NCBI RefSeq assembly: GCF_001419795.1
Contig: NZ_LIRL01000296.1
Coordinates: 1 to 38,398, forward strand
Direction: 5' to 3'
Origin: Streptomyces niveiscabiei
GTDB taxonomy: Bacteria > Actinomycetota > Actinomycetes > Streptomycetales > Streptomycetaceae
Length of the DNA: 38,398 bases
Both the position numbers and the translations under genes were made by a program. Below the pieces are notes generated by a model. It was given only the letters and a program-made list of their open reading frames with translations. It ran no database searches and had not been told where the DNA came from. How positions within the stretch are numbered: the stretch's first letter is position 1; each line of letters starts with the position of its first letter. Below, in pieces: positions 1 through 38,398 of this stretch.

Positions 1-20
1 CCGGGTGGCCGGCCACCCGG
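1..20. repeat. Perfect 20-bp palindrome at the left window edge
   Basis: Bases 1-10 are the exact reverse complement of bases 11-20 (centre GGCC|GGCC). It lies within the truncated coding frame, so it may simply reflect GC-rich codons. Its context is cut off by the window edge. Confidence 0.5.
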
Positions 21-189
21 GCAGGCCCTCGGAGTGTGCGGGGCACAGGAACGCGACCCAGGCCGTGCCGGGCCCGTCGCCCGCGGCCGGACCTTCGCGG
101 AGGGCCGTCGACTTCGCCTTGCACTGCACGACGGTGCGCAGCGCGGTGAGCTGGCGGTCGGCGGAGAGCTGCTGGACGAGGGAGGGCAC
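1..189 (-). CDS. Unknown protein, N-terminal part, truncated by the window edge
   Basis: The GTG start at 189 is preceded by AAGGAG at a spacing of five bases, immediately after the toxin gene stop. The frame stays open to base 1, giving 63 residues. Two features can be seen: a Cys in a V-V-Q-C-K stretch and a short C-P-A-H motif near residue 49. These recall the small Cys/His-rich protein at 963-1289, but I do not recognise the family. It is the third gene in line behind the antitoxin and toxin, with a 17-base gap, so it is probably co-transcribed with them. A perfect 20-bp palindrome occupies bases 1-20 inside the frame. Confidence 0.55.
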   Translation of the reverse strand, partial: MPSLVQQLSADRQLTALRTVVQCKAKSTALREGPAAGDGPGTAWVAFLCPAHSEGLPGWPATR

Positions 190-206
190 GCGGGCTCCTT
201 CGGCGG

Positions 207-479
207 CTAGACCTCGATGTAGGCGACGACTACGACGGTCCGCAGGGCGGTGACCCAGTACAGGAGGCGTACGCGCTCGACTTCGTCGGCGTACTGGCGT
301 AGCTGCGGGCCGGAGGCGTCGCCGGGGATCGGCTCGCCGATGTCGGGGTCGACGGAGATGACGACCAGGGCGCGGTCCAGGGCGTGGATCTCCGCCTCGC
401 TGGTGATCTGCTCCAGCTGCTTGGCGGCGGAGTCGGAGAACGCGATCCGGGCGCGGCGGGGGCCGTGCTGCGGGGGCAT
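207..479 (-). CDS. RelE/ParE-family toxin
   Basis: This 90-residue protein has the length and layout of the RelE/ParE fold. An N-terminal strand (A-R-I-A-F-S) leads into a helix with A-A-K-Q-L-E-Q-I. Then come a D-P-x-x-G-E turn, an L-R-Q-Y segment, and a C-terminal beta run R-V-R-L-L-Y-W-V followed by V-V-V-V-A-Y-I-E-V. Members of this family are mRNA interferases or gyrase poisons; the sequence does not tell which. The ATG at 479 overlaps the stop of the upstream gene by one base (TGATG), the usual translational coupling of antitoxin-toxin pairs. It would stabilise the plasmid by post-segregational killing. Longer upstream extensions of the frame overlap the antitoxin and lack a ribosome site. 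Confidence 0.8.
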   Translation of the reverse strand: MPPQHGPRRARIAFSDSAAKQLEQITSEAEIHALDRALVVISVDPDIGEPIPGDASGPQLRQYADEVERVRLLYWVTALRTVVVVAYIEV

Positions 480-715
480 CAGGCGACGGCCGGGCGCTGG
501 GCTGCGAGCCGGGCGAGGTGCTTCTCGCGCAGTTCCTCCCACGGCGTGCAGTCCTCCACCGAGGGCAGGCCGTTGGCGGCGATGTCCTCCAAGACGGCGG
601 CGAGCTGGTCGGCGCTCTCGCGGGTCTTGGCCGCGTACGCGCGCAGTCCGTCGGCGGTGTCGGGCTCCAGCTGCTGCCGGGCGTGGTCGGCGGAGGCGGC
701 CGGCTGTTCGCTCAT
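479..715 (-). CDS. Putative antitoxin partner of the ParE-like toxin
   Basis: A 78-residue, acidic and probably all-helical protein encoded directly upstream of the toxin, with the TGATG overlap. The start at 715 (M-S-E-Q-P) was chosen because codon usage becomes Streptomyces-like there and the toxin coupling requires this frame. Central residues such as L-R-A-Y-A-A-K-T-R-E-S-A-D-Q-L form an amphipathic helix, and the C-terminal part (P-W-E-E-L-R-E-K-H-L) could wrap the toxin. I cannot see a clear DNA-binding domain. The antitoxin assignment rests mainly on gene order, size and coupling. The upstream inverted repeat (817-862) and TGACACAG repeats (877-947) are candidate operators. Confidence 0.6.
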   Translation of the reverse strand: MSEQPAASADHARQQLEPDTADGLRAYAAKTRESADQLAAVLEDIAANGLPSVEDCTPWEELREKHLARLAAQRPAVA

Positions 716-816
716 CGAGGGCTCCAGAGGGCAGAACTGGCGTCTGCTCCCACGGTATCGGCCGCCTGGGGCCCTGGGGGACCACTCCGGACGAACCCGG
801 CTCGTACGAGGGTGGC

Positions 817-862
817 GGGACCCAGGACCCAGGTTCTGGGACCGGTGCTGGGTCCTGGTCCC
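817..862. repeat. Inverted repeat, terminator or operator upstream of the antitoxin
   Basis: The arm at 817-832 pairs with 848-862 with a single bulged base, leaving a 15-base loop. On the minus strand it follows the gene at 963-1289 and precedes the antitoxin by about 100 bp. It could terminate the first transcript or be an autoregulatory site for the toxin-antitoxin operon. No T-run is visible, as is usual in Streptomyces. Confidence 0.5.
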
Positions 863-876
863 TGCCTGCTGCCCGA

Positions 877-947
877 TGACACAGATCAGCTGAACAGTGA
901 CACAGATGAGCGTGTCCACCTGGGGAAACGGGGGGTTGATGACACAG
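877..947. repeat. Three TGACACAG direct repeats phased at 21 bp
   Basis: TGACACAG occurs at 877-884, 898-905 and 940-947. The steps are 21 and 42 bp, exactly two and four helical turns, so a protein would meet all three on the same face. They lie between the cysteine-rich gene and the toxin-antitoxin operon, where the operon promoter should be. A CCTGGGGAAACGG element at 919-931 between the repeats recurs at 1585-1597. Confidence 0.5.
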
Positions 948-962
948 GTTGGGCCGGACTGT

Positions 963-1289
963 TCAGGCCGGGGTGCCGGGCAGGACCTGGCCGCCTGTGA
1001 TCTGGAGGCGGGCGGTCATCGCGTGGCCGTCGCACACCGCGTACTGGCCGCCGCTGTCGGACCGGACGGTGTGGGTGGCCGGCTCCGGGCACGGAGCGTC
1101 CAGCCGGTCGTACTCCCACGAGTTGAAGCAGGTGAAGTCCATGCACCAGGTGCGGTTGCCGCTCGACTTCAGCGTGCCGCCGTGCTCGGGGCACACGCCC
1201 CACGGCACGACGCACCGGCCCGGATCGTCGATGGTGGCCTGCAGAGCCTGGGCGTAGAGCGCGGCCGTGGTCGGGTCGGTGATCGTCAC
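963..1289 (-). CDS. Small Cys/His-rich protein, probable metal binder
   Basis: The GTG start at 1289 (V-T-I-T-D-P) has GGGAG about nine bases upstream; an in-frame ATG further upstream lacks a ribosome site. The 108-residue protein has regularly spaced Cys/His: C-V-V-P-W-G-V-C-P-E-H, then W-C-M-D-F-T-C, then C-P-E-P-A-T-H, and C-D-G-H near the C-terminus. This suggests one or two zinc sites. I do not recognise the family and its role is unknown. It stands alone between two repeat-rich spacers. The GCGTGACA boxes at 1378-1496 lie where its promoter or operator should be. Confidence 0.6.
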   Translation of the reverse strand: MTITDPTTAALYAQALQATIDDPGRCVVPWGVCPEHGGTLKSSGNRTWCMDFTCFNSWEYDRLDAPCPEPATHTVRSDSGGQYAVCDGHAMTARLQITGGQVLPGTPA

Positions 1290-1746
1290 CGGGCGATTCT
1301 CCCAGGGAGGCCGACGGCCGCGCAGCCGATCGGCGGGCGGGGCTGCGGCTACGGTCCGCATCCGCGCCCGGGAACGCTGTCACGCTGCGCGGAGAGCCCC
1401 GAAACGGGCCTCGGGCCCGGGATTCCGGGCCCGAGGGGCCAGCGTGACACCCGGATCAGGGGGGTGCGTGACAGCAGCGTGACACCGGGCGTGACAGTGC
1501 CGGCGTCACTCTCGGTGACTACGGTGGGAGTTGGGCTCTCCTCCGTGTCACAGGCTCACAGGTTCTCTCGCCGAAACGCGCCTGCCTGGGGAAACGGAGT
1601 TCCGGGCTCACAGGCGAACAGGGTGAACAGGGCGTTTCGGTCGTCTGGTGTCCAGGGATGTCACAGGTTCCGCCCGGCGACCTGTGAGCCTGTGAGGTCG
1701 CGGGGCGTGAGGTCGAAGCGCGCCAGAGCGAACCGCGACCCGTGCG
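1290..1746. other. Gene-free spacer with iteron-like repeats
   Basis: I see no coding frame with normal codon usage here. The spacer holds a GCGTGACA cluster (1378-1496). It also has a CACAGGCTCACAGG element at 1549-1562, repeated in inverse orientation at 1681-1694, further TGTCACAGG and GAACAGGG words, and a second copy of CCTGGGGAAACGG at 1585-1597. This density of short repeats suggests an operator region or an accessory replication or partition site rather than decayed coding DNA. Confidence 0.5.
1378..1496. repeat. GCGTGACA box cluster
   Basis: GCGTGACA is found at 1442-1449, 1466-1473, 1477-1484 and 1489-1496, with one inverted copy (TGTCACGC) at 1378-1385. The last three are spaced 11 and 12 bp, close to one helical turn. 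They sit 90-200 bp upstream of the cysteine-rich gene on the minus strand. Confidence 0.55.
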
Positions 1747-2508
1747 CTACGGCCGGACGCGGGCGAGGAACACCGCGAGGGCACCAACGGCTTCGGGTTC
1801 GGTGGTGGCGAGCCGGGCCGCGAACGCCAGCTGGTCGACGTCGACGCCGGGAACCAGGCGGGCGAGTTCGGCGAGCAGCGCGGCGTGCGCGAGGACCGGC
1901 GGGGTGAGAAGGCCGGCGGCGGCCTCGCGGGCGGCCGGGTCGCGGTAGTGCCCGAGGTGCGCGGCGAGGGCGTGGGCGAGCCAGGCGTCGACGTCGGCCT
2001 GGACGTACCCGCCGGCTCGCCGGGTGAGTTCATCGCGGGCGGCTTCATCCCCGTCGCGGGGCTCGGTCTGCTCCAGGGTGCCGAGCTCGCGCAGCGCCTG
2101 GAGCTCATCGGCGCGGGCCGCGATCCGCGCGGCCTCGCGCAGCTCGGCTTCCCGGGCGGCGGCGGCCGCGGCTTCGGCGGCGAGCTCCTCCCGAACGTGC
2201 GGGTCGGTGTCCGGGTCGTAGACGGTGCCCAGCGCCGCGTCGGCGAGCAGCTGCGCGATGCGCTCCCACTCCGCAAGCTCCGCGGGGCCGCGGACGTCGT
2301 CCGCCAGGTCTTCGCGCCGGGAGTCCTGCCGTGCGTCGAACCGGGCGTCCTCGAGGGCCGCCGCGACGGCGCCGGCGTCCATCCCCTTCGCCCGCCGCCG
2401 TACGACGCGGCGGCCGATGCGGGCCGGGTCGACCGGCTCCCGGGGCGCGGCGACGCGCGGGGCGAGCGGACGGCGCGCAGTGCGCCGGGGCGGCCAGGGC
2501 GTGGTCAT
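1747..2508 (-). CDS. Hypothetical Ala/Arg/Glu-rich helical protein
   Basis: A 253-residue protein starting at the second of two tandem ATGs (2508), which gives GAGG a six-base spacing; the first ATG would leave three. Residues 1-45 are basic and proline-rich. The rest is charged and alanine-rich, with long predicted helices (a run of A-A-E-A-A-A type near the middle) that may form a coiled coil. The C-terminal third reads like a compact helical domain. I do not recognise the family. It is downstream of the tpg paralogue on the same strand but separated by a hairpin at 2542-2576, so it probably has its own promoter. Confidence 0.6.
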   Translation of the reverse strand: MTTPWPPRRTARRPLAPRVAAPREPVDPARIGRRVVRRRAKGMDAGAVAAALEDARFDARQDSRREDLADDVRGPAELAEWERIAQLLADAALGTVYDPDTDPHVREELAAEAAAAAAREAELREAARIAARADELQALRELGTLEQTEPRDGDEAARDELTRRAGGYVQADVDAWLAHALAAHLGHYRDPAAREAAAGLLTPPVLAHAALLAELARLVPGVDVDQLAFAARLATTEPEAVGALAVFLARVRP

Positions 2509-2541
2509 CATCGGCCTCGTATTCGTGGTGCGGATTCGAAA

Positions 2542-2576
2542 GCGGGCCGCCGTCAGAGCGCTGTACGACGGCCCGC
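2542..2576 (-). terminator. Hairpin downstream of the tpg paralogue
   Basis: The arm 2542-2554 pairs with 2567-2576 in a ten-base-pair stem with a small bulge. It lies 37 bp beyond the tpg-paralogue stop and before the gene at 1747-2508. Its position and orientation fit a Rho-independent type terminator without a U-tract. Confidence 0.5.
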
Positions 2577-2612
2577 CGGATTGTTTCATAGCAGGCCCGG
2601 AATTCGGCCGTG

Positions 2613-3200
2613 TCAGAACAGGAACTCGATGGCCTGAACATGCGTGAAATCTGCGCGCAGTCCATCGGCGCGGGTGCCCCATTCCGTGAAATAGGACTCG
2701 GTTATGGCATCCGCGACGATCGGATGCAGATCCTCCTCCGTCGCTCCGGCCTCCTGTAGATCCAGGATCTGCCGCACGTAGGTGGGCGAGATTGGGGTGG
2801 TGATGGTGCGGATGCGGCCGTCGTCGGAGCTGCCCGAGGCCGTGAATCCGAAGTACGCGGTCACCTCCACCATCATCCCGCTGGACGTGGACGCCTGTTC
2901 GCGCGCTTGCGCCCTGACCTGCGGTTGCCACTCGGATTCCGTCTCCTCCACCAGGGCCGCCTGGAGGCGCTTCTGAGGGGTCTTCAGCGACCCGGCGCGG
3001 TAGCGCTCCACTGTCCGGCGCGAGACGCCCAGGCGCTCCGCCAGGGCCTTGGTCGACCCCTTCGCCCGCGTGAGGAGGAATTTCACCTGAGCCTTCGCGG
3101 ATTTCGGCGCGGGCCGGGTGACGACCTTCCGCTCCGCCCGCGTGAGGGCTTCCAGGACCTTGCCGCGGCTCGGGGCCGGCTGCTGCTCGTGCTCGCTCAT
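2613..3200 (-). CDS. Divergent terminal protein (Tpg) paralogue
   Basis: This 195-residue protein aligns along its whole length with the canonical Tpg encoded just downstream in the window (3397-3954). Shared features are the T-R-P-A-P-K-S-A motif (28-35), the helix-turn-helix (about 47-70, K-G-S-T-K-A-L-A-E-R-L-G-V-S), the W-Q-P-Q-V-R-A segment (91-97), G-F-T-A (118-121) and the acidic Q-E-A-G-A-T block (149-154). Tpg proteins are covalently attached to 5' telomere ends and prime end-patching synthesis. In the canonical protein the linking residue is Thr114, within G-S-T-D. Here the aligned position is Ser125, within G-S-S-D. AGGAGG lies only one base from the ATG, an unusually short spacing, but no other start fits. 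It has its own 196-bp upstream spacer, so it may be expressed separately from tap-tpg. Confidence 0.85.
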   Translation of the reverse strand: MSEHEQQPAPSRGKVLEALTRAERKVVTRPAPKSAKAQVKFLLTRAKGSTKALAERLGVSRRTVERYRAGSLKTPQKRLQAALVEETESEWQPQVRAQAREQASTSSGMMVEVTAYFGFTASGSSDDGRIRTITTPISPTYVRQILDLQEAGATEEDLHPIVADAITESYFTEWGTRADGLRADFTHVQAIEFLF

Positions 3201-3224
3201 ACCTCCTAGGGATCACGGATCACC

Positions 3225-3233
3225 TGTGGACAG
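3225..3233. promoter_or_regulatory. DnaA-box-like site upstream of the tpg paralogue
   Basis: TGTGGACAG is the complement of CTGTCCACA, one mismatch from the common Streptomyces DnaA box TTGTCCACA. The 14-base context CACCTGTGGACAGA is repeated exactly at 24772-24785, in the spacer upstream of rep. Only single boxes are present at each place, so function is uncertain. Confidence 0.3.
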
Positions 3234-3348
3234 ATTCCGGGCGCCGCGACCCCGGACGGGCCGCGCACGGAGCCGGTGACCCGGGCGCGCCGCCCTCGTT
3301 GGGCATGGCATCGCGTGCATGAACATCCGCTCCCCCGCGGATGCGCGA

Positions 3349-3378
3349 GCGAGCCCGGACCAACTGGTCCGGGCTCGC
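3349..3378 (-). terminator. Terminator of the tap-tpg operon
   Basis: A perfect 13-bp stem (3349-3361 with 3366-3378) closes a four-base loop AACT. It starts 18 bp beyond the tpg stop on the minus strand. It separates the tap-tpg operon from the downstream tpg paralogue, which argues that the two tpg genes are transcribed independently. Confidence 0.8.
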
Positions 3379-3396
3379 GGGCTGTTCGGGGCGCGT

Positions 3397-3954
3397 CTAC
3401 AGGTCGAACTCGACGTGTTCGACGTCGGTGAACCGGACCTCCTCCAGGGAGCCTGCGCGGCGGCCGTTGTCCTGGAAGTAGACCTCCTTGAGCGCTTCGG
3501 CCGCGATCTCCTTCAGCGCATCGTCGGTGGCGCCGGCCTCCTGGGCGTCGAAGAGACGCGCGGCGTAGCGGGGCGGCAGGGCGACGGTCAGGTGCCGGAC
3601 GCGGTCCTGGTCCGTCGACCCGATCGGCGCGGTGTAGCCCATGCGGGCGCGGGCGTCGATGACGATGCCGCCGGTCGTCGCGGCCTTCTGCCGGGCCTTG
3701 GCCCGGATCTGGGGCTGCCACCGCTTGGAAACCTCGCGCTCCAGGCGGGCGGCGAGGTCGGCGCGCGGCCTCTTGGCCTTGCCCGCCACGTACCGCTCCA
3801 CCTGCCGCTGGGACATGCCGAGCAGGTCGGCGACCGCCTTCGTGCCACCGAGCTGCTTGACCATGTACCGCATCTGCGGGCCCGCGGACTTGGGTGCGGG
3901 GCGGGTGAACGCTTTCTGCACCGCCTTGTCCAGGCCGTCCCCGAACACGCTCAT
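3397..3954 (-). CDS. tpg: Telomere terminal protein Tpg
   Basis: At 185 residues it has the canonical length of the Streptomyces terminal protein, which is covalently bound to the 5' ends of linear replicons and primes synthesis that fills the terminal gap. The expected parts are visible. The N-terminus reads M-S-V-F-G-D-G-L-D. A helix-turn-helix spans about residues 37-58 (T-K-A-V-A-D-L-L-G-M-S-Q-R-Q-V-E-R-Y). A basic stretch (79-90, W-Q-P-Q-I-R-A-K-A-R) follows. Thr114 lies in I-G-S-T-D, at the position reported to carry the nucleotide in this family. The C-terminus is acidic. The start at 3954 has GGGGAG upstream. It follows tap by 14 bp, the conserved tap-tpg order, and is followed by a strong terminator. 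Confidence 0.95.
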   Translation of the reverse strand: MSVFGDGLDKAVQKAFTRPAPKSAGPQMRYMVKQLGGTKAVADLLGMSQRQVERYVAGKAKRPRADLAARLEREVSKRWQPQIRAKARQKAATTGGIVIDARARMGYTAPIGSTDQDRVRHLTVALPPRYAARLFDAQEAGATDDALKEIAAEALKEVYFQDNGRRAGSLEEVRFTDVEHVEFDL

Positions 3955-3968
3955 GCCTGTCTACTCCC

Positions 3969-6200
3969 CTACTCGCCGTTGTCGACGTTGGTGACGGTGC
4001 CGTCCTTGATGTACCGGGCGAGGTTGAGCTGCGGCGCGTTGAACCGCTCGCGAACCTCTTCGCCCCACAGGACGTCCTGGGTGCCCTCGTGCTTGACCAG
4101 GCCGGGGTTGACGCCGAGCTTGAAGCCGCCGGGCAGCGGCTTGCCCTCCCGGTAGGGCAGGAAGTCCAGCGGGCTCGGTCCGTCGGCCGCGTAGACGACG
4201 CAGTCGGACATGATCGCGATGGGGTACTGCCCGGTGAACGCCGCGTGCTTGACGATCTTGCGGTGCAGGTTGATGCGGGTGCGGGAGATGACCGCCGCCC
4301 GGATGTCCGGCCGCCACGTCGGGCGGGACAGGGCGCGCCACGGCTCGCCGGCCTTCCAGCCCTCGTTGCGCGGGCGCTCGCGCAGCTTGCCCAGGCCGCC
4401 CTTCACCGTCGCCTTGACCGCCGAGACGACGATCGCCATCTCCGGGTCGCGGGCCTTGTAGCCGTTCATCGCCGTCAGGAAGTCCTCGGGGGCGAGGTCG
4501 GCGTCGACGCCGAGGTCGGCCATCGTGGCGAGGTAGGCGTCGCGCAGCCGGTTGTACCAGCCGTCCAGGTAGCGGCCGTTGTCGTACCGCACCCACGCCT
4601 CGGTCGGGCGCACCTCGTAGCCGAGCTCCACCGCGTACGCGACGGTCGGCGTCGCGTACCAGGCCGGGCCGGTCGGGCGCTCACCCTTCGGCGTGAACGG
4701 GTTCGGCAGCAGGCTGCCGTCCAGCTCCACCCACTCCTTGCCGACCTTCACGCGCGACAGGTCGACGTGGGACAGGTCCACCAGCCACGAGCCGGGCAGC
4801 TTCGGGTCGAAGACCGGGCCGGTGACGTGCGTGGCTCCTCCGAGGCCGACGGTCAGCCCGTTCGCTCCGGCGGCGAACGCCATGTTGACGTCCAGGCCGA
4901 CCAAGTGGCGGCGCAGGCATTCGTCGTCCGTCATCGGCCGCGCCCAGTCGAACGCCTCCTCGAACAGCTTCTCCGCCGGGCCGCGCACGTGGAACCGGGG
5001 CAGGTCCTTGAGGACCGGGTGATTGTCGGGGACCTCGCACGGCGGCCAGTCCATCGGGTCGATGGCGTCCTTGCCCAGCGAGCCGGGGGTCTTGTCGTCG
5101 GCCTGGCGCAGGACGCCGGTCTCCTCATCGCGGACGGCGTAGGTCGGCGGGTGCAGCGCGGTCATCAGCTCCAGGCTGGTGACGGCGGTGGAGCCGCGCG
5201 GCGTCATCACCCGGGCCGCGTACACGCCCAGGACGCGGGCGAGCTCCGCCGGAGGAAGCTGCGCGGCGTCGCCCCAGAACCTGGGGTCCAGCCCGTTCCA
5301 CGACGGGATGCACAGCTGCACGCACTGGCGCTCCGAGCCCTTGGCCGGGCGGTAGATCCGCGCCCACGGCCCGAACCCGCGCTTCGTGAGCTGCCAGTCG
5401 GCGCGGGTCAGCTGCTTGATGACCTTGTGGCCCTCCGGGATCCGCCCCGCGAGCCGCTGCTCCTCCGTGAGGGCGACGGGCAGGCCGTAGCGCTCCAGGG
5501 CAGCCTCGGTGAGCACGATCAGCGGGTCGGCCGGCTTGCCCGGCCCGGACAGCTTCGGCTGCCCGAGCTTCGCCTCCCTGAGCGTCCAGTCGACCAGGGA
5601 CGGCAGGGACTTGGCGGGCACGTCCAGGACCAGGCCGCCGACGCAGTACGCCAGCACCTTCTTGTCGTCGTCGACGTCGACGACCGCGAGCGGGCCGTTC
5701 TCGAACCGCGGGTCGGTGCCGCCCGCCGGGGTGTTGGCGGGGGCCGCCTTCTTCGCGGCGGGACGGCGGGACGTCGACGTGCTCCTGGTGGTGCTCGCCG
5801 GGCGGGTCGCAGCGGCCGGAGCAGCGGGGACCGGGACAGGGGTCTGGGTGTTCTCGGTTGCGGTCATGACCGCAACGTCGGGGGCTGGACCGGTGGACAG
5901 AGTCCCGGCTTCCGCCGGGTCGGCGGGCGCGCCGGTGAACGTGGCGGGCACCGGGGCCGGGTAGAGCGCCGCGAGCTGCTGGAGCAGCCGCGCGTACGCC
6001 TCACGCTCGGGGCCGCGCGGCTCGGTCGGCTTCCGCGCCGACTCCCACGCGGACACCGTGGCCCGGCGCACCTTCAGCGCACCGGCGACGTCGTCCAGCG
6101 TCAGGCCGTGCGCGACCCGCAGCCGCTTGCGCTCCTCCGCCGGCGGCAGCGGAGAGCGGGACGCGACCAGCGCGTCGACCGCGTCGAACATCTCGGACAT
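3969..6200 (-). CDS. tap: Telomere-associated protein Tap
   Basis: A 743-residue Tap, which in Streptomyces binds the folded 3' telomere overhang and recruits Tpg. The ATG at 6200 has AGGAGG five bases upstream; an earlier in-frame ATG does not. Residues about 20-70 form an XRE-like helix-turn-helix (L-T-L-D-D-V-A-G-A-L-K-V-R-R-A-T-V-S-A-W-E-S). Residues about 90-165 are an Ala/Thr/Pro-rich linker. From about 420 I read the order of a family-B DNA polymerase palm and fingers. A motif-A-like D437-V-N-M-A-F comes first, then W-Y-A-T-P-T-V-A-Y-A-V-E-L-G-Y. A motif-B-like K596-A-T-V-K-G-G-L-G-K follows, then R-T-R-I-N-L-H-R-K. Last is a motif-C-like M-S-D666-C-V-V-Y in which the first Asp of D-T-D is lost. 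The polymerase resemblance is my inference; the Tap identity is firm. Confidence 0.93.
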   Translation of the reverse strand: MSEMFDAVDALVASRSPLPPAEERKRLRVAHGLTLDDVAGALKVRRATVSAWESARKPTEPRGPEREAYARLLQQLAALYPAPVPATFTGAPADPAEAGTLSTGPAPDVAVMTATENTQTPVPVPAAPAAATRPASTTRSTSTSRRPAAKKAAPANTPAGGTDPRFENGPLAVVDVDDDKKVLAYCVGGLVLDVPAKSLPSLVDWTLREAKLGQPKLSGPGKPADPLIVLTEAALERYGLPVALTEEQRLAGRIPEGHKVIKQLTRADWQLTKRGFGPWARIYRPAKGSERQCVQLCIPSWNGLDPRFWGDAAQLPPAELARVLGVYAARVMTPRGSTAVTSLELMTALHPPTYAVRDEETGVLRQADDKTPGSLGKDAIDPMDWPPCEVPDNHPVLKDLPRFHVRGPAEKLFEEAFDWARPMTDDECLRRHLVGLDVNMAFAAGANGLTVGLGGATHVTGPVFDPKLPGSWLVDLSHVDLSRVKVGKEWVELDGSLLPNPFTPKGERPTGPAWYATPTVAYAVELGYEVRPTEAWVRYDNGRYLDGWYNRLRDAYLATMADLGVDADLAPEDFLTAMNGYKARDPEMAIVVSAVKATVKGGLGKLRERPRNEGWKAGEPWRALSRPTWRPDIRAAVISRTRINLHRKIVKHAAFTGQYPIAIMSDCVVYAADGPSPLDFLPYREGKPLPGGFKLGVNPGLVKHEGTQDVLWGEEVRERFNAPQLNLARYIKDGTVTNVDNGE

Positions 6201-6221
6201 GGAACACCTCCTGACCCACAC

Positions 6222-6375
6222 TCTACCCCATGAACCGTAAGGTTCGCGTACTTCTACCGTACAAACACCGTACGACGCGTGTTCTAGGGGGTTCGGGCCG
6301 GGCGTTCTGGCCGGATTGGTGGCTGGTTCTCACGAACACGCACCGGCCCGAGCGCTGGTCACTACCGTCGTGACC
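6222..6375. promoter_or_regulatory. Divergent promoter region with CCGTA repeats
   Basis: Between tap and the rightward membrane gene lies a palindrome, GAACC-GTAA-GGTTC (6232-6245). ACCGTAC occurs at 6256-6262 and 6267-6273, and the CCGTA core recurs at 6235, so the cores are phased by 22 and 11 bp. On the minus strand a TAGAGT hexamer about 25 bp before the tap ATG could be the -10 of the tap promoter. The phased repeats are a likely operator for one or both genes. Confidence 0.45.
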
Positions 6376-6840
6376 ATGGCGAAGGGGAAGACCGGCCCGG
6401 CGGACTGGGCGATGTGGGTGCTGCTGTGGCTGTACGCGCTCGTGAGCATCCCGCTGTACCTGTGGTTCCTGCACCACGCGGGCGACCGCTGGGGCCAGCA
6501 GCTGCCCGCCGACGACGACCTGCGCTTCTGGCTGCCGATCGTCGTCCCGCTCGCCGCGTTCAGCTTCACCACGATGTCCAGCACGTCCTGGTGGTGGAGC
6601 ACCGACGACCGCCCGTTCCTCCTGGGCCGCAAGCACTGGCGGTTCATGATGGTCTTCGTCTTCGCCCTGTCCCTGATGGCCGGCTACTTCGGCTCCGCCC
6701 ACCAGGACGTCATCGCCATCTTGCTGACCGTCATGGTCACGATCATCGGCATCACGGGCCTGTGGCTCCTGCCGCAGGCCCTGTCGCCGCGACTGCTCGA
6801 CACCCTGCGTCCGAAGAAGGCGCCGGCCGACCCGTCCTGA
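6376..6840 (+). CDS. Four-helix integral membrane protein, unknown
   Basis: A 154-residue protein with four hydrophobic segments: about 11-33 (W-A-M-W-V-L-L-W-L-Y-A), 49-69, 87-105 and 110-132. It ends in a short basic, proline-containing tail. The ATG at 6376 follows GTG-ACC directly and has no ribosome site, so the message may be leaderless or start at the GTG two codons earlier. I do not recognise the family. The next small membrane gene begins 21 bp downstream, probably in the same operon. Both lie between the telomere operon and the defence-like genes. Confidence 0.6.
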   Translation: MAKGKTGPADWAMWVLLWLYALVSIPLYLWFLHHAGDRWGQQLPADDDLRFWLPIVVPLAAFSFTTMSSTSWWWSTDDRPFLLGRKHWRFMMVFVFALSLMAGYFGSAHQDVIAILLTVMVTIIGITGLWLLPQALSPRLLDTLRPKKAPADPS

Positions 6841-6861
6841 CGACACCCGAAGGAGAACGTG

Positions 6862-7074
6862 ATGAGACTCGTCTGGCTGGCCGCGATCAGTGTGCTCGCC
6901 GTCGTGATGGCGGTGTTCACGCCGCACGTGCTGCGCACCGAATCGACGTGGCAGGCCGCTGCCTGGCTCGTCATGCTCGCCGCCACGCTCACCGGCCTCG
7001 CCGCACTCATCCGCGCGGAATTGCTGCTGCGCCGCCTGGAGCGACGGCCCGACAGCGACGTTCCCGGCACCTGA
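6862..7074 (+). CDS. Small two-helix membrane protein
   Basis: A 70-residue protein with two hydrophobic stretches (about 2-20 and 31-52) and a short Arg-rich cytoplasmic-type tail (L-R-R-L-E-R-R). The ATG at 6862 has AAGGAG six bases upstream; the adjacent GTG would be too close. It belongs with the preceding membrane gene and is closed by the strong hairpin at 7141-7170. Function unknown. Confidence 0.6.
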   Translation: MRLVWLAAISVLAVVMAVFTPHVLRTESTWQAAAWLVMLAATLTGLAALIRAELLLRRLERRPDSDVPGT

Positions 7075-7140
7075 CCAGCCATCCGAACGGGCGACGCGGG
7101 AGGCTCCCGGTTGACGCCCGGCGGGTGTAGCGGCAAAGCA

Positions 7141-7170
7141 GAAGGCCCTCACCAGCTGGTGAGGGCCTTC
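7141..7170 (+). terminator. Perfect 30-base palindromic terminator
   Basis: Bases 7141-7155 are the exact reverse complement of 7156-7170. It closes the small membrane-protein operon 66 bp past its last stop and insulates the Abi-like gene downstream. Its symmetry would let it work in both directions. Confidence 0.75.
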
Positions 7171-7246
7171 CAAGGTCTGACCCCGGTCGCGTGACGTAAG
7201 CCAGAGGCTGAACCGGGGAATCTGTCGACCATGATACATCAGAGGG

Positions 7247-8005
7247 GTGCAGATACAACCGACGGCGGCGCAGCTCACGCTCCTGGAACCGCTGATCTCC
7301 CGGCCCCGCCTGGCTCCCTTCCTCGCCGCCACGGCCACGCCGGCGGCCGCGATGGAGTTGTATCTGTGGAACGTGCGCCTGTCGGCCGCCTTCGGCGAGG
7401 TGATCGCCCTTGCCGAGGTCATCCTGCGCAACACCATGGCGGAGCAGCTCGCCACCGTGTACGGGGCCACCTGGTACGCGCGCCCTGAGCTGTTCGACGA
7501 CCGCACCATGAGCGGCTTCAAGACCACCTGGCGCAACATCACCATGCCCGCCGACCCGGCGACCGGGAAACCGGCGACCAAGACCCTCCGGGCAGTCCCG
7601 GCCGGGAAGATCGTGGCGGAGTCCACCTTCGGCTGCTGGGTGAACCTGCTCGACAAGGGCGGCACCCGCGGCGACGGCCCGTACCGCAAGAACGTCGACT
7701 ACGACTCCACCCTGTGGCGCAAGGCCCTGCACAAGGCGTTCCCGAACAGCGGCGGCAAACGGGCCACGGTGTTCACCACCGCGAGCCATGTCCGGTCCCT
7801 GCGCAACCGCGCCGCCCACCACGAACCGCTGATCGACGGCGTTCCCCTCCCGGGCCAGACCGACCGCCGCGGCAACACCCGCCGGCTCACCCTGGCCGAC
7901 GCCCACACCGAGGTCCTGCGCCTGGTCGAGTACATCGACAAGGACGTCGCCACCTGGCTCGGACAGACCAGCCGCGTCCCCGAGCTGCTGCGCACCCGGC
8001 CCTGA
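7247..8005 (+). CDS. Abi-like HEPN protein, putative abortive-infection RNase
   Basis: A 252-residue protein. An early helix reads E-L-Y-L-W-N-V-R-L-S-A-A-F and is followed by E-V-I-L-R-N. The diagnostic C-terminal block is L-R-N-R-A-A-H-H-E-P, whose R186-x4-H191 is the HEPN catalytic signature of Abi_2-type proteins. Such proteins are metal-independent RNases that shut down translation on phage infection. A conserved-looking W-V-N-L-L-D-K-G-G-T segment sits mid-protein. The GTG at 7247 has no spaced ribosome site, and A/T-rich hexamers about 10 bp upstream suggest a leaderless transcript. It is a single gene behind the terminator at 7141-7170. The family call is from motif and architecture; the phage role is inferred from the family. 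Confidence 0.72.
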   Translation: MQIQPTAAQLTLLEPLISRPRLAPFLAATATPAAAMELYLWNVRLSAAFGEVIALAEVILRNTMAEQLATVYGATWYARPELFDDRTMSGFKTTWRNITMPADPATGKPATKTLRAVPAGKIVAESTFGCWVNLLDKGGTRGDGPYRKNVDYDSTLWRKALHKAFPNSGGKRATVFTTASHVRSLRNRAAHHEPLIDGVPLPGQTDRRGNTRRLTLADAHTEVLRLVEYIDKDVATWLGQTSRVPELLRTRP

Positions 8006-8112
8006 ACCGGTCGGCGATTCCCATCGTCGGGCTGGCTGATCATCCCGCTGACACGGCCTTGGACCCCGTGGCAGGGTTCGGTGATCAGATCAGTAGACGG
8101 CAGGGGGCTCCC

Positions 8113-8685
8113 GTGGAAGCACGGATGTGGGACGGACTGGTCGGCGTCGCGAAGGAGACGTACACCGCGTCGCTGGGCGAGGGGGTCGTGCCGCGCCCGC
8201 TGATGATGCCGCTGGTGCGCGGCGAGCTGGTCGGGCTGGTCTGGGTCCGCCCGCTCAAGGTCGGCCAGGACGCGCTCGCCGGGATCGCGGAGCTCGCGAA
8301 CGTCGCCGCGGCGGCCGGCGCGGACGAGGTCGTCCTCGCCTGGGAGACCCACGACGTCGCCATCGCCTGCGAGCTGCCGATCGTCGGCCCGGCGCCGTGC
8401 CTGAACATGGTGCTCGCCACCCGCGACGGGCACGTCCTGCACCAGCTCCCCTACAGCGAGCAGCTCCTGTCCCGCAGTGCCGACGGCTGGGCGTCGGTCG
8501 CCCCGGACTGGAGGCCGGCGCCCGCGCCGCAGCCCGGCGGCGAACTGGTGCCGCCTATCCAGGCCGCGGTGAACTTCTCCTTCGCCCCGATCGAGCTGGA
8601 CCACCCCGACCCGTTCGGCGTCACCGTCGTGCTGATGGAAGAGGACGGCTACCGCATCAGCCTGACCGAAGCGTTCGCCCGCTGA
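8113..8685 (+). CDS. Unknown soluble protein paired with the DUF4231-like gene
   Basis: A 190-residue protein starting at GTG 8113, which has a G-rich patch (AGGGGG) six bases upstream. It looks like a mixed alpha/beta fold with no membrane segment: an L-V-G-L-V-W-V strand, an A-G-A-D-E-V-V-L-A-W-E segment, and two P-rich loops near 130-145. The family is not recognised. Its stop is four bases before the next start, so the pair is almost certainly co-translated. Whether it senses a signal for the membrane partner is only a guess from the gene arrangement. Confidence 0.6.
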   Translation: MEARMWDGLVGVAKETYTASLGEGVVPRPLMMPLVRGELVGLVWVRPLKVGQDALAGIAELANVAAAAGADEVVLAWETHDVAIACELPIVGPAPCLNMVLATRDGHVLHQLPYSEQLLSRSADGWASVAPDWRPAPAPQPGGELVPPIQAAVNFSFAPIELDHPDPFGVTVVLMEEDGYRISLTEAFAR

Positions 8686-8689
8686 GCCC

Positions 8690-9688
8690 GTGGCCCGCGA
8701 CTTCGACGACGACGCGTCCCGCCGTATCCAGGACGCGGACGACCTGATCAACGCCCGTAAGCGGGACGAAGCCGAACGGATTCGCGCCCGCCAGCGGGAC
8801 GCCGACGAACGGATCTACGTGGTGACCACCAACCTCGTCATCGACGCCCAGGAGAAGCTCGCCCGGCGCCGGCGGCTGGACCGCATCTGGCGCGCCGGGG
8901 CGGTGATCTGCTGGCTGTCCTTACTCACCGCCGTCACCGGCACGGGCGTCGCCTGGCTGACCACGGGCGACCCGGCGCGGTTCGTCGTGGGTGATCTGGT
9001 CTGCGGAAGCCTGCTCCTGATGTCCCTGCTGGCGCTGGTCGGCGTCCGCGTCGCCGGGCGGGGCGTGCCGACTCTCCAGCGCCTGGAGGCGCAGCTTGCC
9101 TCCGCGCAGGAGTCGCTGTGGCAGCAGAAGGTCAAGAGCAACCCGGGCCTGGACGACCGGCGCAAGCTATACCGCGAGGAAGTCACCACCGCGATCGAGC
9201 AGTACCAGGCCGACAGCCGCAAGTACCGGCGCATCCACAACAGCCTGCAGACCCTCATCATGATCGGCTCAGCCTCCACGACCACGATCGCGGCCCTGGA
9301 CACCGGCAAGGAGCTGACCTGGCAGAGCGTCACCCTGACCGGCATCAGCTTCGCCATCACGGTGGCCGCGATGTTCACCGGCTACTACAAGTTCCGCGAG
9401 CGCAGCTACTTCCTGCAGCAGACCGCCGACGCTATCGAGGAGGAGGCCAACGCCGTCCGGCTCGGCATCGGCCCGTACAGCGAGTACGGGCCCGGCCGGG
9501 AAGACGAGGCGCTGAAGAAGTTCACCCAGCGCGTCGAAGAACACCGCAACGAGCAGCGGCGCCGCCAGCAGCAGCTGGACCAGCCCGCCGACCAGGCCAC
9601 GCCCTCCAGCCAGCCGCCCGCCGCCCGCCGCCTGACGCGGGCGGCTATCGGCGTCGGCGGCCGCCAATGCGACCGAGGTGGCGGTTGA
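8690..9688 (+). CDS. DUF4231/SLATT-like membrane protein
   Basis: This 332-residue protein starts at GTG 8690, four bases after the previous stop. A charged N-terminal helix (about 5-60) leads to two membrane segments (about 66-87 and 95-120), then a charged coiled-coil linker (125-180). A second hydrophobic pair follows (about 188-208 and 213-232). The block Y-K-F-R-E-R-S-Y-F-L-Q-Q-T-A-D-A-I-E-E-E follows the last helix and is characteristic of DUF4231, a relative of the SLATT effectors predicted to make pores in conflict systems. The tail is Gln/Ala/Pro-rich. Its last 44 bases overlap the convergent zinc-knuckle gene. Assignment to DUF4231 is fairly firm; an effector role is inferred from related families. 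Confidence 0.65.
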   Translation: MARDFDDDASRRIQDADDLINARKRDEAERIRARQRDADERIYVVTTNLVIDAQEKLARRRRLDRIWRAGAVICWLSLLTAVTGTGVAWLTTGDPARFVVGDLVCGSLLLMSLLALVGVRVAGRGVPTLQRLEAQLASAQESLWQQKVKSNPGLDDRRKLYREEVTTAIEQYQADSRKYRRIHNSLQTLIMIGSASTTTIAALDTGKELTWQSVTLTGISFAITVAAMFTGYYKFRERSYFLQQTADAIEEEANAVRLGIGPYSEYGPGREDEALKKFTQRVEEHRNEQRRRQQQLDQPADQATPSSQPPAARRLTRAAIGVGGRQCDRGGG

Positions 9689-10382
9689 GGATGTCCAGCC
9701 TTGCCTGGTGGGATCCGGCGGGCAGCGCGCACTCGGCATCCGGCTTGGCGTGGCACACCGGGCAGGAGATCTTCATCAGCCGGTAGTGGGGGACCATGCT
9801 CGCGCTCCCCCGCTGCGTGCGCCGGTCCTCCGGCTCGCGGGCCTTCTTGGCCTTCGTCGCGGCCTCGCGCTCCTTCACGATCGGTTCGATCCGCTCGTCA
9901 TGGCCGTACTCGCGCCGGACCGCCGTGCCGCCAACCTCGCCCGGGTCGGTGCAGTCCTGCCCGGCCTTCGCGTCGCAGACGGGGCAGCGGCGGCGGATCC
10001 AGAACCGGCGGGCGACCTTCTCGTGCAGCGGGACCTTCCGGCCCGTTGGACGGTGCTGGATCGGCTGGACCGCCGCCGGGGCGCACTCGCCGGGCATGTG
10101 CCGCCACGCGTCGTACCGGCGCTGCTTGCGCTGCCCTTCCTTGAACTCCCCGTCGCAGCTCGCGCACTTCTTCGCCGACTTGATCGTCTCCCGGGGCGTG
10201 GCGCGGGCTGGATCGTGCGAGCCCCGGGACAGCTTCGGGGCCAGGGCCGGCCTGGTTTCCTGGGTGCCGTCGCGGCGCACGATGGTCACGTCCGAGGCCG
10301 GTGGCCGGTCGTACGACGGGAGCTCCGGCGCGGCAACGTACGACTGCCCCTTCGGGCCCGGCCACTGACGATGCTTCGACAT
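9645..10382 (-). CDS. Zinc-knuckle protein with three Cys clusters
   Basis: A 245-residue basic protein starting M-S-K-H-R-Q-W-P-G-P. Three Cys clusters are visible: C-A-S-C in the middle (about residue 86), C-P-V-C-D-A-K-A-G-Q-D-C (about 146) and C-P-V-C-H-A-K-P-D-A-E-C (about 214). The last two are clear tandem copies of a CxxC-x7-C knuckle. Between them lies a Lys/Glu-rich helix. Similar knuckles occur in actinobacterial plasmid and phage proteins of unknown role, and nucleic-acid binding is plausible. No good ribosome site precedes the ATG; a TACGCT hexamer eight bases before it suggests leaderless expression. It converges with, and overlaps, the DUF4231-like gene. Confidence 0.65.
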   Translation of the reverse strand: MSKHRQWPGPKGQSYVAAPELPSYDRPPASDVTIVRRDGTQETRPALAPKLSRGSHDPARATPRETIKSAKKCASCDGEFKEGQRKQRRYDAWRHMPGECAPAAVQPIQHRPTGRKVPLHEKVARRFWIRRRCPVCDAKAGQDCTDPGEVGGTAVRREYGHDERIEPIVKEREAATKAKKAREPEDRRTQRGSASMVPHYRLMKISCPVCHAKPDAECALPAGSHQARLDILNRHLGRIGGRRRR

Positions 10383-10575
10383 ACCGGCAGCGTAGCCACC
10401 GGCCCGGAGCGGCGGCAGGGCGCGAACCGCCCATGCCTCCAACGTGGTTGATCAGGGCGCCGGATCACGCCATCGGCCTGTCCGTGATTCGTGGACCACC
10501 TGTTGGGTTCAATGGCACGATCCCCGTGTACAAGTTCGACAGGATGCCTCTACTCACAGGGAGATCCCGCCCCGC

Positions 10576-11088
10576 ATGCGCAGCGCCGTTCTGGAACGGG
10601 CCGAACAGTCCGCTTCCGCTCTCTCTTTGTCGGTAACCAGCCAGGACTGGGATGCCGTACGGGCGGCGTTGCAAGGAACGGCCCGTCGGCCTCTGCTGTC
10701 CCGCGCCGTTGTCTGGGCGGCTCTGCGGGTCGTTGCGGCCTGCGGCGATCTGCACGGGCCGATTCAGAAGAAGGGGTGGCGGGCCCGGGATACCGACGCC
10801 CATCACTACCGCCATCTCTTCCGTCAGGAGACCGAACTCCTGCGGCGACTGAAGATCCGAGCCTTCTTCGGTTCCACCGATGTCATGGGAAACCGTCTCT
10901 CCCAGAAGGATCTGCGGGCCCAAGCCGCGAAGATCGAGACGGCATTCGTTGATCGGCATCCGTTCTTTACCGAGGAAACTGACGCGGCTGCGGTCCACAA
11001 CAGCGCGCGTATCGCGCTGGCAATAGCTCAGCACCTCGCCAACGGGGTCTCGCTGCCTGCGGATTGCTCCACGGGGAGCGACTGGTGA
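10576..11088 (+). CDS. Unknown 170-residue protein
   Basis: The ATG at 10576 (M-R-S-A-V-L-E-R-A-E) has GGGAG twelve bases upstream, slightly far, but codon usage becomes typical only here. The protein is largely helical with an S-L-S-V-T-S-Q-D-W-D-A-V-R-A-A-L start and a charged centre containing H-H-Y-R-H-L-F-R-Q-E-T-E. Codon use is less GC-biased than that of its neighbours (several CTC, GAT and TTC/TTT codons), so it may be a recent arrival. It is transcribed away from the zinc-knuckle gene across a 193-bp spacer. Function unknown. Confidence 0.55.
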   Translation: MRSAVLERAEQSASALSLSVTSQDWDAVRAALQGTARRPLLSRAVVWAALRVVAACGDLHGPIQKKGWRARDTDAHHYRHLFRQETELLRRLKIRAFFGSTDVMGNRLSQKDLRAQAAKIETAFVDRHPFFTEETDAAAVHNSARIALAIAQHLANGVSLPADCSTGSDW

Positions 11089-11179
11089 GGTTGCGGCCAC
11101 GGACCATCGAGTACACGTCACAGCGGCAGTAGATTGGGCGGCCGGATCGACAAAGCCAGCTGTTCAGGGGGCAAGGGGC

Positions 11180-13300
11180 ATGGACACCGAGGGCAGGTAC
11201 GACGGAGAGCGCCCGCGCGATCGGGTGCCGGAGCCGCCGGCCGGGCCGCCGTCCCGAATACCGGCGCCGCCGCCTTATGCCCCCGGCTCAATGCCAACTT
11301 CTCCGGGGACGGCATTCCTCACGTGGTTGCGGGCACCGCGGCCCGAAGCCGGGCCAGGGATCTGGAGGTTGGGGCACAGGCCCCGTCCGAAGGAGGAGCC
11401 GGAGCGGGTGCCCGGGCGCCAGCTGGTGTTCGGGGCGCTGTTGGCGCTGCTGGCGGCGTGGATGGTCTGGTCGCTTCTGTACAACGGGTATCTGGGCTGG
11501 TGGTGGTTCCTTCCGCTGGAGCTGGTGACGCCCGACTCGTGGCGGCACGGGCAGGCCGGGCCGGTGGCCACGGTGGTGACGTACTACGGCTACTACGCCT
11601 TGGTCGGCGGAGGTCTGCTGTTCGCGGCGGGCAAGATCGGGCGGTGGGGTGAGGTGTGGCGGCGGTACATCGCCCCGCGCTTCAAGCTGGCCGAGGCCGA
11701 ACTCCCGCCGCCGCCCCCGGGTGAGGATCCTGCCGAATGGCCCGAGCTGCGGACCGCCGGGGCGGGGGCGGCTGCCGACCGGCTCGCCGCCGATGCCCGT
11801 GCCGGGCTGATGGGCGACGTCGACCACGCCCGGATCATGCGGGCCTGGCAGTCCGTACGGTCCGGCCGTCATCCGCTCGCCTCGTTCAGCGCCGCCGTTG
11901 TCGAGGCGGGGGCGGCGGCGTGTGCGCACCCGTCCGGGTCACGGGATCTGCCCGCCCGGTCCGCGCGGCACGATCTGCTGACCCACCAGGTGCGGCTCGG
12001 CACGGCGGTCGACGAACCGAAGAACCCGTACGGCTACCGGTCGGCCGGGCTGGCCCTCGGTCCGGACGTGCTGGGCACCTCGCTGCTGGTGGTCGGCCCG
12101 TCCGGGTCGGGCAAGACCCAGTTGGTGATCCGCCCGATCGCGGAAGCGCTGTGCCTTCAGGCCCTCACCGGGCGGGCCGCGGTGGTGGTTGTGGGCGCGG
12201 CCGGGGCGGCGCTGGGAGGCGGCGAGCAGTACGACGTCGTGATCCGGATCGGTGATCCCTCCTCTGCGTACGACCTGGATCTGTACGGCGGCACGACCGA
12301 CTCGGATGAGGCTGCCGCCGTGCTCGCCGAAGCCCTGGTCGGCGATCTCGTCAGCGAGCAGGTCGGCGGGGACAGCCGGAGGGCGGCGACCGCGCTCGCG
12401 CAGTTGCTCGGTCCGTTCCGTGCGGTCCACGGCCGCTTCCCCGCGGTTGCCGAGCTGCGGCAGCTCCTGGACGGCGCGCCCGCGCAGATCGAGAAGCTGC
12501 GCCGGTCGCTGGAGGAGTCGGGCCAGGAGGCGATGCTGCGCGAACTCGATGCCCGCGAGCGGCAGTCGGCCGGGGCGGGCGACGCAGGGGCGGTGCTCGC
12601 CGACCGGATCGCGCTGCTGGACCGGTCCTCCTTCGCCTCCTTCTTCGACACCAGCGGCCAGAGCCGGCCGTTCTCACTGCGGGCCCTCGATCACCCGGTG
12701 CGGGTACGGATCGACCTGCCCGACCGAGGTCATCCCGACGCCTCCCGGGTCCTGGCCCGGCTGCTGCTGGCGCAGTTCACCACGAGCGTCGTGCACCGTG
12801 AGGACCGCTCGCTGTTCGCCTGCCTGGTCCTTGATGACGCCGCCCGCGCCGTCACCACGGAGGCCGTGCGGAGCGTGCAGCGGCTGCGGTCGGCGAACGC
12901 GGGCGTGGTGCTCGCGCTGCACACCCTCGATGAGGTGCCGGCCGCGCTGAGGGCGCCGCTGCTGGGTGCGGTCGGCTGCCGGATGGCGCTGTCCGGGCTC
13001 ACCTCCTGGGACGGGCAGCAGTTCGCCGAGGCCTGGGGCAAGGAGTGGATCGAGGCTCGGGACGTCACCGACCGGCAGATCATCGCGGAGACGGCCGGGG
13101 GCAAGGCGTGGCACCTGCTGCGGCAGGCGATCTCAGGGAAGGCTCCGACGCAGCGGGCGGTGACGGTGCGCCAGGTCGAACGGGAACGGTGGTCGCCCTC
13201 CGAGCTCGCGCACCAGGTGCCGCCCGGGCACGCGGTGATCTCGCTGTCGTCCGTGGCGGGCGAGCACACCTCGCCCCTTCTGGTGAACTTGCGCGGCTGA
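11180..13300 (+). CDS. VirD4/TraG-like membrane ATPase, putative coupling protein
   Basis: A 706-residue protein with a proline-rich cytoplasmic N-terminus (1-70) and two membrane segments (about 80-115 and 128-150). An ATPase domain follows. Walker A is G-P-S-G-S-G-K312-T, and a Walker-B-like strand F-A-C-L-V-L-D-D lies near residue 552. The segment L-H-T-L-D-E-V-P-A (about 578) resembles the sensor region of coupling proteins. This layout, two N-terminal helices then a RecA-like motor, is that of type IV coupling proteins that feed DNA-protein substrates into a conjugation channel. It faces the minus-strand operon at 13383-18538, which encodes other channel-like parts, across a shared terminator. 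Actinobacterial versions are divergent, so the exact subfamily is uncertain. Confidence 0.75.
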   Translation: MDTEGRYDGERPRDRVPEPPAGPPSRIPAPPPYAPGSMPTSPGTAFLTWLRAPRPEAGPGIWRLGHRPRPKEEPERVPGRQLVFGALLALLAAWMVWSLLYNGYLGWWWFLPLELVTPDSWRHGQAGPVATVVTYYGYYALVGGGLLFAAGKIGRWGEVWRRYIAPRFKLAEAELPPPPPGEDPAEWPELRTAGAGAAADRLAADARAGLMGDVDHARIMRAWQSVRSGRHPLASFSAAVVEAGAAACAHPSGSRDLPARSARHDLLTHQVRLGTAVDEPKNPYGYRSAGLALGPDVLGTSLLVVGPSGSGKTQLVIRPIAEALCLQALTGRAAVVVVGAAGAALGGGEQYDVVIRIGDPSSAYDLDLYGGTTDSDEAAAVLAEALVGDLVSEQVGGDSRRAATALAQLLGPFRAVHGRFPAVAELRQLLDGAPAQIEKLRRSLEESGQEAMLRELDARERQSAGAGDAGAVLADRIALLDRSSFASFFDTSGQSRPFSLRALDHPVRVRIDLPDRGHPDASRVLARLLLAQFTTSVVHREDRSLFACLVLDDAARAVTTEAVRSVQRLRSANAGVVLALHTLDEVPAALRAPLLGAVGCRMALSGLTSWDGQQFAEAWGKEWIEARDVTDRQIIAETAGGKAWHLLRQAISGKAPTQRAVTVRQVERERWSPSELAHQVPPGHAVISLSSVAGEHTSPLLVNLRG

Positions 13301-13325
13301 CCGCGCGTCGGATGGACGACGTGAG

Positions 13326-13361
13326 CGGGCCCCGGAAGCCTGTAGATGCTGCCGGGGCCCG
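13326..13361. terminator. Bidirectional terminator between convergent transfer genes
   Basis: A ten-base-pair GC stem (13326-13335 with 13352-13361) closes a 16-base loop. It lies in the 82-bp gap between the stop of the VirD4-like gene and the stop of the convergent membrane-protein gene, so it can serve both. Confidence 0.7.
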
Positions 13362-13382
13362 TCGCGTGGGTGCTGCCTGGGG

Positions 13383-14480
13383 TTACTTGTCGTCCTTGGG
13401 CTTCGGTTTGGGATCGCGGCTGCCGTGGGCGCCGATGCCGCCGGAGGCGGGGTTCGAAGGCCTGGGGGTGCTGGAACGGGGCGAGCCGTTGACACTGCTG
13501 GTGCGGTCGCTGTGGGTGGAGATGCCGCGCTGGACACCAACCGCGGCACCTACGGTGCCGGTGACCGCGCGGGAGGCCCCGGCACCGGTGCGGGCGACCT
13601 TGCGGGCCACCTGGATGCTGTCGCCGAAGCCGGGGAACTTGAAGATCAGGTATCCGGCGGCCCCGAGCGCGGCAGCGGAGATGCCCAGCCCGGTGACGAC
13701 CGGCCCCTGCTCACCGGTGTTCTCCAGCGCCGCCGCCAGACCAAGGATGATCACCACGATCGGCTCGATCAGGATCAGGCCGACCATGAGGGCGGCCCAT
13801 CGGCGTATGTGGCCCCACAGGTCCTTGTCGACCAGCCCGCTGTACACGACGACACCCAGCAGCGCGCCGGCGTACAGGCTCATGGCCCGCAGGACCAGCA
13901 GCAGCCAGATGGCGCCGCACAGCAGGATCGTCAGCAGCGAGGCGACGATCTGGATAATCGGGCCGCCGCCTATCTTGCCGTCCTTCAGAGCGGTACCGAG
14001 GGAGGCGAACACGCCGCCGGGCTCACCACCGAGAGCGGAGACCAGGACGTCGGTAACCCCGCTGACCGCGTTGACGACGGTATAGAGGATCAGCGGGGTG
14101 AAAGCCACGGCGCCGACCGCGATCCACAGCAGGCCGATCGCCTCCGAGAAGGCGGTCGTCATCGGCACCCCGCGCACCGCGCGCTTGGCGACGGCCAGCA
14201 GCCACAGGACCAGGACCAGGATCGTGGAAGCGGCGAAGACGACCGCGTACTGCTGCAGGAAGTTCTGGTTGGTGAAGTCCACGGCGCTGCGGTCGGTGAT
14301 GGACGTGCCGAGGTGCCGGGCCGTCCAGTCCGCAGCTTCCGCGACTTTCTGCGCGAGCTGGTGCAGCGGGTCCAGGCTGTCGAGCGCGTCGCTGCCGCCG
14401 CCGGTGTTCTTGCTGCCGTCCTTGCAGTACTCCCCAGCGGCACCGGCGATCGTGTCGCACGGTTCATCGGCGAGCAGCAT
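13383..14480 (-). CDS. Polytopic membrane protein, VirB6/TrbL-like
   Basis: A 365-residue protein. The N-terminal part (1-75) carries two Cys in C-D-T-I-A-G-A-A-G-E-Y-C and may be extracytoplasmic. About six hydrophobic segments follow between residues 80 and 295 (for example V-F-A-A-S-T-I-L-V-L-V-L-W-L-L and L-L-T-I-L-L-C-G-A-I-W-L-L). The C-terminal 65 residues are a basic Ser/Pro/Lys-rich tail. A signal-like N-terminus, a helical bundle and a disordered tail match the VirB6/TrbL class of conjugation channel proteins. The ATG at 14480 has GAGGG nearby. It is the last gene of the minus-strand transfer operon, 66 bp after the small helical gene. Confidence 0.6.
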   Translation of the reverse strand: MLLADEPCDTIAGAAGEYCKDGSKNTGGGSDALDSLDPLHQLAQKVAEAADWTARHLGTSITDRSAVDFTNQNFLQQYAVVFAASTILVLVLWLLAVAKRAVRGVPMTTAFSEAIGLLWIAVGAVAFTPLILYTVVNAVSGVTDVLVSALGGEPGGVFASLGTALKDGKIGGGPIIQIVASLLTILLCGAIWLLLVLRAMSLYAGALLGVVVYSGLVDKDLWGHIRRWAALMVGLILIEPIVVIILGLAAALENTGEQGPVVTGLGISAAALGAAGYLIFKFPGFGDSIQVARKVARTGAGASRAVTGTVGAAVGVQRGISTHSDRTSSVNGSPRSSTPRPSNPASGGIGAHGSRDPKPKPKDDK

Positions 14481-14546
14481 CGGTCCCTCGCTCCCGGTCG
14501 TGAAGTCGTGGCTGTGGCAAGGGAGTTCCCCCCTCGGTCGTGACGT

Positions 14547-14852
14547 TCAGTGCAGCGTACGGCGGGCTTGGCGCAGCTGGGTAACCGCTGTGGTCGTGTA
14601 CTGGCCAGCCTGGTGAAGCGCGGTCACGGCTTGGTCGGTGGGTGGCCCGGGCCGGCTCAACTGCCCGTACGCGGCGGCGAGCTGTTGCAGGACGGTGGCG
14701 GCCGCGGTGTGGAGCCGGGTGAGGTCGTCGACGCCCTGGCGGACGGTCTGGGTGTGGCTCCACTCAGCCCGGCCGGCCTGCACGTCGCGGACAAGCCGCT
14801 CGAGCGCGTCGGCGGCGGCGCGGGCGTGCATAGATGGGTTCTGAGCGGTCAT
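14547..14852 (-). CDS. Small helical protein of the transfer operon
   Basis: A 101-residue protein starting at ATG 14852 with GGGGAG eight bases upstream. It is almost entirely helical and rich in Ala, Gln, Leu and Thr (for example L-H-T-A-A-A-T-V-L-Q-Q-L-A-A-A-Y-G). It has no membrane segment and no Cys, and the pattern suggests a two- or three-helix bundle. The size and hairpin-like layout recall small secreted partners of actinobacterial export systems, but no W-x-G motif is present. The family is not recognised. It follows the repeat-rich spacer 14853-15024 downstream of the FtsK-like gene. Confidence 0.55.
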   Translation of the reverse strand: MTAQNPSMHARAAADALERLVRDVQAGRAEWSHTQTVRQGVDDLTRLHTAAATVLQQLAAAYGQLSRPGPPTDQAVTALHQAGQYTTTAVTQLRQARRTLH

Positions 14853-14934
14853 CGGCCATCTCCCCGGGGGTAGCAAATCGACGTGTCCGACCCGTCATTG
14901 CAGGTCACGACCTGTCGGTGACCTGACCGCGGCG

Positions 14935-15034
14935 GACAGGCCGACAGGCCGTACGGCGGGCCGGGCACGGTGCCGGACAGGACATGGACAGGCCATGACT
15001 GGACACTGACACGTCGGGGACAGGTCATGACAGG
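14935..15034. repeat. Cluster of six GACAGG boxes
   Basis: GACAGG occurs at 14935, 14943, 14976, 14987, 15019 and 15029 on the plus strand. Most lie in the longer word GGACAGGCC or GGACAGGTC, and an inverted CCTGTC lies just to the left. The cluster covers the spacer between two genes of the transfer operon and the last ten bases of the FtsK-like gene. The same words recur at 20204-20314. A regulatory or transfer-origin site is possible. Confidence 0.5.
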
Positions 15035-17097
15035 GCGCCTCGGATGTCGGACAGCCGGTACGCGGTCGGTCGCCCGGGTGCGTCGGAGCGGACAGTGGGG
15101 ATGTCGAACCCCTCTTTCTTCAAACGGCCCTTGAGGTTACGGCCGATCATCGCGAGCCGGTCGTCGCGGTCCTCCCAGCGTCCCCAGGCGGCCGGGTCGG
15201 CGGCGACCATGTGCTTGGAGAGCTCCGCGACCGTCAACATCTCCGGATCACGCTCGGTAGCGAAGATGTCGAGGAGCAGGCGGACGGTCTCCGGCAGCGC
15301 GGCCGCCGCCGGCGCCGTGCTCACGGGCGTCTCCAGGCGGGGCAGCCCGGCGGCGATGCGCTCCTTCGTACGGCGGTCGGCTTCGGCGGGCGGCAGCGGG
15401 GTGACGTACCGCAGGATGGGCGTGCGGTGCCGGGGGGTGATGCAGTAGAAGCGTCCGGCGTCCGCCGGGAAACCAGGCTCGGGAGAGGGCACCAGCAGGT
15501 GCGGCAGCCAGCCCTTGGACACGGCGTTGCGCTGGCCGACCACGAGCGGCACGTCGTCCTGGCGGCACGGCAGCATGATCCGGATGGGGAAGGCGTCCGC
15601 GACAGCGTCGGACAGGACGTCGCTGGTCGCGTCCTGCGTCATCAGCACGATCGTGATCATCGCCTCGCGGCCGAGGCGCAGCAGCTGGATCGCCAACTCC
15701 TTGCCCCGGTCGCTCAGCTGAGGGAACTCGTCGATGAAGCAGATGACGGCGGGCCCATCCGGGGTGGGCTCCCACATGTCCTGAGTCGGCGGCATGGACG
15801 CGATCCGGGCGGTGGCCCGCGCCAGCAGCGCCTCCAGGACCTTCTCCGCCTCCTCCGGCGTCCGGGCGGTCATCACGGCGGCCGGCGCGAGGGTCTTCAA
15901 ACCGCGCTTGGCCGGGTCGACGTCGACCACGACCGCGTCCCGGCAGGCCGTGATGAACTCCGCGAGGGTCTGCACCAGAGCGGTCTTGCCGCCGCCGGTG
16001 TCCGCGACGACGATCACGTGCTGCCCGGCGAGCACCACCGGGGTGGTCTCGCCCTCGATAGAGATGCCGAGGGAGACCTGGCTGCGGATGGTGCACGAGC
16101 CGGGCGCCCGCTCCGGGTAGGGCTGCGGTGTGGCGAACGGGTCCTGGGTCAGGACCTGCATGCTGGCCAGCGCCGCGTCGTTGGGGTCGGCGGCCTGCGC
16201 CATCACCCGCGACTCGCCCACGCGCAGCGTGACCGCCACCTTGGGCAGTGCCTTCATCAGATCGGCCGCCGGGCCGTCCAGGACCAGCGGCACCTTCCAC
16301 CCGAACGCGAACTCCTCGGGAACGAGCACCTCGGAGACCCGCACGCCGTGCTTCGCCAGGGCGAGCTGGACCGCCTCGCGGGCCCGGCGCGGGTCACGGC
16401 CGGCCTCCCGGATCGCGAACGGCTCGGGCTCGGCTTCCTCGGACAGCTCGGTGTGCGCGGGCGGCGCGGGCGGGGTGAACAGCAGCCGCGGCACCGGCGG
16501 CCGGCGCCGGGTCGGGCGGCGGCCCTGCTGGAAGGCGAGGAGCAGGTAGAGCAGGACGGCGGCCACCGTGACATAGGCCCCGGCGCGCGGGGCCAGCGAC
16601 CACAGGCCCGCCCACACCACGAGCAGCCCGAGGATCCACCCGAACGCGGCGCGGTGGCGCACGGCGACCGCCTGGCCCCGGCCGATGGCGAGCATGTCGG
16701 AGGTGAGCTCGGTGTGCTGGAAGCTCTCCAGCCCGATCTTCATGGACAGCTGGGACCACTGCATCATCCTGTACGCGATGATCGGCGAGGAGCCGCCGCC
16801 GCCCCCGAAGTAGCCGCCGTAGCCGCCGTATCTCCCGCCGTAGCCTCCGCCGCCGCGCTTCTGCATGTGCATGCGCTGCATCTGCATCTGGGTCTGGAGC
16901 CGCTGCTGCTGTTTGAGCAGCCCAATGTTGGAGTTGACCTCGCCGCGGAAACGCGTGCGGATCTGGTTCCACTGGCGCCACTGATCGTTGAGCAGCCGGT
17001 GCGCGATGTGCGTGTCCGTCAGGTCCTCGCCGTGCCACCAGCGCGCCCACTCGGCGCGGATGTGGCGGCGCCCGTCGCCGAGCGTCCCGCTGGCCAT
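15025..17097 (-). CDS. FtsK/VirB4-like ATPase of the transfer operon
   Basis: A 690-residue protein. The N-terminal segment (about 50-110) is unusual: a Gln/Met-rich stretch followed by a Gly/Tyr-rich tract (G-G-G-G-Y-G-G-R-Y-G-G-Y). Two membrane helices lie at about 150-185. The motor has Walker A A-D-T-G-G-G-K371-T and Walker B V-I-C-F-I-D456-E-F, then V-L-M-T-Q-D-A as a sensor-like segment. The last 85 residues resemble a winged helix (L-T-V-A-E-L-S-K-H-M ... L-K-G-R-L-K-K-E-G-F). This fits a FtsK/SpoIIIE or VirB4-type conjugation ATPase acting at the membrane. The start at 17097 is preceded by GGGGGAGAGAAGG. It is 19 bp after the previous gene of the operon. Confidence 0.75.
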   Translation of the reverse strand: MASGTLGDGRRHIRAEWARWWHGEDLTDTHIAHRLLNDQWRQWNQIRTRFRGEVNSNIGLLKQQQRLQTQMQMQRMHMQKRGGGGYGGRYGGYGGYFGGGGGSSPIIAYRMMQWSQLSMKIGLESFQHTELTSDMLAIGRGQAVAVRHRAAFGWILGLLVVWAGLWSLAPRAGAYVTVAAVLLYLLLAFQQGRRPTRRRPPVPRLLFTPPAPPAHTELSEEAEPEPFAIREAGRDPRRAREAVQLALAKHGVRVSEVLVPEEFAFGWKVPLVLDGPAADLMKALPKVAVTLRVGESRVMAQAADPNDAALASMQVLTQDPFATPQPYPERAPGSCTIRSQVSLGISIEGETTPVVLAGQHVIVVADTGGGKTALVQTLAEFITACRDAVVVDVDPAKRGLKTLAPAAVMTARTPEEAEKVLEALLARATARIASMPPTQDMWEPTPDGPAVICFIDEFPQLSDRGKELAIQLLRLGREAMITIVLMTQDATSDVLSDAVADAFPIRIMLPCRQDDVPLVVGQRNAVSKGWLPHLLVPSPEPGFPADAGRFYCITPRHRTPILRYVTPLPPAEADRRTKERIAAGLPRLETPVSTAPAAAALPETVRLLLDIFATERDPEMLTVAELSKHMVAADPAAWGRWEDRDDRLAMIGRNLKGRLKKEGFDIPTVRSDAPGRPTAYRLSDIRGALS

Positions 17098-17116
17098 AGC
17101 CTTCTCTCCCCCGTGC

Positions 17117-17617
17117 TCAGATCGAGTGGATCAGGATGTCGCCGACCGTGTTGCCGCTGGTCCTGATCAGGCCGAGCGCCATCCCGATCAGTCCCGCCGA
17201 CGCTCCGAGGAACACGCCGACTGCGGCGCCGCGCAAAACGGGCTCCTTCAAGTCGTACCTGCCGGACTTGATCAGCCCGGCGTACAGGGCGAGCAGGCAC
17301 AGCCCGGCTATGGCCCCGCCGACGGCGACCTTCTCGCCGCCGGTCACCGGTCCCTGGGCTCCGGCCTTGGCAACCGCGCCGGTGGCGCCCTCCAGGGCGT
17401 AAGTTCCTATGCCGTCGCCGAACGCCGCAGCCGCGCCGCCCATGACGCCGAACAGGCCGCCACCCAGGAACAGCAGGGCGGCCAGCGCCACGCCCGCGAA
17501 AAAGTGGATCTTGGGCGTGGGATCGCCGCCTCGCCACCTGCCGATTTGGTAGAAGAGGAGGACCAGGCCAAAGGCGACCGCGCCGATTCCGCCGGCGGTG
17601 GCTCCGACGTCGTTCAT
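17117..17617 (-). CDS. Small polytopic membrane protein of the transfer operon
   Basis: A 166-residue Gly/Ala-rich protein with about five hydrophobic segments, at about 7-24, 38-62, 97-115 and a final pair between 128 and 152. The ATG at 17617 has AGGAG six bases upstream and follows the preceding stop by a single base, so translation is coupled. Position, size and composition suggest a structural channel component, but the family is not recognised. Confidence 0.6.
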   Translation of the reverse strand: MNDVGATAGGIGAVAFGLVLLFYQIGRWRGGDPTPKIHFFAGVALAALLFLGGGLFGVMGGAAAAFGDGIGTYALEGATGAVAKAGAQGPVTGGEKVAVGGAIAGLCLLALYAGLIKSGRYDLKEPVLRGAAVGVFLGASAGLIGMALGLIRTSGNTVGDILIHSI

Positions 17618-17618
17618 T

Positions 17619-18431
17619 TCATGCTCCTGTCAGGAAGTGCACCGCGCCGCGCCAGACCGCGCGGACGACGGAGATAGCGAAACTCCAGAGGGCCACGGCG
17701 ACGATCAGCCGCATCACGTAGCCGATGACCGGGGTGGACCACGCCTTGCCGAACAGGCGGATCAGCGCGATGACCAACCAGCTGATCAGGTCGCTGAATG
17801 CGGAGGCCAGCCAGCTGCCAATCGGCAGCACCATGAGCAGTCCCAGCAGCAGGGCGAAGATCAGGACGGCCCCGAGCGGGGCGAAGATCCCGTCTTCGCT
17901 GATCCAGGCAGTCATCCGGTCGACGCTGGTGTGGCTGCGCCAGGTCACCAGCAGCGAGATCAGGATGGCGGGGACGTTGTACTTCAGCCGCAGCCAGCGC
18001 AGATCGGCCTTGGGCTTGGCGCCCGGGGCGTGCGGGTCGGGCAGGCGCGAGGTGATCGCGTCGCTGATGTACTCGCCGATCTCCACGGCGGCCGCGATGC
18101 CCTCCTGGCCGTGCGTTGCCCAGGTGTCGCGCATCTCGCCGCGCACTTGGTCCCCTTGCCAGAACGTTCCTGCCGGGTCGCCGCCCTCGCCCTGGTCGGG
18201 GCGGCCTGCCTCGAGCGCCCAGTCCGAGCCCGGCCTGTGCGGGGGCATCGGCGGCGCGGCGGGCGGAAGGGGAGCTGCGGCACGCCACCAGTCATCGGCC
18301 GTACCGTCGGCAGCGGGGGCGGGGTCCATCTCGGGTTCCACCGGCGCGCGCTGCATGGGCACTTCAGGGGGCAGCGGCTGCCGTACGGCAGCCGGGTCGG
18401 GGGTGCCGGCTATCTCTCCGTCGTCGCTCAT
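17619..18431 (-). CDS. Membrane protein with proline-rich N-terminus, transfer operon
   Basis: A 270-residue protein. Residues 1-75 are Pro/Ala/Asp-rich and probably disordered. Residues 80-145 are soluble and charged. Four hydrophobic segments follow between about 148 and 265, including P-L-G-A-V-L-I-F-A-L-L-L-G-L-L-M-V-L. The ATG at 18431 overlaps the stop of an upstream 36-codon gene by four bases (ATGA). The layout resembles other channel components of actinobacterial conjugation systems, without a recognised family. Confidence 0.6.
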   Translation of the reverse strand: MSDDGEIAGTPDPAAVRQPLPPEVPMQRAPVEPEMDPAPAADGTADDWWRAAAPLPPAAPPMPPHRPGSDWALEAGRPDQGEGGDPAGTFWQGDQVRGEMRDTWATHGQEGIAAAVEIGEYISDAITSRLPDPHAPGAKPKADLRWLRLKYNVPAILISLLVTWRSHTSVDRMTAWISEDGIFAPLGAVLIFALLLGLLMVLPIGSWLASAFSDLISWLVIALIRLFGKAWSTPVIGYVMRLIVAVALWSFAISVVRAVWRGAVHFLTGA

Positions 18432-18538
18432 GCCGCACCGCCGGAGACGTACGTGCCGATGGCGGGGCGGGGCAACGGCCAGGACCGGGTCCCGCTGTTG
18501 GTGGGACGGCGCGCGCCGTCGACGACGATGTCCGTCAT
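18428..18538 (-). CDS. Small coupled leader gene of the transfer operon
   Basis: A 36-codon frame (M-T-D-I-V-V-D-G-A-R-R-P-T) with AGGAAGGA about nine bases before its ATG. Third positions are strongly G/C, and its stop overlaps the ATG of the next gene as ATGA. These three signs argue that it is translated even though it is short. The product would be a small Gly/Pro-containing peptide of unknown role. It may mainly deliver ribosomes to the membrane-protein gene. Confidence 0.6.
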   Translation of the reverse strand: MTDIVVDGARRPTNSGTRSWPLPRPAIGTYVSGGAA

Positions 18539-18712
18539 CCAGCCGGGTCCTTCCTGGTGGGGGTCTGCGGTGGGCGTCGTTCGAGCGATCCGGCCACCGC
18601 GGCTCGATCACGTGTAGCAATCTACGCTCCACGCCCCGTGAGAACACAGGGGCTTCTACTGCAACTCGCCGCTCCCACCAGCACATTCACCACAGATCCG
18701 CACCAAAGGCAC

Positions 18713-19831
18713 TCAGGTATGGCGCCGTCCGAGCAGGCCGTCGCGACGCTGGTCGTCGCGCACTGGGTAGGCACGGTGATCGTCGGGGTTGTCGAGGGCC
18801 TGGTCCAGCGTCTCGAGAAGGTCGTGACCGTAGCGCCACCACACCGGGCCGTGGGGACCCTTGTCGGCCAGCAGCGCCAGGGTGGTGGCGAGCACCGGGA
18901 CCGTGCCGGTGTAGTCGCGGTAGCCGTCATGCTCGTTCTCGGGGCCAGTGTGATGGGTGTGCCACAGGCCCTGCCAGTGCTCCTGGGACAGACGGCCGAC
19001 CTCTCCGATGCGCTCCTGCATGATGCGCGGCCCGACCTGTTTGGTGAACACGATCGCGACGGGCGGGAAGCCGCCGCGGCCGGAGTCCTCCCACAGCGTC
19101 GACCACATCGGCACCTCGAAGCCTCGATGGTCAGTCACGCCTCGATGGAAGAACCGCCGGTAGCGGGCGATCTTGTCCGCTATCTGGGCGGGCGGCTCGG
19201 TGTGGTTGTCGACCTCCACGAACAGCACCGGGACACCGTCCTCGGGGGCGATCAGCACCGCGTCCGCGCGCAGGCTGCCCCGGCCCGGTGCGGTGAACGT
19301 CCCCGTGATCGGGAGGCCGACCTCGGTGGTCCAGCCGCGTAGCTTCCCCAGGCCCGCCGGACGGACCCCGGCCTGCCGTGGCGGCCTCGCAGGGACGGCA
19401 AGCCGGGGGCGAGGAACCGGCTTCGTGGGCAGCGGCTCGGACTGGCGGAACGCGTCGATCGTGTCCGTCACCTTCAGCGCGTGGGCCGCGCCGGCCTTCG
19501 CCGCGTCCCGGGCGGTGCCGCCCATCTCCCGCAGCGGGCGGTCCAGTTCGGTCGCGGCCGCCGCGAGGCCTGCCGCAGTGAGGTTCCACAGCTGTTCGTT
19601 GACCGGATGCCCCGACTTGCCCGGGCGGCTGGTCGACCCGACCGACTCCACCAGGCCAGCACCCTTGAGGTCCTTGCAGGCGTTGCGGACCGTCTGCGTA
19701 TCCGCCGTCCCGGGCAGCACCAGCTGGCGCAGCTGCGAGGCCGTTGCCACCTTCACCACGCCCAACGCCAGCAGCACCAGGGCACGCGCTCGCGCCGTCG
19801 ACCCGTACGGCCACCGCCGTGTCCCGCCCAC
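18713..19831 (-). CDS. Replication-relaxation (Replic_Relax) family protein
   Basis: A 372-residue protein typical of actinobacterial plasmids and conjugative elements. The N-terminal winged helix covers about residues 12-100 (A-R-A-L-V-L-L-A-L-G-V-V-K-V-A-T-A-S-Q-L ... D-L-K-G-A-G-L-V). The C-terminal nuclease-like domain has the signature R-A-D-A-V-L, then V-L-F-V-E-V-D-N-H-T-E, then A-D-K-I-A-R-Y-R-R-F. The family is linked to plasmid replication or relaxation by association; no mechanism is proven. The GTG at 19831 was chosen because GGAAGGGGAGAGG lies upstream; a longer ATG-start version (19954) lacks such a site. It stands upstream of the transfer operon on the same strand, and a 12-bp-period repeat array lies 165 bp before its start. 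Confidence 0.8.
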   Translation of the reverse strand: MGGTRRWPYGSTARARALVLLALGVVKVATASQLRQLVLPGTADTQTVRNACKDLKGAGLVESVGSTSRPGKSGHPVNEQLWNLTAAGLAAAATELDRPLREMGGTARDAAKAGAAHALKVTDTIDAFRQSEPLPTKPVPRPRLAVPARPPRQAGVRPAGLGKLRGWTTEVGLPITGTFTAPGRGSLRADAVLIAPEDGVPVLFVEVDNHTEPPAQIADKIARYRRFFHRGVTDHRGFEVPMWSTLWEDSGRGGFPPVAIVFTKQVGPRIMQERIGEVGRLSQEHWQGLWHTHHTGPENEHDGYRDYTGTVPVLATTLALLADKGPHGPVWWRYGHDLLETLDQALDNPDDHRAYPVRDDQRRDGLLGRRHT

Positions 19832-19996
19832 TTCTGATCCTCTCCCCTTCCAATTCGTCCCACCGCGCAATGTGCTGCTCCGGAGCCACCCTCCCCCGAG
19901 ACGACCACAGACAACGAGGTGGGAGCCGAAGGTGCTGGTCAGGCCCTGATGCATGGGCTGAGCTGCACGGACGGAGCTTTACAAGCCCATGATCAC

Positions 19997-20039
19997 TGTA
20001 GGGAGGAGTGTAGGGGGCACTGTAGGGCGATCTATAGGG
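19997..20039. repeat. Four TGTAGGG units with exact 12-bp period
   Basis: TGTAGGG starts at 19997, 20009 and 20021, and a variant TATAGGG starts at 20033. The period is exactly 12 bp. This is an iteron-like or operator array upstream of the Replic_Relax gene. The A/T-containing boxes stand out against the local GC content. Confidence 0.65.
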
Positions 20040-20176
20040 GAAATAACTGCCGTCCGCCCGCTTGCGCTGCATCTCGCTGCGCAACTGCCGCCCGATGCGC
20101 ACCGGGTGCACCATTCGCCCCGCCAGCTGCTGCCGTCTGGCAGCGCGTACGGCACCGGGGTCTGCCCGGAGTCCGG

Positions 20177-20200
20177 CCCTGCCGCCCCGGGGCGGCAGGG
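20177..20200. terminator. Perfect 24-bp palindrome
   Basis: Bases 20177-20188 are the exact reverse complement of 20189-20200 (centre CCCC|GGGG). It may form a hairpin terminator on either strand or be a binding site. It sits between the TGTAGGG array and the GACAGG boxes. Confidence 0.5.
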
Positions 20201-20816
20201 CGGCCTGTCCAGCATGTCACCGCAGGTCGAGGCCTGCCCAGGGCCTGGCAGCGGCGGACAGGTCGCCACGTCGTACAACAGGCTGGGACAGGCCGAGGTC
20301 ACGCTGGGGACAGGTCAGACCGCGAGGCTTACCAGGACAAACGCCCACGTGGGCAAGCCTTCTACGAGGCAGACGACGTGCTGCGGCACACGATCACCGT
20401 CGACTTCAACGGCCAGCCGTACGCCACCCGGCACCCGCCCACCCCCGAAGAGCTCGCGCGCCGCGAGTAGCCGGGCGCGGCCGGTACGGTGCCCACGACG
20501 ACGTCGACAGCAGCATCGTCGTGCTCATCATCGGCTGGGCAGGGTTCATCGGCGCCGGCCTGGTCGCCATGTACTTCCTCGGGAACGCCCTCTGGTCCGC
20601 GCCGGGCGACCGCTTCCACGTCGGCGGGGGCAGCGACCGCAGGGCGTCTCCGGCTCGCGCTCGCGCGGTGTCGGCCGGTCCCACGGGTCCACCTGATCCG
20701 TCATGCGCTTGTCTCCGTTCTCACTGTGGTGGCGAAACCATGCCGTCATGCGCGACGCCCGGGGCGCCGCTCCGTGCCGGGCGACCGCTTCTATCTCGAA
20801 GCGGAGTGCGATGCGG

Positions 20817-21341
20817 TCAGACGTCAGCCCATCGCTCCTGCGCGGTGATCCATTCCCGGCGGGCGTAAGCGCGCACGGCGTCCCGCTCGGCATCGGTGCA
20901 GCCGTTCTCCAGGGTCGGCGGGATGTCACCGGTGGTGCTGGTCCCGTGCTGATGGTCGTGGCCGACCAGCTCGCCGGCGACGTCGGAGGCGTCGGTGCGC
21001 AGCTCGACATCCTTCGGCACCGGTTTGCCGTCCTCCTGGTAGGGGCGCGGCAGGTAGCTGCCGCGCCCGTGGCACAGGGCGAGCGCGTCCAGGACGGCCG
21101 CGGTCTCCAGCAGGTCGTCCCGGCACTCCCGGGCCAGGTTGCCGACCTCGGAGTCGACGAAGTCCTGGTAGCCGGCGGTGTGCGCGGCCGCCAGGCGCCC
21201 GCGTTCCATGACATTGGAGTACAGCAGGACCGGGATGAGTTCGCCGATGCGGACCAGGTGCTTGCCGTACGCGGCCTGAGCCGCTCGGCTGGTCGACCAG
21301 CCCGGCCACGGCTCATCCGGGGAAGCTCGGTGTGCGCTCAT
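20817..21341 (-). CDS. Unknown 174-residue protein
   Basis: The ATG at 21341 (M-S-A-H-R-A-S-P-D-E-P-W) has no ribosome site. TAACTT eight bases before it and TTCACC 16 bases further up suggest a leaderless promoter. The protein is mostly helical and acidic: A-A-Y-G-K-H-L-V-R-I-G-E-L-I-P-V-L-L-Y near residue 25, and L-L-E-T-A-A-V-L-D-A-L-A-L-C-H-G-R-G in the middle. A His-rich H-D-H-Q-H-G loop follows. No family recognised. It lies after the rep-dciA operon on the same strand, separated by 92 bp. Confidence 0.6.
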   Translation of the reverse strand: MSAHRASPDEPWPGWSTSRAAQAAYGKHLVRIGELIPVLLYSNVMERGRLAAAHTAGYQDFVDSEVGNLARECRDDLLETAAVLDALALCHGRGSYLPRPYQEDGKPVPKDVELRTDASDVAGELVGHDHQHGTSTTGDIPPTLENGCTDAERDAVRAYARREWITAQERWADV

Positions 21342-21433
21342 ACCGCGGGAAGTTACCCACCTCTCAGCAGCGGTGAAGCCGGAACCGGCCATCCCTGTCC
21401 CGGCCTGCCCGGCTGCGCCTTCCGGCACCCGGC

Positions 21434-22240
21434 TCACGCCGTGGTCCGCAGTTCAGCGGGCTGCGGGGCGGCGGCCGTACCGGACTGCCGGGCAGCACGG
21501 TCTTTGCGGGCCTGGCGCAGGGCCGCGATCCGGGTCTTTTCGGCGTCGCGGCGGCGCTGGGCTTGAGCTGCCGCGATCGAGGCCGACGCCTCGTCAGGAT
21601 CGGGAAACGCACGGGCGCTCAGCTCACGCATCGCACGGGTCTGCCGCTCGACAGCCTGAGCGATGCCCGGGTCCGCCAGGGAGGGCGCGGCGGCCTGGCG
21701 GTGGGCGGCGAGCGCGCGGTGGTAGCCGTCGCTGGCCAACTCCCGAGTCTTCACCGGGCCCTTGGGTGCCTCCGGGGCCTGGACGACGTCGTCGTCCGGG
21801 GCGGGCGGCGGCACGGAGCCCGGCGCGAGGATCCGCAGACCGCGCACGACCGTACGGCCGGCCGACGCGTTGGCGGCCTCGATGATCCGGGCCTGCTCCA
21901 GCCGGACCTTCGTCGCCCACGCCGGCGACTCCGGGCACACGGTGAGCCGGCCGGAGTCCGGGTCGTAGCCGACCGCCACAACGTGCCCGACAAGCTCGGG
22001 GGCGATGGCCTCCCACCGCTCGCGCAGCGTGGCACCGGCGGCCGGGAGCTCCCAGGCCCGCTCGGTCACCAGCGCGCCGATCGCCATCCCGAGCCCCATC
22101 GGCTCGCGCCCGTCGCGCCGTACGACCGTGGTGGTGCGCCGCTTCGGCTTCTTCGTCTGGGTGGCGCCGTTCTTCTTCGCCGCTTCCCGGGCCGCGACCA
22201 GGGCCTGGCGCGCGAGGTCGACGCCGCTCAGCTCGGTCAT
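21434..22240 (-). CDS. DciA-like (DUF721) putative helicase loader
   Basis: A 268-residue protein. Residues about 72-140 read as a DUF721/DciA domain: R-E-R-W-E-A-I-A-P-E-L-V-G-H-V, then D-S-G-R-L-T-V-C-P-E-S-P-A-W-A-T-K-V, then I-I-E-A-A-N-A and V-V-R-G-L-R-I-L. DciA is the ancestral bacterial loader of the replicative helicase. The N-terminus is Lys/Arg-rich and the C-terminal 90 residues are Ala/Arg/Gln-rich helix. The ATG overlaps the stop of the large rep-like gene as ATGA, so both are made together. This suggests that the plasmid brings its own helicase-recruiting factor to its origin. Domain call fairly firm, role inferred. Confidence 0.72.
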   Translation of the reverse strand: MTELSGVDLARQALVAAREAAKKNGATQTKKPKRRTTTVVRRDGREPMGLGMAIGALVTERAWELPAAGATLRERWEAIAPELVGHVVAVGYDPDSGRLTVCPESPAWATKVRLEQARIIEAANASAGRTVVRGLRILAPGSVPPPAPDDDVVQAPEAPKGPVKTRELASDGYHRALAAHRQAAAPSLADPGIAQAVERQTRAMRELSARAFPDPDEASASIAAAQAQRRRDAEKTRIAALRQARKDRAARQSGTAAAPQPAELRTTA

Positions 22241-24720
22241 GCGATCACCGCCGAGGCCGTGCGCGGGGCGAGCTCGCGCAGCTGCTCCAGCCGTGTCGTG
22301 AGCAGGTACTCGGCTACGCGCTCGCGGGCCGTGTCGGCGGCCCTGGTCGCGGCCGCGATGGCGTCGGCGCCGTTGGGGTTGTGCTTGAACCAGTGGCGGC
22401 CCTGCTCGGTCTTGTACGCCCGCCGGGCCTCCGTCTCGGCTTCCTCGGTCCGTCCCAGCATCGCCAGGGCGGTGTCCTGGAACTCCGCAACGGCCTGCTG
22501 CGCGGTCTGGAACGCGGCGAAGGCGTACGCGTCCTGCGCCGCCTCCGGATCGGCCTCCAGGGCGGCCACGTCGGTGATCTCCAGGAACTCCTGCCACGCG
22601 GCGGCGACGCTGTCGCCGATGGCCGCCCGGGCCTGGTCGGCGACGGCCGCGACGCTGCCCGGGTCGGCCAGGTCGGCGGACCAGACCGCCGCGAAGAGCC
22701 CGGCCTCACCGATCAGGGTCTCGGTCTGACGGCGGTGGTCGCAGCGCTCGCACAGCCCGGCCGCCCGCTGCTGCCCGCAGTCCTCACACGGCAGGGCCTG
22801 GCGCACCGCGTCGGCCGCGGCCGCGGCAGCCCGGTCGGCCTCCGCCCGCTGTGCCGCTTCCGCGCGGGCGGCATCCCGGCGGGCCTGCTGCGCGCGGGCC
22901 TGCTCCCGCCGCCACACCAGGTCCTCCGCCTCGATGGCCGCCTGCTCGCGCAGCCGCTCCTCGAGGACGCGCCGCCGCTCGCCGTCGGACAGGCCAGGCA
23001 GCTCCCGGTCGATGTCCGCGCCGATCCGCGCACGGCGAGCCCGCCGGAAGTGAAGGACGTTCCCGCAGTTCTCGCAGTCCTCCCCGGTGTCCAGCCGGAC
23101 CCCGTCATCGCACTTGCGGTGCGAACACGCCTGCCGCTGGGGCAGACCCCGCCGGATCAGCCACGGGAACGGCTTGTCGACCAGGGCCTCGCCGCCGGTC
23201 TCCTCCAGGCGGTCGGTGAGCCGGTCGGCCAGCAGCCGCGGCGCACCCTCCGGCGCCACACCCAGGCCGGCCAGCTGCGCCAGCTCCGCCTTCGTGGCCG
23301 CCTCCACCTGGTCCTGCTGCCACCCGGACAGCCGCTCCCACAGCCACGCCACCGGCCCCAGCGCCACCCGCAGACGAAGATCAGCAGGCAGGCCCACCCT
23401 CCGCTGCTGCTGCGCCTTTTCCCACCCCGCGGCCTTCGGCCGGCCACCGGCCCCAGCCCCGGCAGCTCGCTGCCCATCCCGCTCATCGACCGGGGACTCC
23501 TTCGGCTGTTCCCCGCGAAGCGGGCCGCCCCCGGCCACCGGCGACCCGGTCCCGGCAACGCCGCTCTCGCCGTCGGCGGCCTGGTCCTCGCCCGCGCACG
23601 CGCGCTCCGGCAGATCACCGGACCCACCACGGCCTTCGCCGGAAAAACCACCAGAGAGCTGCAGAGGAACGACGGGAGTAACCAGGTGAGGGTGGTCAGT
23701 GTGAAGGGCTGCCGCAACGTCGGGCTCTGCAACACCAGTCACATCCGTCACCGGCACGCCGCTGATCTGCGATTCCGTCTCCAGGTCCGGTGCCTGAACA
23801 GGCCCTGCCGCAACGTCGGGGTCTGAAAACTCGGGCTCCAGGGCCTCCGCACGGTCCTCCTGGACGTCGTCGGCGACCGTACGGCCGTGCGCGGCGGCGA
23901 CCGCCGGCACCATCAGCCGCGACCGGTTCGGCATGCCCGAGCCCGTCTTCAGACGCACCCGCAGCACCAGCTCCCGGTCCTCCAGGCGCTCCAGCACCCG
24001 CTCCCCCGCCGACGCCGTGCAGCCCAGCATCCGGGCCACCGTCGCCGCCGCCCGGCCGCGCTTGGTGTCCACCGTCCCGCCGCACTGCCGCACCCGCCCG
24101 GACTCCCGCGCCTCCAGGACCAGCAGCAGCAGCGCCAGCCGGTCCGTGGCCGCGCCGCGACCGGTACGTGTACCGATCAGCCCGGCCGGGATCACCGAGC
24201 CGTCCCGCAGCGTCCAGCCCGGCGCCATCACGGCCTCCAGCAGCCGCAGCAGCGTCGCGTACTCCTTCTTCGCCAGGTTCAGCGGGTGCCCGGCCACGTC
24301 CTGCGCCGCCCACAGCGGCAGCACCTGGCACTTCAGGCCGACGTCCTGGCCGTACTCGCCCTCCGCCGTCTCCACCGACACCACACCCGAGCGGCGCAGC
24401 ACCGGCACCACCTCGGAGGCCGTGTACGACGCGGACAGCCCGAGCCACCGCCCCAACTCCGGGGTGCGGATCTCCACCACACCGGTCTCCGACGGCGTCC
24501 GCGACGCCAGCACCAGCACCGCCAGGCGCACCGCGTCCGACGCGCCGTCCAGGCCGGCCACGTCCAGCAGCGAGCGCACCGCGCCACCCAGACGGGCGCG
24601 GGCATCCCGACCGAGCGACAGCGGATGACCCGCCGCCCGCTCCGGGACCGGCCCGGCCGGGACGGACAACTCCGTACGGGGGCGCGCGAACGCTGCGGTC
24701 GGTGCCGCCACGGCGCTCAT
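22237..24720 (-). CDS. Large zinc-ribbon replication initiator candidate (Rep)
   Basis: An 827-residue protein. The N-terminal third has winged-helix character (I-R-T-P-E-L-G-R-W-L-G-L-S-A-S-Y-T-A-S-E-V-V-P-V-L-R-R-S-G-V near 80-110, and a second unit near 185-220). A low-complexity linker spans about 260-390. Two zinc ribbons follow: C532-x4-C537 with C549-x2-C552, and C645-x2-C648 with C657-x2-C660. They are joined by an Ala/Arg/Glu coiled coil (about 580-640), and a helical C-terminus ends the protein. The start at 24720 (M-S-A-V-A-A-P) begins typical codon usage; the ribosome site is weak. Coupling to a DciA-like gene and the adjacent hairpin-rich spacer make a replication-initiator role likely, though the family is named here by context. 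Confidence 0.65.
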   Translation of the reverse strand: MSAVAAPTAAFARPRTELSVPAGPVPERAAGHPLSLGRDARARLGGAVRSLLDVAGLDGASDAVRLAVLVLASRTPSETGVVEIRTPELGRWLGLSASYTASEVVPVLRRSGVVSVETAEGEYGQDVGLKCQVLPLWAAQDVAGHPLNLAKKEYATLLRLLEAVMAPGWTLRDGSVIPAGLIGTRTGRGAATDRLALLLLVLEARESGRVRQCGGTVDTKRGRAAATVARMLGCTASAGERVLERLEDRELVLRVRLKTGSGMPNRSRLMVPAVAAAHGRTVADDVQEDRAEALEPEFSDPDVAAGPVQAPDLETESQISGVPVTDVTGVAEPDVAAALHTDHPHLVTPVVPLQLSGGFSGEGRGGSGDLPERACAGEDQAADGESGVAGTGSPVAGGGPLRGEQPKESPVDERDGQRAAGAGAGGRPKAAGWEKAQQQRRVGLPADLRLRVALGPVAWLWERLSGWQQDQVEAATKAELAQLAGLGVAPEGAPRLLADRLTDRLEETGGEALVDKPFPWLIRRGLPQRQACSHRKCDDGVRLDTGEDCENCGNVLHFRRARRARIGADIDRELPGLSDGERRRVLEERLREQAAIEAEDLVWRREQARAQQARRDAARAEAAQRAEADRAAAAAADAVRQALPCEDCGQQRAAGLCERCDHRRQTETLIGEAGLFAAVWSADLADPGSVAAVADQARAAIGDSVAAAWQEFLEITDVAALEADPEAAQDAYAFAAFQTAQQAVAEFQDTALAMLGRTEEAETEARRAYKTEQGRHWFKHNPNGADAIAAATRAADTARERVAEYLLTTRLEQLRELAPRTASAVIA

Positions 24721-25125
24721 CGGCCCACCCGGACGGACGAAACAGAGATCATCTCGGCAGCCTTGCGCAGGCCACCTGTGGACAGAGTCCGAGCAGCGGT
24801 GAAACCCCTGCTCCCTCCCGCCCGGCGGGCAACAACTTCCGATCGCGTCCCGCCCCACGGGACGGAGCTCCGGAACACCGCGGCGGTCGGCGCCGCCAGG
24901 AGGACATGGGCCCCCCTCTCGGTATAGGCGTCGCGGACCAGGGTCGGTGTGGCACTCCACCCCGAAGAATCTTCGTGACTAATGCCGCGAACAGGACAAA
25001 CAGGCTGTGCGAATCCCGTCACGCGGGAAAGGCGGGGGGCTCGAACCGGTGTGAATCGGGCACGGTCAAGCTGACAGGGGGACACCACTTCGGGCACTAT
25101 GAGAAACGACCTGCTCTCCATATAG

Positions 25126-25161
25126 CTGGACCGACCAGAGCCCCTCGGGGCTGGACCGACC
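25126..25161. repeat. CTGGACCGACC direct repeat flanking a hairpin
   Basis: CTGGACCGACC occurs at 25126-25136 and 25151-25161, 25 bp apart. Between them is a short hairpin (AGCCCC-TC-GGGGCT, 25139-25152). The arrangement suggests a protein-binding site in the rep-adjacent spacer. Confidence 0.4.
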
Positions 25162-25354
25162 TCCAGGTGTGCGGATGTGTCAGGGGCCGCCCCCTTCGCG
25201 AGAAGAGAGCGGACACCGATCGGGCGGGGGGAGATTTCTCCGTCCCTCCCGGTCCTGCTGAACCGCGTGGCCCCTGTGGTGGGGGCACCGCGGGTGATGC
25301 GGGGCGGTACTGATCTGGCTGTGGTGGCCGTGGTTAGTGGCCGGCGGTGCACGT

Positions 25355-25432
25355 GGCCCTGATGAGGGGCCGATGGGAAATGTGCGGCTTGATAGCCGCG
25401 GCTCAGGACCAGCTACGAACTGGGACCTGAGC
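25355..25432 (+). ncRNA. Possible structured RNA of three consecutive hairpins
   Basis: Three stems follow each other closely. The first pairs 25355-25359 with 25367-25371. The second pairs 25384-25389 with 25394-25399 (GCGGCT-TGAT-AGCCGC). The third pairs 25401-25407 with 25426-25432, with an inner CCAG/CTGG helix and a CTACGAA loop. The strand is unknown because both strands can fold. It could be a small RNA, for example a replication-control RNA for rep, or DNA hairpins of an origin. No known RNA family is recognised. Confidence 0.3.
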
Positions 25433-25528
25433 AGCCGACGCGGTGGTTACTCCGGTCGGTAGACGGGCCGCGCGAGGCCAGCGGGAGGTTAGTCCGCTTC
25501 TTGGCGCGCGCGGCCGATGGCCACTAGG

Positions 25529-25828
25529 TCATCCCGACCCCCTGGATTCAGAGGCTGGCGTCGGCATGCCCGCATCCGGCTTCGCGGCTTCGGGAAAGCG
25601 TTCCGCGAGTCGATTGAGCAGGTGCATGTAGACACCGCGGTGCGGACGTCGGGGATGGGTCTGCCCCAGCTCCCAACGAGCCACGGCAAGGCGCTTCACG
25701 CCCACGGCCTCCGCGACCTCCTGCTGCGTGAGGCCAGCAGCGAGGCGCAGGTTCGCGCGCACAACTGGCGGCGGCAGGACGTCGTCCACGAGGGCGTCGA
25801 CCCGCTTCAAGCGGTCCGGGTCGGTCAC
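25529..25828 (-). CDS. Small XRE-family HTH regulator
   Basis: A 99-residue protein starting at GTG 25828 with GAAAGG seven bases upstream; longer versions of the frame lack one. Residues about 22-57 are a clear XRE helix-turn-helix: A-N-L-R-L-A-A-G-L-T-Q-Q-E-V-A-E-A-V-G-V, then V-A-R-W-E-L-G. A short helical tail follows. It is likely a DNA-binding repressor. It is 152 bp downstream of the larger XRE gene, on the same strand, and is the nearest regulator to the rep spacer. Target unknown. Confidence 0.75.
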   Translation of the reverse strand: MTDPDRLKRVDALVDDVLPPPVVRANLRLAAGLTQQEVAEAVGVKRLAVARWELGQTHPRRPHRGVYMHLLNRLAERFPEAAKPDAGMPTPASESRGSG

Positions 25829-25980
25829 GGCGCAGCCTTTCAAGATCGATGGTTCCCTGAAAGATACACCACGCGATCTCCGTCGGGGAGTGAGCAGCGT
25901 GCTGAGCGAGCCCGATAGGGTCCGTGCACGTGGCCCGCCTCGAGGGAAGAGGCAAGGGGTTCCGGGGACGAAGCCTTGAC

Positions 25981-27237
25981 TCAATCAAGAGCATCGGCTC
26001 GTTCTGCCAGCTCAAGAAGTTCTCGCGGGGCATTCGGGCCAGCGATGAGGACCAGCTCACGGATCGTCGCGCGGGCGGCCTGGTGGGTCTGGATGGTCTC
26101 CGGAGCGACTACTTCGGCGCGCAGCAGGCAGTCGAGGGCTTCCCCGCCGTGTCGCCTCTGCGCGTGTGCTCGCCCCAGGTCCATCAGCAACCGACCTTGC
26201 CGTTCGGGCGACAGTTCGTCGGCATCTATGGCGAGGCCGATGTCCAGGGCCTCGCCAGCATCACCGAGATCGACCGCAGTGCTCACCGCCTGGATTTCGA
26301 CGTTGACGGGGCCGAACTCCAAGTTGAAGTCATTGCGGTTCTCGCCCAGCTGAGCTGCGATAGCGCGGGCCTTGGCGATCTCGCTCTTGGCTTCGGCCCT
26401 GGCGCTGGCGCGCGCGTGCACCAGCGCCAGGGCCAGGTGAAGGGAGCCCAGGACCGACAGAGCCTCCGGCGAGTCGCTGCCGTGATCCTCCAGGGCATCA
26501 ATGGCTGTGCGGGCCGCGTGTTCGGCCTGACCGAGGCTGCGAAGCCGAACAAACGCCTGCACCATGCGGAAGACGCTGGCGCAGACGTGCAGCGGTTCCC
26601 CCGACCGTTCTGCAGCGAAGACGGCACGATCGGCCGCGACCCACGCGGCGTCAGCCTCGTCTTGCCTGACGAACGCGGCCGACAGTGCCTGGTAGGCCCG
26701 GGAAGTCAGCAGATACAGCTCGGGTTGGCTGTCCGCGGGTCCCGTACGCGCGGCCTGCTCAAGTGCAGGGAGCAGTTCCACTGCCAGGGCGCTGACCTGA
26801 GCAAGACGCCCGGCGTGGGTCAGTTCCCACAGGTCGTCGACATCACGGCGCAGGTTCTCGACGGAGCTGCCTTCGTCACCGGCAGGACCGGAGAGCAGCG
26901 TGCGAAGGGCCGGGTGCCCGGAAATGAGCCTGCGGGTCTCGTCCAGGTCGTTGGACAACGAGAGCGGGGCGGGAGGCGATGACTCCCCGCCACGGTCGGC
27001 CGGCGCCCCGGGACGCAACTGCTGGACAGACACGCCCAGCTCATCTGCGAGTTGTTGAAGCAGGTCGACACGCTGTACCGGCTGGACACCGCGTTCGACC
27101 TGGGACATCCAGCTGCTCGTCTTACCCAGCGCCGCCGCGAGTTCGGTCTGGGTACGGCGCCGTTCCTTGCGGAACTTCTGGACGCGTTGGCCGAACGCAC
27201 GATCGTTAGGGTCGACGTCCTTCCCCGTTGGCTTCAT
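25981..27237 (-). CDS. XRE-family regulator with TPR-like C-terminal domain
   Basis: A 418-residue protein. The XRE helix-turn-helix covers about 14-72 (F-R-K-E-R-R-R-T-Q-T-E-L-A-A-A-L-G-K-T-S-S-W-M-S-Q-V-E-R-G). It is followed by about 320 residues of Ala/Leu-rich helical hairpins of TPR type. Such regulators are common in Streptomyces, and the repeat domain often binds a peptide or small molecule. The ATG at 27237 overlaps the stop of the ABM gene (TGATG) and has GGAGG close upstream. It is probably autoregulated through the GCACT/AGTGC boxes at 27634-27683 that precede the operon. Confidence 0.8.
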   Translation of the reverse strand: MKPTGKDVDPNDRAFGQRVQKFRKERRRTQTELAAALGKTSSWMSQVERGVQPVQRVDLLQQLADELGVSVQQLRPGAPADRGGESSPPAPLSLSNDLDETRRLISGHPALRTLLSGPAGDEGSSVENLRRDVDDLWELTHAGRLAQVSALAVELLPALEQAARTGPADSQPELYLLTSRAYQALSAAFVRQDEADAAWVAADRAVFAAERSGEPLHVCASVFRMVQAFVRLRSLGQAEHAARTAIDALEDHGSDSPEALSVLGSLHLALALVHARASARAEAKSEIAKARAIAAQLGENRNDFNLEFGPVNVEIQAVSTAVDLGDAGEALDIGLAIDADELSPERQGRLLMDLGRAHAQRRHGGEALDCLLRAEVVAPETIQTHQAARATIRELVLIAGPNAPRELLELAERADALD

Positions 27238-27563
27238 CACCCCTCCGCCCCGGGGCGCTTGCTGAGACCTCCCAGCTCGTTCAGGAAAGTCACCTCGGTG
27301 CTGGCCAGGTACTGCTCGCGTGTGTCGAGGAAGTGCCTGGTGTGCGCCTCGCTCTCGTGCGCCTGGAAGGCGTCACGGTCGGCATAGAGCTCGTAGAAGA
27401 CCCGCACCAGCGGTTCATCGACCGGCTCGTGCACGACGTAGACGAGCGTGCCGACCTCCCCGCGGATACCGACGGCGGTCTGCTCCACCAGCTCGTCAAA
27501 TCGCTGGGCAGCTTCGCTGTCTCGCAGGGTGAACCGCACTGTCAGTGCAAATCCGCTGGGCAC
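27237..27563 (-). CDS. Antibiotic biosynthesis monooxygenase (ABM)-domain protein
   Basis: A 108-residue protein starting at GTG 27563, which has GGGAGG about eight bases upstream; an in-frame ATG at 27602 lacks one. It shows the ferredoxin-like ABM fold pattern. A strand F-A-L-T-V-R-F-T-L leads into a helix (A-A-Q-R-F-D-E-L-V-E-Q-T). Next comes L-V-Y-V-V-H-E-P, then V-R-V-F-Y-E-L-Y-A-D-R-D-A-F-Q-A-H-E-S, and H-T-R-H-F-L. The family includes cofactor-free monooxygenases and proteins of unknown role. It is the first gene of an operon with the XRE-TPR regulator and may make or degrade the signal that the regulator senses; that link is inference. Confidence 0.75.
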   Translation of the reverse strand: MPSGFALTVRFTLRDSEAAQRFDELVEQTAVGIRGEVGTLVYVVHEPVDEPLVRVFYELYADRDAFQAHESEAHTRHFLDTREQYLASTEVTFLNELGGLSKRPGAEG

Positions 27564-27633
27564 GGGCTGCCTCCCTCTCTCTGTCCGCTGCGTCACGGAC
27601 ACATTCTCACACTGAGCCCCTCGGTGCTAGATA

Positions 27634-27683
27634 GCACTTGCACTGTTGACTAGCACTGAAAGTGCGACTAGTTTCGAGAGTGC
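27634..27683 (+). promoter_or_regulatory. Promoter TTGACT-17-TAGTTT overlapped by GCACT operator boxes
   Basis: On the plus strand a -35 TTGACT (27646-27651), a 17-base spacer and a -10 TAGTTT (27669-27674) form a near-consensus housekeeping promoter. Within the spacer, GCACT-GAA-AGTGC (27653-27665) is an inverted repeat. Further GCACT lies at 27634 and 27640, and AGTGC at 27679. The minus-strand ABM-XRE operon starts 71 bp away, so the site likely controls both directions and is a good target for the XRE-TPR protein. Confidence 0.65.
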
Positions 27684-27730
27684 GCCCGGAAGTTCCCCCT
27701 CCACGGAGGTGTGGCCAAGGAAGCGCCTGT

Positions 27731-27752
27731 TTCTTGAGAACTCCACAGCGTG
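27731..27752 (+). promoter_or_regulatory. rRNA-leader-like antitermination sequence
   Basis: The stretch contains CTTGAGAACTCCACAGCGTG. It closely resembles the TTTGAGAACTCAACAG-type sequence found in actinobacterial rRNA leaders and spacers, where it is tied to antitermination and processing. It lies about 55 bp downstream of the promoter at 27646-27674 and upstream of a terminator-like hairpin at 28157-28190. Confidence 0.5.
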
Positions 27753-28156
27753 ATCCACCACAGCTACGACAGCCGTGACCACACCGGCTGAGGTGAGTGG
27801 AGACCCGTCGTGCGGTGCCATTACTCCTGGTGGTGGCAGTCGGCACGTGCATTGACCCGTCGGGCGCGCTCTTGTAGCGCGGCCTGAGCTAGCTCCAGTC
27901 AGGTGCTCATCACTGACGGCGAGTACGGAGGGCCGGCACCCCCACGACGCTAAAGAACGACGCGGCTTCAACCTTTCGCAGACCCGCCCGGACGGATCTC
28001 CCGGCGGTAGCGGTCCGCGTCTATCGAGATCCGGCACTTCACTCGGGAGGTGCCGCGCAACCCGCAGCTTGCGCTGCCCGTCGACGACCGCCTCGCCTCT
28101 CGCGAGCCGGTGGCCGGCGGAGTGCGCAGGACGCATTCGAGTCCCGCACTAACGAC
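27753..28156. other. Long leader or spacer with a possible gene remnant
   Basis: No plus-strand gene is visible. On the minus strand, 27968 to about 28110 reads like the C-terminus of a protein (S-R-V-K-C-R-I-S-I-D-A-D-R-Y-R-R-E-I-R-P-G-G) with good codon bias. It has no start signal, so it may be a remnant. GAGCTAGCTC at 27886-27895 is a perfect ten-base palindrome. Confidence 0.35.
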
Positions 28157-28190
28157 GACAGCCCCGGCGCTTGAGACCCCCGGGGCTGTC
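28157..28190 (+). terminator. Terminator or attenuator hairpin before the WhiB operon
   Basis: An 11-bp perfect stem (28157-28167 with 28180-28190) closes a 12-base loop. It ends 22 bp before a 27-codon ORF that leads the WhiB gene. Together with the upstream antitermination-like sequence it may regulate read-through into that operon. Confidence 0.6.
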
Positions 28191-28212
28191 CAGGACCTGA
28201 CTGGAGGACCTG

Positions 28213-28296
28213 ATGCCCACCAGCATCGCACGGAACGATGGCGACTCCGACCCGATCATGGACGAGGCCCTGCGCCGCGTCCGGCAGGGGAAGTGA
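28213..28296 (+). CDS. 27-codon ORF leading the WhiB-family gene
   Basis: The ATG at 28213 has GGAGG five bases upstream, the best ribosome site in this region. The frame encodes a 27-residue acidic then basic peptide (M-P-T-S-I-A-R-N-D-G-D-S). Its stop lies five bases before the WhiB ATG at 28302 and overlaps a possible GTG start of WhiB. It probably couples or tunes WhiB translation. Whether the peptide itself acts is unknown. Confidence 0.55.
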   Translation: MPTSIARNDGDSDPIMDEALRRVRQGK

Positions 28297-28301
28297 CCGG
28301 C

Positions 28302-28559
28302 ATGGACTGGCGACACAACGCGGTCTGCCGCGAAGAGGACCCGGAGCTGTTCTTCCCCATCGGCAACACCGGCCCGGCGCTCCTGCAGATCGAGGAGGCC
28401 AAGGCCGTCTGCCGCCGCTGCCCGGTCATGGACCAGTGCCTCCAGTGGGCGCTGGAGTCCGGCCAGGGCGACGGCGTCTGGGGCGGGCTTTCCGAGGCTG
28501 AGCGTCGGGCGATGAGGCGCCGCGCCGCCCGCAACCGGGCGCGGCAGGCGTCGGCATGA
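28302..28559 (+). CDS. WhiB-family iron-sulfur transcription factor (WhiB1/WblE-like)
   Basis: An 85-residue Wbl protein, starting M-D-W-R-H-N-A-V-C. The four cluster-binding Cys are at 9, 37, 40 and 46 (C-R-R-C-P-V-M-D-Q-C), the spacing of WhiB1. The turn G-V-W-G-G and the basic tail (R-R-A-M-R-R-R-A-A-R-N-R) for DNA contact are intact. Wbl proteins bind [4Fe-4S] and sigma region 4 to redirect transcription. Plasmid copies may alter host development or transfer genes. The GTG three codons upstream is an alternative start, but only the ATG has a well-placed AGGGGA. The next small ORF overlaps its stop. Confidence 0.9.
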   Translation: MDWRHNAVCREEDPELFFPIGNTGPALLQIEEAKAVCRRCPVMDQCLQWALESGQGDGVWGGLSEAERRAMRRRAARNRARQASA

Positions 28560-28642
28560 CCGACGCCGACCAGAAGCGCCTGGAGGACGCGGTCCGCCGG
28601 ACCAACGACAACCACGCCTTCGGTCGCCGCGCTCACGGCTGA
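28556..28642 (+). CDS. 28-codon ORF overlapping the WhiB stop
   Basis: An ATGA overlap joins it to the WhiB gene. It encodes M-T-D-A-D-Q-K-R-L-E-D-A-V-R-R-T-N-D-N-H and a short Gly/Arg tail. Codon usage is typical (mostly G/C-ending) and a hairpin terminator follows at 28696. It is a likely translated small protein, probably one short helix, of unknown role. Confidence 0.5.
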   Translation: MTDADQKRLEDAVRRTNDNHAFGRRAHG

Positions 28643-28695
28643 CCGCACGACGGGACGGAAACCCAACTTCCATCCCGCGCAACGCTGTTCGACCA

Positions 28696-28726
28696 GGCCG
28701 GTCGCCCGCACCACGGGCGGCCGGCC
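28696..28726 (+). terminator. Terminator of the WhiB operon
   Basis: A 13-bp stem with one G-T pair (28696-28708 with 28714-28726) and a five-base loop is followed directly by TTT. It lies 53 bp beyond the last small ORF. Confidence 0.75.
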
Positions 28727-28781
28727 TTTCGCACGCCTCCAGCCCGGGAGACGATCTCGGGCTCGCCCTGTAGGAGAGCTC

Positions 28782-29153
28782 ATGCGTACCAGCACCCCGC
28801 TCGACACCGCGACGACCGGCACTCGACTGCCGGACTCGCTGTGCACGCACACCCCGAAGTGCCCGACGGCCGACAGCCCGGACCGGGAGGCCGCGCACGT
28901 CGTGGCCGCCCGCCCGGAGCAGGGCTGGAGCCTTCTCTGCAACGACGTCGTGCTCTTCGACGACACCGGCGAGTTGCTCCCCGACGGCCGGATCGTCGAT
29001 CCGCACCGGCCCACTGGCACCACGCTGCCTCTCCGGCTCGCGGACACCCACGCGCTCATCGGAGGCACGACCCGCAGCGGGAAGACCGGCGCCGCCGCGC
29101 TCCTCCAGGCGGCGTCCCTGGGTAGCGCCTCCAGCACCTCGCGGTCGGCCTGA
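28782..29153 (+). CDS. DUF5999 protein fused to a truncated P-loop fragment
   Basis: A 123-residue frame with AGGAG upstream of ATG 28782. Residues about 21-80 are a typical DUF5999: C-T-H-T-P-K-C-P-T-A-D-S, D-R-E-A-A, P-E-Q-G-W-S-L-L-C-N and F-D-D-T-G-E-L-L-P-D-G-R. DUF5999 proteins normally end soon after this. Here the frame continues into A-D-T-H-A-L-I-G-G-T-T-R-S-G-K101-T-G-A, a Walker A loop of the FtsK/TraB type. It stops 22 residues later, far short of an ATPase. It looks like a deletion or recombination junction between a DUF5999 gene and the front of a tra ATPase. The DUF5999 part may still work; the ATPase part cannot. Confidence 0.7.
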   Translation: MRTSTPLDTATTGTRLPDSLCTHTPKCPTADSPDREAAHVVAARPEQGWSLLCNDVVLFDDTGELLPDGRIVDPHRPTGTTLPLRLADTHALIGGTTRSGKTGAAALLQAASLGSASSTSRSA

Positions 29154-29275
29154 CGGCTGCCTGATCTGCCCGCACCGCCCGCCGAACTCCTGGCGGCCGG
29201 GACGGGCGGTGACGGGGAGCCGGACAGTCCGGACCCACCGGCCCCGGCCGGTGTACGCGATGTGAGGAGAGCACG

Positions 29276-29647
29276 TTGACCCAGCCCCAGTCGCAGGCCG
29301 TGCAGCCCAAGGTCACCTACACCAGGGGCGACTTCGTCGTGTTCCGCGACGTCGAACGGTTCTGGCTCGGCAAGCCCGGCCACACCTTCGTCGGCCGCGT
29401 GGAGCGGTCCTGGCAACACGTCGACAGCGGCAAGGTCCTGTACGACGTGACCGAGCTGAGCAACCTCCGCTACGTCGGCGGTGTCGACCCCGACTACATG
29501 CGGCTGCTCCCGCCGGCCGACGCGATGGCCGACATCGACGTCGCGCCGCTGAGCGAGCCGGACACCGGGGCGATGAGCCCTGCCGCCGTCGCCTGGCTGC
29601 GCCAGCACCTTGGACAGGACAGCAGCAAGCTGCCCGACCGGCGCTGA
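29276..29647 (+). CDS. Unknown protein starting with TTG
   Basis: A 123-residue protein whose TTG start at 29276 has GAGGAG six bases upstream; no ATG or GTG nearby fits better. The middle (residues about 13-75) has a small beta-barrel look: V-T-Y-T-R-G-D-F-V-V-F-R-D-V, T-F-V-G-R-V-E-R-S-W, V-L-Y-D-V-T-E-L and R-Y-V-G-G-V. The C-terminus is helical. No family recognised. A terminator hairpin follows at 29667. Confidence 0.6.
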   Translation: MTQPQSQAVQPKVTYTRGDFVVFRDVERFWLGKPGHTFVGRVERSWQHVDSGKVLYDVTELSNLRYVGGVDPDYMRLLPPADAMADIDVAPLSEPDTGAMSPAAVAWLRQHLGQDSSKLPDRR

Positions 29648-29666
29648 CCCTGACCCTCAGCAGAAC

Positions 29667-29713
29667 GGCCCTCCGAGTCCTCGGCATTAGCGCTGCCGGG
29701 GCCTCGGAGGGCC
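29667..29713 (+). terminator. Terminator upstream of the DUF2637 gene
   Basis: An 11-bp perfect stem (29667-29677 with 29703-29713) encloses a 25-base loop that can fold further. It lies 20 bp past the stop at 29647 and 80 bp before the DUF2637 gene start. Confidence 0.65.
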
Positions 29714-29792
29714 TGGTCACAACCCTACCGACCGACGCCGACCCGCGGTGGCCTCTTGCACGAGGCGCCGGAGTAAGAGAGGACACCACCCC

Positions 29793-31949
29793 GTGGCCAA
29801 CACCAAGACCCGTCGCAGGCGCCAGCCCGCGGCTTCACCGCCTCGAGGCGCCGGGCGCGCCAAGGCGCCGGCGGCTCCGGCCGCCATCCCCGCCCAGGCC
29901 GTCTCCGAGGAGACCGTGCCGCTGGTGTTCGAGGAGGCCGACCCGCTCCTGGCCGACGCCGCCGACCGCGCCGCCGACCTCCGGGACCTGGCCGCCGACG
30001 ACGCCGCGCGCATCCTCGCCGACGGCGAGACCCGCGCCGCCGAACTCCTGGACGGCGCCCGCTCGGTGGCCGCCTCGATCACCGAGGCGGCCACCACCGA
30101 GCAGGCCCGCCTCCTGGCCGACGCGCAGACCGACGCCGACCGGGTCCGCACGGAGGCCGCGACCAGCGCGGCCACCGACGCCGACCAGGTCCTGGCCGAC
30201 GCCGACGCGAAGGCCAAGCAGCTGCTCGCCGACGCGCGCAGTGAGGCCGACACCGTCACTGCGACGGCGTCCGGCAACGCCGACCAGGTCCTGGCCGACG
30301 CCCGCGCGGCTGCCGAGCAGCTGCTCGCCGACGCCCGCGACCAGGCGCAAGAGGTCACGACCACGGCGGCCTCGAAGGCCGACACCGTGCAGGCGGAGGC
30401 CGCGCAGGTCCTCGCCGACGCGGAGACCCAGCGCACCGAGCTGCTCACGGCGGCGGAGCGCACCGCGGCGGAAACCCGCAGCCGGGCCGCCGTCGACGCC
30501 GACCAGGTCCTTCAGCGGGCGCGGAGCGAGGCCGACCGGCTGCGTGAGAGCGCGGACGGTCAGGCCGCGCAGGTGCGGGCCGGAGCCGAGAAGGCCGCGG
30601 CCGGCCTTCGCCAGGACGCCGAACGCGCCCTGGCCGACGCCCGTACCTCCGCTGAGGAGCTGCGGGCGGCCACCGACAAGGACGTCACCAGGCTGCGCGA
30701 GCAGGCGGAGACGGACACGGTGGCGGCCCGGGAGGCGGCGGCCAAGGCCACGGCCGACAAGGCCGCCGCCGAACGCGCCCTGGCTGAGGCGGAGCGGGTC
30801 CTTGAGGCGGCGACGGACCGCACCGTGCAGCGGGCCCGCCGCCGGGAGATCCGGACCGAGTCCCGCGCCAAGCGGCGCAAGGCCCGCGCCGACGCCCGGC
30901 CCGCCGGCGGTGTCCCGCCGCTGTCCGGGCAGGAGCTGGTCCTGGTCGTCGGGATCGTCCTGGCGGCCGCGGTCGTCTCCACCCTCGGTCTGCTGTCCTC
31001 CTACACCGCGCTGGAGGCCAAGGCGGCGGCGTGGGGCTGGGACTGGCCGTGGCTGCTGCCGGTCGGCATCGACGTCGCCATCCCGGCGTTCACCGGCGCC
31101 AACCTGGTCCTGATCCGCATGGGCATGGAGCTGCGCTGGATCCGCTGGGTGCCCCGGGCGCTGACGGCGGTGACGGTCTACCTGAACTGGAACGCCTCGG
31201 ACTCCGCGGCGGGCCGGATCGGGCACGCCGCCCTCACGCTGCTGTGGGTGATCTTCTCGGAGATCGCCTCCCACGTGTACGCGACGCGGATCGGCGCGGT
31301 CACCGGCAAGAAGCGGATGGAGACGGTGCGGCGCTCGCGCTGGATCCTCGCCCCGATCCCCACCGCCCGGCTTCGCCGCCGGATGATCCTGTGGGAGATC
31401 ACCTCCTACGAAGAGGCGCTCACCCGCCTCCAGGAGCAGACCTGGCTGCGGGCGCAGCTCAAGGAGGACTACGGCTGGAAGTGGCGCTGGAAGGCTCCGC
31501 TGGAGCAGCGGATGGCGCTCAAGCTCGACACCGCGCCCGCCGCGCTCGCCGACACGCTCACCCCCGAGGACACGCTCACCGTCGAACGGGCAGAGGAGAC
31601 CGAGCACGCTCACCCCGACATGAGCGCGCTCACCTCGGGCGAGGTTCGCGGCGAGCGTGAGCGCCCGGCGCTCACCTCCGGCGCTCACGAGGGTGAGCGC
31701 GGCACGGAGGAGACGGACGCTCAGCGAGCGGAGGGCGCGCTCACGCGCAGCGAGACGGACGCGCTCACCGAGCGCCGCCGCGCTCGTATCCGTCGGCTCT
31801 ACACCGAGCTCGGGCGCCGACCCGAGTGGACGGAGATCCGCGACGCGCTCACCGACGCGGGCCTGGACGGTACGAACGGCACCCCGGTCTCCCGCCCGAC
31901 CGCTCAGCGCCTGCGCGCTCAGGTCGAAGAGGCCACCCCGGGCGCGTAG
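29793..31949 (+). CDS. DUF2637 membrane protein with long coiled-coil N-terminus
   Basis: A 718-residue protein from GTG 29793 (V-A-N-T-K-T-R-R-R-R). Residues about 35-350 form an Ala/Asp/Glu-rich coiled coil with recurring blocks such as D-Q-V-L-A-D-A and Q-L-L-A-D-A-R. Four membrane helices lie at about 381-405, 412-440, 450-467 and 474-495; this DUF2637 core (W-G-W-D-W-P-W-L-L-P-V-G-I-D-V) is common on actinobacterial conjugative plasmids and is thought to help transfer or spread. A linker rich in A-L-T follows. The C-terminal 50 residues look like a DNA-binding helix-turn-helix (R-R-P-E-W-T-E-I-R-D-A-L ... S-R-P-T-A-Q-R-L-R). The DNA for residues about 588-686 carries the CGCTCAC array, so this gene also holds a cis site. 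Confidence 0.78.
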   Translation: MANTKTRRRRQPAASPPRGAGRAKAPAAPAAIPAQAVSEETVPLVFEEADPLLADAADRAADLRDLAADDAARILADGETRAAELLDGARSVAASITEAATTEQARLLADAQTDADRVRTEAATSAATDADQVLADADAKAKQLLADARSEADTVTATASGNADQVLADARAAAEQLLADARDQAQEVTTTAASKADTVQAEAAQVLADAETQRTELLTAAERTAAETRSRAAVDADQVLQRARSEADRLRESADGQAAQVRAGAEKAAAGLRQDAERALADARTSAEELRAATDKDVTRLREQAETDTVAAREAAAKATADKAAAERALAEAERVLEAATDRTVQRARRREIRTESRAKRRKARADARPAGGVPPLSGQELVLVVGIVLAAAVVSTLGLLSSYTALEAKAAAWGWDWPWLLPVGIDVAIPAFTGANLVLIRMGMELRWIRWVPRALTAVTVYLNWNASDSAAGRIGHAALTLLWVIFSEIASHVYATRIGAVTGKKRMETVRRSRWILAPIPTARLRRRMILWEITSYEEALTRLQEQTWLRAQLKEDYGWKWRWKAPLEQRMALKLDTAPAALADTLTPEDTLTVERAEETEHAHPDMSALTSGEVRGERERPALTSGAHEGERGTEETDAQRAEGALTRSETDALTERRRARIRRLYTELGRRPEWTEIRDALTDAGLDGTNGTPVSRPTAQRLRAQVEEATPGA

Positions 31950-32044
31950 GTGAGCGCCCGGTGAGCGCCGACACGCTCACCCCCGGCAGTCCCCTGCCGC
32001 TCATGGTCGCCCCCGGTCCGCGCTCACGCTCCCGAGCGTGAGCG
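31555..32044. repeat. Array of sixteen CGCTCAC boxes, candidate clt/TRS locus
   Basis: CGCTCAC occurs on the plus strand with GCTCAC at 31556, 31574, 31608, 31628, 31670, 31683, 31739, 31763, 31847, 31975 and 32022. On the minus strand GTGAGC occurs at 31657, 31693, 31950, 31961 and 32038. The eighth base is C in eleven copies and G in five. The boxes fall in different reading frames of the DUF2637 gene (as CTC-ACC, GCT-CAC and GT-GAG-CG) and continue past its stop, so the DNA word itself is conserved rather than a peptide repeat. Streptomyces TraB motors recognise 8-bp repeats of this kind in clt loci; equating this array with clt is inference. Confidence 0.7.
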
Positions 32045-32052
32045 CGGACCGG
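32013..32052. repeat. 19-bp perfect inverted repeat with 2-base loop
   Basis: Bases 32013-32031 pair perfectly with 32034-32052 around CC. Each arm contains one CGCTCAC box, so it is the right-hand end of the box array as well as a possible terminator for the DUF2637 gene. The tiny loop suggests a cruciform or protein site more than a simple RNA hairpin. Confidence 0.65.
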
Positions 32053-32112
32053 TGACGGCCACGGCCGGCAGGCCGCTCGCCCGCACCGTGCCCCGAGCGC
32101 GGGCGGGCCCGG

Positions 32113-32131
32113 CCGTTTCCACTGGAAACGG
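32113..32131. repeat. Palindrome CCGTTTCCACTGGAAACGG, left copy
   Basis: The arms match perfectly around a single central C. An identical 19-base copy lies at 38221-38239. The GTTTC...GAAAC ends resemble the bacterial parS consensus GTTTCACGTGAAAC, but the centre differs and is one base longer. A ParB-like or other dimeric regulator could bind. Confidence 0.6.
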
Positions 32132-32228
32132 CGCGCACACCGCCCCGTGCCACGGCCGCACTCGTCTCCCTGTACTGAGCTCGGGCATCGCCCCGACGGA
32201 CGGAGATCCGCGCGCGGTTCAAGCACAC

Positions 32229-32265
32229 GAGGACCCCCGCTGAAGCGTGATCAGCGGGGGTCCTC
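32229..32265 (+). terminator. Strong hairpin before the DUF6197-like gene
   Basis: A perfect 15-bp stem (32229-32243 with 32251-32265) closes a seven-base loop. It ends 33 bp before the next start codon, so it may terminate transcripts from the DUF2637 side or act as an attenuator. Confidence 0.75.
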
Positions 32266-32298
32266 GGCTTGTCCACTCACGCAAGAAAGGAGCACAGC

Positions 32299-32814
32299 AT
32301 GGCACCCACGACGACCGGGCCAGCCCCGAAATCTGGGCGCTTCACCCGTACGACGACCCCGCCGGCGCCCGCGCTGGCACCCCCCGCGGTGATCCCGCCG
32401 GCCCTGGAGATCTGGGCGCCCGACCCCCCGACCTGGGGCCAGCGAATGATCCCCAAGGGGGTCCGGTCCGCGATGGCTGACCTGGGGCTTTGGCAGGAGC
32501 CGCGCCCCCTGCGGCCCTCGTATCACCTGGTCCAGGTGATCGAGGTCCTCACCCGCTACGGCTGGTGCCAGTCCTTCGATTTCTCCCCCACCGGACGTAT
32601 GTGCATCAGGGGTGCCCAGACCTTTCTGGAATCCACCGGGCACGTCACCACGATCGACCGGGGGAAAGCAGTGAATTACCTCCAGACGCAGCTGTCACGC
32701 CAGGGCGTGAACATGCGGTTCTGGGAGTGGAACGACCTTTCGCACAACAATTTTCGAGGTGTAGAGGCCATGATCTCTGCGGCCTCTGACCTGGCGCGTA
32801 GGAACGGAGACTGA
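32299..32814 (+). CDS. DUF6197-like protein
   Basis: A 171-residue protein with AAAGGAG seven bases before ATG 32299. The first 55 residues are Pro/Thr/Ala-rich. The rest has the pattern of DUF6197: Y-H-L-V-Q-V-I-E-V-L-T-R-Y-G-W-C-Q near residue 76, then G-R-M-C-I-R-G-A-Q, a middle helix, and F-W-E-W-N-D near the end followed by an Ala-rich helix. The function of DUF6197 is unknown. Its stop is one base before the next gene, which starts a compact rightward group ending with the FtsK/TraB-like motor. Family assignment is moderately sure. Confidence 0.65.
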   Translation: MAPTTTGPAPKSGRFTRTTTPPAPALAPPAVIPPALEIWAPDPPTWGQRMIPKGVRSAMADLGLWQEPRPLRPSYHLVQVIEVLTRYGWCQSFDFSPTGRMCIRGAQTFLESTGHVTTIDRGKAVNYLQTQLSRQGVNMRFWEWNDLSHNNFRGVEAMISAASDLARRNGD

Positions 32815-32815
32815 A

Positions 32816-33451
32816 ATGACACCGGAAGAAGAGAGGGCATTCGAAGGAATTCAGGCCGGAATGGCGGCAGGAATGGCCTTCGGGAACAGTGCTCCGGACG
32901 CGTCCCCGTACGCCGATGAGGGGCCGTACGGAACCCCGGTCGTAAAGCACAAGAAGGCCGGTCTGACCCGCCGGGGGAAGGTCGCCATCGCGGTGGCCGG
33001 AGTGGCGATCGTCGGTGGCGGAACCATTTGGTTCCAGGTCCATTCGGCGGCCGTCGCGAAGGATGAGAAGGAGGCCGCCGCCCTCCAGGTCCAGATGAAG
33101 AAGCTGGAACTAGAGGAAATGAAGATCAGGAACCAGCAGGCGAGTTCCGACAAGAAGGCCGCGACCGCCTCCGCCGAAAAGATCCAGGCGGCCGTCGACA
33201 AGTGTGTGAAGGACTCCGCGCACCTGATCGGCAAGGGGTACGGATCGCCCTCGCGGGGCGACGTCGTAGCGGACTGTAAGCAGCAGTACGAGTCCGTCGA
33301 CGGGTCCGGCATGGAGGCCGCGGGCAACGCCCAGGCCGCCGGTAACGGTGGGGGCGGCGGGATCAACTCCCCCGCCCTGCTGGGTCTCGTTGCGGGCGGT
33401 GGCCTGGCCATTGCGGTGTTCGCACGCAAGGGCAAGAAGGCTGACGCGTAG
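32816..33451 (+). CDS. Membrane protein with two helices and charged coiled coil
   Basis: A 211-residue protein; ATG 32816 follows GGAG at six bases and the previous stop by one base. Residues 1-50 are soluble (F-E-G-I-Q-A-G-M-A-A-G-M-A-F-G). A membrane helix covers about 55-75 (V-A-I-A-V-A-G-V-A-I-V-G-G-G). A Lys/Glu/Gln coiled coil follows (about 82-130), then a region with two Cys (130 and 155). After a Gly-rich turn (about 176-183) comes a second helix (about 187-204) with a Lys-rich end. The loop is probably outside the cell, where the Cys pair could form a disulfide. Family not recognised; context suggests a transfer role. Confidence 0.65.
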   Translation: MTPEEERAFEGIQAGMAAGMAFGNSAPDASPYADEGPYGTPVVKHKKAGLTRRGKVAIAVAGVAIVGGGTIWFQVHSAAVAKDEKEAAALQVQMKKLELEEMKIRNQQASSDKKAATASAEKIQAAVDKCVKDSAHLIGKGYGSPSRGDVVADCKQQYESVDGSGMEAAGNAQAAGNGGGGGINSPALLGLVAGGGLAIAVFARKGKKADA

Positions 33452-33486
33452 TCACGCACGGTGATTAATTACTCCCTCCCTCCTGA

Positions 33487-33540
33487 GCGGAGAGCGCCGC
33501 AATCGGGTTTCCATGATCCGGTTGATCGGCCGCTCTCCGC
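33487..33540 (+). terminator. Hairpin between membrane and Gly-rich protein genes
   Basis: A ten-base stem (33487-33496 with 33531-33540) encloses a 34-base loop in the 140-bp spacer. It lies 36 bp past the preceding stop and 51 bp before the next start. Strength is moderate because of the long loop. Confidence 0.5.
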
Positions 33541-33591
33541 CGGGAGGTAAGGAGTAAGGAACCACTGGCAACCACGGAGAGTGAGGAAGAG

Positions 33592-35388
33592 ATGGCGACC
33601 GATACGGTGCCCCCGGCCCCCGCAGGGCCACCCGATCCGCCCACTTCGCCGGCCGCCAGCACCGCGCCGGCGCCAGCCGGAGACACCGGCATCATGGCCG
33701 CCCTGATGGCCGCTGTGGAGCCCGCCCGGCCGGTCACCACGACCGGCGCCGGGGCCAGGCCGGACGGTGACGACCCGGCCGCGAAGGCGGACCCCGACGG
33801 GGTGGTGGACCGCTCTACCCCGGGCGTCACCAGCGAGCAGTTCAAGGCCCCGCAGGACCTGAATGGGGCCGGTGACGCGGCCGGTGCCCAGCACAAGGAG
33901 GGCGTTTTCAAAACGCTGATCCGGGCGGGCGCGACCCGCTGGGCAAAGGGCGGCGGGGCAACGAACAAGCGGCTGGACCTGGCGAAAGCCAGGGCTGGCG
34001 CGCACCAGGTGAAAGAGACCCGGACCACCACGGTCATGAAATCGCCTGGACTTCCCACCCGGAACGGCTCCGGAGGGGCTGGTGGAGGGGGCCGGAATTC
34101 CGGCGGAAGCGGTGGTGGAAATTCGGGCCGTAATTCCTCCGGGAACGGCTCTTCGGGCACCGGGCGCGGCGGAAGCGGCGGCGGCACCGGAGGCGGCGGG
34201 CGCGGCTCGAACGGGAACGGAGGGTCCGGCGGCGGGCGCGGCACCAGCGGAAATGGTGGCGGAGGTTCGTCGAAGGAAACCGGCTCCAAGGGGGCGAAGG
34301 ACTCCGCGAGCAAGGGGAAGGACGGTTCCTCGGGGAATCCGGGGGCTGGCGGAAAGGCGGGCAAGGACGGAAAGCCCGGCACCTCCGGAACCGGCGGCGG
34401 ATCGACGTCGGGCGGATCGTCCGGCGGTAATTCCGGCACCTCGAAGGACACGGCCGACAAGGGCCAGGGCGCGAAGACCGACCTGACGAAGGGCGGTGGC
34501 GGCCAGGGTTCGGGCGGCTCCTCCGGGAGCGGCGGCGGGTCCGGTTCGAGCGGCGGCGCCGGCAAGGACGGCAAGAGCGGCAGCAGCGGCTCGGACGGGG
34601 CCAGCGGGACCGACAGCCGGACCCCGCTCCAGCGTTCGCGGGAGGTCGGTCACGGTGACGGCTCCGCGGTCCGGGACGTGGTCGACCACGTGGTGGCGTA
34701 CGCGAAGGGCACGAAGGACGGCTACCAGGACAAGAAGGAGGAGAACGCCAAGGAGCACGCGCGGCTGGATGAGGCGCACGCCGACCAGAAGGCGAAGCGG
34801 CGGGACCCGAAGCAGGACGACCCGGAGCAGCAGGAGACGACGGTCACCGGTCCCAGCGGCCAGACGATCGTCATCACCTCGGATGAAGGAGACGACGGAG
34901 TGAGCACGGACGTGAAGCCCCTCCTGGTCAAGGAGATCGACGCGAACACGCTGACCCTGGGCACGGACGGCGCCCGTGGGTCGGTCAGCCGCAAGGAGCT
35001 CCGCAACTTCAAGCAGTACGAGCGGAAGCTGGAGGCGAAGGAGGACCACCTGATCAAGGTGGCCGACGCGTGCAAGCAGCTCGAAGCCGCTGCGGAGGAT
35101 GAGGCGAGGGACTGCCAGCAGCTCGCTGAGCAGGCGAAGGCCGTCAAGGGCGGGGAGAAGCTGGCCGCGACGCTGACGAAGCTGGCCGACGCGGCGAAGG
35201 CCCAGGCGGCGGAGGCCGCCGAACTCCACAAGCGCGCGACGCGGGCGGCGGAGATGTGCAAGGTCGTCCTGACCAACATCGGGACCAGGTACGCGCCGCT
35301 GTACAAGGCCGTGGTGGACAGCGACGAGACGAAGCCTGCCGAACTCCGCTTCTACAACGACAAGGGCTCCTACGCGCCCGCCGCGTAG
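33592..35388 (+). CDS. Large protein with 180-residue Gly/Ser/Asn-rich tract
   Basis: A 598-residue protein. The N-terminal 155 residues are Pro/Ala-rich then basic. Residues about 160-341 are extreme low complexity, made of Gly, Ser, Asn, Thr and Lys (G-S-G-G-G-N-S-G-R-N-S-S-G-N-G type). Residues about 345-430 are charged, including K-R-R-D-P-K-Q-D-D-P-E-Q-Q-E. The C-terminal 165 residues begin with a small beta unit (V-K-P-L-L-V-K-E-I-D-A-N-T-L-T-L-G-T-D-G). Long Ala/Glu/Lys helices with two Cys follow. No signal peptide is seen. The ATG at 33592 has AGGAAG close upstream. Family not recognised. Position between membrane and motor genes suggests a scaffold or surface component of the transfer system. 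Confidence 0.7.
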   Translation: MATDTVPPAPAGPPDPPTSPAASTAPAPAGDTGIMAALMAAVEPARPVTTTGAGARPDGDDPAAKADPDGVVDRSTPGVTSEQFKAPQDLNGAGDAAGAQHKEGVFKTLIRAGATRWAKGGGATNKRLDLAKARAGAHQVKETRTTTVMKSPGLPTRNGSGGAGGGGRNSGGSGGGNSGRNSSGNGSSGTGRGGSGGGTGGGGRGSNGNGGSGGGRGTSGNGGGGSSKETGSKGAKDSASKGKDGSSGNPGAGGKAGKDGKPGTSGTGGGSTSGGSSGGNSGTSKDTADKGQGAKTDLTKGGGGQGSGGSSGSGGGSGSSGGAGKDGKSGSSGSDGASGTDSRTPLQRSREVGHGDGSAVRDVVDHVVAYAKGTKDGYQDKKEENAKEHARLDEAHADQKAKRRDPKQDDPEQQETTVTGPSGQTIVITSDEGDDGVSTDVKPLLVKEIDANTLTLGTDGARGSVSRKELRNFKQYERKLEAKEDHLIKVADACKQLEAAAEDEARDCQQLAEQAKAVKGGEKLAATLTKLADAAKAQAAEAAELHKRATRAAEMCKVVLTNIGTRYAPLYKAVVDSDETKPAELRFYNDKGSYAPAA

Positions 35389-35409
35389 GACCGGACGGGA
35401 GAGCCGATC

Positions 35410-35790
35410 ATGGCGGAGCTGACGTACAAGGTCCTGGTCCGGAAGGTCCAGGCGAAGGAGAAGGCCCTGGCCCGCAACGCGGAGGGCGTCAAGAAGGCCG
35501 CGGAGAACATCAAGGAACTGGCCGACGACACCGCCTCCGACGCGGACGCGCTGGGCGCCAAGAGCGTGGACCGCGACTCCCTGGCGGAGTGCCAGGAGCT
35601 CTCGAAAATCATCCGCGGGGTGTCGGACGGCGCGATCGACTACGCGTCGAAGACGGCCGACACCGCGAAGGCCGCGAAGGCGGCGGGCGACCAGGCCCGC
35701 ACCACCCACGCCGGGTTCCAGGAAGCCTTCGACCGCTCCAGCGTGACGGACCTGGAGAAGGTCTCGCGCGACTGGTTCGAGCAGGAGTAG
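35410..35790 (+). CDS. Small all-helical protein beside the TraB-like motor
   Basis: A 126-residue protein; GGAG lies eight bases before ATG 35410. It is almost completely helical and rich in Ala, Lys, Asp and Glu (V-K-K-A-A-E-N-I-K-E-L-A-D-D-T-A), ending D-W-F-E-Q-E. Composition and helix pattern echo the C-terminal domain of the preceding protein, 21 bp upstream. It is a little longer than WXG100 proteins and lacks W-x-G, so I do not call it one. A helical-hairpin partner or substrate of the transfer motor is possible. Confidence 0.65.
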   Translation: MAELTYKVLVRKVQAKEKALARNAEGVKKAAENIKELADDTASDADALGAKSVDRDSLAECQELSKIIRGVSDGAIDYASKTADTAKAAKAAGDQARTTHAGFQEAFDRSSVTDLEKVSRDWFEQE

Positions 35791-35804
35791 CACCACCCAC
35801 CACC

Positions 35805-35848
35805 GGCGCGGCCGGTCCGGGGATCGCATCCCCCGGGCCGGCCGCGCC
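35805..35848 (+). terminator. Terminator between the helical gene and the TraB-like gene
   Basis: An 18-bp stem with one G-T pair (35805-35822 with 35831-35848) closes an eight-base loop and is followed by CCTTT. It lies 14 bp past the preceding stop. Transcription of the motor gene may therefore be partly separate from the upstream genes. Confidence 0.8.
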
Positions 35849-35889
35849 CCTTTGCGGATCACCCCGTATCCAGACAGGAGATTCCCTCG

Positions 35890-38220
35890 ATGTCCACCAC
35901 CATCAAGACCGTGCCGAACGCGGAGCCTGTGGAGCGCGCCGCCGCTGCGCTTCAGATCGTCCTCCCCGTCGGGGTGGGCATCCTGGCCCCGTTCCTTGAC
36001 CCGAACGCCGCCCTCTACGCCGGGGTCGGCTTCCTGGCCGGTGCGACGTTCGCCGGCGCCAACTACATGAACCGCCTGGGGCGCTGGGCGAACCAGCTCC
36101 CGGGGATCGACATCGCGCGGGCGCACCGCGACACCATGGGGATCTCCACGATCACCACCGGAATGGGTCTGGCCCTGGGGCAGTTGGGCGGAGCCGAGGC
36201 GTCCGAAGCGCTGATGGCCGGTGTCTTCGAGCCGACCACCATCCCGGGGATCCTGTCGCTGGGATGGTGGGCCGCGGTCGTCTTCACCGGCTGGCGCCTT
36301 CGCCGCGTCTTCGGGCGACGGAAGATCGAGGTGGAGCAGGCGTCGGTGCAGAGCGGCCCGGCCAACACCGGCACCCCGGCCGCGGTGTCCCTGGCCGACA
36401 AGATGATCGCGGCCTGGGGGCGCGTGATCAGCGACCCGAAGAACGGCCGCCACAAGAACCAGGTGTTGTCGGATGTCGTGATCTACGCCGACCGCTGGGA
36501 GGGCCGGATCACCGCCGCCCTCGGGGACTCCGTCAACGTGGCGAAGGAGACCGTCTCCAGCCTCTTCGGCCGCTCGATCGAGGACATCACCATGAAGGTG
36601 GGTGCGCACTCCGGCGAGGTCTTCCTGACCGTCTGGTACACCCAGCGTGCGGAGCTGGACCCCTCCACGCTCCAGGGCGCTTGGAAGCGCGTCCAGGCCC
36701 GGGTGCTGCCGAAGACGCACCTGGAAGAGGTCGGCGAGGACACCAACACCGGCGGCCAGGTGGCGCGCGTCGTGGCCGACGACGACCTGGACGCCCTCCC
36801 CCGCGTCGTCAACCTCGGAGAGCTGGCGGGCGCGCTGCGCCGCTCCATCGACCTCGTCTCCTACGAGCCGGGACGGCGCGACCCCAGGCGCGCGATCATC
36901 CGCGTCATGGACCACAACCCGCTGGAGGCCGGCCACGACTTCCAGGGCCTGGACTCGCTCAAGGCCACCCCGGGCGGCTGGGTCAACATCGGGAAGATCG
37001 TGAGCGGCTTCCCCGCGAAGATCCAGCTGTTCGACCCGAAGCTGGGCGCCCTCCACGTCGTGATCGCCGGTACCACCGGCTCCGGCAAGGGAGGCACGGG
37101 CCAGATGATCAGCCTGGCCTACCACGCCAACAAGATGGCTCAGATCTACGGCGACCCCAAGGGCGCCAGCAACCCCGCGATCCCGAAGATGGCCGCCTAC
37201 AGCGGCCTGACCCAGGCCGGGGCCCTGGGTGCCATGCGGATCTCGTGGTGGGTCCTCCAGCATCGGATCGAAGAGGCCGCCCGCCTGGAGCTGAAGAACT
37301 TCGAGCCGACGGCTATGCGCCCGTACTGCGCCACGATCCTGGACGAGGCCGCCCAGATGCTGGCCCCGGGCGCACCGAACCGCAAGGAAGCGGTGAAGAT
37401 CGTCAAGGACGGCGCCTCCCTGACCCGCTCCATGGGCATGCCCTGGGTGCTGATCAACCAGACCGTCAACCTGGACCAGCTCGGCAGCGAGCAGGCGATC
37501 CGCGCCAACCTCCTGGCCGGTGGCACCTGGATCATCCTGCGTACCGACAGCGACCAGGTGAACCTGGGCGACCTTCCCCCCGGCTTCGAGGGGATCGACC
37601 CCTCCCTGATCCCGCCGGTGTGGGTGGAGGAGGACGACTCGCTGGTGTACGACCCGACCATGGCGGAGTCGGACCCGCGCCGCACCTTCGGCCTCGGCTA
37701 CGTCGCAGCTCCCGGCGGGCGCGCGGGCATGATGCGCATCGACACGCTGGAGGACGCCACCGGGCACATCCGGCCGGAGAACATCCTGGCCCCGGTCGAC
37801 GTGCCCTGGTGGGGCGACGAGGCGTACATGGAGGAGCTGGCCATGACTCCCATCCCAGGCTTCGAGGAGAAGGACGGCGAGGGTGGGACCGGCGAGGCCG
37901 GGACCGTGTTCGCCGGAGTCAACCTCCCGAAGGTGTCCAACAAGGAGCTGACGTCGGAGGAGAAGGTCCTGGCCGCCCTCCGTGACGAGTCCGACCCCAT
38001 GTACGTGGACATGGTCGACGAGGGCGACGAGATCGAGCCCGGCGACGTCGACTACGTGGAGCGGGGCCAGCTGCTGGCCGCCTGCGGGGTGACGGAGTCG
38101 ACCTTCGCGAACGTGCTGAACAAGCTGGAGAAAGCAGGAAAGATCCACCGGATCAAGGACGGCAAAGCCTCGAAGGTGGCCCTGGGCAGCCGACCGGAGG
38201 CCACTGACGAGGCCGCCTGA
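35890..38220 (+). CDS. FtsK/SpoIIIE-type DNA translocase, TraB-like
   Basis: A 776-residue protein with AGGAG nine bases before ATG 35890. The hydrophobic N-terminus (about 20-60 and 95-145) should anchor it in the membrane. A soluble region (about 175-350) precedes the motor: Walker A A-G-T-T-G-S-G-K400-G, Walker B C-A-T-I-L-D-E-A-A near 492, and L-I-N-Q-T-V as sensor. The Ser/Thr that normally follows the Walker A Lys is Gly401, which is unusual. Residues about 722-767 form a winged helix (R-G-Q-L-L-A-A-C-G-V-T-E-S-T-F-A-N-V-L-N-K-L-E-K-A-G), comparable to the gamma domain with which TraB or FtsK reads 8-bp DNA words. It likely pumps double-stranded plasmid DNA between hyphae. The CGCTCAC array 4-4.5 kb upstream is a candidate target. 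Confidence 0.8.
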   Translation: MSTTIKTVPNAEPVERAAAALQIVLPVGVGILAPFLDPNAALYAGVGFLAGATFAGANYMNRLGRWANQLPGIDIARAHRDTMGISTITTGMGLALGQLGGAEASEALMAGVFEPTTIPGILSLGWWAAVVFTGWRLRRVFGRRKIEVEQASVQSGPANTGTPAAVSLADKMIAAWGRVISDPKNGRHKNQVLSDVVIYADRWEGRITAALGDSVNVAKETVSSLFGRSIEDITMKVGAHSGEVFLTVWYTQRAELDPSTLQGAWKRVQARVLPKTHLEEVGEDTNTGGQVARVVADDDLDALPRVVNLGELAGALRRSIDLVSYEPGRRDPRRAIIRVMDHNPLEAGHDFQGLDSLKATPGGWVNIGKIVSGFPAKIQLFDPKLGALHVVIAGTTGSGKGGTGQMISLAYHANKMAQIYGDPKGASNPAIPKMAAYSGLTQAGALGAMRISWWVLQHRIEEAARLELKNFEPTAMRPYCATILDEAAQMLAPGAPNRKEAVKIVKDGASLTRSMGMPWVLINQTVNLDQLGSEQAIRANLLAGGTWIILRTDSDQVNLGDLPPGFEGIDPSLIPPVWVEEDDSLVYDPTMAESDPRRTFGLGYVAAPGGRAGMMRIDTLEDATGHIRPENILAPVDVPWWGDEAYMEELAMTPIPGFEEKDGEGGTGEAGTVFAGVNLPKVSNKELTSEEKVLAALRDESDPMYVDMVDEGDEIEPGDVDYVERGQLLAACGVTESTFANVLNKLEKAGKIHRIKDGKASKVALGSRPEATDEAA

Positions 38221-38239
38221 CCGTTTCCACTGGAAACGG
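38221..38239. repeat. Palindrome CCGTTTCCACTGGAAACGG, right copy
   Basis: Identical to the element at 32113-32131 and placed immediately after the stop codon of the TraB-like gene. The two copies are 6,108 bp apart and bracket the transfer genes from the DUF6197-like gene to the motor. Confidence 0.6.
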
Positions 38240-38273
38240 CCCGCCCGCACCGCCCGCTGACCTGACGCCCTGC

Positions 38274-38319
38274 CCGGTCCTCGCCCCGCCCCGCACCCCG
38301 GGGCCGGGGCGAGGACCGG
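38274..38319 (+). terminator. Terminator downstream of the TraB-like gene
   Basis: A perfect 15-bp stem (38274-38288 with 38305-38319) whose 16-base loop can itself fold (CCCCG...CGGGG type). It starts 54 bp past the stop and should end the rightward transcript. Confidence 0.75.
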
Positions 38320-38355
38320 ACAGGCCGCCTGGCCGAACGCACCACCCGTGCCACC

Positions 38356-38398
38356 CGCTGCGCCCCGCCGACCAGCACGACGTCGGCGGGGCGCAGCG
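38356..38398. terminator. Second terminator-like hairpin at the right window edge
   Basis: A perfect 17-bp stem (38356-38372 with 38382-38398) with a nine-base loop. It ends exactly at the window edge, so it may be longer. It may serve a convergent gene outside the window. Confidence 0.65.

Follow-up and report, generated by a model that had tools for sequence, protein, structure and literature searches.

A word array over the end of a DUF2637 gene

The window (the whole stretch of DNA analysed here, 38,398 bases) carries a gene whose 3′ end is filled with copies of the short word CGCTCAC, followed on the same strand by module genes and a gene for an FtsK/TraB-like motor (Table 1). A Pfam search of the array gene product returned DUF2637 (PF10935; E 4.7e-11, 43.3 bits, above the gathering threshold of 22.8) and no other domain; NCBIfam yielded weak matches to the DivIVA/Wag31 and Scy models, far under their cut-offs, with no ParB model among its matches. 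Most invariant columns of the homologue alignment fall in the C-terminal tail domain, for which a 72-residue structure model predicted helices at residues 4–27, 33–42 and 55–68 with fair confidence (mean pLDDT 79). Structure matches of the tail were weak and HTH-like (Z < 8; Foldseek E 2.7 at best). For instance, the StbA structure 7pc1 aligned weakly with a 339-residue model (Z 5.8, 72 residues aligned, rmsd 5.1); it was not among the 50 matches listed for the 72-residue model, and StbA was likewise missing from the Foldseek list of that model. Low pLDDT, shared by much of the membrane domain, suggests that the linker may be disordered.

Against the NCBIfam plasmid_TraB model (NF041214), the motor scored 15.5 bits and did not reach the family cut-off of 800; by its sequence, it is only remotely related to curated TraB. 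It had matches in 107 plasmid records (102 from Streptomyces and 5 from Kitasatospora) and in 16 of the 392 genomes searched. In Pfam and NCBIfam searches, none of the window's module genes matched a ParA- or ParB-like family, and neither they nor the array gene showed a Rep domain.

Table 1. Features of the array locus, in positions of the window
Feature	Position	Strand	Remarks
Array-bearing gene, 718 aa	29793..31949	+	coiled coil, DUF2637 membrane domain, low-complexity linker, C-terminal HTH
Coiled-coil N-terminal part	29793..30929	+	homologue 52–60% identical in CGGWCCG genes (another word class)
Predicted membrane domain (DUF2637)	30930..31540	+	Pfam; structure model low-confidence; membrane location from sequence
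Linker, probably disordered	31541..31739	+	coded by dense array part; model residues 200–271 pLDDT <50
C-terminal three-helix (HTH) domain, proposed array reader	31740..31934	+	presumed recognition helix VSRPTAQRLRAQ
CGCTCAC array, core motif RCGCTCR	31555..32044	both	over 3′ end of DUF2637 gene, stop codon and ~95 nt beyond
Perfect inverted repeat, 19 bp, 2-nt spacer	32013..32052		3′ of stop; one box per arm
Module gene, DUF6197	32269..32814	+	likely start ATG 32299; tracks motor type, not word
Module gene, no family	32816..33451	+	tracks motor type, not word
Module gene, Gly/Ser-rich centre	33592..35388	+	tracks motor type, not word
Small module protein, 126 aa	35410..35790	+	tracks motor type, not word
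W-type FtsK/TraB-like motor	35890..38220	+	Walker-A-like motif and C-terminal winged-helix-like segment (both by eye)

Recounting confirmed the 16 exact CGCTCAC matches that the initial annotation had reported on both strands of the 490-bp array, vs. 22 in the window as a whole. Eleven of the 16 boxes lie within the coding sequence, seven and two of them in two sense frames and two antisense; the other five follow the stop codon, where the array indeed runs on into the inverted repeat, as had been described. The claim that the boxes occupy three reading frames needs correction, since the sense boxes use two, a third being reached only if antisense boxes are counted. One further box at 31417, inside the coding sequence but ahead of the array, brings the number in the whole CDS to 12. 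Spacing between boxes in the array is irregular. The signal is the clustering of CGCTCAC and not its total count: whole-window dinucleotide shuffles led us to expect 13.2 ± 4.0 copies, CGCTCAC is the most clustered 7-mer in the window, and outside 31000–32100 no 490-bp stretch contains more than one. The genome holds 2681 copies in 9,547,199 bases, i.e. ~0.28 per kb vs. ~33 per kb in the array. In two whole plasmids that were examined, dense word clusters numbered one per replicon.

Codon shuffles that kept the protein gave a mean of 2.09 and a maximum of 8 boxes in 5000 trials for the whole CDS (12 observed), and a mean of 3.69 and a maximum of 10 in 5000 for the last 136 codons (11 observed). 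This excess, together with word use in more than one frame, supports the earlier proposal that selection would act on the DNA words rather than on the protein. Leucine codons were said to be always CTC and never CTG in the A-L-T repeats; the segment between 31555 and 31946 as a whole has 9 CTC and 2 CTG, vs. 17 CTC, 34 CTG and 4 CTT in the upstream part of the gene.

The base 3′ of the heptamer is C or G in all 16 boxes, as annotated initially. The constant C reported to precede it was an error, this base being G in 71% and A in 27% of 505 sites from 36 non-identical loci of the CGCTCAC family. Because heptamer variants (CGCTCGC, CGCTCAA, CGCTCAG and CGCTCAT) are also enriched 10–15 fold in arrays and the preceding base is G or A, RCGCTCR is a better motif than the heptamer; 24 of its 64 occurrences in the window fall within 31540–32060.

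Words, motors and tails at related loci

Loci showing natural exchange of words and motors were drawn from the motor search of the 392 genomes and from plasmid records matching the motor or the array gene (Table 2). W motors at 86–93% identity sit by arrays of five clean words and one ambiguous word, and plasmids with X motors bear four of the words found with W motors. Of the six word classes, which like their class words were defined after inspection of the arrays, four (A–D) occur with more than one motor type: all four accompany W as well as X motors, and in addition A is found beside Y motors and C and D beside distant Y ones. One of the loci combining an X motor with GTAC words, L105, is plasmid SAP1 of S. 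avermitilis.

Table 2. Array words and the motor types beside them
Word	W motors	X motors	Y motors	Remarks
CGCTCAC	L005, L006, L025, L086, window	L019, L026, L114	L021, L082, L087	also with more distant motors
CGGWCCG	L007–L009, L027, L080	L084, L085, L088		
GTAC-core words	L010	L089, L105, L108, L111, L113	L095, L097, L104 (distant)	
CCGTSACG	L078	L115	L090 (distant)	
CGAACC	L079			
CCGAAGC	L003			ambiguous

The first reading offered by the initial annotation, in which the array is the loading site of the motor and is recognized through the motor's winged helix, did not withstand this comparison, and the motor was rejected as word reader by the natural swap. All 15 W-type motors with at least 86% identity have the presumed recognition helix (assigned by eye), ESTFANVLNKLE, in identical form, although they stand beside different words. 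X-type motors (at least 50% identity) have a Gly/Arg-rich end, with no winged helix visible by eye in any of the 16 that reach their end; the X motor of L085 is incomplete and lies outside these 16.

Over 40 loci, similarity of word spectra (which exclude the last 170 nt of each CDS, some tail-coding DNA staying in where C-terminal extensions exist) correlated with similarity of the motor at r = 0.08, of the N-terminal half at 0.58 and of the tail HTH at 0.91, the last value being a description of linkage and no blind test, since the classes were chosen post hoc and the array adjoins the tail. Array and tail are physically linked, so that part of this correlation would stem from co-inheritance alone. 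Given the tail, the partial correlation between word and motor was 0.12 (permutation 0.013). The swap argues, at the level of sequence, against the motor and the tested neighbour genes; binding by the tail is not thereby proven. Left out of the 40-locus comparison were L003 (15 of 18 words in one frame, above codon shuffles), loci of the coiled-coil type (L098–L102, L106, L107, L109 and L110), unclassed loci (L103, L091–L094 and L096), loci whose contig stops before or inside the array gene (L004, L011 and L016), and four motor-bearing loci at which no array was found (L012, L013, L017 and L112). At the margin of its stretch, L094 carries CGTACCGA repeats.

Exchange is also seen below the level of the gene: the coiled coil and membrane domain of L079 are 67–70% identical to those of the CGGWCCG family, and tail and word differ. 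All 14 representative genes of classes B–F, tested with words picked from their arrays, exceeded the maximum of 500 codon shuffles each, and the class B word occurs in each of the three frames and reaches a density of 31 sites per 600 nt.

In a co-travel screen, ORFs of at least 50 aa from the window (from 20 kb on), L086 and L026 (3–24 kb) served as tblastn queries (E 1e-6, 40% of query length, best 14 matches per query locus). The array gene was present at 10 of 11 class A loci with other motors, at 4 of 4 with a W motor and at none of the 8 other-word W loci; with the L086 copy as query, one of these eight matched. Among the matches listed, it was the sole ORF with such a pattern besides ORFs inside or across it, and the genes from 32269 to 38220 track motor type. 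A search for a second, motor-specific word cluster common to W loci gave none that was convincing, with several candidates in the Gly-rich gene and the rest scattered. A CGTGCAC cluster specific to X loci was seen.

Scanning genome contigs with the membrane–linker–tail part of the protein yielded 21 loci. Twenty of these, at 78–90% identity, carry 8–21 boxes apiece (counted over the final 700 nt plus 300), whilst a single box is present in the remaining one (46% identity, another tail). A motor lies downstream on the same strand in all 20 close relatives, with W as the best query in six, X in five, Y in five and two further types in two each; six of the 20 (L124, L125 and L131–L134) apparently overlap the 40-locus set. 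The position beside transfer machinery, pointed out initially, therefore recurs, and a role of the array there remains likely.

In a viral collection, five loci (L137–L141) matched at 39–57% in the tail region only, the match extending into the linker in two. CGCTCAC is found at the same place in all five contigs (4, 7, 8, 5 and 13 copies, respectively), and the observed count was reached by 5, 0, 0, 6 and 0 of 2000 codon shuffles; chance is excluded in three of the contigs and nearly so in the other two. The linkers of L138 and L139 resemble that of the window within the shuffled range and the linker of L141 only slightly beyond it (65 vs. a shuffle maximum of 58), yet boxes are present in all three, and DNA words are thus kept where the peptide is hardly kept. 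The motor queries found no motor in four of the five contigs; in one of these four, L141, a neighbour gave a weak FtsK_SpoIIIE match (E 0.024). With the L141 tail region as query, a protein search of a phage collection found nothing.

A candidate receptor and its alternatives

Linkage of word and tail across motor types, co-travel, the conserved tail and the viral-collection contigs all point to the second reading of the initial annotation, in which the array would be bound by the C-terminal HTH of the protein whose gene carries it. We consider it very likely that the C-terminal tail reads the array. If it does, a role in transfer or spread is more likely than not, and our main contention, namely that the tail acts as array reader within a transfer region, is probably correct. 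The array-gene protein may thus be a plasmid-borne DNA receptor made up of coiled coil, membrane domain, linker and DNA-binding tail, with the array as the binding array for its HTH. Held by coiled coil and membrane domain, such receptors would engage the array through many copies of the tail and tether the plasmid at the membrane by the conjugation apparatus encoded just downstream, whose motor would pump whatever DNA is presented. It would then be the receptor, not the motor, that distinguishes the plasmid's own DNA from other DNA. The sequence data establish the array, selection on its words, their linkage to the HTH instead of to the motor or the tested neighbours, and the constant presence of a motor beside the array in close relatives; physical binding, membrane tethering, and a function in transfer or spread within the mycelium, as opposed to partition, are what we infer from them.

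Reader, linker and array would form one exchangeable cassette. We lean slightly towards the broader proposal of a self-contained address cassette, with the array inside the receptor's own linker-coding sequence, joint movement by recombination, word-blind motors, and plasmid identity set by cassettes of several specificities (six word classes) that are common to linear plasmids, a plasmid-phage and viral-collection contigs.

The main alternative for function is partition, with the array as a centromere, the membrane protein segregating or anchoring the plasmid in vegetative mycelium, and transfer secondary. Static binding to a centromeric repeat array is known from other partition types (PMC13245405), StbA of R388 works via 9-bp repeats in both stability and conjugation (PMC3098194), and the tail weakly resembles the StbA DNA-binding domain (Z 5.8). 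However, a transfer-type motor is coupled to the array in 20 of 20 close relatives, at least one array plasmid carries parA and parB ~11 kb from its array gene, and the window's module genes lack ParA- or ParB-like matches, which makes partition unlikely. For a classical clt/TRS, at which the motor's C-terminal winged helix would read the boxes and load as reported for TraB of pSVH1, speak the known layout of 5–9 bp repeat clusters by tra genes (PMC3583192), the winged-helix-like tail seen by eye in the W motor and the downstream motor in all 20 close relatives. With one presumed recognition helix beside different words, X motors devoid of a visible winged helix and a word–motor r of 0.08, we regard this as very improbable.

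The stretch separating the array gene from the module genes holds five boxes together with the 19-bp inverted repeat, as might be expected if the tail or a repressor bound an operator array controlling either. Yet the majority of boxes are in coding sequence, the up to 31 sites of class B are far beyond operator need and a membrane-anchored reader would be an unusual repressor, so that autoregulation has scant probability. An iteron-type replication origin within the gene would have a precedent in RepC of repABC plasmids, which binds an origin inside its own coding sequence (PMC2783167); the product here is a predicted membrane protein with no Rep-like domain matched in Pfam or NCBIfam, and the transfer module stays conserved where the cassette is swapped, leaving an origin extremely unlikely. 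As least probable of all, we would give almost no credence to words arising as a by-product of a repetitive peptide linker. Many sense boxes do code for A-L-T or T-L-T, and repeats in the coiled-coil relatives (see below) are strongly biased in frame and strand, but the window's boxes also occupy other frames, the antisense strand and the region past the stop and exceed codon shuffles, and viral-collection linkers bear boxes despite having little or no resemblance to the window's linker.

A word-specific membrane receptor would differ from each of the systems to which it can be compared. In Streptomyces, an FtsK-like motor moves double-stranded DNA, the specificity of TraB of pSVH1 has been assigned to its winged helix, and the clt of pWTY27 overlaps 16 bp of traA, according to PMC3583192. 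Like the clt/TRS loci of pSVH1, pJV1 and pWTY27, the array is a cluster of short words on a plasmid, in a Streptomyces transfer region and beside an FtsK-like motor. Unlike them, its word tracks the tail of the membrane protein encoded over it and not the motor, one motor type has no visible winged helix and the array fills the end of its putative reader's own gene; judged by this indirect test, reading of the words by the translocase, which defines clt/TRS, does not apply here. SpdB2 of pSVH1 is described as an integral membrane DNA-binding protein that interacts with TraB and binds DNA non-specifically (PMC4170104). The array-gene product is similarly a predicted membrane and putative DNA-binding protein of a transfer region, encoded beside a motor, whereas its tail is proposed to be word-specific. 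At E 0.1, SpdB of pIJ101 matched neither DUF2637 nor any other Pfam or NCBIfam model.

StbA and the stbDRs of R388 share with the proposed receptor the logic of a DNA-binding protein acting via a repeat array, but the stbDRs are regular direct repeats around a promoter, in contrast to the irregular array on both strands at the 3′ end of the window gene. StbA is not known to be membrane-anchored. RepC resembles the array gene in having a cis site inside its own coding sequence and differs from it in that this site is a replication origin; to our knowledge, it is not an exchangeable short-word array in a membrane-protein gene. The CTPase/HTH feature of ParB, which marks ParB–parS systems, was not matched in the array gene product by Pfam or NCBIfam.

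In a literature search covering sources other than the primary pSVH1 papers, we found no description of the present arrangement. Judging by the natural swaps, specificity would lie in a separate membrane receptor, with reader and array inseparable. If true, this would predict recognition codes for several word classes, might account for the coexistence of several large plasmids in one mycelium and would offer a portable tag for plasmid-addressing tests; the DUF2637 proteins of these plasmids would likewise gain a concrete candidate function.

DUF2637 genes and coiled-coil relatives at other loci

A further locus was passed as array-bearing if the top count of any 8-mer within 500 bp was higher, by more than 2, than in all of five random sequences. 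None of the 20 DUF2637 loci at 44–55% identity (L028–L047), which were taken for AICE-type, passed this rule, compared to one of 12 at 36–40% (L070 among L066–L077) and three of 18 other, mostly longer DUF2637 variants (L051, L055 and L059 among L048–L065). DUF2637 by itself is no predictor of an array. From the search with the Y motor, 4 of 15 loci (L090–L104) could be classed.

In the coiled-coil relatives that had been set aside from the 40-locus comparison, nearly all repeats lie in one frame and mostly on one strand. These loci possibly represent a further word class or a recent duplication. Their TGCCGAA count exceeded 300 codon shuffles in eight of nine cases, and shuffle excess alone is therefore no divider between arrays and duplicated protein repeats. 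One of the loci taken for AICE-type, L045, contains six copies of CGGTCGGC within its TraB-like motor gene.

Word clusters at related loci

Clusters of CGTGCAC, defined as at least three copies in 250 bp, were common to loci carrying the X-type motor (11 of 12), as compared with none of the 14 loci carrying the W-type motor found in the window. The protein in the motor position of X-type loci, represented by that of L084 and its relatives, is annotated as 'chromosome segregation protein ParM'. This name looks unreliable; at the limits used, the protein had no Pfam or NCBIfam match. Within the TraB-like motor gene of an AICE-like locus (L045), six CGGTCGGC words form a cluster similar to a classical clt.

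A motor homologue on plasmid pSLE1 and a further module in the window's genome

The circular plasmid pSLE1 (L081; NZ_LN831788), which carries terminase and capsid genes, encodes a homologue of the window's motor (62%). Its in-gene array is built from a different word, GGCTCA, and the tail of its array gene is nearly identical to that of locus L014. The window's own genome harbors a further module (L102, contig C736), in which a Y-like motor (35%) is accompanied by a coiled-coil gene whose CTGCCGAA repeats lie almost all in a single frame.

Other genes in the window

The neighbouring Replication-relaxation and AAA_10-like ATPase genes on the minus strand (15025-19954) may provide this contig with a second mobility system, one of the relaxase type, and the Abi_2 gene is a candidate abortive-infection defence gene.

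Locations of features in the window and at compared loci
Feature	Location	Strand	Remark
Abi_2 family gene	window 7247-8002	+	candidate defence gene
AAA_10-like ATPase gene	window 15025-17097	-	near Replication-relaxation gene
Replication-relaxation family gene	window 18713-19954	-	near AAA_10-like ATPase gene
'ParM'-annotated X-type protein	L084:14081-16225		
CGGTCGGC cluster	L045:6236-6605
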